Shown here: positions 1 to 64,000 of the stretch, one piece after another | How the letters are laid out: each line of letters begins with the position of its first letter | Numbering within the stretch: the stretch's first letter is position 1 | NCBI RefSeq assembly: GCF_045679555.1 | Contig: NC_092087.1 | Coordinates: 81,462,901-81,526,900, forward strand | Direction: 5' to 3' | Length of the DNA stretch: 64,000 bases | Origin: Salvelinus alpinus | Taxonomy: Eukaryota; Chordata; Actinopteri; Salmoniformes; Salmonidae | Notes under the pieces: model-generated | What the model saw: only the letters and a program-made list of their open reading frames with translations | What the model was told of the DNA's origin: nothing | The model's database searches: none | Made by a program: the position numbers and the translations under genes

Positions 1-154
1 AATGAATCATCAGTCCACCAGCCAATCGCTCAGCAGGACAGCCACACACCCTCCATGCCTCCATCCCCCTCTCCCTCCTGCGTCTCGGATTACAAGCCCA
101 GCAGGAGTCCACTCTTGCTCATCGAGCTGTTCACAGCCAGCCCTGTGGAACGCT

Positions 155-238
155 AGCCTGGTCCCAGATCTGATTGTGCCGTCTTGCCTAGATCTACGGT
201 CATTGGCAAGACAGCACAAACATATCTAAGACCAAGCT
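155..238. mobile_element. Hairpin MITE in CREBBP intron 5
   Basis: A short imperfect palindrome. It opens with AGCCTGGTCCCAGATCTG and closes with the reverse complement of a related sequence (GACCAAGCT at the end), with the matching inner arms TGCCGTCTTGCC and GGCAAGACAGCAC. A relative lacking a clean hairpin lies at about 9281-9350. The family is a common non-autonomous salmonid DNA repeat from memory. It lies in the intron after CREBBP exon 5; the rest of 1-429 shows no other gene signal. Confidence 0.6.
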
Positions 239-429
239 AGAGGAACACAAGGCTAGGATATAAATATCCTACAGGTGGCGGTGTCTTATGGATGATGAAG
301 TACTCATTGAGTAGGATGATGTGGTCTCTAGTCACTGATCTGAGTTCAGTTTTGGATTTACACCCTAATGGTTGATATATGGGGAGTCAGTAAACTGATC
401 CTAGATCAGTGTGTGTGGGTGCTACTCAC

Positions 430-543
430 GTTGCTGGTTCTTCTTGTCACTGGCGTTCTTTAGCGGCAGGCAGACAGGACAGTCGTGCCGCGTACAGTTC
501 TTCCAGTGTGAGATGATCTGTCTGGATGACGCACAGTGAGCCA
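430..543 (-). CDS. crebbp: CREBBP exon 5 (second half of TAZ1 zinc domain)
   Basis: This 114-bp exon encodes the end of the TAZ1 domain, starting V-A-H-C and ending N-A-S-D-K-K-N-Q-Q. The acceptor is CTCTGTAG before 543 and the donor is CAAC then GTGAG at 429. The visible zinc ligands are the Cys of VAHC, completing the second zinc site begun in exon 4, and the whole third site: His and Cys of HWKNC, then the two Cys of DCPVC. In CREB-binding protein TAZ1 binds acidic activation domains such as those of HIF-1alpha, CITED2 and STAT2. Exon 4 ends with one base of a codon and this exon supplies the other two. The gene continues off the left edge. The choice of CREBBP over EP300 rests on the neighbouring ADCY9 and the N-terminal sequence. 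Confidence 0.93.
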
Positions 544-694
544 CTACAGAGGGTAAAGGAAGAGCAGAGGGAATACAGCATTACACCACCTGTAACACAT
601 GCTTAATGTCACATGCCTTTCAAGCACTAAACCCAACAATGTAGTAATCAATAACAAGGTAGAACAAAATGAAATAAACACGAGAAGTACGCTA
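544..694. other. CREBBP intron 4, unique stretch
   Basis: Intronic sequence just upstream of exon 5. No repeat family or RNA gene was recognised. It ends where the Tc1-like terminal sequence begins. Confidence 0.5.
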
Positions 695-967
695 CATGAC
701 CAAAAGTATGTGGACACCATCGAACATCTTATTCAAAAATCATGGGCATTAATATGGAGTTAGTTCCCCCTTTGCTGCTATAACAGCCTCCACAACAGTG
801 GAAAGCCTTCCCAGAAGATGTTGGAACACTCAATTCATCCACAACAGCATTAGTGAGGTCAGGCACTGATTTTGGACGATTTGGCCAGGCTTGCAGTCGG
901 CTTTCCAATTCATCCCAAAGGTGTTCGATGGGGTTGAGGTCAGGGCTCAGTGCAGGCTAGTCAAGTT
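695..967 (-). mobile_element. Tc1-like element fragment, one terminal end
   Basis: It begins after a TA at 693-694 with CATGACCAAAAGTATGTGGA, the end of a salmonid Tc1-like family I recognise. The following text (GCATTAATATGGAGTTAGTT, then GGTGTTCGATGGGGTTGAGG) is the degraded reverse complement of its transposase region. It stops near 967, where sequence of a different Tc1 family begins without a spacer. Confidence 0.65.
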
Positions 968-1602
968 CATGCCATTAGGTACCGAGATGAGATCCTCAGA
1001 TCCCTTGTGAGACCATATGCTGACACATGCACATTCGCGGCCTGCTGGAGGTCATTTTACAGGGCTCTGGCAGTGCTCCTCCTTGCACAAAGGCGGAGGT
1101 AGCGGTCCTGCTGCTGGGTTGTTGCCCTCCTACGGCCTCCTCCACGTCTCCTGATGTACTGGCCTGTCTCCTGGTAGCGCCTCCATGCTCTGGACACTAC
1201 GCTGACAGACACAGCAAACCTTCTTGCCACAGCTCGCATTGATGTGCCATCCTGGATGAGCTGCATTACCTGAGCCACTTGTGTGGGTTGTAGACTCCGT
1301 CTCATGCTACCACTAGAGTGAAAGCACCGCCAGCATTCAAAAGTGACCAAAACATCAGCCAGGAAGCATAGGAACTGAGAAGTGGTCTGTGGTCACCAAC
1401 TGTAGAACCACTCCTTTATTGGGGGTGTCTTGCTAATTGCCTATAATTTCCACCTTTTGTCTATTCCATTTGCACAACAGCATGTGAAACTTATTGTCAA
1501 TCAGTGTTGCTTCCTAAGTGGACAGTTTGATTTCACAGAAGTGTGATTGACTTGGAGTTACATTGTGTTGTTTAAGTGTTCCCTTTATTTTTTTGAGCAG
1601 TG
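968..1602 (-). mobile_element. Internally deleted Tc1-family element (same family as 37318-38844)
   Basis: The right end CTTTATTTTTTTGAGCAGTG is followed by TA at 1603-1604 and matches the terminal repeat of the element at 37318-38844. The minus strand of 1057-1350 encodes the N-terminal helix-turn-helix part of that transposase ([16 protein letters not shown], then [20 protein letters not shown]), and here the frame stays open through the point where the 37 kb copy is frameshifted. The catalytic half is missing, and a piece from near the other end (GCCATTAGGTACCGAGATGA) is fused directly to it. Non-autonomous remnant. Confidence 0.8.
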
Positions 1603-1750
1603 TATATACAGGGCCAGTTTGAATATCATATTTACAATGTGCAGGGATTCTGGAGTGATAGCAGTAGATATAGAGGTCACTAGGCATCAGGATATATGAC
1701 AGAGTAGCAGCAGCATATGTGATGATTATACGTGAGTGTGTGCTTGTGTA

Positions 1751-2685
1751 CAGTCATGGCCAAAAGTTGAGAATGACACAAATATTAATTTTCACAAAGT
1801 CTGCTGCCTCAGTTTGTATGCTGGCAATTTGCATATACTCCAGAATGTTATGAAGAGTGATCAGATGAGTTGCAATTAATTGCAAAGTCCCTCTTTGCCT
1901 TGCAAATTAACTGAATCCCCCAAAACCATTTCCACTGCATTTCAGCCCTGCCACAAAAGGACCAGCTGACAATATGTCAGTGATTCGCTCATTAACACAG
2001 GTGTGAGTGTTGACGAGGACAAGGCTGGAGATCACTCTGTCATGCTGATTGAGTTCAAATAACAGACTGGAAGCTTCAAAAGGAGGGTGGTGCTTGGAAT
2101 CATTGTTCTTCCTCTGGCAACCATGATTACCTGCAAGGAAACACATGCAGTCATCATTGCTTTGCACAAAAAGGGCTTCAAAGGCAAGGATATTGTTGCC
2201 AGTAAGACTGCACCTAAATCAACCATTTATCGGATCATCAAGAACTTCAAGGAGAGCGGTTCAATTGTTGTGAAGGCTTCAGGGCGCCCAAGAAAGTCCA
2301 GCAAGCTCCAGGACCGTCTCCTAAAGTTGATTCAGCTGCGGGATCGGGGCACCACCAGTACAGAGCTTGCTGAGGAAGCCTGGCAGCAGGCAGGTAGGTG
2401 TGAGTGCATCTGCACGCACAGTGAGGTGAAGACGTTGAGGATGGCTTGGTGTCAAGAAGGGCAGCAAAGAAGCCACTTCTCTCCAGGAAAAACATCAGGG
2501 ACAGACTGATATTCTGCAAAAGGTACAGGGATTGAACTGCTGAGGACTGGGGTAAAGTCATTTTCTCTGATGAATCCCCTTTCCGATTGTTTGGGGCATC
2601 CGGAAAAAAGGTGAGCGCTACCATCAGTCCTGTGTCATGCCAACAGTAAAGCATCTTGAGACCATTCATGTGTGGGGTTGCTTCT
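1751..2685 (+). mobile_element. 3'-truncated Tc1-family transposon with transposase N-terminal part
   Basis: It starts after TA at 1749-1750 with CAGTCATGGCCAAAAGTTGA, a Tc1-family terminal repeat. The plus strand from about 2123 encodes MITCKETHAVIIALHKKGFK and then a PSTIYRIIKNFKESG-like helix-turn-helix and GRPRK linker. The frame is lost after about 2390, although the nucleotide sequence remains recognisable through the first catalytic segment (TTCTCTGATGAATCC, S-D-E-S). The element stops at about 2685 after GGGGTTGCTTCT, so the second half of the catalytic domain and the right terminus are missing. Inactive. Confidence 0.85.
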
Positions 2686-2930
2686 TTCCATTTGGAGTGA
2701 TAAGTTAGCGTACCATTTCCACTGCTCTGCTTGCCAGTTATGATTTTTATATGAACAGTTTCATTTCAGTTATAAAGTTTTCATACGTCTAAATCAACAT
2801 CATGTGGTTAATCATAATTCTATCTAAATTATAATGATACAAATCTAAAAGTAACTTCCATTGCCAATATGTAGAATAGAAAACATGAGCTGGCACACAC
2901 CCAGAAAAATGATTTTGTGTTGAGGTGCTG
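2686..2930. other. Intron 4, AT-rich, unrecognised
   Basis: No coding, RNA or repeat signal was recognised between the truncated Tc1 element and the Penelope-like remnant. Confidence 0.4.
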
Positions 2931-3690
2931 ACTAAAGGCGAATAAACTATAAGAGAGAGTCGCACACTACATAGATAATCTATAGGGTAAATCACCAACG
3001 TTTCAGCATCACTGTGCCTTCTTCAGGGTCATGTCATGAATACTTGAACCAGGTTATGTAAACAAACAGGGTGTGTCAATTATTAGAGTTAATTAGAATG
3101 AATTGAGTGAAACTGTTAAATCAATAGTTTATGGCATATTAAATATATTAGGCTATTGTTATCCTATGCAAACAATTTAATATTGTACATTATATTCGCA
3201 TCAACATACATTGTTTAATTCAATGTCACATAGTTAATGGTTTCCCATTTCATTTATATTTGTTACATGTCATCTTTTGGTTCAACCTTAATGCATAATA
3301 AGCATCAACAGGGGGAACATATTAGGTGTACGCTAATAAGTTGTAGAAAGAATATATCAATTCATAAAACTTGTTCCTAAAAGAGAGAATTGTTCATAAG
3401 AAGGGCCTGAGATCAAAGTCAATATTCAGACCACTAGGTGGTCAATGTTTTTAGATGGGATATCCAGTAAGCCTCCCTTACTAGTAATTGGCTCTCGATG
3501 GTTACCTCCTCTCCTTGGTAGAGTAACATGCTCAATGCCTGTGTATTTGAGGGAGGAGATTGGATGGTTATCTTCAACAAAGTGATCTGCTACTGGACAG
3601 TCAATGTTCTTACACCTGATTGAGCTGCGGTGTTCAGCTATGCGGTGCTGTAATTTCGCTTTGTCCTACATAGGCTTTTCCACATGAGAA
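2930..3690 (-). mobile_element. Penelope-like retroelement remnant (GIY-YIG endonuclease C-terminus)
   Basis: Read on the minus strand, 3682-3426 encodes KAYVGQ, then after a short deletion/frameshift KLQHRIAEHRSSIRCKNIDC, PVADHFVEDNHPISSLKY and a block ending DIPSKNIDHLVV before a TGA at 3426-3428. The A-Y-V-G-Q block and the R-x-AEH segment match the GIY-YIG endonuclease at the C-terminus of fish Penelope-like elements. Downstream, CCAACGTTTCAGCATCACTG at about 2997-3016 resembles the terminal region these elements carry. The reverse transcriptase is absent. No ATG-initiated frame covers it, so simple ORF scans miss it. Confidence 0.75.
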
Positions 3691-4067
3691 TATGTAAGAA
3701 TAGCCTACATAAGAAGCCAACAAATAAAATCATTGCAGCAAACAGGTAGAAAACATCATGATAAAAATCAAAATCCTATAAAACCACATTGGCTACGCAT
3801 AGCTTGTCTGCAAGGAACTTCAAACATCGTATCAACTATTAACTTGTTCTGGAAGAAGCTTGTGCTAGCAAACTTGCATAAAATACTCTGGGCCCTCAGA
3901 GTTTCCGTCCCAGTGAACTCCGGACAGACACAGCTGTAGGCTATTTGCGCAAGAGATAAGACGTAATCAGCAGTGGATTTTTGAAGTTTCTACCGGATCA
4001 GAGCATGACATTTCCCCCCCCTTTCATTCAGAGTGGTTATCGAAAGGAAGAGAGCTGGAAAGATTTT
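3691..4067. other. Intron 4, unrecognised
   Basis: No clear gene or repeat family was recognised. A C-tract (CCCCCC) lies near 4014-4021. Confidence 0.35.
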
Positions 4068-4304
4068 TCAAATTAGGCTACGTTGAGGAACTATTGTCAG
4101 GACACCGATCCTGTAGAGGTTAATGATGCAAACTAAAAGATAAAAAGCGGCAGCAACAAGGAAAGCAGCCTCTGGGTGCAAGTTTTCCTGCTTGTTTATG
4201 GCCTCGCATAGTTTGTTAAGTTCCAGCTTGTTATTTTTCTTGTTCTGAGGTGGAATGTATACAACAGTCACGATAACAGCAATTAAGAATTCTGTTGGTA
4301 GCAA
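4068..4304 (-). pseudogene. LINE endonuclease fragment
   Basis: A 78-residue minus-strand reading frame contains VIVTVVYIPPQ, then LNKLCEAINKQENLHPEAAF and LVAA. This fits the apurinic/apyrimidinic-type endonuclease of fish non-LTR retrotransposons, in which a V-Y-I-P-P-Q strand is followed by a helix and an (I/L)-V-A-G-D-F-N strand. The G-D-F-N catalytic segment is degraded here. The sequence up to about 4500 may belong to the same remnant but is too diverged to call. Confidence 0.6.
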
Positions 4305-4499
4305 AGCCGCGGTCGGCAGTCATCCATCTTATTATCAAGTGGCCAGTAGAATGGAGGGAAGAGGGGGGCAGTTTTCCCTTCACCTTAATCGCGCAAATAC
4401 TCCCCCTCTCGTCTCTAACGCCGACGTTTTCACTTGGATACCCCGAAAATTGGGTCGGAATTACAGAAAGAGTCCAGGGCAGATGAGTCGAAGTTGAAG

Positions 4500-6668
4500 C
4501 CGGATTTGGCCTAAGTAACTGCCGATCTGATGTTCAAAAGTTATTGTCGGTTATAAGAAATGATAGCGTATACATTGTGAAAATAAAGTACAAATAAATG
4601 CCAAAATAATCACAAATTAGCCAGGTTGGATTAGAGCTCGCAACCTGGAGGCCACACAGTACGGCACCATCTTTGTGTATTCAGTGAGCAACTACAGACG
4701 GTAAACCGAAGAGCACAAGGAACACACAAAGTTAGACAACCACCACTGGCTCCCAAAACAAAAAGCAACAACCAATATTTATATAACCCCAGACTTTCAT
4801 ATTCTACATTGACCAGGAAGAGGAGCATATATTATCTCTGACATGAGTACAAAATGCACTTTAAGAGAGCAAGAGTGTATTAGTGCCAACAGCATCCAGG
4901 CCTTCCAAAGCAACACAGAGCAGCAAGGCCTTAAACAATAAGTCTTGGCTTGTTATAACACAGAGGCAGAACGAGAAATTGAGGAGAAACCAGAGACTCC
5001 CCAAAGGCCTGGTTATCATACCAGCGATCTCACAGGGATAATTCAGACTGGGAAGAGTCTACTGCATTTGGCCTTGGGAGGCAGAAGAAGAGAACCACAA
5101 CCAAAACAACGTGTTCTTTTTGGTTCTGGAATCTGTACCTGCCAGATTGGGTTTCTCCTGGCAGTGTTGGCTAACTGGTTAATATAGAGTCCCAGGGCCC
5201 TGTTCAACAGAAGAAGAAAAAAAGAATTGGGCAAATTCAGGATTTCGTCATTGGCCTCATTAGGGAGAGAACAAGAAACAACAAAACATGTTTCTCCTGG
5301 TTTTGTAGCAGACATATTAGGTTCCCTCTATTCTCCAGAGCAGAGATCCCAAATTGGCTAACAGAGAGCCCTGGATCCTGTCAGTAGGGCACACAGTAAC
5401 AAAACATTTTGCAACGGTAAACTAGAATCCAGCAATTGTTATTGGACAAATTCAAGTAGTACCTCCACATTTCAGAATGTTTTAAAACGTTTTCGCCCAA
5501 CTGAAGATGACCCCGACTGATGTGCCTGCTGCTGCCACTAGCCCTGGGCAAGCCCTGGGGCAGGAGAAGAGGGAGTCTAGAACTAAAGGCAACTTTACAT
5601 GAAAGTGACAGCTAAGTGAATAAATTGCTCGAAGCGGTGTAGAGAAGTATGAATACATAACTATTTGGGAATACACCAACATGGCAAGACTGTTTGAGTA
5701 TTAAATAATAAAACCCCCAAATATCTCAAAATGAATTTCTTATTACAGATTCAATACACAACCCCTATCATAATAAGAGTTTAGCAACAGTTTGCTTAAA
5801 TTCTGTGTGGAATTCTCAAAACAAGCCAATCCAAGCACCAGAATCACCTAAGAAAATACAATTCCATTTACTTTAGATCTGAGAAAAAGGAACAATTACT
5901 CTGAAGAGGAACGTTCGTGCTGATTATTTGGGTGGCGGGTAGCCGAAGGAAATGAGCTGGCAGAGACACGAAGAACCAACGACTTGGCATGCACAAGTGT
6001 TTGGCTTCATATGACACTTCAACCAGACAGCATACCAGGCCAGACATAAATGAGAGGGAGGCTGGAGGGGAATTTTCCATTAAAGCCATGAAAGAGAAAA
6101 TAAAACTAGAGAATGAAGGGAAAGAAAGAAAAAGAATTGTGAGGGAAAGAGAAAAGGGGAGAGAGTGGGAAAGTAGCATTCGAGGTGCAGAACTGGAAAT
6201 CCCCAGTGGCGTGACCAGATTAGGCAAAGATGCGTGGTGTGACCGTTATGGAGTGAAGGAGAGCATCTGGCCTTCTGTGTTACTAGGAGCACCTTGGAGA
6301 GAAGTCAGACAGGACGAGTGGAGGGAGGGAGGAGTGATGGATGTTAACTCGAAATGCCACAAAGACAAGGTTCCAGTTTAACAAAGTTTACTATACCGTA
6401 TGAACACACTCAAAGGTAGCCATTACACTCCAGGCTAGGTCCATCGACAACCAGACTCCCTGCGCAGGCGCATTCTTGACTGAGTGATAGCCCCGTAATA
6501 ACAGAAATATAGGGATACTTAAAACATGAACTTAACAATGGAGACAGGGGGAGAGAGAAACCCTGGCCTCAACGACCCAGCCATGGTGCTACTCCACACC
6601 GAGGATGTGTCCCCACCCTCCATTAGCCACAGTGCCAGACCTTGCCCCCCCCCCCCCCCAGTACTGAC
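4500..6668. other. CREBBP intron 4, mostly unique sequence
   Basis: Several short frames exist on both strands but none resembles a protein I know. Purine-rich sequence near 6090-6180 generates one of them. A C-run at 6646-6659 sits just downstream (in transcript sense) of the exon 4 donor. Confidence 0.5.
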
Positions 6669-6930
6669 CCTGGCAGGACTTGCCGGCCTGGCAGTGGGTC
6701 ATGTGGTTGAGGACATTCTTCATGGTGCGGCAGTGTGGCAGGGCGCAGGCCCGCACCTCCCCATTGGCTTGCTCGCGCCGCTGGCACTTGTGGGCGTGGA
6801 GCAGGAGCACCAGCTGCTGTTGGATCAGTTTGCGCTTCTCCGGGTCGGCCGTGGGGCCAGAGATGGAGACACTGCCGGGCACGGGGACCATGCCCACCGA
6901 GGGCACCTGCTGCCCGGGCTGCTGCTGGAG
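6669..6930 (-). CDS. crebbp: CREBBP exon 4 (first half of TAZ1)
   Basis: The acceptor is CCTCCCCAG before 6930 and the donor is CAGG then GTCAGTAC at 6668. The 262-bp exon starts in phase 0 with [19 protein letters not shown] and enters TAZ1 at [20 protein letters not shown]. Zinc ligands seen are His and Cys of HAHKC, then Cys-x4-Cys in RACALPHC (site 1), and His/Cys of HMTHC with the Cys of GKSC (site 2, completed in exon 5). The TAZ1 stretch is almost identical to what I recall for mammalian CBP, whereas the preceding linker is divergent. The short intron to exon 3 is 224 bp. Confidence 0.95.
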
Positions 6931-7090
6931 CTGGGGAGGGGTGGAGGAAAGAGGGGGGGGGATATGGTTAAGAACCTCTACCTCATCAAAATAATTGCAC
7001 CTAACTACAGTGACATCAGAGGGTCCCAGGATCAATGCAAAGCCTTGACATTTGCACATAACATACAGAGAGATCAGGAAGCACTCTTGA

Positions 7091-7125
7091 AAAAAAGTTG
7101 TGCACTATATAGGGAATAGGATGCC
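7091..7125. mobile_element. Fragment of a salmonid hairpin MITE
   Basis: TGTGCACTATATAGGGAATA is half of the hairpin repeat seen in better form at 50430-50501. It lies in the short intron between exons 3 and 4, close to the exon 3 donor. Confidence 0.5.
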
Positions 7126-7154
7126 AGACTAGGTGTGTGGACAGGAGGACTTAC

Positions 7155-7289
7155 CAGGTTTGGCACGCTGGTGACGGCGGTAAGGGGTGCTGCCTTGTTC
7201 TGAAGCTGCTGGGGGTTCACCCCCTGCCCTGTCCCCCCCTGGCCGTACTGACCACCAAACGGACTGCCACCGTTACTGCCCAGGCCCAA
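7155..7289 (-). CDS. crebbp: CREBBP exon 3
   Basis: The acceptor is CTTTTTCAG before 7289 and the donor is CTG then GTAAGT at 7154. The 135-bp exon is 45 codons, phase 0 at both ends, and encodes LGLGSNGGSPFGGQYGQGG, then QGVNPQQLQNKAAPLTAV and a final TSVPNL. It is part of the low-complexity linker between the LxxLL motif and TAZ1. The identity is supported by its position, by phases that join exons 2 and 4 exactly, and by the GVNPQL-like and TVPN motifs shared with mammalian CBP. Confidence 0.9.
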
Positions 7290-9533
7290 CTGAAAAAGGA
7301 GAGAGGGGAAGGAAAGAAAGGGAGAGGGGAGAAAATGTCAGGAAGCATTTCAAAACACCGTCCATGCTAATAACTAAGTTGCTCTGGATAAGAACTTCAG
7401 CTAAATGACCAAAATGTAAAATGTATCAAGTGTCAATTCCATTTCAACAAGCCAAGCACACAAACCCAAATCTCAAAACATGGAAAATGCTCCCAGCATC
7501 AATTTGTCTTCTCCAATTCTGCACCAATTTGTCAACAAGCAGCTCTCCCAGTGAGGTCTATGCCAGTCACAGCTCGTACATGGTGCCATTATAGCTCTGC
7601 CAACTTGGTCCCACCACAACCCTGCTAGTGCCAACACAGCTCAGCCATAGCCCCACACCACAACCCTACTGCCAGAGTTTGAGCTGCAGGCTGAGGAGCC
7701 AGAGGGCCTTGGCTGCATCCCTCCTCTTCCTTCCCGCTTTCTCCCTCAGTACCCCTTCATCTCTTCCTCTCCATCTACAATCACCCCAGCTATCTTTCCT
7801 AATTCCCCCTTCCACAGCCTGGAGAAGCCAGACAGAGGCCCCTACATCTCTCCCCCTCTGATCCCATGCAGCAGGCAGGCTTAGACCACGGCAGGCGGCA
7901 GAAACACCCTCCCTCCATCCATCCCCCGGGGAACAGCCCAGCCCGTTGACAGCGCTCCAGCAGACCAGATAAAAAGGCCCAGCTGAGGCAACCAGAAACC
8001 AGCAGCTTAACTCAAACACACACACAGCTGAAGATAGATGGAGGTGGGGTGGGGCCTATCCTTCTGTCCGTCGCCGACACACTCCACACAGACGAGCACT
8101 GAAGAAAAGTGCCCGCCGTGCACACCTCCTCATTCTGACACACTTCACACAGCAGCCAGCTCTGCTTTGAGCCTTGCCACTCCACTGTCAGACGAGAGCG
8201 ACAGAGACACAGTAGTGTATTTAGCTTGTTTGGCCCTGCACATAGATTACCCTATCCCTCCCTCTCTTCCCTATTCCTCCTTTCACACTCACCCCCTTAT
8301 TCTGCATCTGATGAAGTGATTTACTGCCCAATGGTAGGGCAGAGAGCCATGGAAAGAGGATGAGAGGGGGATCACACACACCCAGAAAGGAGATTTACAA
8401 CCTAGCATAATGCAGACAACAGACCACAACAAAGACCATCAACATGAAGAGACACTTTCTCTCTCCCTGAAACAACTCAACTACCACCAATACGCTCTCG
8501 TTCAGTCTCTCTCTATCCCCTCTACCTCACACACCAAACTAATCACCACTGAGTTCCTCAGTCTCACACCCATACCAAACTCATACAGGTTCTCTCAGCG
8601 GACTGGTCTCCATGTAAACACACAACTATAAACACTGTTAAGACCCCCTCTCTGTGTTGAGGTTAAAGACAGGCAGTACTCTCATTAGACAACAGAGACA
8701 GCAGAATGGATGGTTTCCTATTGGTTTCCTGTGAAACCACATAAGAGCAGTGTCACTGAGGCTTAGGTAAACAATCCCTAGCAATCTACACACACTGTTA
8801 TAATCAACTGTAGTATCCCTTACGGACAGTGACTGAGCAGAAGATGAGAATGTTAACCCAATATCAGTTCCTTACAGCTAGAATTCTAGTTCTAATTCTA
8901 TGCACAGAGCTTGCAACTGAATAAAGCTGCCAACTGATGTCTGTCTTTAAAAAACGGACTCAAGCTTGTCACATGTGCAGCCCATTGTACAAAAAGAGAG
9001 CAGTTATGAGTCTGCAGTGCTGTTGATGGAGATGTTTTTAAATTGTCCTCCCAAGGCCACTGTGGCGCGCTGTTAGAAATGTATCATCCCGTTAGAAACA
9101 ATGACCAGGCGTTGTAACGAAAGGCTACGGAGGTTCTCACCACTCATTAATTGGGCAATTAAACCAGTGAATTAAGCCCAGTAAAAACTTAAGCACTGGC
9201 TTGGTGTTGGACACAGAGGCAGCATCATACATTGGTGTAGTAGAGCTGTATTGGGCCCAGGGGAGGCTGGCTAAGTGGTTCCTGGTCCCAGATCTGTTTA
9301 GGGACCATAGGAAGGGGCAAGACAAGACCAACATATCTGGGACCGGGCTATGGCTAATGCCGCGCTCACGTCATGTCGGAGTGATCGGAGGAACGACTTG
9401 TCTACTTGGAGAGTTCACATGCTTTGAGCTCGGAAGGAACCATTTTTGTTGCCATTTTCAGTGGTGCGTGGCTTCAGAGTTAAGCAGGTGGGAAAGATCA
9501 GGGCTCAGAGTTCATACCAGAGTTTCTTAGTCG
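7290..9533. other. CREBBP intron 2, unique part
   Basis: Mostly unrecognised intronic sequence. A short L2/SINE-tail-like piece (TTGCTCTGGATAAGAACTTC) lies at about 7379-7398, and a diverged relative of the hairpin MITE at 155-238 lies at about 9281-9350. No gene is supported. Confidence 0.5.
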
Positions 9534-9707
9534 TAATTAATCAAATACATTTTTTCATTGGTCACATACACATGGTTAGCAGATGTTATTGTGAGTGTAG
9601 CGAAATGCTTGTGCTTCTAGTTCCGATAGTGCAGCAATATCTAACAATTCCACAACAGCTACCAAATACACACAAATCTAAGTAAAGTAATGAAAAAATA
9701 ATAAATA
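9534..9707 (-). mobile_element. LINE-A 3' end, piece 1 of 2 (split by the Tc1 element)
   Basis: This is the 3' terminal segment of a fish non-LTR retrotransposon in minus orientation; the rest resumes at 18494. It contains CGAAATGCTTGTGCTTCTAG and GATAGTGCAGCAATATCTAA. The second motif is the apparent seed of the 21-bp array at 58692-63513. A plus-oriented copy of the same 3' end lies at 52384-52533. The break at TA (9706-9707) is the Tc1 insertion point. Confidence 0.8.
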
Positions 9708-10332
9708 CACCGTTCAAAAGTTTGAGGTCACTTAGAAATGTCCTTGTTTTTGTCCATTAAAATATTGTCAAATTGATCAGAAATACAGTGTAGACAATGT
9801 TAATGTTGTAAATGACTATTGAAGCTGGAAATGGCAGATTTTTTATGGAATATCGACATAGGCGTACAGAGGCCCATTATCAGCAACCATTACTCCTGTG
9901 TTCCAATGGCACGTTGTGTTAGCTAATCCAAGTTTATCATTTTAAAAGGCTAATTGATCATTAGAAAACCAGTTTGCAATTATGTTAGCACAGCTGAAAA
10001 CTGTTGTTCTGATTAAAGAAGCAATACAACTGGCCTTCTTTAGAATAGTTGAGTATCTGGAGCATCAGCATTTGTGGGTTGGATTACAGGCTCAAAATGG
10101 CTAGAAACAAGGAACCTTCTTCTGAAACTCGTCAGTCTATTCTTGTTCTGAGAAATGAAGGCTATACACAATGCTGTGTACTACTCCCTTCACAGAACAG
10201 CGCAAACTGGCCATAACCAGAATAGAAAGAGGAGTGGGAGGCCCCGGTGCACAACTGAGCAAGAGGACAAATACATTAGTGTCTAGTTAAGAAAAAGAAA
10301 CCTCACAAGTCCTCAACTGGCAGCTTCATTAA

Positions 10333-11221
10333 CCTCACTAGGGTAGGGGGCACTATTTTCACCTCCGGATGAAAAGCGTGCTAAAGTAAATTGCCTACAA
10401 TTTTTTAAATGTTTGTAGTTTTCTATTGAATACCATTACAGTATCCATTGACTTAGGACTCAAATTGCACTTCCTATGACTTCCACTAGATGTCAACAGT
10501 CTTCAGAAATAGTTTCAGGCTTGTATTCTGAAGAATGAGAGTGTAAGACCACTTTGAGTGAGTGGACCCTGGGAAGTCGCCAGACCTTTTTCCTGTGCAC
10601 GACCGAGAGTGCGCCTTTCTTGTTTTTCTTTTATATTGACGACGCTATTGTCCGGTTGAAATATTATTGATTATTTAGGCTAAAAACAACCTGAGGATTG
10701 ATTATAAACATCGTTTGACATGTTTCTACGAACTTTATGGATACTATTTGGATTTTTCATCTGCCTGTTGTGACTGCCTTTGAGCCATTGGATTACTGAA
10801 CAAAACGTGCCAACAAAATGGAGGTTTATGGATATAAAAGAGGGACTTTATCGAACAAAAAACATTTATTGTGTAACTGGGAGTCTTGTGAGTGCAACCA
10901 TACAAAGATCAAAGGCAAGGCATTTCTTATATAGCTATTTCTGACTTTTGTGTCGCACCTGCCTGGTTGAAATATGATTTTCATGCTTTTGTATGCCAGG
11001 CGCTGTCCTCAGATAATCGCATGGTTTGCTTTCGCCGCAAAGCCTTTTTGAAATCTGACACGGCGGCTGGATTAACAGGAAGTTGAGCTTTATTTTGATG
11101 TATAACATATATTTTCAAGAATGTTAAATATTTAAATTGAGTATTTCTTTTATTTCGCGCGCTGCAATTTCACTGGATGTTGGCCAGGTGGGACGCTACC
11201 GTCCCAGGTACCCATACGAAG
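10333..11221 (+). mobile_element. TTAA-flanked non-autonomous element, copy 1
   Basis: It is flanked by TTAA at 10329-10332 and 11222-11225; removing it plus one TTAA restores the continuous host Tc1 sequence. The ends are CCTCACTAGGGTAGGGGGCA on the left and the complement of CTTCGTATGGGTACC on the right. Copy 2 at 22476-23456 is the same family in the opposite orientation. The conserved interior includes CCGGTTGAAATATTATTGAT and TTATTGTGTAACTGGGAGTC. The TTAA target suggests piggyBac-superfamily mobilisation. No coding sequence was recognised. Confidence 0.8.
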
Positions 11222-12177
11222 TTAAATAGTACCCGCAAAACACCAGTCTCAACGTCAACGGTGAAGAGGCGACTCCGGGATGCTGGCCTTCAGAGTTGCA
11301 AAGAAAAAGCCATATCTCAGACTGGCCAATAAAAATAAAAGATTAAGATGGGCAAAAGTACACAAACACTGGACCTCTGCCTAAAAGGCCAGCATCCCGG
11401 AGTCGCCTCTTCACTGTTGAAAGTTCTTTGTTTCTGGCCATTTTGAGCCTGTAAATCGAACCCACAAATGCTGATGCTCCAGATACTCAACTAGTCTAAA
11501 GAAGGCCAGTTTTATTTCTTCTTTATTTAGAACAGTTTTGGGCTGTGCTAACATAATTGCAAAATGGTTTTCTAATGATCAATTAGCCTTTTAAAATGAT
11601 AAACTTGGATTAGCTAACACAACGTGCCATTGGAACATAAAAGTGATAGTCGCTGATAATTGGCCGCTGTACGCCAATTTGTTTTATTTCACCTTTATTT
11701 AACCAGGTAGGCTAGTTGAGAACAAGTTCTCATTTGCAACTGCGACTTGGCCAAGATAAAGCAAAGCAGGTCGACACAGAAAACAACACAGAGTTACACA
11801 TGGAATAAACAAACATACAATAATACAGTAGAAAAATCTATATACAGCATGTGCAAATTAGGTAGGATAAGACAGGTAAGGCAATAAATAGGCCATGGTG
11901 GCGAAGTAATAACAATATAGCAATTAAACACTGGAATGGTAGATTGTGCAGAAGATGAATGTGCAAGTAGAGATACTGGGGTGCAAAGGAGCAAGAAAAA
12001 TAAATAAATACAGTATGGGGATGAGGTAGATTGGATGGGCTATTTACAGATGAGCTTTGTACAGGTGCAGTGATGTGTGAGCTGCTCTGACAGCTGGTGC
12101 TTAAAGCTAGTGAGGGAGGTAAGAGTCTCCAGCTTCAGTGATTTTTGCAGTTCGTTCCAGTCATTGGCAGCAGAGAA

Positions 12178-15100
12178 CTAGAAGGAGAAGCGGCCAAAGG
12201 AAGAATTGGCTTTGGGGGCGACCAGTGAGATATACCTGCTGGAGCGCATGCTACGGGTGGGTGCTGCTATGGTGACCAGTGAGCTGAGATAATGCGGGGC
12301 TTTACCTAGCAGAGACTTGTAGATGACCTGGAGCCAGTGGGTTTGGCGACGAGTATGAAGCGAGGGCCAGCCAACGAAAGCATACAGGTCGCAGTGGTGG
12401 GTAGTATATGGGGCTTTGGTGACAAAACAGATGGCACTGTGATAGTCTGCATCCAGTTTGTTGAGTAGAGTGTTGGAGGCTATTTTGTAAATGACATCGC
12501 CGAAGTCGAGAATCGGTAGGATGGTCAGTTTTACGAGGGTATGTTTGGCAGCATGAGTGAAGGATGCTTTGTTGCAAAATAGGAAGCCGATTCTAGATTT
12601 CATTTTGGATTGGAGATGTTTAATGTGAGTCTGGAAGGAGTGTTTACAGTCTAACCAGACGCCTAGGTATTTGTAGTTGTCCATATAGTCTAAGTCAGAG
12701 CCGTCCACAGTAGTTATGCTGGACGGGCGGGCAGGTGCGGGCAGCGATCGGTTGAAGAGCATGCATTTAGTTTTACTTGCATTTAAGAGCAGTTGGAGGC
12801 CACGGAAGGAGAGTTGTATGGCATTGGAGGTTAGTTAACACAGTGTCCAAAGAAGGGCCAGAGGTATACAGAATGGTGTCATCTGCATAGAGGTGGATCA
12901 GAGAATCACCAGCAGCAAGAGCAACATCATTGATGTATACAGAGAAGAGTCGGCCCGAGAATTGAACCCTGTGGCACCCCCATAGAAACTGCCAGAGGTC
13001 CGGACAACAGGCCCTCCGATTTGACACACTGAACTCTATCAGAGAAGTAGTTGATGAACCAGGCGAGGCAATAATTTGAGAAACCAAGGCTGTAGAGTCT
13101 GCCAATAAGAATGTGGTGATTGACAGAGTCGAAAGCCTTAGCCAGGTCGATGAATACGGCTGCACAGTACTGTCTCTTATCAATGGCGGTTATGATATCG
13201 TTTAGGACCTTGAGTGTGGCTGAGGTGCACCCATGACCAGCTCTGAAACCAGATTGCATAGCGGCGAAGGTACGGTGGAATTAGAAATGGTCAGTAATCT
13301 GTTTGTTAACTTGGCTTTCGAAGACCTTAGAAAGGCAGGGTAGAATAGTTATAGGTCTGTAGCAGATTGGGTCTAGAGTGTCTCCCCCTTTGAAGAGGGG
13401 GATGACCGCGGCAGCTTTTAAATCTATGGGAATCTCAGACGATACGAAAGAGAGGTTGAACAGTTTAGTAATAGGGCTTGCAACAATTTCGGCAGATCAT
13501 TTTAGAAATAGAGGGTCCAGACTGTCTAGCCCGGCTGATTTGTAGGGGACCAGATTTTGTAGCTCTTTCAGAACATCAGCTATCTGGAGTTTGTTAGGAA
13601 TTTTGTTAATAAATAGTTAAAACAAATTCTAGCTTTAGATAAAACTATAACTAATTGAACTCTGCACGCCTGGTGAAAAGAGATTTGTGTTGTGGGTTAT
13701 AAAGTAAGCAGAAAGGGTCATTAAACTCTGGTTGAACTGACACAACTTAGCCCTGAGATGTTTAGATAAGGCTGTGGGTCACTTTTTAGGTCTTTCATTA
13801 TCTTGAGTTGTCTGCTAAAGTGGTAATAAATTATAGTGAGCCTTCAGGATAATTGATTATATTATCTGTCATGTGTGTGTGCTGTGAAGTTGGAATGAAC
13901 TTTTGAACCTGTTTTCTATTTGTTAGGACAATGAGACTTATTCTGTAACCTATGACGTCATATCTTGTATATAAGTCTGTGTTTATGATCAAATGGGAGC
14001 GTGCTCCGAGAATAAACACTATTATCTAATTTTAATAAGACTGTATCCTGTCTATTTTATGTTAATAAGTATCTTACAAATTCTTATAAATAGACAGATT
14101 GAATTTAATTAATGAGTATATTAGAGGAATCATTTAATTCCACTAACAGGTTGGGTGAGGGAGAAGTGGGGGAGGTTTGGGCGAGTTGCTGTGGGGAGCG
14201 CAGGGCTGTTGACCGGGGTAGGGGTAGCCAGGTGGAAAGCATGGCCAGCCGTAGAAAAATGCTTATTGAAATTCTCACTTATAGTGGATTTATCGGTGGT
14301 AACAGTGTTTCCTAGCCTCAGTGCAGTGGGCAGCTGGGAGGAGGTGCTCTTATTCTCCATGGACTTTACAGTGTCCCAGAACATTTTTGAGTTTGTGCTA
14401 CAGGATGCAAATTTCTGTTTGAAAAAGCTAGCCTTAGCTTTCCTAACTGCCTGTGTATATTGGTTCCTAACTTCCCTGAAAAGTTACATATCACGGGGGC
14501 TGTTCAATGCTAATGCAGAACGCCACAGGATGTTTTTGTGCTGGTCAAGGGCAGTCAGGTCTGGAGAGAACTAAGGGCTATATCTGTTCCTGGTTCTACA
14601 TTTTTTGAAATGGGGCATGCTTATTTAAGATGGTGAGGAAGGCACTTCTAAAGAATAACCAGGCATCCTCTACTGACGGGATGAGGTCAATATCCTTCCA
14701 GGATACCCGGGCCAGGTCGAATAGAAAGGCCTGCTCGCTGAAGTGTTTTAGCGGAGCGTTTGACCGCAGACCCATTACGAATGCAGGCAATGAGGCAGTG
14801 ATCACTGAGATCTTGGTTGAAAACAGCAGAAGTGTATTTGGAGGGCAAGTTGGTTAGGATGATATCTATGAGGGTGCCCGTGTTTACGGATTTGGGGTTG
14901 TACCTGGTGGGTTCATTGATCATTTGTGTGAGATTGAGGGCATCAAGCTTAGATTGTAGGATGGCCGGTGTGTTAAGCATGTCACAGTTTAGGTCACCTA
15001 GCAGCACGAGCTCTGAAGATAGATGGGGGGGCAATCAATTCACATATGATGTCCAGGGCACAGCTGGGGGCAGAGGGTGGTCTATAGCAAGCGGCAACAG

Positions 15101-15313
15101 TGAGAGACTCGTTTCTGGAAAGATGAATTTTTTAAAGTAGAAGTTCGAATTGTTTGGGTACAGACCTGGATAGTATGACAGAACTCTGCAGGCTCTCTCT
15201 GCAGTAGATTGCAACACCGCCCCCTTTGGCAGTTCTATCTTCTCGGAAAATGTTATAGTTAGGGATGGAAATTTCAGGGTTTTGGTGGATTTCCTAAGCC
15301 ATGATTCAGACAC
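12178..15313 (-). pseudogene. LINE-B endonuclease and reverse transcriptase, frameshifted
   Basis: Minus-strand pieces in transcript order: 15313-15035 and 15034-14687 carry the endonuclease (ELVLLGDLNCDML and DLSDHCLIACIRN, the catalytic G-D-L-N and S-D-H blocks); 14384-14130 is the linker; 13259-12927 is the reverse transcriptase start (MQSGFRAGHGCTSATL, FIDLAKAFDSVNHHIL, GVPQGSILGP); the LYADDTILY block follows in another frame near 12870; and 12762-12178 is the C-terminal part (KYLGVWLDCKHSF onward). At least two frameshifts and the LTR insertion disable it. Confidence 0.8.
13592..14098 (+). mobile_element. Probable solo LTR inside LINE-B
   Basis: About 500 bp of foreign sequence splits LINE-B. 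It starts near TGTTAGGAATTTTG. It contains a perfect TGACGTCA at 13953-13960, TATATAAG at 13968-13975 and AATAAA at 14011-14016. Promoter and polyadenylation signals this close are typical of an LTR U3-R arrangement. The exact ends and target duplication could not be fixed, and no internal retroviral or Gypsy coding region is present, so LTR is an inference. Confidence 0.55.
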
Positions 15314-16238
15314 GGCTAGGACATCCGGGTTGGCAGTGTGCTAAAGCAGTGCATAAAACAAACTTAGGGAGGAAGCTTCTAATGTTAACATGCATGAAAC
15401 CAAGGCTTTTACGGTTACAGAAGTCAACAAATTTGAGCACCTGGGGAGTAGGGGTGGAGCTAGGCACTGCAGGGCCTGGATTAACCTCTACATCGCCAGA
15501 GGAACAGAGGAGGAGTAGGATGAGGGTACGGCTAAAGGCTATCAGGACTGGTCGTTTAGTGCGTTCAGAGCAGAGAGTAAAAGGAGCAGGTTTCTGAGCG
15601 TGAGAATAGATTCAAGGCATAACGTACAGACAGAGGCATGGTAGGATGTGAGTACATTGGAGGTAAACCTAGGCATTGAGTAATGATGAGAGAGAGATAC
15701 TGTCTCTAGAGATGTTTTAACCAGGTGATGTCACTGCATATGTGGGAGGTGGCACTAAATGGTAGGTTAAGGCATATTGAGCAGGGCTAGAGGCTCTACA
15801 GTGAAATAAGACAATAATCACTAACCAAGACAGTAATGGACAAGGCATATTGATATTAGGGAGAAGCATGCGTAGCCGGGTGATCAATTGGGGTCCAGTG
15901 AGTGGTTGGGCTGGCTGGAGACATGGCGATTCAGACAGCTAGCAGACCGGGGCTAGCAAGCTAGCAGACGGGCCTTAGAGGGACGTCTCGACGGAGGAAA
16001 GTCTGTTTTGGACGTTGATAGACCAGTCGTGATGGATTAGTAGGGTTCCGAGTAGCAGAGGGGTCCAAGTCCAATTAGCAAAATAGGTATAGTGGCCCAG
16101 GAAATTGGCCGATGGATCTATACAGCTAACAGTCCAATATGCTCTAGACAGCTAGCGGATGGGCATTCAGGGGTGGTCGCGATGTAGAGGCCAGTTGAGA
16201 ACCCCATGGAGCAGATTACGTCGTAGTCCAGTCATGAA

Positions 16239-17660
16239 GTCATAACCGCTGGCTACGTCCCTTCCGTCTTCAAGAGAGCGAGAGTTGCACCCCTTCTGAA
16301 AAAACCTACACTCGATCCCTCCGATGTCAACAACTACAGACCAGTATCCCTTCTTTCTTTTCTCTCCAAAACTCTTGAACGTGCCGTCCTTGGCCAGCTC
16401 TCCTGCTATCTCTCTCAGAATGACCTTCTTGATCCAAATCAGTCAGGTTTCAAGACTAGTCATTCAACTGAGACTGCTCTTCTCTGTGTCACGGAGGCGC
16501 TCCGCACTGCTAAAGCTAACTCTCTCTCCTCTGCTCTCATCCTTCTAGACCTATCGGCTGCCTTTGATACTGTGAACCATCAGATCCTCCTCTCCACCCT
16601 CTCCGAGCTGGGCATCTCCGGCGCGGCCCACGCTTGGATTGCGTCCTACCTGACAGGTCGCTCCTACCAGGTGGCGTGGCGAGAATCTGTCTCCGCACCA
16701 CGTGCTCTCACCACTGGTGTCCCCCAGGGCTCTGTTCTAGGCCCTCTCCTATTCTCGCTATACACCAAGTCACTTGGCTCTGTCATATCCTCACATGGTC
16801 TCTCCTATCATTGCTATGCAGACGACACACAATTAATCTTCTCCTTTCCCCCCTCTGATAACCAGGTGGTGAATCGGATCTCTGCATGTCTGGCAGACAT
16901 ATCAGTGTGGATGACGGATCACCACCTCAAGCTGAACCTCGGCAAGACGGAGCTGCTCTTCCTCCCGGGGAAGGACTGCCCGTTCCATGATCTCGCCATC
17001 ACGGTTGACAACTCCATTGTGTCCTCCTCCCAGAGTGCTAAGAACCTTGGCGTGATCCTGGACAACACCCTGTCGTTCTCAACTAACATCAAGGCGGTGA
17101 CCCGTTCCTGTAGGTTCATGCTCTACAACATTCGCAGAGTACGACCCTGCCTCACGCAGGAAGCGGCGCAGGTCCTAATCCAGGCACTTGTCATCTCCCG
17201 TCTGGATTACTGCAACTCGCTGTTGGCTGGGCTCCCTGCCTGTGCCATTAAACCCCTACAACTCATCCAGAACGCCGCAGCACGTCTGGTGTTCAACTTT
17301 CCCAAGTTCTCTCACGTCACCCCGCTCCTCCGCTCTCTCCACTGGCTTCCAGTTGAAGCTCGCATCCGCTACAAGACCATGGTGCTTGCCTACGGAGCTG
17401 TGAGGGGAACGGCACCTCCGTACCTTCAGGCTCTGATCAGGCCCTACACCCAAACAAGGGCACTGCGTTCATCCACCTCTGGCCTGCTCGCCTCCCTACC
17501 TCTGAGGAAGTACAGTTCCCGCTCAGCCCAGTCAAAACTGTTCGCTGCTCTGGCACCCCAATGGTGGAACAAACTCCCTCACGACGCCAGGTCAGCGGAG
17601 TCAATCACCACCTTCCGGAGACACCTGAAACCCCACCTCTTTAAGGAATACCTAGGATAG
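16239..17660 (+). CDS. L2-type reverse transcriptase, C-terminal 473 residues, open
   Basis: The frame is open from the 5' truncation point to a TAG at 17658-17660. Blocks in order: KRARVAPLLKKPTLDP, NNYRPVSLLSFLSKTLER, LLDPNQSGFKTSHSTETALL, ILLDLSAAFDTVNHQIL (first catalytic Asp), TTGVPQGSVLGPLLFSLY, YHCYADDTQLIFSF (catalytic YADD), LGKTELLFLPGK, NLGVILD and a C-terminal SLHWLPVEARIRYK region. The endonuclease and reverse transcriptase N-terminus are absent, so it cannot act alone. It has no start codon of its own. The lack of any stop or frameshift marks this as one of the youngest insertions in the window. Confidence 0.85.
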   Translation, partial: VITAGYVPSVFKRARVAPLLKKPTLDPSDVNNYRPVSLLSFLSKTLERAVLGQLSCYLSQNDLLDPNQSGFKTSHSTETALLCVTEALRTAKANSLSSALILLDLSAAFDTVNHQILLSTLSELGISGAAHAWIASYLTGRSYQVAWRESVSAPRALTTGVPQGSVLGPLLFSLYTKSLGSVISSHGLSYHCYADDTQLIFSFPPSDNQVVNRISACLADISVWMTDHHLKLNLGKTELLFLPGKDCPFHDLAITVDNSIVSSSQSAKNLGVILDNTLSFSTNIKAVTRSCRFMLYNIRRVRPCLTQEAAQVLIQALVISRLDYCNSLLAGLPACAIKPLQLIQNAAARLVFNFPKFSHVTPLLRSLHWLPVEARIRYKTMVLAYGAVRGTAPPYLQALIRPYTQTRALRSSTSGLLASLPLRKYSSRSAQSKLFAALAPQWWNKLPHDARSAESITTFRRHLKPHLFKEYLG

Positions 17661-17819
17661 GATAAAGTAATCCTTCTAACCCCCCCCCCCCCTTAAAAGA
17701 GTTAGATGCACTATTGTAAAGTGGTTGTTCCACTGGATATCACAAGGTGAATGCACCAATTTGTAAGTCGCTCTGGATAAGAGCGTCTGCTAAATGACTT
17801 AAATGTAAATGTAATGAAG
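16239..17819 (+). mobile_element. 5'-truncated L2-type LINE inserted in LINE-B
   Basis: The insertion is bounded by ATGAAG at 16234-16239 and again at 17814-17819, a short possible target duplication, with LINE-B sequence resuming at GATCGGCGGG-like text afterwards. Its 3' tail GTCGCTCTGGATAAGAGCGT and CTGCTAAATGACTTAAATGT is the conserved tail found on many fish L2 elements and SINEs. It inserted in the opposite orientation to its host. Confidence 0.85.
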
Positions 17820-18493
17820 GATCGGCGGGGTTCCCCGTACCGGCAGTAGAAAGGGTCCGGGTATTGTAGGCCAGGAGTGGCTGACCGACATTAGCCAGTA
17901 CTCGGATAGCAGCTAGCTAGCTGCAAAGATCCAGGTGAAAATGTCCAGAGCTTGCTGTAGGAATCCGGGGATATGGAGAGAAAATAGGTCCGGTATGCTA
18001 TGGTTTGAGTCACGTTGTACAAACTGGCGAGAGCTTTCTGAGCTAAAGGTTAGCTGATGACTGCTAGTAGTGGTTAGCTGACTACTAGCTAGTAGCTAGT
18101 GAGCTGGCTGGCTTCTGTTGGGGGATTTCGAATTCGAGGTGAATAATACTTTAGGAAAAAAACAGATCCGCACCACATTGGGCGGGTTCCAGGAGAGTGT
18201 TTTGAAGTTGAGTTTTAGAAAAAAATATTTTAAAAGATATGCGAAGAAAAATATATATACACGGGACATGGCGAGGACAAAAGACGTCTGACTGCTACGC
18301 CATTTTGGATTTTTTGTAGATATTCCATTAACAAATCTGCCGTTTCCGGCTATAGTAGTCATTTACAGCATTAACAATGACTACACTGTTAATGCTGATC
18401 AATTTGATGTTATTTTAAAAGGACAAAAAATGTGTTTCTCTTTCACAAACAAGGACATTTCTAAGTGACCCCAAACTTTTGAATGGTAGTGTA

Positions 18494-19980
18494 CATATAA
18501 ATATGGATGAGCAATGACCGAGCGGCATAGGCAAGATGCAATAGATGGCATAAAATACAGTATTTACATATGAGATGAGTAATGAAAGATTTGTAAACTC
18601 TATTAAAGTGACTAGTGATCCATTTATTAAAGTCTGTATGTAGGCAGCAGCCTCTCTGTTAGTGATGGGCTGTTTAACAGTCTGATGGCCTTGAGATAGA
18701 AGCTGTTTTTCAGTATCTCGGTCCCAGCCTTGATGCACCTGTACTGACCTTGCCTTCTGGATGGTAGCGGGGGGAACAGGCAGTGGCTCGGGTGGTTGAT
18801 GTCCTTGATGATCTTTTTGTGCTTCATGTGACATGGGGTGCTGTAGGTGCCCTGGAGGGCAGGTAGTTTGCCTACAGTGATGCGTTGTGCAGACCGCACC
18901 ACCCTCTGGAGAGCCCTGCGGTTGTGGGTGGTACAGTTGCCATATTAGGCGGTGATATAGCCCGACAGGATGCTCTCAATTGTGCATCTGTAAAAGTTTG
19001 TGAGGGTTTTAGGTGACAAACAAAATTTCTTCGGCCTCCTGAGGTTGAAGAGGCGCTGTTGCGCCTTCACCACACTGTGTGGGTGGACCATTTCAGTTTG
19101 TCCGTGATGTGTACGCCAAGGAACTTCAAACTTTCCACCTTCTCCACTGCTGTCCCATCGATGTGGATAGAGAGGTGCGCCCTCTGCTGTTTCCTGAAGT
19201 CCACGATCACAGCCTTTGTTTTTTTGACGTTGAGTGAGAAGTTGTTATCCTGACACCACACTCCCGAGTGCCCTCACCTCCTCCCTCAGGCTGTCTCGTT
19301 GTGGTTGGTAATCAAGCCTACTACTGTTGTGTCGTCTGCAAACTTGAATGAGTTGGAGGCGTGCATGGCCATGCATGTCATGGGTGAACAGGGAGTACAG
19401 GAGGGGGCTGAGTATGCAACCTTGTGGGGCCCCAGTGTTGAGTATCAGCGAAGTGGAGATGTTTCCTACCTTCACCACCTGGGTGCAGCCCGTCAGGAAG
19501 TCCAGGCCCCAATTTCACAGGGCGGCGTTGAGATCCAGGGCCTCAAGCTTAAATTATGAGCTTGGAAGGTACTATGGTGTTGAATGCTGAGCTGTAGTCA
19601 ATGAACAGCATTCTTACATAAGTATTCCTCTTGTCCAGATGGAATAGGGCAGTGTGCAGTGAGATGGCGATTGCATCGTCTGTGGACTTATTGGGGCGGT
19701 AGGCAAATTTAAGTGGGTCTAGGGTGACAGGTAAGGTGGAGGTGATATGATCCTTGACTAGTCTCTCAAAGCACTTCATGATGACAGAAGTGAGTGCTAT
19801 GGGGCGATGGTAACTGAACTAAATTACTATTGTCTTCTTGGGTACAGAAACAATGGTGGCCATCTTGAAGCATATGGGGACAGCACACTGGGGTAGGGAG
19901 AGATTGAACATGTCCGTAAACACACCAGCCAGCTGGTCCGCACATGCTCTGAGGACGCGGCTAGGGATGCCGTCTGGGCA
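18494..19980 (-). mobile_element. LINE-A, piece 2 of 2 (reverse transcriptase remnant)
   Basis: This continues the element begun at 9534. Minus-strand pieces: 19779-19549 ([40 protein letters not shown]), 19478-19245 (LNTGAPQGCILSPLLYSLF), 19261-19067 (QDNNFSLNVKKTKAVIVDF, KFLGVHITDKLKW) and 18902-18627 (VRSAQRITVGKLPALQ, HPSHCLFPPLPS). It is a 5'-truncated, frame-broken non-LTR reverse transcriptase with a 3' UTR from about 18650. The 5' end stops near 19980, about 300 bp from CREBBP exon 2. Confidence 0.85.
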
Positions 19981-20291
19981 TTAAGAGTTCTGCGGAGGGC
20001 ATTTATTTGTTTCCCAGCAGTATCAGAGAGCTATCACCCAATCAGGATGGATCTGCTCTACACAGTGCCACAGTAACTAGCACCAAAGCTGAGAATTCAT
20101 GGATGATCCTGTACAAATGATGATTCAACACACACACACAGCAGAGCTATAAAGAGATATCGCTGCTCTCTGATTTGGCACATTCAAGACCTGTCTTTCT
20201 GTCGCAGACACACATTTCATACATGCCTCTCTATGACTAAGAGTGTAGTTTGTGTGTGTGTGTGTCTGAGTCTCTCATCCCTGTCACTCAC
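19981..20291. other. Intron 2 sequence next to exon 2 donor
   Basis: Unrecognised intronic sequence with two short CA tracts. No gene. Confidence 0.5.
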
Positions 20292-20893
20292 CTTGTTCAT
20301 GTTGCCCGCCTGCTGGGCGGCGGTGGCAACGTTCAGAGTGGCAGCGCCCACCTGCGGCCCGCCCTGCTGTGTGAGGGTCTCTGCCAGCGAGCTGCCCGCT
20401 CCTCCTTCTGGTGCTCCCTGCATGGCCTGGTACTGCCCCCGGCCTCGTCCACCTCCAGGACCCAGCCCCAGGCCTCCGTTTATCACCTGGCCCGGCTGGT
20501 GCTGCCCACCCTGGGCTAACATCCCGGCGTGGCCCCCCAGAGACTGGTTGAAGTTCTGTCCGGTCCCCGCTTTCGGCGACCCTTGACCCAAGGAGCTCTT
20601 CCCGTGTGCTGCACCCAACTGACCCCCAATGCCACCGGGCTGAGTCCCTCCTCCAGCACCCCCGGTGAGACCAGAGGCACTACCCACCCGGAGGAGTTCT
20701 GACAGCTGCTTGTGCTTGGCCACTGCGTCCGGGACCTTGGAGCCCAGAGGTCCAGGACCCCCAGGGTTGGCGCTACCCCCGTTGGAGGGCATGGCGCCCC
20801 CCGTCATACCCCCCAAGCCAGAGCCTCCGTTGGGGATCAGCTCGTCTGGCAGGTCGTTCTCCAGGTCGTCCCATGATAAGGAGCCTAGATCCA
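20292..20893 (-). CDS. crebbp: CREBBP exon 2 (LxxLL motif and Gly-rich linker)
   Basis: The acceptor is CTTCTACAG before 20893 and the donor is AAG then GTGAGTGA at 20291. The 602-bp exon begins with the last two bases of a Val codon and encodes DLGSLSWDDLENDLPDELIP, close to the human D-F-G-S-L-F-D-L-E-N-D-L-P-D-E-L-I-P-N-G segment, then KHKQLSELLR containing the LxxLL nuclear-receptor motif (LSELL). A glycine-, glutamine- and asparagine-rich linker follows, with GRGRG and a SLAETLTQQ block that matches the mammalian VLAETLTQV. The linker is more glycine-rich than I recall for mammals. The exon ends N-M-N-K in phase 0. Confidence 0.95.
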
Positions 20894-22384
20894 CTGTAGA
20901 AGAGGAAGAGAGAGGGAGAGAGAAAAACAGGTTAATAATATGGAATGATAACAATCATGAAAATTCATGGGCAAATATTCCTGTCTGTGTAAGTGCCATT
21001 GAAGTACAGTATCAGCCAGCCTATCGCAGACCTGCCAACCGTGAATCATTTTTATGAGAACCACTTCAGCGCAGTATCGGCACCCCCGGGCCCAGCGACA
21101 CCACACTGCTCAAATCATAGACAAAAGCACTTTTTTTGTCTAATAATGTGGCAGAAGATTGCTTCAGAAGGAATGGTAGGCTATAGAATTATGGGTACTT
21201 GGTAATTGGCTGCTCTTCAGGAGCTAACTAGAAACACATTTAAATGCACTGTCAGGGCTCTCACCAGGATTTTCTGACAAGGTGGTGTTGATGTAGGCCT
21301 AAGGTTGGGTAGGGGATAGGTCCGGGTGCATGTCAGTCAACTTCCCCTTAGGAAGTTGGAGCATTTTTGTTATCTGCCATTTCCTGAAACTAAGAGTCTT
21401 AAATTTGATCAAACAATGTATCAAACACAGAAGTACTGTCTTTGACCCAAATTAAAATGAGGTGGTCTTAATGACACATTTTTCTAGGTTCAATTTAGGG
21501 GTAATGATTATTCTAATTAATAATTAATGTAGGTGCTTTTATGTGCATAGTCTAGTGAAAAAGTAAACTGGCTTCATTCTGTTTGGGGAGAAAATTCTAA
21601 ATAATTAAATCACCGGAAGCAATTGTAGTAGCTTACTGTATGCTATTTGGAATATGAAACAACTGAACTAGCACTATATGAGCTAGTTGTTTCACATCTA
21701 CATCCCTGACCTAGTCCATCAAGTTAGGTCTGACTACTAGGCTACCGTTCATTCAACATGCCTTATTGGTGAACTGACTGTTATGACATCTAGTATCACA
21801 CCACTATGGTTGACATAAAGCTACATCAAGAGAACATATCAACAACTTATTAATTAACATAGGCCTACTAGTCTTTAACAGTATACCATAACTTTCTGTG
21901 AAGGACGGACCGGTATTTGCGGAACAGCTCTCTGCCATGTCTGTTTCCATCCACGCAGCGGCGAAAAACTGAACTACCGCAACACCACACGTTTCCTTTC
22001 TCGAACATGCACTCGTGCCTACAACCGTTGAGATCACAGCATGTCCGGTAAAGAAAGTGTTCTTGCCTAGTTGACTAAACAACGCTGTAGCTAACAACGA
22101 AATAGTGGTTGTGCTTGACAAACAATTTTGGGGAAAATAGCAAACAGTTCGTTCTTCATTTTCCCTACCCTTTCCCCCCCCTCACACATCAGTGGTATCA
22201 ACGGATGAAGTGGAGAGCTGCCATCCAGCTCGGGAGGAAGATAGAAAACCCTGCCCTGGTTTTTCCTGGTTCAATTGAAGTCAAAGAACTGAGCAGACCA
22301 GACCCAGCTGCTATCGCATTGATGTCTATGTGAGAGCCACCCCCTTAAGTAGACAGGAACCGACAATGTTTTCACAATGGTAAA
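20894..22384. other. CREBBP intron 1, downstream unique part
   Basis: No gene or recognisable repeat. Short frames on both strands near 21804-22333 have no recognisable similarity. Confidence 0.45.
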
Positions 22385-22475
22385 TAGGGATGCATGATAT
22401 ATCGGTGAACATATCGGAATTGGGCGATATTAGCTAAAAATGCCAACATCGGTATTGGCCCAATGTCTAGTTTAA

Positions 22476-23456
22476 CCTTTCTAGGGTATGTGGAACGCTA
22501 GCGTACCACCTGGCCAACATCCAGTGAGATTGCAGAGCGCCAAATTCAAATACAGAAATACTCATTATAAAAAATTCTGAAAACAAAACATATTTTACAT
22601 AGGTTTTAAGATTAACTTCTTGTGAATCTAACCACGGTGTCAGATTTAAAAAATGCTTTACGGCAAAAGCATACCTTACGATTATTTGAGAACATAGCCC
22701 AGCAGACAAATCATTACAAACAGTAACCAGCCAAGTAGAAGAGTTAAACAAGTCAGAAATAGAGATAAAATTAATCCCTTACCTTTGATGATCTTCATAT
22801 GGTTGCACTCAGAAGACATTCATTTACTCAATAAATGTTCCTTTTGTTCAATAAAGTCTTTCTTTATATCGAAAAACCTCCGTTTTGTTTGCGCGTTTTC
22901 TTCAGTAATCCACAGCCTCAAACGCAGTCACAACATGCAGACAAAAAAATCCAAATTGTATCCGTAAAGTTCATAGAAACATGTCAAACGATGTTTATAT
23001 TCAATCCTCAGGTTGTTTTTAGCCTAAATAATCAATAATATTTCAACCGGACAATAACGTTGTCAATATAAAAGGTAAACATGAAAGGCACTCTCTCGGT
23101 CGCGCGCATTAAAAAGCTCTGTGACACGGCAGGGTCCACTCATTCACACTGCTCTTACTCCCTCATTTTTCAGAATACAAGCCTGAAACAATTTCTAAAG
23201 ACTGTTGACATCCAGTGGAAGGCATAGGAACTGCAATTTGAGTCCTAAGTCAATGGATACTGTAATGGCATTGAATAGAAAACTACAAAACCCCCCCAAA
23301 AAACTACTTCCTGAATGGATTTTTCTCAGGTTTTCACCTGCCAATATATGCATATCATATATGCATATCATATCTTCTTGGCCCGAGTAGCAGGCAGTTT
23401 AATTTGGACAGGCTTTTCATCCAAAATTCCAAATGCTGCCCCCTACACTAGAGAAG
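22476..23456 (-). mobile_element. TTAA-flanked non-autonomous element, copy 2
   Basis: It is flanked by TTAA at 22472-22475 and 23457-23460, and removing it restores the hAT sequence seen uninterrupted at 36733-37017 (GTGTTAAACTAGACATCGGG in reverse). The ends are CCTTTCTAGGGTATGTGGAA and the complement of CTTCTCTAGTGTAGGGGGCA. It is the reverse-orientation counterpart of copy 1 and shares its interior. Confidence 0.85.
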
Positions 23457-23505
23457 TTAACACCAATGTGCAAAACCGATGTCAAAGCTGGCGTGCATAC
23501 CTAAA

Positions 23506-24010
23506 CTCAAAAAAAGAAACGTCCTCTCACTGTCAACTGCGTTTATTTCAGCAAACTTAACATGTGTACATATTTGCATGAACATAACAAGATTCAACAA
23601 CTGAGACATAAACTGAACAAGTTCCACAGACATGTGACTAACAGAAATGGAATAATGTGTCCCTGAACAAAGGGGGGGGTCAAAATCTAAAGTAACAGTC
23701 AGTATCTGGCGTGGCCACCAGCTGAATTAAGTACTGCAGTGCATCTCCTCCTCATGGACTGCACCAGATTTGCCAGTTCTTGCTGTGAGATGTTACCCCA
23801 ATCTTCCCCCAAGGCACCTGCAAGTTCCCAGACATTTCTTGGGGGAATGGCCCTAGCCCTCACCCTCCGATCCGACAGGTCCCAGACGTGCTCAATGGGA
23901 TTGAGATCCGGGCTCTTCGCTGGCTATGGCAGAACACTGACATTGCTTTCTTGCAGGAAATCACGCAGAGCGAGCAGTATGGCTGGTGGCATTGTCATGC
24001 TGGACAACAT
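23506..24010 (-). mobile_element. Tc1-family transposon fragment
   Basis: It begins with CTCAAAAAAAGAAACGTCCT, the end of a salmonid Tc1 family, and continues through the reverse complement of a transposase catalytic segment (GTGCTCAATGGGATTGAGAT and GGTGGCATTGTCATGCTGGA encode the N-P-I-E-type and Q-H-D-N-A-type blocks on the minus strand). It ends at about 24010 without the other terminus. Confidence 0.7.
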
Positions 24011-24022
24011 ACATAAATACTA

Positions 24023-25761
24023 CTATGGAACGCCGTTTGGTTCTTTGCGTGTCAAAAGATAGTCAAATAACACTATTTGACACTTCAAATAACACAGTTC
24101 TATGATAGAATGTTGTGTGTTCTGAATTTGCAAGTGCAGTGTCAAAGCTGTACCAAAAAGTCTGCAAACACCGGCCACGAATGATGTGTTTACAATACTG
24201 CATTGGTAATAAAGCATTATTTGTTTGACCGCAACTTCTGGGGTAGCGAACTAGCTTTAGCTTGGTACCTAGCTAGCACCAATACAACCAGCCTGAAAAC
24301 ATTGACCAGTGGAAACTGCAGTCATTTTCATTATTTTTAGCAATGAATCCTTGTGAGTAAGTATTAGCTAGGTAGCCACTTGTTGTTCGCCTGTTAAAAT
24401 TGAACTTCAGTTCATAAAAATAAATAGCTAGCCAGCTACTTAACCCTGTTGCCAAAAGCTAACGTTATAAGCAGCCAGCTAGCAACGCTCGACCGGACCG
24501 GGTTATGTGTTGTGAAGCTAGGCACAATAGTGCAATTTGCGGTTTGACTTCAAAATAAAAGTACCTCTTTGAAAGTGATGCAGAAGGTTACAATTGGTGG
24601 AATCATGCCATATTAAGACTAGATCATGTTCAACAAGGTTGCAATGTGAAGCAATGACATGGGGTATCAGTCTACTCGGTGACACCCACAGAACAACTGT
24701 GAAGAGTTTAAGCAAATATTAGCGTTATAGCTCTTATCGTGGGACTGTGACTGTGTGAAATCACCTCCCCAGTCAGCCTATTGTGTGTATTGACATTCAT
24801 ATTGCACTGTACACCAAAAGATTAACTAAGTATTGGGGATCAACTAAGTATTGGGGATCAATGAAACGGGGTATTAGTCTACTCAATACCCAATATATTT
24901 TTTCCCAACGTCCTCCTCAGAGTTATCAGACTCCAAAACATCCATGCAGTATTCTTTTTCCTCGGGAATAGTGTTCAATACACATAGGCTGACAATAAAT
25001 GTGGCTAAATTCAGTTGTTTCAGAGTCCCGCAATAAGAGCTACAACGCTAATGTTCTCTGGGTGTCTCTGAGTAGACGGATAGCCCAATTTCATTGATCC
25101 ACAAACCATAGGTAAGGCTGTACAGTGAAATAAGTATTCCCCCAATGTAATACTGAAGTATAATAAATCCAGTGTGATTTCAACAGATTTGTCAAATTAA
25201 CATATTGTCTAATTGTTGATTTAATATAACATTCCAACCTCGTTTAGCATGATCTATTCTATTATGGCATAATTCTACTATTTGTATTCAATGACATACT
25301 TGTATTTTGAAGGCTAACCGCAAAGTACACTGTTGTGGCTAATCCTTATTGTGGCTAGCTTCACATTGATGGGTCCGACCACCATTAAGCAAATAAGAAC
25401 TGTTTTATTAATTATGGTTATTTTAGATGACACCTAGCTATATAGTTAGCTAGCTAACTATAGCTACAGATGTCGTTTTACTATGTTTTTGGGGAAAAAC
25501 ATTATTTGCATCCATGAACTCCATCTTATTTTTTTATGACCAGCACTGCGAGACAACTTTACCAGCATCATAGCATACGTAGATGAATCGTTGTGACATA
25601 TGAAATACGAGTGAGTGTAATCAATGTGTAATAACTACATTAAAAAAATTATGAACGCGTTAAATTATTATGTGACATGCAGTCATATTCAGGTCCTGAC
25701 ACGTCAAATAGTGTTATCTTTTTTGACACGCAAAGACCCAAACAGCGTTCCATAGAAATCC
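24023..25761. mobile_element. Fold-back DNA element with long inverted arms
   Basis: CTATGGAACGCCGTTTGGTT at the left end pairs with the reverse complement of the right end (CTATGGAACGCTGTTTGGGT), continuing through TCTTTGCGTGTCAAAA and ACACTATTTGAC. Nested arms also pair: about 24656-24760 (GTCTACTCGGTGACACCCA, TTAGCGTTATAGCTCTTATC) against about 25020-25090. A direct 18-bp duplication, AACTAAGTATTGGGGATC, lies at about 24824-24860 near the centre. No coding sequence. The family was not identified. Confidence 0.65.
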
Positions 25762-25906
25762 TGGTTGAGAATGTAACGATTGAACAAATGAACAACAAAA
25801 CAGCACAGCAAGTAAGTGAAAGAAATAGATTTTGATAATGTTTTACTGTAATGGGGACATACGTAAATGCCAACAAAATAACTTTTTGGCCAGTGTGGTG
25901 TGTGTG

Positions 25907-27930
25907 TAACCTTTATTTAACTAGGCAAGTCAGTTAAAACTTCTTGGAACTACAGGGGGTGCTGTTCCGCATTAGCATATTTGGGTCTCCAAATTAAACT
26001 GCCTCGTGCTAAATTCTTGATCGTACAATATGCATATTATTGTTATTATTGGATAGAAAACACCTTCTAGTTTCTATAGAAGTTGGAATTTTGTCTCTGA
26101 GTGGTACAGAACAATTTCTACAGCACTTTTCATGACAGGGTTCAGATTTCAGAAATTTTTACCTCTGATCTGGAGTCTGTTTTTAAGGCGACAGTGAATG
26201 CTATGAAGAAACCGACACTGCCTACGTCTTCCTCTGGGTGTCTGTACGTCATCACGTTTTGAATGAAATCGATGGGACATTCACAGCCATTATAAAAGAC
26301 CAAAATGTATAGGCACCGCCCTTTCTCGTCGTGCGCCTGAAGCGTGAAGGCCATCGGACTTGCCTCGTTCCAAATCGTTGTCTAACCAGCAATATTTCTC
26401 CGGTCATGTTTTCAGTCGTTATAGTTGTTAAAAACATCATAATGTAGTTAATTTGAACCGTTTTATAGCAATTTATATCCGTTTAGTGCGATTTTGAGGA
26501 ATTTATTTGTTGTGCACTCTGAAACTTTGGACACGTTTTGGGGTGTCGGTCGTTGGTGGTGGACATTTCGAAGGACAGAGGACATCTATCGACCAAAAGA
26601 CGTTTATAACATAGAAAGGATACATTGCCCAAGAATCTGATGGAAGAACAGCTCAAAGTAAGCAATATTTAATATGATAAATCGTGTTTCTGTCGAAATA
26701 TTTTAAACGCATATTTCGCCATTTTGTTTGGTATAGCTTCACTTGGCGAACCCTGTATTGAAAAGTAAGGATAATTTAAAAAATGTAAATCAGCGGTTGC
26801 ATTAAGAACTAATTTGTCTTTCGATTCTTGTCAACCCTGTATTTTTTAGTCAAGTATATGATTAGCTTTCAATTAAACTAGATCACTCTGATAGATGACG
26901 TCAGACATATTGAGGCTTGATTTCCTAGTATTTTTATTGTGTAACCACGGTTTTGTATGGCTAAATATGCACCTTTTCGAACAAACTGTATATGTATATT
27001 GTAAAATGATGTTACAGGAGTGTCATCGGAAGAATTCTGAGAAGGTTAGTGAAAAAATTAATATATTTTGGCGGTGATTACGTTATAGCGCTCTTTGGCT
27101 GGAATCGATGCTCTGGTAACGTTTGCACATGTGGTATGCTAACTTATCGATTTATTGTGTTTTCGCTGAAAAACGCTTAGAAAATCTGAAATATGGTCTG
27201 AAATCACAAGAACTGGGTCTTTCCATTGCTATGCTTTGTCTATTTTTATGAAATGTTTTATGATGAGTAAATTGGTCATACACGTTGCTCTATCTAGTAA
27301 TTCTAGTCGATTTGTGATGGTCGGTGCAATTGTAAACTGTGATTTCTACCTGAAATATGCACTTTTTTCTAACAAAAACTATCCTATACCATGAATATGT
27401 TATCAGACTGTCATCTGAAGAGGTTTTTTCTTGGTTAGTGGATATCAATATCTTAGTTGAGCCGAATTGGTGATAGCACCTGAAGGAGTAAGAAACTGAT
27501 GGAGTTAGAATAGTGGTGTATTTTGCTAACGTGTTTAGCTAATAGATTTACATATTTTGTCTTCCCTGTAAAACATTTTAAAAATCTGAAATGGTGGCTT
27601 TATTCACAAGATCTGTATCTTTCATCTGGTGTCTTGGACTTGTGATTTAATGATATTTAGATGCTACTATCTACTTGTGAAGCTATGCTAGCTATGCTAA
27701 TCAGTGTGTGGGGGGATGGGGGGTGCTCCCGGACCCGGGGTAGAGGCTCGTTAGAGGTTAAGAACAAATTCTTATTTACAACGACGGCCTACCCCGGACG
27801 ATGCTGGGCCAATTGTGCGCCGCCCTATGTAACTCCCAATCACGGCCAGATGTGATACAGCCTGGATTCGAACCAGGGACTGTAGTGACGCCTCTTGCAC
27901 GGAGACACAGTGCCTTAGACCGCTGCGTCC
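25907..27930 (-). mobile_element. tRNA-derived SINE split by a TTAA element
   Basis: The SINE is in minus orientation: a B-box-like GGTTCGAATCC is read from 27874-27864, and the 3' portion is at 25907-25937 (CCTTTATTTAACTAGGCAAG). The two halves join exactly once copy 4 of the TTAA element (25938-27757) is removed, giving CAGTTAAGAACAAATTCTTA. It is not a functional tRNA gene. Confidence 0.75.
25938..27757. mobile_element. TTAA-flanked element, copy 4 (1.8 kb, distinct subfamily)
   Basis: TTAA at 25934-25937 and 27758-27761 bound it and the host SINE is continuous without it. The ends are AACTTCTTGGAACTACAGGG and the complement of CCTCTAACGAGCCTCTACCC. The interior differs from copies 1-3. 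It contains a perfect TGACGTCA at 26896-26903. No coding sequence was recognised in short frames at 26142-27077. Confidence 0.7.
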
Positions 27931-28068
27931 ATGTGTGTGTGTTAACTATTTAACTGTACTAGAATGCTTAAAAAGGCCACAAATTCTAAATATCGGCATC
28001 GGTTGTTTTTGGCAAGGAAAATATTGGATATCGGTATCGGCCAAAAATGTCATATCGGTGCATCCCTA

Positions 28069-29671
28069 ATAGTAAATGGCCTGAATGTACTATTATCATT
28101 TATCCACCATCTTTGATAGTACTACAACTACGGGGGGCGGGACGGAGCAGAGAGCTAAAGAGTTTTGTCCTCGCCCAAGTCCTCTGATTGGCTCAGCTCC
28201 AACTTCAGACACTTGAGTCAAAAACCACAATGTGCCAGCTAGTCTATTTCTGTGTATTTTTCATACCAGTGTACTTTGACCTCAAATTGCGTGCAAGCAT
28301 GGTACGCAAAACGCGTGCAAGTTGGCAGGTCTGCTATCGCTCCCAATTCCATCTCCCAGCCCCAGTCCATTCACCACACACTTGATTCCATCGCAACGTG
28401 CTAATGAGCTAATTTGCTAACTAGCTAGCGCTGCTTGGTGAGTCTACTGCTGATCCACACCACAGTGAAGAAGCAAAAAAGTAGGAGGACGGGAGGGATG
28501 GAGGATGATATTTAAGAAGAGTGATAAATGAGGACGGTGTTGACAAACACAGTTAACAGCTAGACAGGCAGTGAAAATACAGCATCACTCGAGGGGGCAA
28601 GCGTATTTGGGTAACACTGTCAGGAAGCGTGTTTTGACAGTTAAACAGCCAGTGAAAATACATAATCACTGCATCACTCAATGTTGGTTCCCCATAGGGA
28701 AGGGAGAAGGGGGAAGAGTATTTGGGAAACATCGTTAGGAAGTGTGACTGGGAATTGTGGTGGAGGGAGACAATTGAAGACATGACAGGGGATGAGACTC
28801 AGTGGATACAACAAATGAACCCAAACAGAACTTGCTAATTAGATTTCTGCAGGGCTGTGGAAATTGACTTAAGGGTTAATAAAATGCAGTCATGGATTTT
28901 ACCCAGTCTCAAAGCCGAATGGTTTAGATTGCTTGGAATTTTACGGCAGAAGCTCCGACCAACCATGCCTGTGCAGATCAATTTTTTTTATTTTTTTTTT
29001 ATTGCCGTCTTTGATGAAATTACCCTTTCATGTAAAAATAACAGAATACCCTGACAATTTAAAGCAAAACCACACTTTCTGAAGAAACCACTGTTTATCC
29101 TGCACCAGTGCTAGAGTTTCCTGAAGAGTGTTGCTGGTCAGGTTTCTTAGAAAACCCTTCAGAGCGCCTTCTCTTATCTTCTGATTTCTAGGAATTTACC
29201 CCGTCTTGGCGTAGCCTTGGCGTAGCCTCTAGCTTTCAGAAATCTGCATTGTTAACTCAACTCAAAAGAAGCCCAAATATTGAACAGAGCAGTAGCTGAG
29301 TTTATCTGTCTGGATCAAGTACAATTCTGTGACTTTGGTCATGTCTACACTTCACACTTATGTGACTTCTATCAGAATACGTAGATCGCATTGAAAAGAC
29401 GGGTCTAGACGCACAAAAGTTGCTTTGTGGTCTGATCTAGCTGACCAATTCAGGAGGTGGTCAGGGATGCACAGTGTGCAGATTTCTCAGTCGATGCAAA
29501 TCAGGCTACCGAAAGCGCATACAGTGGGCGACGTCATCGGCACTCCTCCAACAAGTCTGCAGAAAACTTGTGTTTTGGGGCCGAGAGGTACCTTGTCATT
29601 ATAACTTTGGAGGGAATACGTTCCTAGAGCGTGACGAACGTGTCTCGCTGGCATCATAAATGCTTGCCAGC
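28069..29671. other. CREBBP intron 1, unrecognised
   Basis: No gene. A weak local duplication (CCAGTGAAAATAC-like text near 28568 and 28648) and an A/T run near 28981-29001 are the only structures noted. Confidence 0.45.
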
Positions 29672-30100
29672 TAGCTAATGGTGGTTTTGGAGAAGCGGCT
29701 TCTTCCTTGCTGAGCAGCCTTCCAGGTTATGTCGATATAGGACTTGTTTTACTGTGGATATAAATACTTTTGTACCTGTTTCCTCCAGCATCTTCACAAG
29801 GTCCTTTGCTGTTGTTCTGGGGTTGATTTGCCTTTTTCGCACCAAAGTACGTTCATCTCTAAGAGACAGAACGCGTCTCCTTCCTGAGCGGTATGACGGC
29901 TGCATGGTCCCATGGTGTTTATACTTGCGTACTATTGTTTGTACAGATGAACGTGGTACCTTCAGGTGTTTGGAAATTGCTCCCGAGGATGAACCAGACT
30001 TGGAGGGCTACAATCTTTTTCTGAGGTCTTGGCTGATTTATTTAGATTTTCCCATGATGTTAAGCAAAGAAGCACTGAGTTTTAAGGTAGGCCTTAGTGT
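29672..30100 (-). mobile_element. Sleeping Beauty type Tc1 element, transposase N-terminal part
   Basis: Minus-strand translation from about 30057 gives MGKSK then a stop, ISQDLRK, and further on SYRSGRRRVLSLRDERTLVR, KRQINPRTTAKDLVKMLEET and LYRHNLEGCSARKKPLLQN. This is the paired-like DNA-binding domain, with the GRRR AT-hook-like block, of the salmonid Tc1 family from which Sleeping Beauty was derived. Stops and truncation at about 29672 disable it. The left inverted repeat of the same element is at 31706-31922. Confidence 0.85.
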
Positions 30101-30102
30101 AC

Positions 30103-31703
<1,601 letters not shown>

Positions 31704-31705
31704 TA

Positions 31706-31922
31706 TGTAAACTTCTGACCCACTGGAATTGTGATACAGTCAATTCTAAGTGAAATAATCTGTCTAAACAATTGTTGGAAAGATTACTTGTGTCATGCAC
31801 AAAGTAGATGTCCAAACCAACTTGTCAAAACTATATTTTGTTAACAAGACATTTGTGGAGTGGTTGAAAAACTAGATTTAATGACTCCAACCTAAGTGTA
31901 TGTAAATATCCGACTTCAACTG
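31706..31922 (-). mobile_element. Sleeping Beauty type left inverted repeat (IR/DR)
   Basis: Read on the minus strand it starts with CAGTTGAAGTCGGATATTTA and ends at AGAAGTTTACATA. This is the roughly 220-bp inverted repeat with two transposase-binding direct repeats typical of the family (outer GTCGGATATTTACATACAC, inner GGGTCAGAAGTTTACATAC). The outer end abuts TA at 31923-31924. It is the other half of the element at 29672-30100; the opposite inverted repeat is missing. Confidence 0.9.
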
Positions 31923-31924
31923 TA

Positions 31925-33364
31925 GCCCTGGCTCTCCCACTTCCTCAATATCACTCCCTCCTTTTCTAATCACTGTCTTTCCCTCTAGTTCTCTCCCTCC
32001 AGCTCTTCCTTCTTTCACTTGCTCTCACCACCACTTCTCCCTCTCTTTCAGCTCTTAAGGTTCTCTGCTCTTAGTCACTTGCTCTCACCACTACGTCTCC
32101 CTCTAGGTTCTTCACTCGCTTAGTGGCTGAGGCCAGCAGTGAGTGGCACAGTTTTCTGTCAGAGCCAGGCGCCTTCACACACACAATGTCCCGGTCAGTC
32201 AATCACCAAGTCAAGCATGGCTTATTTTCACAGCCGTTGTGAGCCGAGCACACACACACACACTCCTTCTCCTCCCTCTTAAACACACACACAGACTACT
32301 TTCTGTCCCCTCAGATACACACACGCATGTACACACCTCTGCCATCCTTTGAGCAGCAGGGAGCTGGCGATGGGATCTGTGCTGACTTTATATTTCCTGG
32401 CTGGAGTAGATTGCAAGAGCACGAAATAGAGCAAGAAGAGTGTCCATTTCAACACAACGGGGCCAATGACCCAACTAAACCAGATGTCAAAACTTGGAGA
32501 CTAGCAAAACTAGGCTATTCAGGAACCACCCTTCCTTCTCCAAAACCATTCACCCAAATGAAAAGTGCTTCTCAGGTATTCAGAGGGGACTTCAACTTGA
32601 TGGATGAACAAGGCATATTTGCTTGGGGTGAGAATTTGGGGTATTTTCTATTAGAGCTGAGACAATAAACCGAAAATTACTGACACTGACATTGCCATCC
32701 TCTTACTGAAGCAAAATGCTTAAGTCGGTAATTTCCGGTGATTTTGCTACACAACGTTCCTGTAGATTGACCAATGGTTTAAGAACAACAGTAATATACG
32801 CATTGTGTTGATTCCTGCTATGAAATATCTGCCTGTTTCGTTTTGCTGTTGGCTGCTGACTCTCACTCCCTCCCCCCACTGACACAGAGGGAGAGATGCA
32901 TTCTGAGAAGCACAAGCAAATGACCATTACTCAAAATACTATTGCAGGAAAAAGTTTTTAAAGCAACTACTGTTGTTCTAGTCACAGCTTTCTGTGAGTA
33001 TATCATGCATGTCTCACCTCTTAATATCCAGTTTGTGGCACCACTTCTCAACCGGAGTAGGCTGTAGTGCGCCATTTGCGGTAAATAGACCGACATCAAG
33101 AAGCCTAGGCCTAGCACTGGAAAGTTTTTGTAGGACATTGTGTTTTAAATTCACACTTCTTCAGGTGTTGAATAATATATCCTATATAGGCCAATATGCA
33201 CAAAGATGTTGGCAAACTCTCTGAAGAGTCAAAAATAAATCTGATAATTCTGGATCATATTTTGACAGGTTGCACATTGAAAAATCAATCATGCATTTCT
33301 TGGCTATGTTAGATGAAATAGCTTAGTTGTTGATAGGCTACCATCTCAGTTGTCTTACTTGGCA
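31925..33364. other. CREBBP intron 1, pyrimidine- and CA-rich
   Basis: Contains CT-rich sequence at 31930-32110 and short CA tracts at 32170-32330. No gene or repeat family was recognised. Confidence 0.45.
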
Positions 33365-34821
33365 CTAGAGGTCGACCGATTATGATTTTTCAACGCCGAT
33401 ACCGATTATTGGAGGACCCAAAAAGCCGATACCGATTAATCTGACGATTTATAAAATGTATTTGTAATAATGACAATTACAACAATACTGAATGAACACT
33501 TATTTGAACTTAATATAATACATCAATAAAATCTATTTCAAATAAATAATGAAACATGTTCAATTTGGTTTAAATAATGCAAAAACAATGTTTTGGAGAA
33601 GAATGTAGAAGTGCAATATGAGCCATGTAAGAAAGCTAAAGTTTAAGTTCCTTGCTCAGAACATGAGAACATATGAAAGCTGGTGGTTCCTTTTAACATG
33701 AGTCTTCAATATTCCCAGGTAAGAAGTTTTAGGTTGTAGTTATTATAGGACTCTCTCTATACCATTTGTATTTCATATACCTTTGACTATTGGATGTTCT
33801 TATAGGCACTTTAGTATTGCCAGTGGAACAGTATAGCTTCCATCCCTCTCTTCGCCGCTACCTGGGCTCGAACCAGGAACACCGACAACAGCCACCCTCG
33901 AAGCATCGTTACCAATCGCTCTCCAAAAGCCGCAGCCCTTGCAGAGTAAGGGGAACAACTACTCCAAGTCTCAGAGCGAGTGACGTTTCAAACGCTATTA
34001 GCGCGGACCCCGCTAACTAGCTAGCCATTTCACATCGGTTACACCAGCCTAATCTCGGGAGTTGATAGGCTTGAATTCATAAACAGCAGAGCTGCTGGCA
34101 AAACGCACAAAAGTGCTGTTTGAATGAATGCTTACGAGCCTGCTGGTTCCCACCATCGCTCAGTCAGACTGCTCTACCAAATCATAGACTTAATTATAAC
34201 ATAATAACACACAGAAATACAAGCCGTAGGTCATTAATATGGTTGAATCCAGAAACGATCATCTCAAAAACAAAACAATTATTCTTTCAGTGAAATACGG
34301 AACCGTTACATATTTTATCTAACGGGTGGCATCCATCAGTCTAAATATTCCTGTTACATTGCACAACCTTCAATGTTGTCATAATTACGTAAAATTCTGG
34401 CAAATTAGTTCGCAATGAGCCAGGCGACCAAAACTGTTGCATATACCCTGACTCTGCGTGCAATGAACGCAAGAGAAGTGACACAATTTCACCTGGTTAA
34501 TATTGCCTGCTAACCTGGATTTCTTTTAGCTAAATATGCAGGTTTAAAAATATATACTTCTGTGTATTGATTTTAAGAAAGGCATTGATGTTTAGGTACA
34601 CGTTGGAGCAACGACAGTCCTTTTTCGCGAATGCGCACTGCATCGATTATATGCAACACAGGACATGCTAGATAAACTAGTAATATCATCAACCATATGT
34701 AGTTATAACTAGTGATTATGATTGATTGATTGAGTTTTTATAAGATAAGTTTAATGCTAGCTAGCACCTTACCTTGGCTTCTTACTGCATTTGCGTAACA
34801 GGCCGGCTCCTCGTGAGGCAG

Positions 34822-36014
34822 GTGGTTAGAGCGTTGGACTAGTTAACCTCTTGACGCGAGGGGTCAGATTTTTTATTTATTTTTTATAAATAATGTTCCC
34901 AAGGTAAACGGACTATTTCTCAGGCCCAGTCGTATAATATGCATATAATTTACAGATTGGGATAGAAAACACTCCAAAGTTTCCAAAACTGTCAAAATAT
35001 TGTCTGTGTTTATAACAAAACTGATTCTGCAGGCGAAAACCTGAGAAAATCGAACCCGGAAGTGATTTTTTTATTTTATTTTTTTATCTGTGTTTCCTGG
35101 CCCGTCTTTCTTCCATTTAAAGGGGTATCAACCAGATTCCTTTTCCAATGGCTTCCTCAGGCTGTGACCAGGCTTTAGACATAGTTTCAGGCTTTTATTT
35201 TGAAAAATGTGCGAGATTTTTCAAAACTAGTCAGGTGTCCTCTGATTAGTTCCTGCGCGCGAGAGGGTAGCTCTCCATTTTCTTTTTCTCTCTTATTGAA
35301 TAGGTTACGGTCCGGTTGAAATATTATCGATTATGTTTGTTAAAAACAACCTGAGGATTGATTATTAAAAAAAATTGACATGTTTCTACGACCATTACGG
35401 ATACTTTTTGGAATTTTCATCGAACGGAGCAAGGCTTTGGTTTTCTGAACATAACTTGCAACCCAAATGGCGTTAAAAAAAAAGAAAAAAAGTACTATTT
35501 ATCGAACAAAAATAACATTTATTGTGTAACTGGGAGTCTCGTGAGTGCAAATATCCGAAGATGATCAAAGGTAAGCGATTAATTTGATTGCTTTTCTGAC
35601 TTTCGTGACCATGCTAATTTGGGGCTAGCTGTTCGACCATTGATTGATACACTCACAAAAGCTTGGATTTCTTTCGCTGTAAAGCATATTTTCTAAATCT
35701 GACACGATAGGTGGATTAACAACAAGCTAAGCTGTGTTTTGGCATATTTCACTTGTGATTGCATGATTATAAATATTTTTAGTAATATTTTGCACCCTGC
35801 AATTCAGCGGTTGTTTAGGAAAAGGATCCCGTAAAAGGGATCCGTAGCGCAGAGAAGTTAACTGTAAGGTTGCAGGTTGTAAGATTGAATCCCTGAGCTG
35901 ACAAGGTAAAAATCTGTCTTTCTGCCCCTGAACAAGGTAGTTAACCCACCGTTCCTAGGCCGTCATTGAAAATAACAATGTGTTCTTAACTGACTTGCCT
36001 AGTTAAATAAAGGT
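34822..36014 (+). mobile_element. HpaI-like tRNA-derived SINE split by TTAA element copy 3
   Basis: The 5' portion GTGGTTAGAGCGTTGGACTA (34822 on) carries an A-box-like tRNA region. The 3' portion at 35858-36014 has GAGCTGACAAGGTAAAAATC, CTGCCCCTGAACAAGG and CTTGCCTAGTTAAATAAAGG. The pieces join at TTAAC once the insert is removed. Confidence 0.8.
34847..35857 (+). mobile_element. TTAA-flanked non-autonomous element, copy 3
   Basis: TTAA at 34843-34846 and 35858-35861. The ends are CCTCTTGACGCGAGGGGTCA and the complement of CTTCTCTGCGCTACGGATCC. It shares interior blocks with copy 1, such as CCGGTTGAAATATTAT, AAAACAACCTGAGGATTGAT and TTATTGTGTAACTGGGAGTC, although the ends have diverged. Confidence 0.82.
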
Positions 36015-36140
36015 GTAAAAAAAACTAAAAAAACTTTTGATAAAAAAAATAAAACACATTTAAAATCGGCAAAATCTGCGTCCAAAATTACCGATTTTCG
36101 ATTGTTATGAAAACTTTAAAATCGGCCCTAATTAAAAATC

Positions 36141-36732
36141 GGCAGATACTTTTACTACAGGAATTGTGAGGATAATGCACGTTACTGTTTCACCAAATCA
36201 TTGTTTTAATAGCCTGTAAAAATAGGACGTTTGGACTGAGGTGAGCGTGTAATGTGACCAACTAAAAATGTAACTTGCGACACGTTAAAGGGTGGCAAAA
36301 TGCAAATAAATGTTCAGTCAGGAGCCCTGGAAGACAACTGTCGTTATCAGATAGTACGCGATGCAAGAGCTGTTCAAATTTTCTTTAGCGATAGTTTCTT
36401 ACGCCTCATCACGCCATCCATGTCCACTTTCATTCATCCCACCCTCTCTCTTTTCAAGTTGAGAACTGACAGATGTGAGTGGGAGACGCAAAAATTGCAA
36501 TATCTGCTAATGGGGACAGATTGGTATATAATGAGAAGAAACCGTGAAGCTTAAATATAAACTGCTTAAAAGGTGTGAAGTGATTGCAGACTGGCATTTA
36601 AAACTGCCAATTACGCTGTAATATGGGCCAGGCTCAGCCGGCGCAAAAAGACGCTGTCATAAGTGCTTTCCTGGGGGTGGGTGTTAAAAGGAACAACCAG
36701 CTTTCATATGTTCTCATGTTCTGTGTTCCTAA
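36141..36732. other. Mixed intronic sequence with an inverted hAT piece
   Basis: Mostly unrecognised. GGAACAACCAGCTTTCATAT at about 36690 is the reverse complement of part of the hAT element at 33365-36140, directly upstream of a second hAT family copy. Confidence 0.5.
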
Positions 36733-37017
36733 TAGGGATGCACCGAGGTTACATTTTTGGCCGATATCCAATATATTCCTTGCCAAAAAACCTGATACCG
36801 ATATTTAACATTTTAGCGGCCTTTTAAGCATTCTTGTACAGTTATATAGTTGAAACACACAAGTTATTTTGTTGGCATTTACCTATGTCCATGTGTAGCG
36901 CAGTATTTTTCGTGGCATCATTACGTCATCTACCTACATTATATAGGTATGCACGTCAGCTTTGACATCAGTTTTGCACATCGGTGTTAAACTAGACATC
37001 GGGCTGATGCCGATGTC
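36733..37017 (-). mobile_element. hAT-like element (AGGGATGCA end), truncated but uninterrupted
   Basis: It starts AGGGATGCACCGAGGTTACA and runs through GCCAAAAAACCTGATACCGA, TGTTGGCATTTACCTATGTC and AAACTAGACATCGGGCTGAT. It is the same family as the heavily interrupted copy at 22385-28068, and provides its uninterrupted sequence. It is cut off at about 37017. Confidence 0.75.
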
Positions 37018-37317
37018 TTCAAGTCTTCAATATTCCCAGGTAAGAAGGTTTAAGTTGTAGTTATTATAGGACTATTTCTCTCTATACCATTTGTAATTCA
37101 TATAGCTTTCACTATTGGATGCTCTAATAGGTACTTTAGTATTGCCAGCCTAATCTCGGGAGTTGATAGGCTTGAAGTCATAAACAGCGCAATGCTTGAA
37201 GCACAGCGAAGAGCTGCTGGCAAATGGAGGAAAGTGCTGTTTGAATGAATGCTTACGAGCCTGCTGCTGCCTACCACCGCTCAGTCAGACTGCTCTATCA
37301 AATCATAAATTATAATA

Positions 37318-38844
37318 CACTGCTCCAAAAAATAAAGGGAACACCTAAACAACACAATGTAACTCCAAGTCAATCACACTTCTGTGAAATCAAACTGTCC
37401 ACTTAGGAAGCAACACTGATTGACAATAAATTTCACATGCTGTTGTGCAAATGGAATAGACAACAGGTGGAAATTATAGGCAATTAGCAAGACACCCCCA
37501 ATAAAGGAGTGGTTCTGCAGGGGGTGACCACAGACCACTTCTCAGTTCCTATGCTTCCTGGCTGATGTTTTGGTCACTTTTGAATGCTGGCGGTGCTTTC
37601 ACTCTAGTGGTAGCATGAGACGGAGTCTACAACCCACACAAGTGGCTCAGGTAGTGCAGCTCATCCAGGATGGCACATCAATGCGAGCTGTGGCAAGAAG
37701 GTTTGCTGTGTCTGTCAGCGTAGTGTCCAGAGCATGGAGGCGCTACCAGGAGACAGGCCAGTACATCAGGAGACGTGGAGGAGGCCGTAGGAGGGCAACA
37801 ACCCAGCAGCAGGACCGCTACCTCCGCCTTTGAGCAGGAGGAGCACTGCCAGAGCCCTGCAAAATGACCTCCAGCAGGCCACAACTGTGCATGTGTCTGC
37901 TCAAACGGTCAGAAACAGACTCCATGAGGGTGGTATGAGGGCCCGACGTCCACAGGTGGGGGTTGTGCTTACAGCCCAACACCGTGCAGGACGTTTGGCA
38001 TTTGCCAGAGAACACCAAGATTGGCAAATTCGCCACTGGTGCCCTGTGCTCTTCACAGATGAAAGCAGGTTCACACAGAGCACGTGACAGACGTGACAGA
38101 GTCTGGAGACGCCATGGAGAACGTTCTGCTGCCTGCAACATCCTCCAGCATGACCAGTTTGGCGGTGGGTCAGTCATGGTGTGGGGTGGCATTTCTTTGG
38201 GGGGGGCCGCACAGCCCTCCATGTGCTCGCCAGAGGTAGCCTGACTGCCATTAGGTACCGAGATGAGGTCCCTGGGTTCCTCCTAATGCAAGACAATGCT
38301 AGACCTCATGTGGCTGGAGTGTGTCAGCAGTTCCTGCAAGAGGAAGGCATTGATGCTATGGACTGGCCCGCCCGTTCTCCAGACCTGAATGCAATTGAGC
38401 ACATCTGGGACATCATGTCTCGCTCCATCCACCAACGCCACACCACAGACTGTCCAGGAGTTGGCGGATGCTTTAGTCCAGGTCTGGGAGGAGATCCCTC
38501 AGGAGACCATCCGCCAATTCATCAGGAGCATGCCCAGGCATTGTAGGGAGGTCATACAGGCACGTAGAGGACACACACACTACTGAGCCTCATTTTGACT
38601 TGTTTTAAGGACATTACATCAAAGTTGGATCAGCCTGTAGTGTGGTTTTCCACTTTAATTTTGAGTGTGACTCCAAATCCAGACCTCCATGGGTTGATAA
38701 ATTTGATTTCCATTGATAATTTTTGTGTGATTTTGTTGTTAGCACATTCAACTATGTAAAGAAAAAAGTATTTAATAAGAATATTTCATTCATTCAGATC
38801 TAGGATGTGTTATTTTAGTGTTCCCTTTATTTTTTTGAGCAGTG
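37318..38844 (+). mobile_element. Full-length Tc1-family transposon
   Basis: CACTGCTCCAAAAAATAAAG at the left pairs with CTTTATTTTTTTGAGCAGTG at the right, with TA at 37316-37317 and 38845-38846. Its length of 1527 bp is normal for Tc1 elements. It is inserted in hAT-type sequence (CTAGAGGTCGACC follows at 38853). A deleted relative lies at 968-1602. Confidence 0.92.
37570..38586 (+). pseudogene. Tc1-family DDE transposase, frameshifted
   Basis: Plus-strand pieces: 37615-37833 with [18 protein letters not shown] and [20 protein letters not shown], ending in a premature TGA; 37830-38087 with RSTARALQNDLQQATTVHVS and VLFTDESRFT (first catalytic Asp); then GGGSVMVWGGISL; 38181-38546 with LMQDNARPHVAGVCQQFLQE (second Asp) and DLNAIEHIWDIMSRS (final Glu); and the tail in another frame to 38586 (QTVQELADALVQVWEEIPQE). 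At least three frameshifts. All three catalytic residues survive. Confidence 0.88.
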
Positions 38845-38865
38845 TATAATAACTAGAGGTCGACC

Positions 38866-39785
38866 TGGACATGACACAGGGATTCCGTGGCCACATCATC
38901 ACGTGATAACTTTTTTTACTTCGCACAAGTTGGGACAGGAGCTCCTCAAGAGGAAGCTGACGATGGTAGGAACAGTACAAAAATTTAACAAGTCAGAGCT
39001 CCCACCTCAGCTGTTGAATACACGTAACAGGCCTATCAATTCCTCGAAGTTCGCATTCAAGGCTGACATGTCCGTAGTGTCCTACGTGCCAAAGGCAAAA
39101 ATGTGGTACTCATGAATACGCTGCAAAGGGATGGGAGAATCTGTGGCCAGGAATATCAAAAACCAGAAATAATAATGATAACAATGCCACAAAAGGAGGG
39201 GTGGACAATTTAGACAAGCTGGTGACTGGCTACAGCTGCAAAAGAAGAACCCTATGCTGGCCACTTGTGATTACCTTCAACATCTTGGACATCTCAACGT
39301 ACAACACGTTTGTCATCTAGATGGCGTTGAACCCAGATTGGAACAGAGGGAAGCTCCAGAGGAGAAAGCTCTTTCTTGAAGAGCTGGTCATGGCATTGGT
39401 AAGACCTCAAATCCAGAGGAAACATATCCCAAGGAACCCAGCTTCTGCAGCCATTGTGAGTAGGATTCATGGATGCTGGTGCACCATCCGCCCGACCCAC
39501 AGAACCAACAACTACAATACCGGAAGTGTGAGTGGTGTGTGTCTGACTCTCCTACCTTGGCCTGATGTAACTATATATGTGAGTGAGATGTTAGTAAAAT
39601 TCCTGAACTAAGCATTTCCATCATTCTAGATTGCAGCCAGTAACAACAAGAAGAAGCTCTGCAATGTGTGTGGACCCAAGAAGGACAGGAAGATAGTACA
39701 CATGCATCAAGTGCAAGAAATACATTTGCAACACACACACAGTAAAACTCTGTCTCTCATGTGGTGTGTAGACTGGCCTTAATTT
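38866..39785 (+). pseudogene. piggyBac-type transposase C-terminal half with zinc-binding tail
   Basis: Plus-strand frames give FFTSHKLGQELLKRKLTMVG, KSELPPQLLNTRNRPINSSK and MSVVSYVPKAK near 38903-39115, then KGGVDNLDKLVTGYSCKRRT (with the G-V-D-x-x-D catalytic Asp), ALNPDWNRGKLQRRKLFLEE and, after frameshifts, LCNVCGPKKDRK, CIKCKKYICNTHT and LCLSCGV before a stop near 39769-39771. This matches vertebrate piggyBac-derived (PGBD4-like) transposases with the C-terminal cysteine-rich domain that binds terminal repeats. The N-terminal half is missing. Confidence 0.82.
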
Positions 39786-40069
39786 GTGTTCAATGAGGCT
39801 CATTTATAATTTCCATAAAATACTGTATGTAAAATTGGTCCTTACAATTTGTTGAGTTCAAAGCAATAAACATCAAGTGATGAAAACCTTGTTTCATTTA
39901 TATTTGTTCAAGACAAACATGATTTATTCCACCCATGTCTTGATTATAATAGATTTGTTTACAAAAATCACATTTTATCCGAAGAAAACCGCAGTCAGTC
40001 AATATTAAGTATTTTTACGTAAATTGTTATGGCTGTATTGTTTTAAAAACCCAATAATATTATGGGTCC
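39786..40069. other. AT-rich sequence after the piggyBac remnant
   Basis: No gene. It might include the 3' untranslated part of the piggyBac element, but no terminal repeat next to a TTAA was recognised. Confidence 0.4.
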
Positions 40070-40417
40070 ATCAGCCCAGCGAACATTGGGTGAATAACAA
40101 AAACATGAACACCACACAAGGTTTAAGTGCCTGTAGGTACCAGGCACACCAGTTTGAGTGTCAAGAACTGCAACGTTGCTGGGTTTCTCAAGCTCAACAG
40201 TTTCCTGTGTGTATCAAGAATGGTCCACCACACAAAGGACATCCAGCCAACTTGACAACTGTGGGAAGCATTGGAGCCAACATGGGCGAGCATCCCTGTG
40301 GAACGCTTTTGACACCTTGTAGAGTCCATGCCCTGACAAATTGAGGCTGTGCTGAGGGCAAAAGGGGGTGCAACTCATCAGGAAGGTGTTCTTAATGTTT
40401 TGTACACTGAGTGTACT
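40070..40417 (-). mobile_element. Tc1-like element fragment
   Basis: It ends with ATGTTTTGTACACTGAGTGT, the reverse complement of a salmonid Tc1-like terminus. The adjacent sequence (GGACATCCAGCCAACTTGAC, GCATCCCTGTGGAACGCTTT) belongs to the same family's body from memory. The other end is missing. Confidence 0.6.
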
Positions 40418-42057
40418 GCATGTTTGCTGCAGAGAGACAATAGACCGCATGAGAAAACAAGGTTGTGATAAGGCAAGTGTGCTGAAAACATGTTGGCTCA
40501 CTATTTAAAAAGGTTGAGGACAAGCTATAGGATGAAAAATACAGGCGTATAGGCGCAGGTACAGCCGACTAGCGCTAGCTAATGCTACCTACAGGAGCAA
40601 AATATATTTCTCTATTTTACAAATTGACACTTGGAGTCAAATATCGATAGAATATCATCCAAAAATGACATTACAATATGTAAATGTTTAGATTCCCTCC
40701 CATTTAACATGAATTGTCATTACTAATCGTTGATTTAACAATTAGCCTCAAACGGATACGATTTAGCTTGTTTTTTGTAATTAAATTTCTACTTTGGGAT
40801 AGTAATTTCTGAATGAGTTAATCTGAATGAGCAGAGCTATGCCTCTTCACTAAAAACTCTAGAGAATGACAGCCAAGATATAAACTAAGCCAGTAAATAG
40901 CCAGCAAACAACGAACCAACCTCCTTCTCTCCAACTACCTTTACGCAATGGTGCTGTTCAACACACACGACTTACTACAACGGCCTGCCTTGAGAGTAGC
41001 TGCTGAGCACACAAGTAGCTAAGCCTAGAGCTGGCTACATCAAGACGTGGGCAATGTGTGCACTAGTACGGCACACACCCACTGACTAAAGTATTGGTGA
41101 TGAGGGGAATTGAAGGGGGAGGGGGCAATGTGACCCTGCTGGGGTGACAGATGGCCTGAATAGGGGGTGAGGGGCACGTGTTTGCACTCTGTGACTTCAA
41201 TGAAAGGCGTACCCCCACCCCCCCACCAAGGGAGTGATGTGCAACCCAAACTGGGACTCTGGGCAGGGACCCAAAGTCAGGGCAGGGGATGCTCCTACGG
41301 GGCTCTCCAGGCATGACCGAAGACACTAAGGGGGAAAATGCACACCGTGTCTAGGGTAATTTACTGCTAACAGACCCTAGTGTTCCCACACTTCCAGGCT
41401 CTGCTGGGCTAAAATGGCAATTGGAGATTGAACACTTGGGGTCGATAATAATATATATAGCAGGGGTTGGATGCGTTAGGGGATTTTACAATGGATTGTG
41501 TGCGAATAACATGGTCATCACCAAAGATATGTTGCATTGGTTATTGTCTCTGTAGCCAATATAGTGAAAGAGGCATGGTGCATTCACACCTACAATCCGC
41601 ACATTCTGGGTCAGTAACTTTTTATCGTGAACATTTGAAAGCGGTAGGCCATACAGGTGTATTCTATCAGCAGTGGGAAACCCATATGAACAGATATGGA
41701 GCATGATATAGCAATGAAAAGTGACAACTGTCAAGATATTGGGACATAACACCGCATTTTATCACATTGACACAACATGCAATCAAATGCATGACAGTGT
41801 GGGAGTGGGACATGATAGGCCTATGGTTAAATTACTTGAATCTGACCATGGCATCAGTTGGCCTACTCTGAGCCAGTTAGGCGTGCAGCAGGGTGCAAGA
41901 CTGTGCCTAAACTGTTTCTGCAAATAAAGGCCTGCTATCAAGATGTTTGACGAAGGTAAACATGGACATCATTTAGCTGAGTCCCCAATCACTATAATAA
42001 AGTAATTCCATTTTGATAGGGGTATAACGGTTAGTTTTCAACAGAGTATCTGGCATG
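40418..42057. other. CREBBP intron 1, unrecognised
   Basis: No convincing gene or repeat. Short frames at 41040-41927 lack any recognisable motif or splice context. Confidence 0.45.
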
Positions 42058-42065
42058 ATTTAGGC

Positions 42066-42258
42066 CAGGAATGGGCAACTCCCGTCCTCGGGGCCAGAGT
42101 GTTGTTACTTTTCCCCCCATCCCTTGGAAACATAGCTGATTAAACTAATTGTATTCTAAACTGAAGACCATGATTAGTTGATTATTGGAGTCAGTTGTGT
42201 TAGCTGGGGCAAAAGTGACACCAATCAGCCCCCCGAGGACTGGAATTGCCCACCCCTG
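42066..42258. mobile_element. hAT-type MITE
   Basis: The terminal repeats are CAGGAATGGGCAACTCCCGT and the reverse complement of GGAATTGCCCACCCCTG. Eight-base flanks ATTTAGGC (42058-42065) and ATTAAGGC (42259-42266) match at 7 of 8, the target-duplication length of hAT elements. No coding sequence. Confidence 0.75.
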
Positions 42259-42266
42259 ATTAAGGC

Positions 42267-42710
42267 TGTCACCAATGACATTTCGACAAGTATGTTGCTA
42301 CTTTGCGCTGAAGGGTAGCCATGTTGACATAGCAGATCAAGCAATTGCTAAACATGTCTCTAGCTAAACATCTAAGCATTAGCTAGTTAAGTGTTGCTTT
42401 AGTTAACAATAGCTTTATAAAAACTAAAATAACTAGCCCTGTTTTCCAACATGTCAGAAATGACAGGGATGGACGCGTAACGTTGGCAACAAAGTTTTGT
42501 TAGCGGCCAAGCTAGCTAACTAAGGTTTGCTAACTGCTTTGTACAGCTGTTTGAATGACAAACGTCAATTGAATGAATAACTAGTTAACGTTAGCTAGCT
42601 AAATATCTGGACACACAGAACAAGTCATACAAAACAAATAACATTTTACTAACTAAAGTAGCTAGGTAACGTTAGCTAGCAGGTTAAGTTGGTTTGTGGG
42701 CCTTCCTTAC
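42267..42710. other. CREBBP intron 1 start
   Basis: AT-rich intron with many GCTAGC/TAGCTA motifs, which are common in fish intronic DNA. The donor of exon 1 (GTAAGG) is at 42710. Nothing else was recognised. Confidence 0.5.
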
Positions 42711-42798
42711 CTGGTCCATCTGACGCTGACAGCGCAGGTGAATTCAGCTTCGGTCGCTTTGAGTTGGGAGGTCCGACGTCGAGCAGGTTTTCAGCCAT
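42711..42798 (-). CDS. crebbp: CREBBP exon 1 coding part (start codon)
   Basis: ATG is the complement of CAT at 42796-42798. The 88 bp encode MAENLLDVGPPNSKRPKLNS followed by PALSASDGP and one base of the next codon, then the donor GTAAGG. MAENLLD-x-GPP-x-x-KR-x-KL is the signature N-terminus of CBP/p300, with a basic KRPKL motif proposed as a nuclear signal. The start is chosen for this match; the splice phase to exon 2 (G plus TG gives Val) is exact. Intron 1 is 21.8 kb and houses most of the transposons in the window. Confidence 0.95.
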
Positions 42799-43700
42799 TG
42801 TGATCTTTAATGGATTTCTTATTTAATTATTTGAAAAAAGGAAATTCCTGGGACAGAAAAGGTTGTTCTGACAACCTCCACCTTTCTCTAGTTAGCACGT
42901 TAGCAAGCGGTTTGCTCGCTAACGTTGGCTAACTGGCTAATTTTCTAGCAGTGAGGGTGAAAATTTCAAAAAAGATGCAACAGCGCCCCGCTTCGCCACC
43001 GCCATTCAACCCATGATAATCCAACAACCAACACCCACATTATCGTTAAATAACCCCAATAAAAAAAATCCCATGAAAAATGTACGTTAAAATTAAATCT
43101 AAAAACATTAACATGGATTGTATTCCTGTCCCATAAATCGCTAATTTTAGATGTTCTAACAGCTCATTTTTATGACGTCAAATGTCTTCATGCAAAAATG
43201 GTTTGAAGCTCCATAAAATGCACAACTGCAAAAAAATTATATATTTTTGCAAAACTGTCAGTAAGAAGCTGTCTCTTCTCCGGTTATCCCCGGTAAACAA
43301 TACTGCTCCGAACGGCGATAGGGGCTCGAGCGCCGCACTTACGTGAAATCAGATATACGGGGTATTCTTGCCGACGACGACCGATCGAATTCCCGTTTTT
43401 TCGTCAAAAATACTTCAGAAATTGTGAAAATACTTCGTTTTCAGGGGAAGTTTGCCGTTAAACCTCGGTTTGGATGCTCAATTTCTAAATAAAAATTTGT
43501 GATCTACCGAAATCCTAATTCCGAGCCACGACAAGATGGCGGCTGTTGATTCCTTCGGTACAAAAAGTTTTTTTCTCTCTTTTCCAGATAGATAGACTGT
43601 AGAGGGGGAGGGGTCGCGCAATCACGCCCTACGTAAACCTATGGCAAAAGCTTCGGAATGCGTCACACGAAATTCTCCTAAAATTCCACTACGGGGCGGT
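42799..43700 (-). promoter_or_regulatory. crebbp: Putative CREBBP promoter and 5' UTR
   Basis: The sequence upstream of the ATG becomes richer in CpG than the surroundings, particularly at 42980-43010 and 43270-43560 (GAACGGCGATAGG, CGAGCGCCGC, GCCGACGACGACCGATCG). It contains YY1-type motifs: CAAGATGGCGGC on the plus strand at 43532-43543, and the complement of CGCCATT at 43001-43007. A perfect CRE lies at 43173-43180. No TATA box at a credible distance was recognised. The transcription start is not determined, so limits are approximate. Confidence 0.5.
43173..43180. promoter_or_regulatory. Consensus cAMP response element
   Basis: TGACGTCA, the full palindromic CREB/ATF site, lies 375 bp upstream of the CREBBP start codon in the putative promoter. 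The match is exact; function is inferred only. Confidence 0.5.
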
Positions 43701-45108
43701 AAGAGACCTTATGAGAATTAATATTCACCGTAATAACTTGGTAATAAATAGGCTATTGATTCTTCACGCCAATATCGCTGTTGTAAAGGGAGGCAGTGCA
43801 ATGCATTGCAAATGAGAAATAACATTTGTGAATTCTTCACTAAAATGTGTGGATCAATGCAGCTAGGCCGAAGTCACTATCTGATCAGTCTTCTCTAACA
43901 TGAAATATGGCTAAAATGAAGATGACACAAGTAAACAAAGGTTTGGATCCTTTAATTTCTGTACTTTTCTTGATTTACCTGCCAGGCCTACCTTCCCACT
44001 GGCCTCATCTCTCCTGTGTATGTTGGCACACAATGTTGCTTTCCTCCTATCACCCAAACAAACCCTCCAATGTCCATCTTCTTTAATAAATGGCAGTGTG
44101 ATGGACTTTGGATTGTCTAATAAGCCTAATAGGTCTCCACATTAACATCAGGCTCTTGAATTAAGGAACAAAATATATTACTATTGTACTTATGCTAGTT
44201 GCAGGGGATTGTTGGTTGTCATAATTATGGTAGAAATATTGCTGCACTTGCAGCATCTAAAATACTTATTTTGACAAGCCCTTGAAAGATCATACGTAAT
44301 ATATCATTCACACAGTCACCCAGACAGCCAGGCAGACGACAAAACAGTTTGATATTGAAGTGTTCTCCTGTTCATCGTTTTTCACAAAAAGTCCAAATCT
44401 GGCTCAGGCACATGTACAAAAAGTTGAAACAAAATCATAAATGTGACATCAAATACATATTGCATATGTACATACATAGTGAGTGCCTTGTGCAAATGTA
44501 TACAGATTATGTTCATCGTGTTTAAAAATGATACATTGGCTATGGTTAATGTGCACAATAACAAATAAACAAACACAATAGCACACTGACTGATTGAAAA
44601 AGGCAAATATAAACAAGCAAAAAAACACAACATACATCTCAGATAAAACAAATTAAAACACTTGGCTTTTTTCAATATATATTGTTATCCCCAGTGTGGA
44701 AATAACACATTGGAGCTAATTTACTATGGTTAATTTACAATAGCAGTGAAAGAAAGTGAGTGTGCAATTTAATCGCGAGTGAATTATCAACTTTTTTTGC
44801 TTGTGATGATAGTTTGAATGTGCTAACACACCCACAAATATTTAGTATATCTGCACCCCAAACAGTAAAAAGAAGAAAAAAAACTATATTGTCTCAACAA
44901 TTGTATTTACTATGAAGGCCTGGTAAAAGGACTTTTTCTGCAGAAAGAAACACACGCTCAGACACTGGGTCAGTTCAAACAATATATATTTAATCTCTCT
45001 GTTCTATGCATTCTTGATGTTTAAGCTTATGTTAATTACTGAATAATTAGTTTGTTCGTTGTTGGCTTTTGTTTCCCAACTCGTATTAGATATTGTATAG
45101 CATAATTA
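43701..45108. other. Intergenic region, possibly distal ADCY9 3' UTR
   Basis: AT-rich, with no coding potential that resembles a protein. The ADCY9 stop is at 48787-48789 and the gene reads leftwards, so an unusually long 3' UTR could reach here. No polyadenylation site can be chosen with confidence because many TTTATT complements exist. Confidence 0.4.
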
Positions 45109-45283
45109 TCCTGTATGGCTCAGTTGGGTCCTGTATGGCCTGGTTGGTAGAGCATGGCGCTTGTAACGCCAGGATTGGGTGTTTGATTCCCAGGACCACC
45201 CATATGTAAAATGTATGCACGCATGACTGTAAGTCACTTTGTTTAAAAGTGTCTGCTAAATGGCATATATATTATATATTCTT
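45109..45283 (+). mobile_element. tRNA-derived SINE
   Basis: GGTTGGTAGAGCATGGCGCT and ACGCCAGG lie in a tRNA-like head with B-box-like GTTTGATTCC at 45181-45190, followed by a tail with TGTAAGTCACTTTG and GTGTCTGCTAAATGGC. The A-box text TCCTGTATGGCTCAGTTGGG is partly duplicated just upstream (45110-45129). It is a retroposon, not a tRNA gene, because the acceptor stem does not pair. Confidence 0.8.
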
Positions 45284-45465
45284 TTGAAATATACTTGTTG
45301 GGCTCAATTAAAATAGACTTCTGGAGGCTTTATCCATGTCATGAAAGCTAACAAACAAACCCTAAGGTTGGTTAGAAATGTCAAGAGAGGCAAAGAAAGA
45401 AATCAATGACCAATGGCGGGAGTGTATGGGTGAGAAGTGGTAGCAAAAAAACTAAGTATGTCCAT

Positions 45466-45591
<126 letters not shown>

Positions 45592-46931
45592 GAACAAGAA
45601 CAAAGACACACACACAGAGCAAAGTGGTGAAAATGTCAGACTCAAACAAGAAAAGTCAAAGTCATTCCCTCCCATTCCTCCCATTTTACCAGAGAGCACA
45701 GAGTTTGATACAGTTTAGTTTTTACTTATATTCCCTTTTTTATTTCTCAGTATTGGTGAAGGTTTTAGTAAGAGGGTGGCATGCCCATATCCCTCCTCCC
45801 TCTTCTGCCTAGTTCCCTTTAAAAAAATTGTCCCTTGGATACCAGTCTTGGTTACTGTGGCCTTTCACTCCAAACTCAATACAAATCGCTACTGTACTCC
45901 ATCTCACTCTAACTACCAAAATAAATACAAGTGTGATTCAATGCACAAACACTTACTTAAGCAATCATAAACCAAATAGATACACGATTGATGGTAAATA
46001 CGGTCTGCTTCTGTGGAAGTGAAAGATAAAGTATGGCTTTTTCTTCAAGTGTGATAAATAAAAATATATCCAAATATTTAATACAAAGATCCACAGTACT
46101 TTAATTCATAATATAAAAATGGTGTGTGTCGAATTATTAACTATAGTCAGATATATAGAATCTATGAATGTGCTTCAAAGTTATTGGAAGTGGAAAGGCA
46201 TTTGAGGATAAGAATATCAATAAGGCTGACAATAAGCCACCAAACTTTATCCACACAAGATGTCTAGCAAAAGGTACTGACATATTAGAAGTACATATTG
46301 GTGGTAGGTAAACAAAAGTCCCAAACGTTAAACAGACTCAGAATTCTGGCAAGGGTACATTGGCATAATATGAACAACATATAGCACTTAATTCCGATTT
46401 AATAGGATTTCTAGATCTTTTTATGGGCACTCACCTTGAAGTTATAGGCCATCTGCTTTGATTCGCATCATATGTTTATAATTTGTCTGATAGCCCACTT
46501 AAAGACCCTTAAACTAGCTCTTATTGGTTCTCCCTGCAGTTTAGAGTAGAGGTATCCCCAAAGATTACTCATCAGATTATTCTATCCAAGTCCGAGCATC
46601 GACCATTAGGAAGTAAAACACAAAACTGATCCTTGATCAGCACCAAGGGGCAACTTCAACTTTCACTCTTTCTCCTTAGTTAAATAGGCTTGGGGGAAAA
46701 AGCACACGCACACACACTTGACACAGATTTTCATACTACTTTCTGTCTGAAATGTTAGACACAAAAGTGACAGGGCTACAGATGAATCCCCTATAGACCC
46801 TTTCTTTCAGAAGAAAAAGCTTGAGCAGAAAAGAGGGGAAAAGGCAAGGTGAGAGAAAAGAGAAAAGCGAGGGAGCACGGAAGAGACCTTGGGCACACCA
46901 CTCTTCACATAGAATTCACAGAGAATCAGTC

Positions 46932-46938
<7 letters not shown>
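45592..46938. other. Intergenic or ADCY9 3' UTR, unrecognised
   Basis: No gene. A short piece of the CTGATC hairpin family (AACTGATCCTTGATCAGCAC) lies at about 46625-46644. Confidence 0.4.

Positions 46939-47020
<82 letters not shown>
46939..47020. repeat. (GA)n microsatellite, about 41 units
   Basis: Pure GA tract of about 82 bp in a purine-rich context (46810-46960). Confidence 0.98.
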
Positions 47021-47022
<2 letters not shown>

Positions 47023-48693
47023 AAAAAAACAAGTGAGCAAGATGTTGATTTTCTCAAAACAGGAGTTGCAGTTGGAACTGCTCAAGGCGATTCATCATTT
47101 CATAAAACATACAATCATCATCATCATTGCTATCATCATCATACTAACTCAACAAAAAATAGTTTTTTTAGGCACTACAAAAAATTTACTCGAAAAGGAA
47201 AACGTTGAAAAATATAGGTTGCATTGCACCCAAATAATAACTTGATGAAAGTGGCACATTTTAAGTACATTAATACAGTAGAGCCTCCCTCATGCAGAGG
47301 CTGTGATTGGATAAAATATTAAACGTCCCACCTCTCAAACCAGCATGTCACACAAAGCTAAAGACAGCCGTGATTAGCCATTGGTTAAATCTGGTGTCGG
47401 TCAAAATAATTTGTTTCTGTGGCAACTAACACAATGGATAGAACTTCATACAAACTTGAGTTTTCACTTCAATACACATTAATACATGTTATAACATGTT
47501 AATAAACTGTTTGTAATGAATTCTGTTCCTTTTGGCGAATGTCATACTTTTAACACATATTATCCCTAAAGATTTTAAGTGCTTTCCCATTTTGATATAA
47601 CCAAAGTCCCTTTAATTTCCTACACTATGATTCCCTTAAACAATTTTTAGATTTGTGCTTTTTCAGTATACTTGTTAGAGTATAATAGTTACTTGAGAGT
47701 GCTATAACGTATTTGTTCAGTTTTCTTACTGTCAAGACTGCTTGGTATAGGCTACCATCCCAATTTGCCATTTCCATTTAGGAGAGGTCTAGGAGAAGTT
47801 GTGTGAGACCCAGTCAGGAGACCTATGGTTCCGACAGTTATGTTCCACAGACCACTTAAAGAAGCTGTACGGAAGTTTCTTTAAAAAAAATGTGCTTCCT
47901 GAAAAGTTGGACATAAAAAAGCGTCAGTGTGAAGATAAATCCCTATGTTGGTTTTCCCTTTAATATTGGGTCTATGTAGCACATCACAAACACTCTAAGC
48001 CATCGTCTCAAAGCAGAAACACCAATAACACTGCTTTTTGTCATTCCCTTATTCTACCCATGCTTCTTACCCATAATCCACCACTATCTGGCACGTCATT
48101 TATTTCCCTTTACGGTCAGGCGAATAGGCTACAACTGATCAAGTGAAAAACTGAATATGGCACAAACGATAACGATACAATAACAAAACAAATTGCATTG
48201 AAAAAACAACTTGTAGTAAAAGAACCACAGCATCATCGGTAGACTAGGTTTGAAATATAGAAAATAAGTCATGCTAAAGATTGTTCCAACCTTTTTTGTG
48301 TTTTTGTTCCATATTCATTTCTTGTTCGTTAACGGTTCTTGTCCTGAAGGCACTTCTTTACATATCAACCAAAGCATAAGAAAAATAAAACCTCAACACC
48401 AACAAGCAAAAACCCTTTCTCTACTCCTCCTCCTCCCTCCCCCTCCATTATATTGTGCCACAATAACTGTGCTCAACACAGCCCTCCCCCTTCCTATAGA
48501 AAAGTGATGAGCCATCATAGCTTGACTACAAGTCAATGTCCAAAGGTCACTCTGTCTGCAGTCACATTTCATCATGTGAAAACATCTGTTTTGGTTCAGA
48601 AATGTGATTAATGGATAAGTTAGGGGGGAAAAACTCCTTCCATCCCTACAAACATTTATCTGTAGCTACTTCTGTCTTCAGCTCAGAGAAAGG
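47021..48693. other. Probable ADCY9 3' UTR region
   Basis: Sequence downstream of the ADCY9 stop in transcript sense, with no recognised repeat or gene. Assignment to the 3' UTR is by position only. Confidence 0.4.
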
Positions 48694-48779
48694 AGTGCTG
48701 ATCGAGGATCAGTTTCAACTTTAAAATCATAATGAATAGGATTATATGGATAAGGGGGAGCTGATCCTAGATCAGCACT
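48694..48779. mobile_element. Hairpin MITE immediately after the ADCY9 stop codon
   Basis: GTGCTGATCGAGGATCAG at the left pairs with the reverse complement of the right end (CTGATCCTAGATCAGCACTT). The inner end of the hairpin is only 7 bp from the stop codon, so it forms the start of the 3' UTR. Related half-copies lie at about 386-405 and 46625-46644. Confidence 0.7.
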
Positions 48780-48786
48780 TGATGGA

Positions 48787-50203
48787 TCAAAGGCGTGACA
48801 TGAAATCCTCCTTATTGAGCTTTGTCAGCTCATTTGCTTCCTCCTCCTCCTCTTCCTCAGGCTGTGCCAAGGTACAGGGTACTAGCTCCGGGTCTAGGTC
48901 CAGGGTAAGGGGGTGAGGGTCCGTGCCCGTAGCAGGGGGGTGGCCAGCCCCAGTTTGGGGGATTCCTGGTGGGGTTGGAGCATCCCTGTACCCCTCTGCC
49001 CGATCTGCCCTTACCCCGCAGGGCTTGGCCGGGCCTGGCTCTGGCCCTAGTCCTGAAGGAGCTCCACGGGGTCCTATAGAAGAGGCTTGGGGGGTGAATG
49101 TGGAGGAAGAGGAGGAGGTGGGAGGAGTGTAAGAAGAGGATAAAGGAGGAGGAGCTGGCGCATTGGCACCTGCATCAGACTTGGTCGTTTTAACGGCGGC
49201 CCCTTCCCCCACGGGTCCAACGGCTGCCTGTGATTGGACAGGTTTCACCGGGGGCAAAACAGCAACTAATTGATGTGGCTGTAGCCAAGGTTCAGCCAAT
49301 AGCTGCCCACCTCTTTCAGTGCTCCTGGGATACAGGAAGGTCCTCATTTGACCTTTGCCCTTGACGTTGACGGTACCGCGGTAGTCGAACTCTAATCCCA
49401 TTCTGCTGAGCGCCGAGTGGCTCTCCTCACTCACCTGTACCCGACACTCCACCCCTGTAGAGTCCATGCGACTCGCAATATTCACTGTGTCTCCCCAGAT
49501 GTCGTAGAGCAACTTGGTAGTGCCGATCACCCCCGCCGTCAGGGGACCATGATTGAACCCGATACGGAGCTTAAACCCAAAGCCTAGCATGTTTTTATTG
49601 AAGTCGTCCAAAACACCCATCATCTCGAGGGCGAAGTCGAACAGCGCCCTCAGGTGGTTAGAGTTGGGGTGGGAGTCGTCAATGCACTGCTGAGGGTTCA
49701 GCCCGGACGCCGCCATGTACGTGGCGCCGATCGTCTTGATCTTCTCCACGTTGGCGAAGTCCGGTTTCCGTAGCAACTCATCGAAGTCGCCGATGAGCTC
49801 ATTGAGCACTCGATAACACTCCTTCCCGCCTTCGTAACTTTCCTCGTAGAATTCAGAAAAATTCACAATACTCGCAAAGATGACCCCGGCGTTGTCGTGA
49901 TTTTTGGAGTACGACTGGGTCACCTTGAGCTGCTCGGCAACGTGGATTGGGATGATGTTGCCTAGCAACCAGTCTGCCTGGTCCCGCATGTTCTGGATCT
50001 TGACGCGGTGCTTGTCGGCCTCTATGTTGCCGTGGTAATGGAGACGGTAGCTGACCTCGAACTCGTGGTTCAAAAACCAGACCAATAGAAGGAGGAGGAA
50101 GTAGGTGAGTACTGCTTCTGGAACCAGTAGGTCTAGGGGTCTCACGGGGTCCATGGCGTCTGGACGTGGTTCTGGAGTGGACCATGTCTCATTGGTGAGA
50201 TTA
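48787..50203 (-). CDS. adcy9: ADCY9 terminal exon: last TM segment, C2 cyclase domain, tail
   Basis: The acceptor is CTTTTCCAG before 50203 and TGA is at 48787-48789. The exon completes a Gly codon, then has NLTNETW (a possible N-glycosylation site in the last extracellular loop), a membrane helix (LTYFLLLLLVWFLN), and REVSYR-like HEFEVSYRLHYHGNIEADKH leading into C2. C2 features: NAGVIFASIVNFSEFYEESY, KIKTIGATYMAASGL, and DIWGDTVNIASRMDSTGV with the conserved Asn and Arg of the catalytic site. C2 carries no metal-binding Asp pair, as expected, since those lie in C1. A roughly 175-residue Pro/Ser/Gly-rich tail ends in an E-run and EANELTKLN, the C2b segment known from mammalian AC9, followed by KEDFMSRL. 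ADCY9 is a Gs-stimulated, forskolin-poor cyclase of the plasma membrane and endosomes. Confidence 0.95.
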
Positions 50204-50429
50204 CTGGAAAAGAGAAAGAGAAAATGAGAAGAGGGCAGGAGGTAGATGAGGGCAGACAGAGAGAGAAAGGAGTGGTGTGGCGGCTAGACAGAAAGAGAAA
50301 AAAAGAAAGAGAGTTAAGAAAGGAGTGTGTAGAGAGATAAGAAGCCTGCAGCATCTCTCTCACAGTTGAGCTTTACCCGTGGCTCGTATAAATAGGACCA
50401 GCTAGCCAGTCTGACTCACAGGATCTGTC

Positions 50430-50501
50430 CCAAATGGCACCCTATTCCCTATGTGCCCTGGTCAAAAGTAGTGCACTAAGTAGGGAATAGGGTGCCTTTG
50501 A
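50430..50501. mobile_element. Hairpin MITE in ADCY9 intron
   Basis: CAAATGGCACCCTATTCCCT pairs with AGGGAATAGGGTGCCTTTG, with GTAGTGCACT in the loop region. Fragments of the same family lie at 7091-7125 and about 53306-53363. Confidence 0.75.
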
Positions 50502-50814
50502 GATGCAGACATAGCCACTGACATTTAGCTGCTATGATTACACCAGCCATACTTCACAGTTTGAGAAAAGAGAGGAGAGGAGAGGGAGAAAAGAGAGTGA
50601 GAGAAGGAGAGAGAGTGAAGAGAAGAGAGAGGGAGAAAGAGAGAGAGAGATGGAAAGAGAAAGATAGAAAGACGTCCCCTCTTCTCTCCTTTCACCCCCG
50701 TCACCCTCCCAAATGTCACTCATCCATCAACATTCTGCATTTCCATGGCAACACTCACCCCATCGCTGGAGAACTGTCATTACTGGAGCTGCAAGACAGA
50801 GTGACTCCCGTCAG

Positions 50815-50978
<164 letters not shown>

Positions 50979-51299
50979 CTGACTGATTCATATCAACCTC
51001 TTAGAATGACTCCCGTGAGTTAAACACAAGTGTGATAACACATTCCAACACACTCGCACACACACTCCAACACACTTACTCACACACACAACTTGGCTCA
51101 CAACCAGATGAATATGAACATTTCCTAAGAGCCACTGGGAGAGAGAGGTATATTGTGTATTATTGTGCATATTGTGTATGTCATAAAATGCTGACTAACG
51201 GCTGACTGATGGCAAATAAACTGCAAGCTATACAATTTTTAAAAAATTATAGCTTAAAGTTTTAACATTATGACATAAGTTATAACATCTTCATAATGT

Positions 51300-51680
51300 T
51301 GTAAAGTTTCAAACGTTTCACCCCGCTACCCTCTAGAAGGCGGAGACAGTACAGGTGCATCAAAGCTGGGACCGAGAGACTGAAAAAAAGCTTTTTATCT
51401 CCAGGCCATCAGACTGTTAAACAGTCACCACTAGCTGGCCTCCGCCCAGTACCCTGCCCTGAACTTTAGTCACTGATACTAGCCGGATACCACCCGGTAC
51501 TCTACCCTCCACCTTAGAGACTGCTGCCCTATGTACACAGTCATGGAACACTGTTAACATCCTGTTTTACCCACTTCATATGTATGTACTGTATTCTAGT
51601 TGATCATCCTATATAACTATTGCTGTACACACCTTTTCTATTCATATATTGTCCATAATGCCTATACACACAATCATATA
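51300..51680 (+). mobile_element. LINE-A family 3' end, piece 1 (split by Tc1)
   Basis: GAAGGCGGAGACAGTACAGG, TGCATCAAAGCTGGGACCGA and CATCAGACTGTTAAACAGTC match the C-terminal coding end and 3' UTR of LINE-A at 18600-18770 in the opposite orientation. The element resumes at 52384. Confidence 0.75.
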
Positions 51681-52533
<853 letters not shown>

Positions 52534-52563
52534 TCGTAAATATGTATAGGCTGCAGTACTCAC

Positions 52564-52712
52564 CCTGTCCTGTTGAGGGGGCTGTGGAGCAGCACTAGTA
52601 GAGCCACACCAACAGCCGTGGCCAGGGCAGATCTCATCCAGAAACTCAGCTGGCAGAAGTTACAGTACTGGATGATGGCTATGGTCACTGCACAGCACAG
52701 GAACATGGTTAC
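52564..52712 (-). CDS. adcy9: ADCY9 exon (membrane helices of second cassette)
   Basis: The acceptor is CCCTCTAG before 52712 and the donor is ACAGG then GTGAGT at 52563. 149 bp, starting in phase 0: VTMFLCCAVTIAIIQYCNFC, QLSFWMRSALATAVGVALLV, LLHSPLNRT. HYCNFCQLS-x-WMRS-x-LAT is the matching human AC9 text from memory. Two hydrophobic helices are visible. It ends with two bases of a Gly codon completed by the terminal exon. Confidence 0.92.
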
Positions 52713-53212
52713 CTAGAGGGAGGACACACAACATTTGTTTGTGTAAACTGAAATTCCAATTTTCATCAATGCTTCTCTATGAGAAGAAATCGGGAATTGG
52801 AATTTCAGGTTATTTCCCAAATTGACTGAATTGAAATGGAACTTGACCCTGGTACACAAGAGTACTCACGCAATATATTACATATGGTAACATAAACATA
52901 CTTCCCCACCAATACCCTCAACACACTCACACATGCCTTATGCACACCCGTGGCATGTGTGAACACACACCCACACACGCATCAGTAGTTGAATCCCCTG
53001 TACAGTAGTTAGTACAGACTTATGATGACAACTTAACACGTCTCTCTTCCATCCCTCCATCTCTCGCTCCATGCTTCCATCCCTCCCTTCTATCCCTCTC
53101 ACACACATCTTCTCTTTCTCTGCCATATTATTCATCGCTCTCGTCCAGTCCATCCCTCTCTTTCATCCCTCCATCCACATCCCTCTCTCTCTCTGCAAGG
53201 TATCACCTCTGT

Positions 53213-53216
<4 letters not shown>

Positions 53217-53243
<27 letters not shown>

Positions 53244-53244
53244 G
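53217..53244. repeat. (GT)n followed by a G-run
   Basis: A short GT tract passes into a run of about 18 G residues, with possible G-quadruplex character on the plus strand. Confidence 0.7.
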
Positions 53245-53305
53245 ATCCTTGCAAAACAAGATATCAAAACACACCAGCTTGACTTGTGAGCAGTCAAGAC
53301 TTGGG

Positions 53306-53363
53306 TGCATCCCACATGACCCCCTATTCCCTATATAGTGCACTACCTTTTGACCAGAGCCCT
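53306..53363. mobile_element. Fragment of a hairpin MITE
   Basis: CCCTATTCCCTATATAGTGC and ACTACCTTTTGACCAGAGCC belong to the MITE family of 50430-50501. Confidence 0.6.
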
Positions 53364-53785
53364 ATGGCAGCAGCTCCGGACTCAGAGTAAGGCTAGAGAA
53401 AACAATGTGCAGTGTGTAGTTAGCCTCTGCCCAAACTAGGACCTCTATCTCTTCCACATAAAGGATTTGATAAGAGGATAATGTCAATCATCTGTGTGCC
53501 AAGCTCCACAAGTATAGACCTCTCCATTGTCCATTGACTGTTTCTCTCTGAAACACTGGCACGTTCTAGTGGGCTCTACAACTGTGGACCAAGTATAACT
53601 CAATGCACTTGACACTTAGTCCCATACACTTGAGAACACCTATTATTGTAAATAGGTGTTGTTAGCAGTAATGCATTTGCCATCTGTCATCTAGACCAGC
53701 GTTCAAACCCCTTTTGACCATCCCTGACTAGAACCCCATGTCTACCAGTCTGCCCTCCTCCTTTACCCTCTCTATCTCTCCTTAC

Positions 53786-53945
53786 CTGGATGGGCAGGTG
53801 GAGGCTGCAGGCGAGGTGTGAGAACACGGACACGGCAGGAAGTGAGACCAGCAAGGCCCCGATCACATGACGGGGGATCCAGCCTGACACCACCCTCAGC
53901 AAGGTCTGGGTACAGCTCAACACGTTGTCCAGGTAGAACGTCATA
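53786..53945 (-). CDS. adcy9: ADCY9 exon (membrane region)
   Basis: The acceptor is CCCCCTGCAG before 53945 and the donor is CAG then GTAAGG at 53785. 160 bp: one base completes an Arg codon, then MTFYLDNVLSCTQTLLRVVS, GWIPRHVIGALLVSLPAVSV and FSHLACSLHLPIQ. The GW-x-PRH-x-IGA-x-LVSLPA block matches mammalian AC9. Phase joins its neighbours (SIR then MTFYL). Confidence 0.93.
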
Positions 53946-54042
53946 CTGCAGGGGGCCAAGGAGGAGGAGGTGAGGAAAGAAGGGACAAGTAAATAGCAAA
54001 AAAGGACAACATTGTGATACACTGACTCACATCCCTATCAGT

Positions 54043-54123
54043 TCTCTCTCTCTCCCTCCCTCCCTCCCTCCCTCTCTCCCTCCCTCCCTCCCTCCCTCCC
54101 TCCCTCCCTCCCTCCCTCCCTTT
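54043..54123. repeat. (CCCT)n tract
   Basis: About 80 bp of CCCT/CT repeat in the intron between the 53786 and 54231 exons. On the transcript strand it is purine-rich GGGA. Confidence 0.95.
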
Positions 54124-54230
54124 CTAATTTCTCATTCCTCCATATAGCAACAGGGAGACCAACTCCAGCAGACACTTTTCACTTTACCCATCCTCTCTCC
54201 CTCCCACTATCTCCCCCCTCCATCCCTCAC

Positions 54231-54439
54231 CGTATGGACAGCACCAGGGAGACCAGCTCTAACAGACCAGCAGCGGTAGCCAATCCCAGGACGGTTGCCG
54301 GAGGCGACTCCATGGTGACCATGGGAACCAGGAAGCAGGCCAAGGTGAGGGCGAGGAACACAGAGCAGGATAGGAGAACATCCAGGAAGGAGCTGAAGGT
54401 AGGGCTGGCGAAGGTCTGCACCGGGGCCTGGGTCTCCAC
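54231..54439 (-). CDS. adcy9: ADCY9 exon starting inside the splice-site minisatellite
   Basis: The acceptor is CTCTCCTCCAG before 54439 and the donor is ATACG then GTGAGG at 54230. 209 bp, phase 0 start: VETQAPVQTFASPTFSSFLD, VLLSCSVFLALTLACFLVPM, VTMESPPATV, LGLATAAGLLELVSLVLSI. TFASPTFSS-x-LDV matches mammalian AC9 and opens the second membrane cassette; two to three helices are visible. The first nine codons (VETQAPVQT) and the 36 bases before them are the unit of the tandem array that extends to 55798, so this is the junction from which the array grew. Confidence 0.93.
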
Positions 54440-55798
54440 CTGGAGGAGAGAGAGTAGTCAGACACATAGAGAGAAGGTCTGCACCGGGGCCTGGGTCTCC
54501 ACCTGGAGGGGAGAGAGTAGTCAGAGACATAGAGAGAAGGTCTGCACTGGGGCCTGGGTCTCCACCTGGAGGAGAAAGAGTAGTCAGAGACATAGAGAGA
54601 AGGTCTGCACCGGGGCCTGGGTCTCCACCTGGAGGAGAGAGAGTAGTCAGAGACATAGAGAGAAGGTCTGTACCGGGGCCTGGGTCTCCACCTGGAGGGG
54701 AGAGAGTAGTCAGAGACATAGAGAAAAGGTCTGCACCGGGGCCTGGGTCTCCACCTGGAGGGGAGAGAGTAGTCAGAGACATAGAGAGAAGGTCTGCACC
54801 GGGACCTGGGTCTCCACCTGGAGGGGAGAGAGTAGTCAGAGACATAGAGAGAAGGTCTGCACTGGGACCTGGGTCTCCACCTGGAGGGGAGAGAGTAGTC
54901 AGAGACATAGAGAGAAGGTCTGCACCGGGACCTGGGTCTCCACCTGGAGGGGAGAGTAGTCAGAGACATAGAGAGAAGGTCTGCACCGGGGCCTGGGTCT
55001 CCACCTGGAGGGGAGAGAGTAGTCAGAGACATAGAGAGAAGGTCTGCACCGGGGCCTGGGTCTCCACCTGGAGGAGAGAGAGTAGTCAGACACATAGAGA
55101 GAAGGTCTGCACCGGGGCCTGGGTCTCCACCTGGAGGGGAGAGAGTAGTCAGAGACATAGAGAGAAGGTCTGCACTGGGGCCTGGGTCTCCACCTGGAGG
55201 AGAGAGAGTAGTCAGAGACATAGAGAGAAGGTCTGCACTGGGACCTGGGTCTCCACCTGGAGGAGAGAGAGTAGTCAGAGACATAGAGAGAAGGTCTGCA
55301 CCGGGGCCTGGGTCTCCACCTGGAGGAGAGAGAGTAGTCAGAGACATAGAGAGAAGGTCTGCACTGGGGCCTGGGTCTCCACCTGGAGGGGAGAGAGTAG
55401 TCAGAGACATAGAGAAAAGGTCTGCACCGGGACCTGGGTCTCCACCTGGAGGAGAGAGAGTAGTCAGAGACATAGAGAGAAGGTCTGCACCGGGGCCTGG
55501 GTCTCCACCTGGAGGGGAGAGAGTAGTCAGAGACATAGAGAGAAGGTCTGCACCGGGGCCTGGGTCTCCACCTGGAGGGGAGAGAGTAGTCAGAGACATA
55601 GAGAGAAGGTCTGTACCGGGGCCTGGGTCTCCACCTGGAGGGGAGAGAGTAGTCAGAGACATAGAGAGAAGGTCTGTACCGGGGCCTGGGTCTCCACCTG
55701 GAGGGGAGAGAGTAGTCAGAGACATAGAGAGAAGGTCTGCACCGGGACCTGGGTCTCCACCTGGAGGGGACAGCGTAGTCAGAGACATAGAGAGAAGG
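54411..55798 (-). repeat. 63-bp minisatellite of the ADCY9 intron-exon junction, about 22 copies
   Basis: Each unit, read on the transcript strand, has about 36 bases of intron end (TTCTCTCTATGTCTCTGACT, ACTCTCTCCCCTCCAG) and 27 bases of exon start encoding VETQAPVQT. The last copy in transcript order is the real exon boundary at 54439/54440; about 21 more lie upstream in the intron. Every complete unit keeps CTGAC, a pyrimidine tract and CCTCCAG before GTGGAG. Copies differ by a few substitutions (CACCGGGG, CACTGGGG, TACCGGGG, GGACCTGG), and one near 54950 lacks 4 bases. The unit is divisible by three, which explains long repetitive frames on both strands. Confidence 0.97.
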
Positions 55799-55867
55799 AG
55801 AGGAGAAAGGAAGGGGAGAGGTGGTTAGACAGTTGGGATGAGAGGGGAACAACACAGGGACAGAGAG

Positions 55868-56820
55868 AGGAGATAAAGTCTGGGTTGGCGCTCCTCCTTG
55901 GGGTGTGCCGTGGCGGAGATCTTTGTGGGCTATACTCGGCCTTGTCTCAGGATGGTAAGTTGGTGGTTGAAGATATCCCTCTAGTGGTGTGGGGGCTGTG
56001 CTTTGGCAAAGTGGGTGGGGTTATATCCTTCCTGTTTGGCCCTGTCCGGGGTTATTATCGGATGGGGCCACAGTTCAGCCTCCTGATCCCTCCTGTCTCA
56101 GCCTCCAGTATTTATGCTGCAGTAGTTTATGTGTCGGGGGGCTAGGGTCAGTCTGTTATATCTGGAGTATTTCTCCTGTCTTATCCGGTGTCCTGTGTGG
56201 ATTTAAGTATGCTCTCTCTAATTCTCTCTTTCTCTCTTTATTTCTTTCTCTCTCTGAGGACCTGAGCCCTAGGACCATGCCTCAGGACTACCTGGCATGA
56301 TGACTCCTTGCTGTCCCCAGTCCACCTGGCCGTGCTGCTGCTCCAGTTTCAACTGTTCTGCCTGCGCCTATGGAACCCTGACCTGTTCACCGGACATGCT
56401 ACCTGTCCCAGACCTGCTGTTTTCAACTCTCTAGAGACAGCAGAGAGCGGTAGAGATACTCTTAATGATCGGCTATGAAAAGCCAACTGACATTTACTTC
56501 TGAGGTGCTGACCTGTTGCACCCTCGACAACTACTGTGATTATTATTATTTGACCATGCTGGTCATTTATGAACATTTGAACATCTTGGCCATGTTCTGT
56601 TATAATCTCCACCCGGCACAGCCAGAAGAGGACTGGCCACCTCTCGTAGCCTGGTTCCTCTCTAGGTTTCTTCCTAGGTTTTGGCCTTTCTAGGGAGTTT
56701 TTCCTAGCCACCGTGCTTCTACACCTGCATTGCTTGCTGCTTGGGGTTTTAGGCTGGGTTTCTGTACAGCACTTTGCTATATCAGCTGATGGGCTATATA
56801 AATACATTTGATTTGATAAA
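55868..56820 (+). mobile_element. Dispersed salmonid repeat, unclassified
   Basis: Sequence such as GGTTCCTCTCTAGGTTTCTT, GGGAGTTTTTCCTAGCCACC and GGGCTATATAAATACATTTG at its right end belongs to a high-copy salmonid repeat recognised from memory. The right end (TTTGATTTGAT) resembles a retroposon tail. No protein was recognised in it. It separates the minisatellite from the GT microsatellite within one ADCY9 intron. Confidence 0.6.
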
Positions 56821-56940
56821 GTTCAGATTACTACTACTATAATGTGGTCAAACTGTTAGAACTGAAATATCTTATATACACCAGCAGGGGGCTTTGTATG
56901 AACACGTGGTCAATACGGCTTTGACTGACACGGATTGAGG

Positions 56941-57072
<132 letters not shown>

Positions 57073-57175
57073 CTCCTCCTGGTAGCTGATGCGGTAGGCT
57101 GTCTCCAGAGGTCTCTCCAGGAAGTTGAGGCTCAGCTTGTTGATGGGAGGCTTGAAGAAGTAGTCCTTCATCAGA
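57073..57175 (-). CDS. adcy9: ADCY9 exon (C1b to second membrane cassette linker)
   Basis: The acceptor is TCTTTCAAG before 57175 and the donor is GAGGAG then GTACAC at 57072. 103 bp: one base completes Ser, then LMKDYFFKPPINKLSLNFLE and RPLETAYRISYQEE. KEDSLMKDYFFKPPIN-x-LSLNFL and SY-x-x-SYQEE are highly conserved AC9 text. It ends in phase 0 and joins VETQ in the 54231-54439 exon. Confidence 0.95.
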
Positions 57176-57424
57176 CTTGAAAGACAGGAGAATAGATTGA
57201 GGAAAAGACCGGTAGAGGGTTTCACGGTGGAATCCTAACTTGAACTCGACATCTGCATGCATGACTTGAGTCATCCATTGACATCTACGCATTATTTATG
57301 TGATCATCGAGGTTAAGTGCATCTCAAGCTGGGATTCCTCCCTTAGTGACTGACTTCAAATATATATGCTGTCAACACTAATCACCATAGCACTGTTGGT
57401 ACTCCTAAACCACCCAAGCCATAG

Positions 57425-58590
57425 ACTGTTCTCTCTGCTTCTGCACAGCAAGCGGTGCCGGTGTATCAAGTCTGACACCAACAGGCTCCTGAACAGCTTC
57501 TATCCCCAAGCCATAAGACTGCTAAATACCTAACAAATGTCTACACAGACCATCTGTCTATCTAAGTTGACCCTTTAGATATTTTTATTCTTGCACTGTC
57601 TCAATGCACACTCACTCACACTGACACGCTCAACACACACATCTATACTGACTCTATACACACACTCACTCACACTGACACGCTCAACACACACATCTAT
57701 ACTGTCTCAATGCACACTCACTCACACTGACACGCTCAACACACACATCTATACTGACTCAATGCACACTCACTCACACTGACACGCTCAACACACACAT
57801 CTATACTGACTCTATACACACACTCACTCACACTGACACGCTCAACACACACATCTATACTGACTCAATGCACACTCACTCACACTGACACGCTCAACAC
57901 ACACATCTATACTGACTCAATGCACACTCACTCACACTGACACGCTCAACACACACATCTATACTGACTCTATACACACACTCACTCACACTGACACACT
58001 CAACACACACATCTATACTGTCTTAATGCACACTCACTCACACTGACACGCTCAACACACACATCTATACTGTCTTAATGCACACTCACTCACACTGACA
58101 CGCTCAACACACACATCTATACTGTCTTAATGCACACTCACTCACACTGACACGCTCAACACACACATCTATACTGTCTCAATGCACACTCACTCACACT
58201 GACACACTCAACACACACATGACATGCACACACATCTAAACTGACTCTATAAACACACACACTCACATACAATCTTCATATACACTGCTGCTACTCTGTT
58301 AATCATATATCCTGATGCCTAGTCACCTTACCACTATACATATCTACCTCTATAGATCCAGTATCTCTGTACATTATAATATGGTACTGGAACTGACCCT
58401 GCACAGCTTCTTACTTTCTCCTGTCCTCTTTATTTCTTATTTTTATTTCTCCTGTGTGTTTGTTCAACCGTATGTTATTTTTGTTAGTACTACATTGATA
58501 TTGATTAGTGCATTATTGGATTCAGAGTTAGGAAGAAAAATGCCTTTCACTTTAAACCTAAGGAAGGCTAATCCCTGATCTGCCAAGACA
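57425..58590 (+). mobile_element. LINE 3' end with expanded tandem repeat
   Basis: The plus strand encodes a LINE C-terminal end (KRCRCIKSDTNRLLNSFYPQ, AIRLLNT, stop), followed by a 3' UTR with CTGATGCCTAGTCACCTTAC and CATATCTACCTCTATAGATC. A tandem array of 52/54-bp units lies between (57600-58230). It is 5'-truncated. Confidence 0.75.
57600..58230. repeat. 52/54-bp minisatellite inside a LINE 3' UTR, about 12 copies
   Basis: Units contain CACTCACTCACACTGACACG and CTCAACACACACATCTATAC. Two interspersed variants occur, one with CTCAATGCA and one with CTCTATACACA, differing by two bases in length. Confidence 0.95.
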
Positions 58591-58605
58591 TGCCCAGTTC
58601 TGCTA

Positions 58606-58691
58606 CTAAATCAAATCACATGTTATTGGTCACATTCACATATTTAGAAGATGTTATTGTGGGTGTAGCAAAATGCTTGTGTTCCTAGCTC
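58606..58691 (-). mobile_element. LINE-A 3' end fragment at the origin of the 21-bp array
   Basis: TGTTATTGGTCACATTCACA, AGAAGATGTTATTGTGGGTG and AGCAAAATGCTTGTGTTCCT match LINE-A 3' end sequence at 9545-9625 in the same orientation. The LINE text CCAACAGTGCAGTAGTATCT runs straight into the array. Confidence 0.8.
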
Positions 58692-61600
58692 CAACAGTGC
58701 AGTAGTATCTAACAGCAGTGCAGTAGTATCTAACAGCAGTACAGTAGTATCTAACAACAGTGCAGTAGTATCTAACAGCAGTACAGTAGTATCTAACAAC
58801 AGTGCAGTAGTATCTAACAGCAGTGCAGTAGTATCTAACAACAGTGCAGTAGTATCTAACAGCAGTGCAGTAGTATCTAACAACAGTGCAGTAGTATCTA
58901 ACAGCAGTACAGTAGTATCTAACAACAGTGCAGTAGTATCTAACAGCAGTACAGTAGTATCTAACAACAGTGCAGTAGTATCTAACAGCAGTGCAGTAGT
59001 ATCTAACAGCAGTGCAGTAGTATCTAACAGCAGTACAGTAGTAGCTAACAACAGTGCAGTAGTATCTAACAGCAGTGCAGTAGTAGATAACAGCAGTACA
59101 GTAGTATCTAACAGCAGTGCAGTAGTATCTAACAGCAGTGCAGTAGTATCTAACAGCAGTGCAGTAGTATCTAACAACAGTGCAGTAGTATCTAACAACA
59201 GTGCAGTAGTATCTAACAGCAGTGCAGTAGTATCTAACAGCAGTACAGTAGTAGCTAACAACAGTGCAGTAGTATCTAACAGCAGTGCAGTAGTAGCTAA
59301 CAGCAGTACAGTAGTATCTAACAGCAGTGCAGTAGTATCTAACAGCAGTGCAGTAGTATCTAACAGCAGTACAGTAGTAGCTAACAGCAGTACAGTAGTA
59401 TCTAACAGCAGTGCAGTAGTATCTAACAGCAGTTCAGTAGTATCTAACAGCAGTACAGTAGTAGCTAACAACAGTGCAGTAGTATCTAACAGCAGTGCAG
59501 TAGTATCTAACAGCAGTGCAGTAGTATCTAACAGCAGTGCAGTAGTATCTAACAGCAGTACAGTAGTAGCTAACAGCAGTACAGTAGTATCTAACAGCAG
59601 TGCAGTAGTATCTAACAGCAGTTCAGTAGTATCTAACAGCAGTACAGTAGTAGCTAACAACAGTGCAGTAGTATCTAACAGCAGTGCAGTAGTATCTAAC
59701 AACAGTGCAGTAGTATCTAACAGCAGTGCAGTAGTATCTAACAGCAGTACAGTAGTAGCTAACAGCAGTACAGTAGTATCTAACAGCAGTGCAGTAGTAT
59801 CTAACAGCAGTGCAGTAGTATCTAACAGCAGTACAGTAGTAGCTAACAACAGTGCAGTAGTATCTAACAGCAGTGCAGTAGTATCTAACAACAGTGCAGT
59901 AGTATCTAACAGCAGTGCAGTAGTATCTAAGAACAGTGCAGTAGTATCTAACAACAGTGCAGTAGTATCTAACAACAGTGCAGTAGTATCTAACAACAAT
60001 GCAGTAGTAGCAAACAACAGTGCAGCAGTAACTAACAACAATGCAGTGGTATCTAACAACAGTGCAGTAGTATCTAACAGCAGTGCAGTAGTATCTAACA
60101 GCAGTGCAGTAGTATCTAAGAACAGTGCAGTAGTATCTAACAACAGTGCAGTAGTATCTAAGAACAGTGCAGTAGTATCTAACAACAGTGCAGTAGTATC
60201 TAACAACAATGCAGTAGTAGCTAACAACAGTGCAGCAGTAACTAACAACAATGCAGTAGTATCTAACAACAGTGCAGTAGTATCTAACAGCAGTGCAGTA
60301 GTATCTAACAGCAGTGCAGTAGTATCTAAGAGCAGTTCAGTAGTATCTAACAGCAGTGCAGTAGTATCTAACAGCAGTGCAGTAGTATCTAACAGCAGTG
60401 CAGTAGTATATAACAACAGTGCAGTAGTATCTAACAACAGTGCAGTAGTATCTAACAGCAGTGCAGTAGTATCTAAGAACAGTGCAGTAGTATCTAACAG
60501 CAGTGCAGTAGTATCTAAGAACAGTGCAGTAGTATCTAACAGCAGTGCAGTCGTATCTAACAGCAGTGCAGTAGTATCTAACAACAATGCAGTAGTATCT
60601 AACAACAGTGCAGTAGTATCTAAGAACAGTGCAGTAGTATCTAACAGCAGTGCAGTAGTATCTAACAGCAGTGCAGTAGTATCTAAGAACAGTGCAGTAG
60701 TATCTAACAGCAGTGCAGTAGTATCTAACAGCAGTGCAGTAGTATCTAACAGCAGTGCAGTAGTATATAACAGCAATGCAGTGATATCTAACAGCAGTGC
60801 AGTAGTATATAATAACAATGCAGTGGTATCTAACACCAGTGCAGTAGTATCTAACAGCAGTGCAGTAGTATCTAACAACAATGCAGTAGTATCTAACAAC
60901 AGTGCAGTAGTATATAACAGCAGTGCAGTAGTATCTAACAGCAGTGCAGTAGTATCTAAGAACAGTGCAGTAGTATCTAACAGCAGTGCAGTAGTATCTA
61001 ACAGCAGTGCAGTAGTATCTAACAGCAGTGCAGTAGTATCTAACAACAGTGCAGTAGTATCTAAGAACAGTGCAGTAGTATCTAACAGCAGTGCAGTAGT
61101 ATCTAACAGCAGTGCAGTAGTATCTAAGAACAGTGCAGTAGTATCTAACAGCAGTGCAGTAGTATCTAACAGCAGTGCAGTAGTATATAACAGCAATGCA
61201 GTGATATCTAACAGCAGTGCAGTAGTATATAATAACAATGCAGTGGTATCTAACACCAGTGCAGTAGTATCTAACAGCAGTGCAGTAGTATCTAACAACA
61301 ATGCAGTAGTATCTAACAACAGTGCAGTAGTATATAACAGCAGTGCAGTAGTATCTAACAGCAGTGCAGTAGTATCTAACAGCAGTGCAGTAGTATCTAA
61401 CAGCAGTGCAGTAGTATCTAAGAAGAGTGCAGTAGTAGCTAACAACAGTGCAGTAGTATCTAACAACAGTGCAGTAGTATCTAACAACAATGCAGTAGTA
61501 TCTAACAGCAATACAGTGATATCTAACAGCAGTGCAGTAGTATATAATAACAATGCAGTGGTATCTAACACCAGTGCAGTAGTATCTAACAGCAGTGCAG

Positions 61601-63513
61601 TAGTATCTAACAACAATGCAGTAGTATCTAACAACAGTGCAGTAGTATATAACAGCAGTGCAGTAGTATCTAACAGCAGTGCAGTAGTATCTAACAACAA
61701 TGCAGTAGTAGCTAACAACAGTGCAGTAGTAGCTAACAACAATGTAGTGGTATCTAACAGCAGTGCAGTAGTATCTAACAGCAGTGCAGTAGTATCTAAC
61801 AGCAGTGCAGTAGTATCTAACAACAATGCAGTAGTATCTAACAACAGTGCAGTAGTATCTAACAACAGTGCAGTAGTATCTAACAACAATGCAGTAGTAT
61901 CTAACAGCAGTGCAGTAGTATCTAACAACAGTGCAGTAGTATCTAACAGCAGTGCAGTAATATCTAACAACAGTGCAGTAGTAGCTAACAACAATGTAGT
62001 GGTATCTAACAGCAGTGCAGTAGTATCTAACAGCAGTGCAGTAGTATCTAACAACAATGCAGTAGTATCTAACAACAGTGCAGTAGTATCTAACAACAGT
62101 GCAGTAGTATCTAACAGCAATGCAGTAGTATCTAACAGCAGTACAGTAGTATCTAAGAACAGTGCAGTAGTATCTAACAGCAGTGCAGTAATATCTAACA
62201 ACAGTGCAGTAGTAGCTAACAACAATGTAGTGGTATCTAACAGCAGTGCAGTAGTATCTAACAGCAGTGCAGTAGTATCTAACAACAATGCAGTAGTATC
62301 TAACAACAGTGCAGTAGTATCTAACACCAATGCAGTAGTATCTAACAACAGTGCAGTAGTATCTAACAACACAGTAGTATCTAACAGCAGTGCAGTAGTA
62401 TCTAACAACAGTGCAGTAGTATCTAACAGCAGTGCAGTAGTATCTAAGAAGAGTGCAGTAGTAGCTAACAACAGTGCAGTAGTATCTAACAGCAGTGCAG
62501 TAGTATCTAACAACAGTGCAGTAGTATCTAACAGCAGTGCAGTAGTATCTAACAACAGTGCAGTAGTATCTAACAACAGTGCAGTAGTATCTAACAGCAG
62601 TGCAGTAGTATCTAACAACAGTGCAGTAGTATCTAACAGCAGTGCAGTAGTATCTAACAACAGTGCAGTAGTATCTAACAACAGTGCAGTAGTATCTAAC
62701 AACAATGCAGTAGTATCTAACAACAGTGCAGTAGTATCTAACAACAGTGCAGTTGTATCTAACAGCAGTGCAGTAGTATCTAACAACAGTGCAGTAGTAG
62801 CTAGCAACAATGTAGTGGTATCTAACAGCAGTGCAGTAGTATCTAACAGCAGTGCAGTAGTATCTAACAACAATGCAGTAGTATCTAACAACAGTGCAGT
62901 AGTATCTAACACCAATGCAGTAGTATCTAACAACAGTGCAGTAGTATCTAACAACACAGTAGTATCTAACAGCAGTGCAGTAGTATCTAACAACAGTGCA
63001 GTAGTATCTAACAGCAGTGCAGTAGTATCTAAGAAGAGTGCAGTAGTAGCTAACAACAGTGCAGTAGTATCTAACAGCAGTGCAGTAGTATCTAACAACA
63101 GTGCAGTAGTATCTAACAGCAGTGCAGTAGTATCTAACAACAGTGCAGTAGTATCTAACAACAGTGCAGTAGTATCTAACAGCAGTGCAGTAGTATCTAA
63201 GAACAGTGCAGTAGTAACTAACAGTGCAGTAGTAGCTAACAACAATGCAGTAGTATCTAAGAACAGTGCAGTAGTATCTAACAGCAGTGCAGTAGTATCT
63301 AACAACAGTGCAGTAGTATCTAACAGCAGTGCAGTAGTATCTAACAGCAGTGCAGTAGTATCTAAGAACAGTGCAGTAGTAGCTAACAGTGCAGTAGTAT
63401 ATAAGAACAATTCAGTAGTATCTAAGAACAGTGCAGTAGTAGCTAACAACAGTGCAGTAGTAGCTAACAACAGTGCAGTAGTATCTAACAACAGTGCAGT
63501 AGTAAATAACAAC
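58692..63513. repeat. 4.8-kb tandem array of 21-bp units, about 230 copies
   Basis: The unit is AGTATCTAACAACAGTGCAGT-like (21 bp; 20-base core GTATCTAACAACAGTGCAGT), with AAC/AGC, AAT/AGT and GTAT/GTAG variants. The left third is dominated by AGCAGTRCAG variants; the right part by AACAACAGTGC and AACAATGCAG. Occasional 18-bp units occur, for example near 62365 and 62950. Because no stop occurs in one frame of each strand, it yields 1622-codon (minus) and 1156-codon (plus) frames of heptapeptide repeats, which are not genes. It lies in the ADCY9 intron between exons 63721-64000 and 57073-57175. Confidence 0.98.
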
Positions 63514-63720
63514 TAGTCCTATCAACTAGTCCAGGGTCAGCTTTAGACCGTCAATCACTCCACTAAAGCCACCTACTATCTCCCAACTTTAATATGCCCC
63601 TCTACACTGGTTCAGGGTCAGGATTTATGACTGAACTCTGGTCTAGGTTATTTAGATGTACTGAACTCAAAACAGTTCATAAGTAAAGCCAAAAGCCACC
63701 ATAGTCCCTCCGGTCCTCAC
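63514..63720. other. ADCY9 intron between the array and the exon donor
   Basis: Unremarkable intronic sequence. The LINE-A sequence found left of the array does not resume here. Confidence 0.5.
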
Positions 63721-64000
63721 CTGTCCTCCTTGATGACATCAACAAAATGGACGTCACTCTTCTCCCTGAAGTTCTTGGAGCGTAGCGGGATGAGGGCGGA
63801 GTGGTCCATGCCTGTGCCCCCCGGTCCCGCCCCTCCTGGACCCCCCATACCGAGGCTGGTACCCGTCCCTGTGCCCGTACTGGTCTTCTTTTCTTTCTCC
63901 TGGAGCATGTCACATAGAGAGCTCTGGCTGGCCATCACCGAGTCCTCCAGTGGAGGACTGAGAATGCCATTCAGAGCCCTGGGGCTGCAGCCTGGAGTAA
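63721..64000 (-). CDS. adcy9: ADCY9 exon, C1b region (partial, runs off the right edge)
   Basis: The donor is GACAG then GTGAGG at 63720. Translation from the window edge: TPGCSPRALNGILSPPLEDS, VMASQSSLCDMLQEKEKKTS, a Gly/Thr-rich stretch (TGTGTGTSLGMGGPGGAGPG), then MDHSALIPLRSKNFREKSDV and HFVDVIKED. PGCSP-x-ALNGIL and the FVDVIKED-S junction into LMKDYFFKPP match mammalian AC9. This is the C1b regulatory segment after the first cyclase domain. The upstream acceptor and the N-terminal half of the protein are outside the window. Confidence 0.92.

What the first reader, a model, noticed from the sequence alone, without database searches (positions are those of the whole stretch)
54411..55798. 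Tandem amplification of a 3' splice site: about 21 decoy acceptors ahead of an ADCY9 exon
The 63-bp unit spans the intron-exon boundary: about 36 bases of intron end (CTGAC branch-like motif, pyrimidine tract, CCTCCAG) plus the first 27 coding bases. The true acceptor is the last of about 22 nearly identical copies. Branch-point scanning would normally favour the first AG, which here is about 1.3 kb upstream. In the exon frame each decoy reads V-E-T-Q-A-P-V-Q-T-F-S-L-C-L then TGA, and that TGA overlaps the CTGAC motif, so use of any decoy should truncate the protein or trigger decay. Copy number could therefore tune ADCY9 output. Minisatellites overlapping exons are known; one that multiplies a complete acceptor module upstream of the real site is, as far as I know, unusual.
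Basis: partly seen in the sequence, partly recalled or inferred. Interest (0 to 1): 0.9.

Follow-up and report, generated by a model that had tools for sequence, protein, structure and literature searches.

The report
Twenty-two-fold repeated splice acceptor in ADCY9
In a fish adenylate cyclase gene, the DNA that marks where one exon begins has been copied 22 times in a row, so splicing must pick the last of 22 near-identical start signals; such boundary repeats are known from lancelets and people, but this 22-copy acceptor version is an unusually clean natural test of how that choice is made.

Summary
On the minus strand, window 54410-55798 holds 22 tandem copies of a 63-bp unit (36 intronic bases with CTGAC, pyrimidine tract and CAG, plus 27 exonic bases). 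The last copy is the true acceptor of an ADCY9 exon, 54231-54439. All 21 decoys keep CTGAC and CAG|GTGGAG, and each reads into an in-frame TGA after 14 codons. A near-identical inverted stretch on the same contig also carries 22 units with three small differences, which argues against an assembly error. A diverged ADCY9 paralogue on another contig has one acceptor there and no array. Branch-point scanning need not favour the first copy, because each copy has its own branch-like site. Exon definition (209-nt exon) should favour the last copies, with some leak into decay-prone isoforms; no RNA was seen. Copy-number tuning is untested. The class is not new: amphioxus "mirages" repeat intron-exon boundaries, and human ABCA7 and IFI6 have donor-side versions. 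Notable are the scale, the vertebrate host, and a weak upstream donor that runs into a (CA)n tract.

The parts
57073..57175 (-). ADCY9 exon upstream of the array (exon A), ends CAGGAGGAG
   Evidence: reads LMKDYFFKPP...YQEE; gapless ADCY9 match
56941..57072 (-). exon A donor GT running straight into a (CA)n tract: GAG|GTACACAC...; weak donor
   Evidence: matrix score 2.89 against 5.88 in the inverted copy and 8.5 in the paralogue (recalled frequencies)
54410..55798 (-). 63-bp minisatellite spanning the intron-exon boundary, 22 copies
54502..55760 (-). 21 decoy acceptors (first exon base of copy 21 to that of copy 1), each CAG|GTGGAG with its own CTGAC and CT tract
54457..54461 (-). CTGAC branch-like motif of copy 22; its A is 19 nt before the first exon base
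   Evidence: sequence; branch role inferred
54231..54439 (-). ADCY9 exon B, 209 nt, true acceptor at 54439, donor ACG|GTGAGG from 54230; its first 27 nt lie in the array
53786..53945 (-). next ADCY9 exon (exon C), after a 285-nt intron
48787..50220 (-). stretch used here for the last ADCY9 exon (C2 catalytic domain), open frame; its exact 5' exon edge was not set

Best explanation
A minisatellite was born at the exon B acceptor by slippage between two CCTTC pentamers 63 bp apart, one in the intron and one in the exon, and grew to 22 copies. Each copy is a complete acceptor module. The gene can still work because exon B is recognised across the exon: the donor at 54230 pairs best with the nearest acceptor (209-nt exon), less with copies 21 and 20 (272 and 335 nt), and hardly with distant ones (up to 1530 nt). 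Leak into the nearest decoys should give messages with an early TGA that are degraded. Shown: anatomy, frame, stops, intact exons, two matching array copies. Inferred: slippage origin, exon-definition choice, leak and decay.
For: Array and copies. The intron flank CTCTCCTTCTCT and the exon GACCTTCGCC share CCTTC at the unit ends. Gapless A|B junction against ADCY9; exons A-D read without a stop; against the C1 paralogue dN/dS is 0.138 over 486 codons (exons A-D, 204 codons, 0.252; part of the last exon, 282 codons, 0.081). Exon lengths per acceptor run from 209 to 1530 nt and the upstream intron is 2633 nt; the downstream intron is 285 nt (coordinates). PMC9225289 (abstract; section 9): with large flanking introns, sites closest across the exon are favoured. 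PMC3087553 (passages): amphioxus boundary repeats are reported, from RT-PCR, not to interfere with regular splicing.
Against: No RNA was seen. PMC9225289 also reports an overall preference for the upstream 3' site, and says that for 3' sites exon definition significantly reduces that preference, which falls short of a plain reversal. Matrix scores do not favour the true site: 13.8 for copy 22, 13.66-13.8 for 18 of the 21 decoys, 14.42 for copy 20, lower only for copies 1 and 14. Folding of the last 150 nt shows no special structure (z +1.73; 194 of 200 shuffles fold at least as well), and the local accessibility of copy 22 lies within the range of the decoys. The dN/dS covers the time since the paralogues split, not just the time since the array arose.
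Confidence: 0.62

Rival explanations
1. Rheostat: decoys are used often, and the number of copies sets the share of ADCY9 message lost to decay, so array length tunes adenylate cyclase 9 output.
For: 19 of 21 decoys score as high as the true site to within 0.2 bits or above it, copies 1 and 14 being weaker, and 21 of 21 give an early in-frame TGA. In ABCA7, VNTR length goes with exon 19 skipping and with lower expression (PMC5954066 passages).
Against: Both places in this assembly have 22 units, so no length variation was seen. In ABCA7 the isoform that retains one repeat unit did not change with VNTR length. Only the nearest decoys make exons of usual size (size norm recalled).
Confidence: 0.18
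2. Ratchet: every copy is CAG|GTGGAG, so splicing to a decoy recreates a donor GAG|GTGGAG next to exon A, which can splice again to a later copy. The array would act as stepping stones that lead to the last acceptor and help a weak donor.
For: 22 of 22 copies have AG|GT; the recreated donor scores 4.01 against 2.89 for the exon A donor in the window. One human study looked at recursive sites of the form YAG|GT (PMC5126111 passages).
Against: GTGGAG is a poor donor (4.01 of a maximum of 12.64). In the inverted copy the exon A donor is GTAACA and scores 5.88, above the recreated one. The paralogue begins this exon with the same GTGGAG without an array, so the array did not shape that motif. The intron is short for recursive splicing (recalled).
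Confidence: 0.1
3. Silencer array: the join between copies makes CTTCTCTCT just downstream of each decoy, where the true exon has CTTCGCC. A CU-binding repressor such as PTB on both sides silences decoys and spares the last copy.
For: CTTCTCTCT occurs 20 times and CTTTTCTCT twice in the window array, neither in exon B (CTTCTCTCT, TTCTCT and CTCTCT all counted 0 there). That PTB binds such CU motifs is recalled; a PTB and hnRNP L paper was seen in a search listing only (PMC3796306).
Against: Pyrimidine tracts are part of every acceptor; no binding was measured. It may add to exon definition rather than replace it.
Confidence: 0.12
4. Assembly artefact: the array is a single acceptor in reality.
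For: Repeat arrays are prone to assembly error (general knowledge).
Against: Two places in the assembly carry 22 units with the same order of variants and three small differences, with no N in the fetched inverted stretch; 13 distinct sequences occur among the 21 units of 63 bp.
Confidence: 0.03

Closest known systems
Amphioxus 'mirage' minisatellites (Adh3; globin genes BflGb6 and BflGb9), PMC3087553 (passages)
   Same: Tandem repeats spanning an intron-exon boundary; BflGb6 repeats the 3' end of an intron plus the start of exon 2, and many units carry AG/GT
   Different: BflGb6 has 6 and 3 units of 150-160 bp in two haplotypes; here 22 units of 63 bp, the same number in both places seen, in a fish, with AG|GT in 22 of 22
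ABCA7 intron 18 VNTR, PMC5954066 (passages)
   Same: A repeat that includes an authentic splice site; retention of one unit causes a premature stop
   Different: Donor side, 25-bp unit, about 12 to 427 units among people; here the acceptor side
Human IFI6 (6-16, G1P3) minisatellite, Turri et al. 1995 (title in reference lists; paper not held; passage in PMC4526556)
   Same: Minisatellite units serve as alternative splice sites
   Different: Donor side; two downstream units are used, giving three mRNAs
Vertebrate recursive splice sites (PMC5126111 passages)
   Same: YAG|GT juxtaposition
   Different: Recalled as single points in long introns; here 22 in a 2.6-kb intron, with a poor donor half
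Intron gain by tandem duplication of AGGT segments (Rogers model; PMC2812944 and PMC3087553 passages)
   Same: Tandem duplication across AG|GT
   Different: No new intron was seen here; the paralogue has an intron at the same place

Membership tests
Mirage minisatellite (boundary-spanning tandem repeat) | Tandem repeats span an authentic exon-intron boundary | tested here: met
Mirage minisatellite (boundary-spanning tandem repeat) | Units carry splice signals (AG/GT) | tested here: met
   22 of 22
Mirage minisatellite (boundary-spanning tandem repeat) | Length instability between haplotypes | tested here: inconclusive
   22 and 22 units in two near-identical places, one of them 2 bp longer in copy 2; whether they are alleles is not settled
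Mirage minisatellite (boundary-spanning tandem repeat) | Regular splicing is kept | not testable with these tools
   no RNA data; exons A-D read without a stop
ABCA7/IFI6-type repeat | Repeat multiplies an authentic donor site | tested here: not met
   the authentic site in the repeat is the acceptor of exon B; the GT half of the units scores 5.05
Recursive splice site | YAG|GT with a usable regenerated donor | tested here: inconclusive
   motif in 22 of 22; regenerated donor 4.01 of 12.64, above the window donor, below the inverted-copy donor
Recursive splice site | Lies in a long intron (criterion recalled) | tested here: not met
   intron 2633 nt
Intron gain by tandem duplication | A new intron absent from relatives | tested here: not met
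   the paralogue has an intron at the same position

The most novel reading that the evidence does not exclude
The array is a splicing ratchet that rescues an intron whose donor has been eroded by a growing CA microsatellite: 22 strong acceptors raise the chance of splicing at all, and each wrong join recreates a donor that scores above the window's own, so errors are spliced again until the last acceptor.
Probability: 0.08. Interest if true: 0.85.

Novelty: new member of a known kind. Interest (0 to 1): 0.5.

Why it matters
Splice-site choice among identical sites is mostly studied in artificial constructs (general knowledge). Here one native vertebrate gene offers 22 near-identical acceptors in a row with one correct answer, a readable penalty for each wrong one (early stop), and sequence variants that tell several copies apart. 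It extends the amphioxus mirage class to a vertebrate at larger scale, and two repeats, a (CA)n at the donor and a minisatellite at the acceptor, shape both ends of one intron.

Tried and rejected
RNA structure hiding the decoys: no support; the last 150 nt fold less well than most shuffles (194 of 200 at least as well), and copy 22 lies within the range of the decoys in local accessibility. A stronger true acceptor: not seen; 18 of 21 decoys score 13.66-13.8 like copy 22 (13.8), copy 20 scores 14.42, copies 1 and 14 score lower. The array as coding sequence in the exon frame: rejected; TGA after 14 codons from each of 21 decoys. Long open frames in other frames are expected of a period that is a multiple of three. 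Special conservation of the splice part: not seen; 5 of 36 intronic and 3 of 27 exonic positions vary among the 21 units of 63 bp (copy 14, 61 bp, was dropped from that count). The repeat elsewhere in the genome: one search listed 9 matches, all in the window locus, the inverted copy or the paralogue exon; the tool says that such counts are lower bounds. Full extent of the inverted stretch: not settled. The splice matrix uses recalled human-like frequencies, not trained on this genome. Other fish: the genome tool says that this genome has no relatives there, so cross-species comparison was not done; the large protein database was not searched, because full-length ADCY9 would fall outside its length limits for a query from this window.

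Full report
Observation. The minus strand of window 54410-55798 holds a 63-bp tandem repeat with 22.1 copies at 96% matches. Walking along TCCAG|GTGGAG gives 22 acceptors from 55760 to 54439; 20 of 21 spacings are 63 bp and one is 61. Each of the 22 copies has one CTGAC and one TCCAG.

The gene. Exon B (54231-54439) matches ADCY9 (best E 3.9e-11). Exons A to D joined align to ADCY9 chains of the PDB over chain residues 737-935 with no gap at the A|B junction, so homology places the true acceptor at copy 22. The stretch used for the last exon carries the C2 domain and its frame is open. Exon A, exon B and that last-exon stretch are identical in the inverted copy described below.

Decoys. Joined to exon A, 21 of 21 decoys reach TGA after 14 codons, 227-1485 nt before the end of exon B; copy 22 stays open. 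In the inverted copy the same holds for 21 of 21. By recalled splice-site frequencies, the 22 unit acceptors are the best 22 of 217 AG sites scored between the exon A donor and the end of exon B; they score 10.4-14.42 and the next best 7.9. Copy 1 (10.4) and copy 14 (11.31) are weaker; copy 20 (14.42) is slightly stronger than the true copy (13.8).

Is it real? The genome held for this window (2.37 Gb, 928 contigs) has a second, inverted stretch on the same contig about 5 Mb away. It too has 22 units in the same order of variants, with a 2-bp insertion in copy 2, one G to A in copy 5 and one T to C at the start of copy 20. I compared the window plus 40 kb beyond it (104 kb) with 130 kb around the inverted copy. 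Pieces longer than 400 bp and above 96% identity (my filter; rows inside the two arrays also left out of the print) lie between positions 537 and 92,665 of the 104 kb, with gaps between them. One further piece aligned at 95.8% (33701-36324). Over 48124-58220 the match is 99.3%. It may be a second haplotype kept by the assembly or a recent inverted duplication; I could not settle which. Either way the array appears twice. The (CA)n tract at the donor differs (about 125 and 108 nt by pattern length), and a coarse motif count in segments of unequal size hints that the 21-bp array differs too (189 and 239), so the 63-bp array looks the steadier.

Origin. A diverged ADCY9 paralogue on contig C1 has a single acceptor, CCCGTCCCCAG|GTGGAGACCCAGG, and no such array in its intron. 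dS to the window copy is about 1.0; I do not assign the pair to a particular genome duplication. The array is therefore most likely derived. Its ends carry CCTTC both in the intron and in the exon, which fits slippage between short direct repeats (inference). Among the 21 units of 63 bp, 13 are distinct, with a mean pairwise difference of 2.16 of 63 (the 61-bp copy 14 left out).

Mechanism. The claim that scanning would take the first AG does not hold, since each copy has its own branch-like CTGAC, and sites this far apart are typically chosen when the branch point and tract are first recognised (PMC9225289 section 9). In that study upstream 3' sites are preferred overall, and this preference is significantly reduced in the exon-definition class; its class LS mimics exon definition. 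I take LS to mean a long upstream and a short downstream intron; I did not see its length threshold. Exon B has a 2633-nt intron upstream and a 285-nt one downstream (coordinates). Using copy 22 gives a 209-nt exon; copies 21 and 20 give 272 and 335 nt; copy 1 gives 1530 nt. I therefore expect copy 22 to dominate with leak to the nearest decoys. This is inference; no RNA was available.

The other end of the intron. The exon A donor is GAG|GTACACAC, running straight into the CA tract; it scores 2.89, while the inverted copy has GAG|GTAACAC (5.88) and the paralogue GAG|GTGTGT (8.5). Splicing to a decoy would recreate GAG|GTGGAG (4.01). That leaves room for resplicing in the window copy but not clearly in the inverted copy, so I hold it as the bold reading only. 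CTTCTCTCT occurs at the joins between copies (20 in the window array and 19 in the other, plus two CTTTTCTCT in each) but not in exon B, which may help to mark decoys as silent; that a repressor such as PTB binds there is recalled and untested.

Known systems. Amphioxus mirages are the closest: BflGb6 repeats the end of an intron and the start of exon 2, with 6 and 3 units in two haplotypes, and RT-PCR suggested regular splicing (PMC3087553, passages). ABCA7 (PMC5954066, passages) and IFI6 (PMC4526556, passage; the 1995 paper itself was not held) are donor-side cases. PMC2812944 (passages) reports human tandem repeats at exon-intron boundaries that can form novel introns. My ten literature searches were made, in an open-licence library; several lists were cut (for example 30 of 120 and 20 of 364), and I looked inside only a few papers. 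They showed me no vertebrate acceptor-side array of this size, which is a weak negative.

Organism. No tool named it.

Noticed in passing
56941-57072: A (CA)n tract begins right after the GT of the exon A donor, so microsatellite change rewrites the donor: GTACAC here, GTAACA in the inverted copy.
   Followed up: partly
58695-63511: 21-bp minisatellite of about 230 copies in the upstream ADCY9 intron; long open frames on both strands (1622 and 1615 aa) as a 21-bp period allows; a coarse motif count differs in the inverted copy.
   Followed up: partly
57595-58220: A minisatellite with 52-, 106- and 158-bp periods in the same intron.
   Followed up: no
window 537 to about 29 kb beyond its end; contig C2 near 76.5 Mb: An inverted near-identical counterpart of much of the window lies about 5 Mb away on the same contig: retained haplotype or recent inverted duplication.
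   Followed up: partly
54044-54121: A (CTCC)n tract in the 285-nt intron just after exon B, so exon B lies between two tandem repeats.
   Followed up: no
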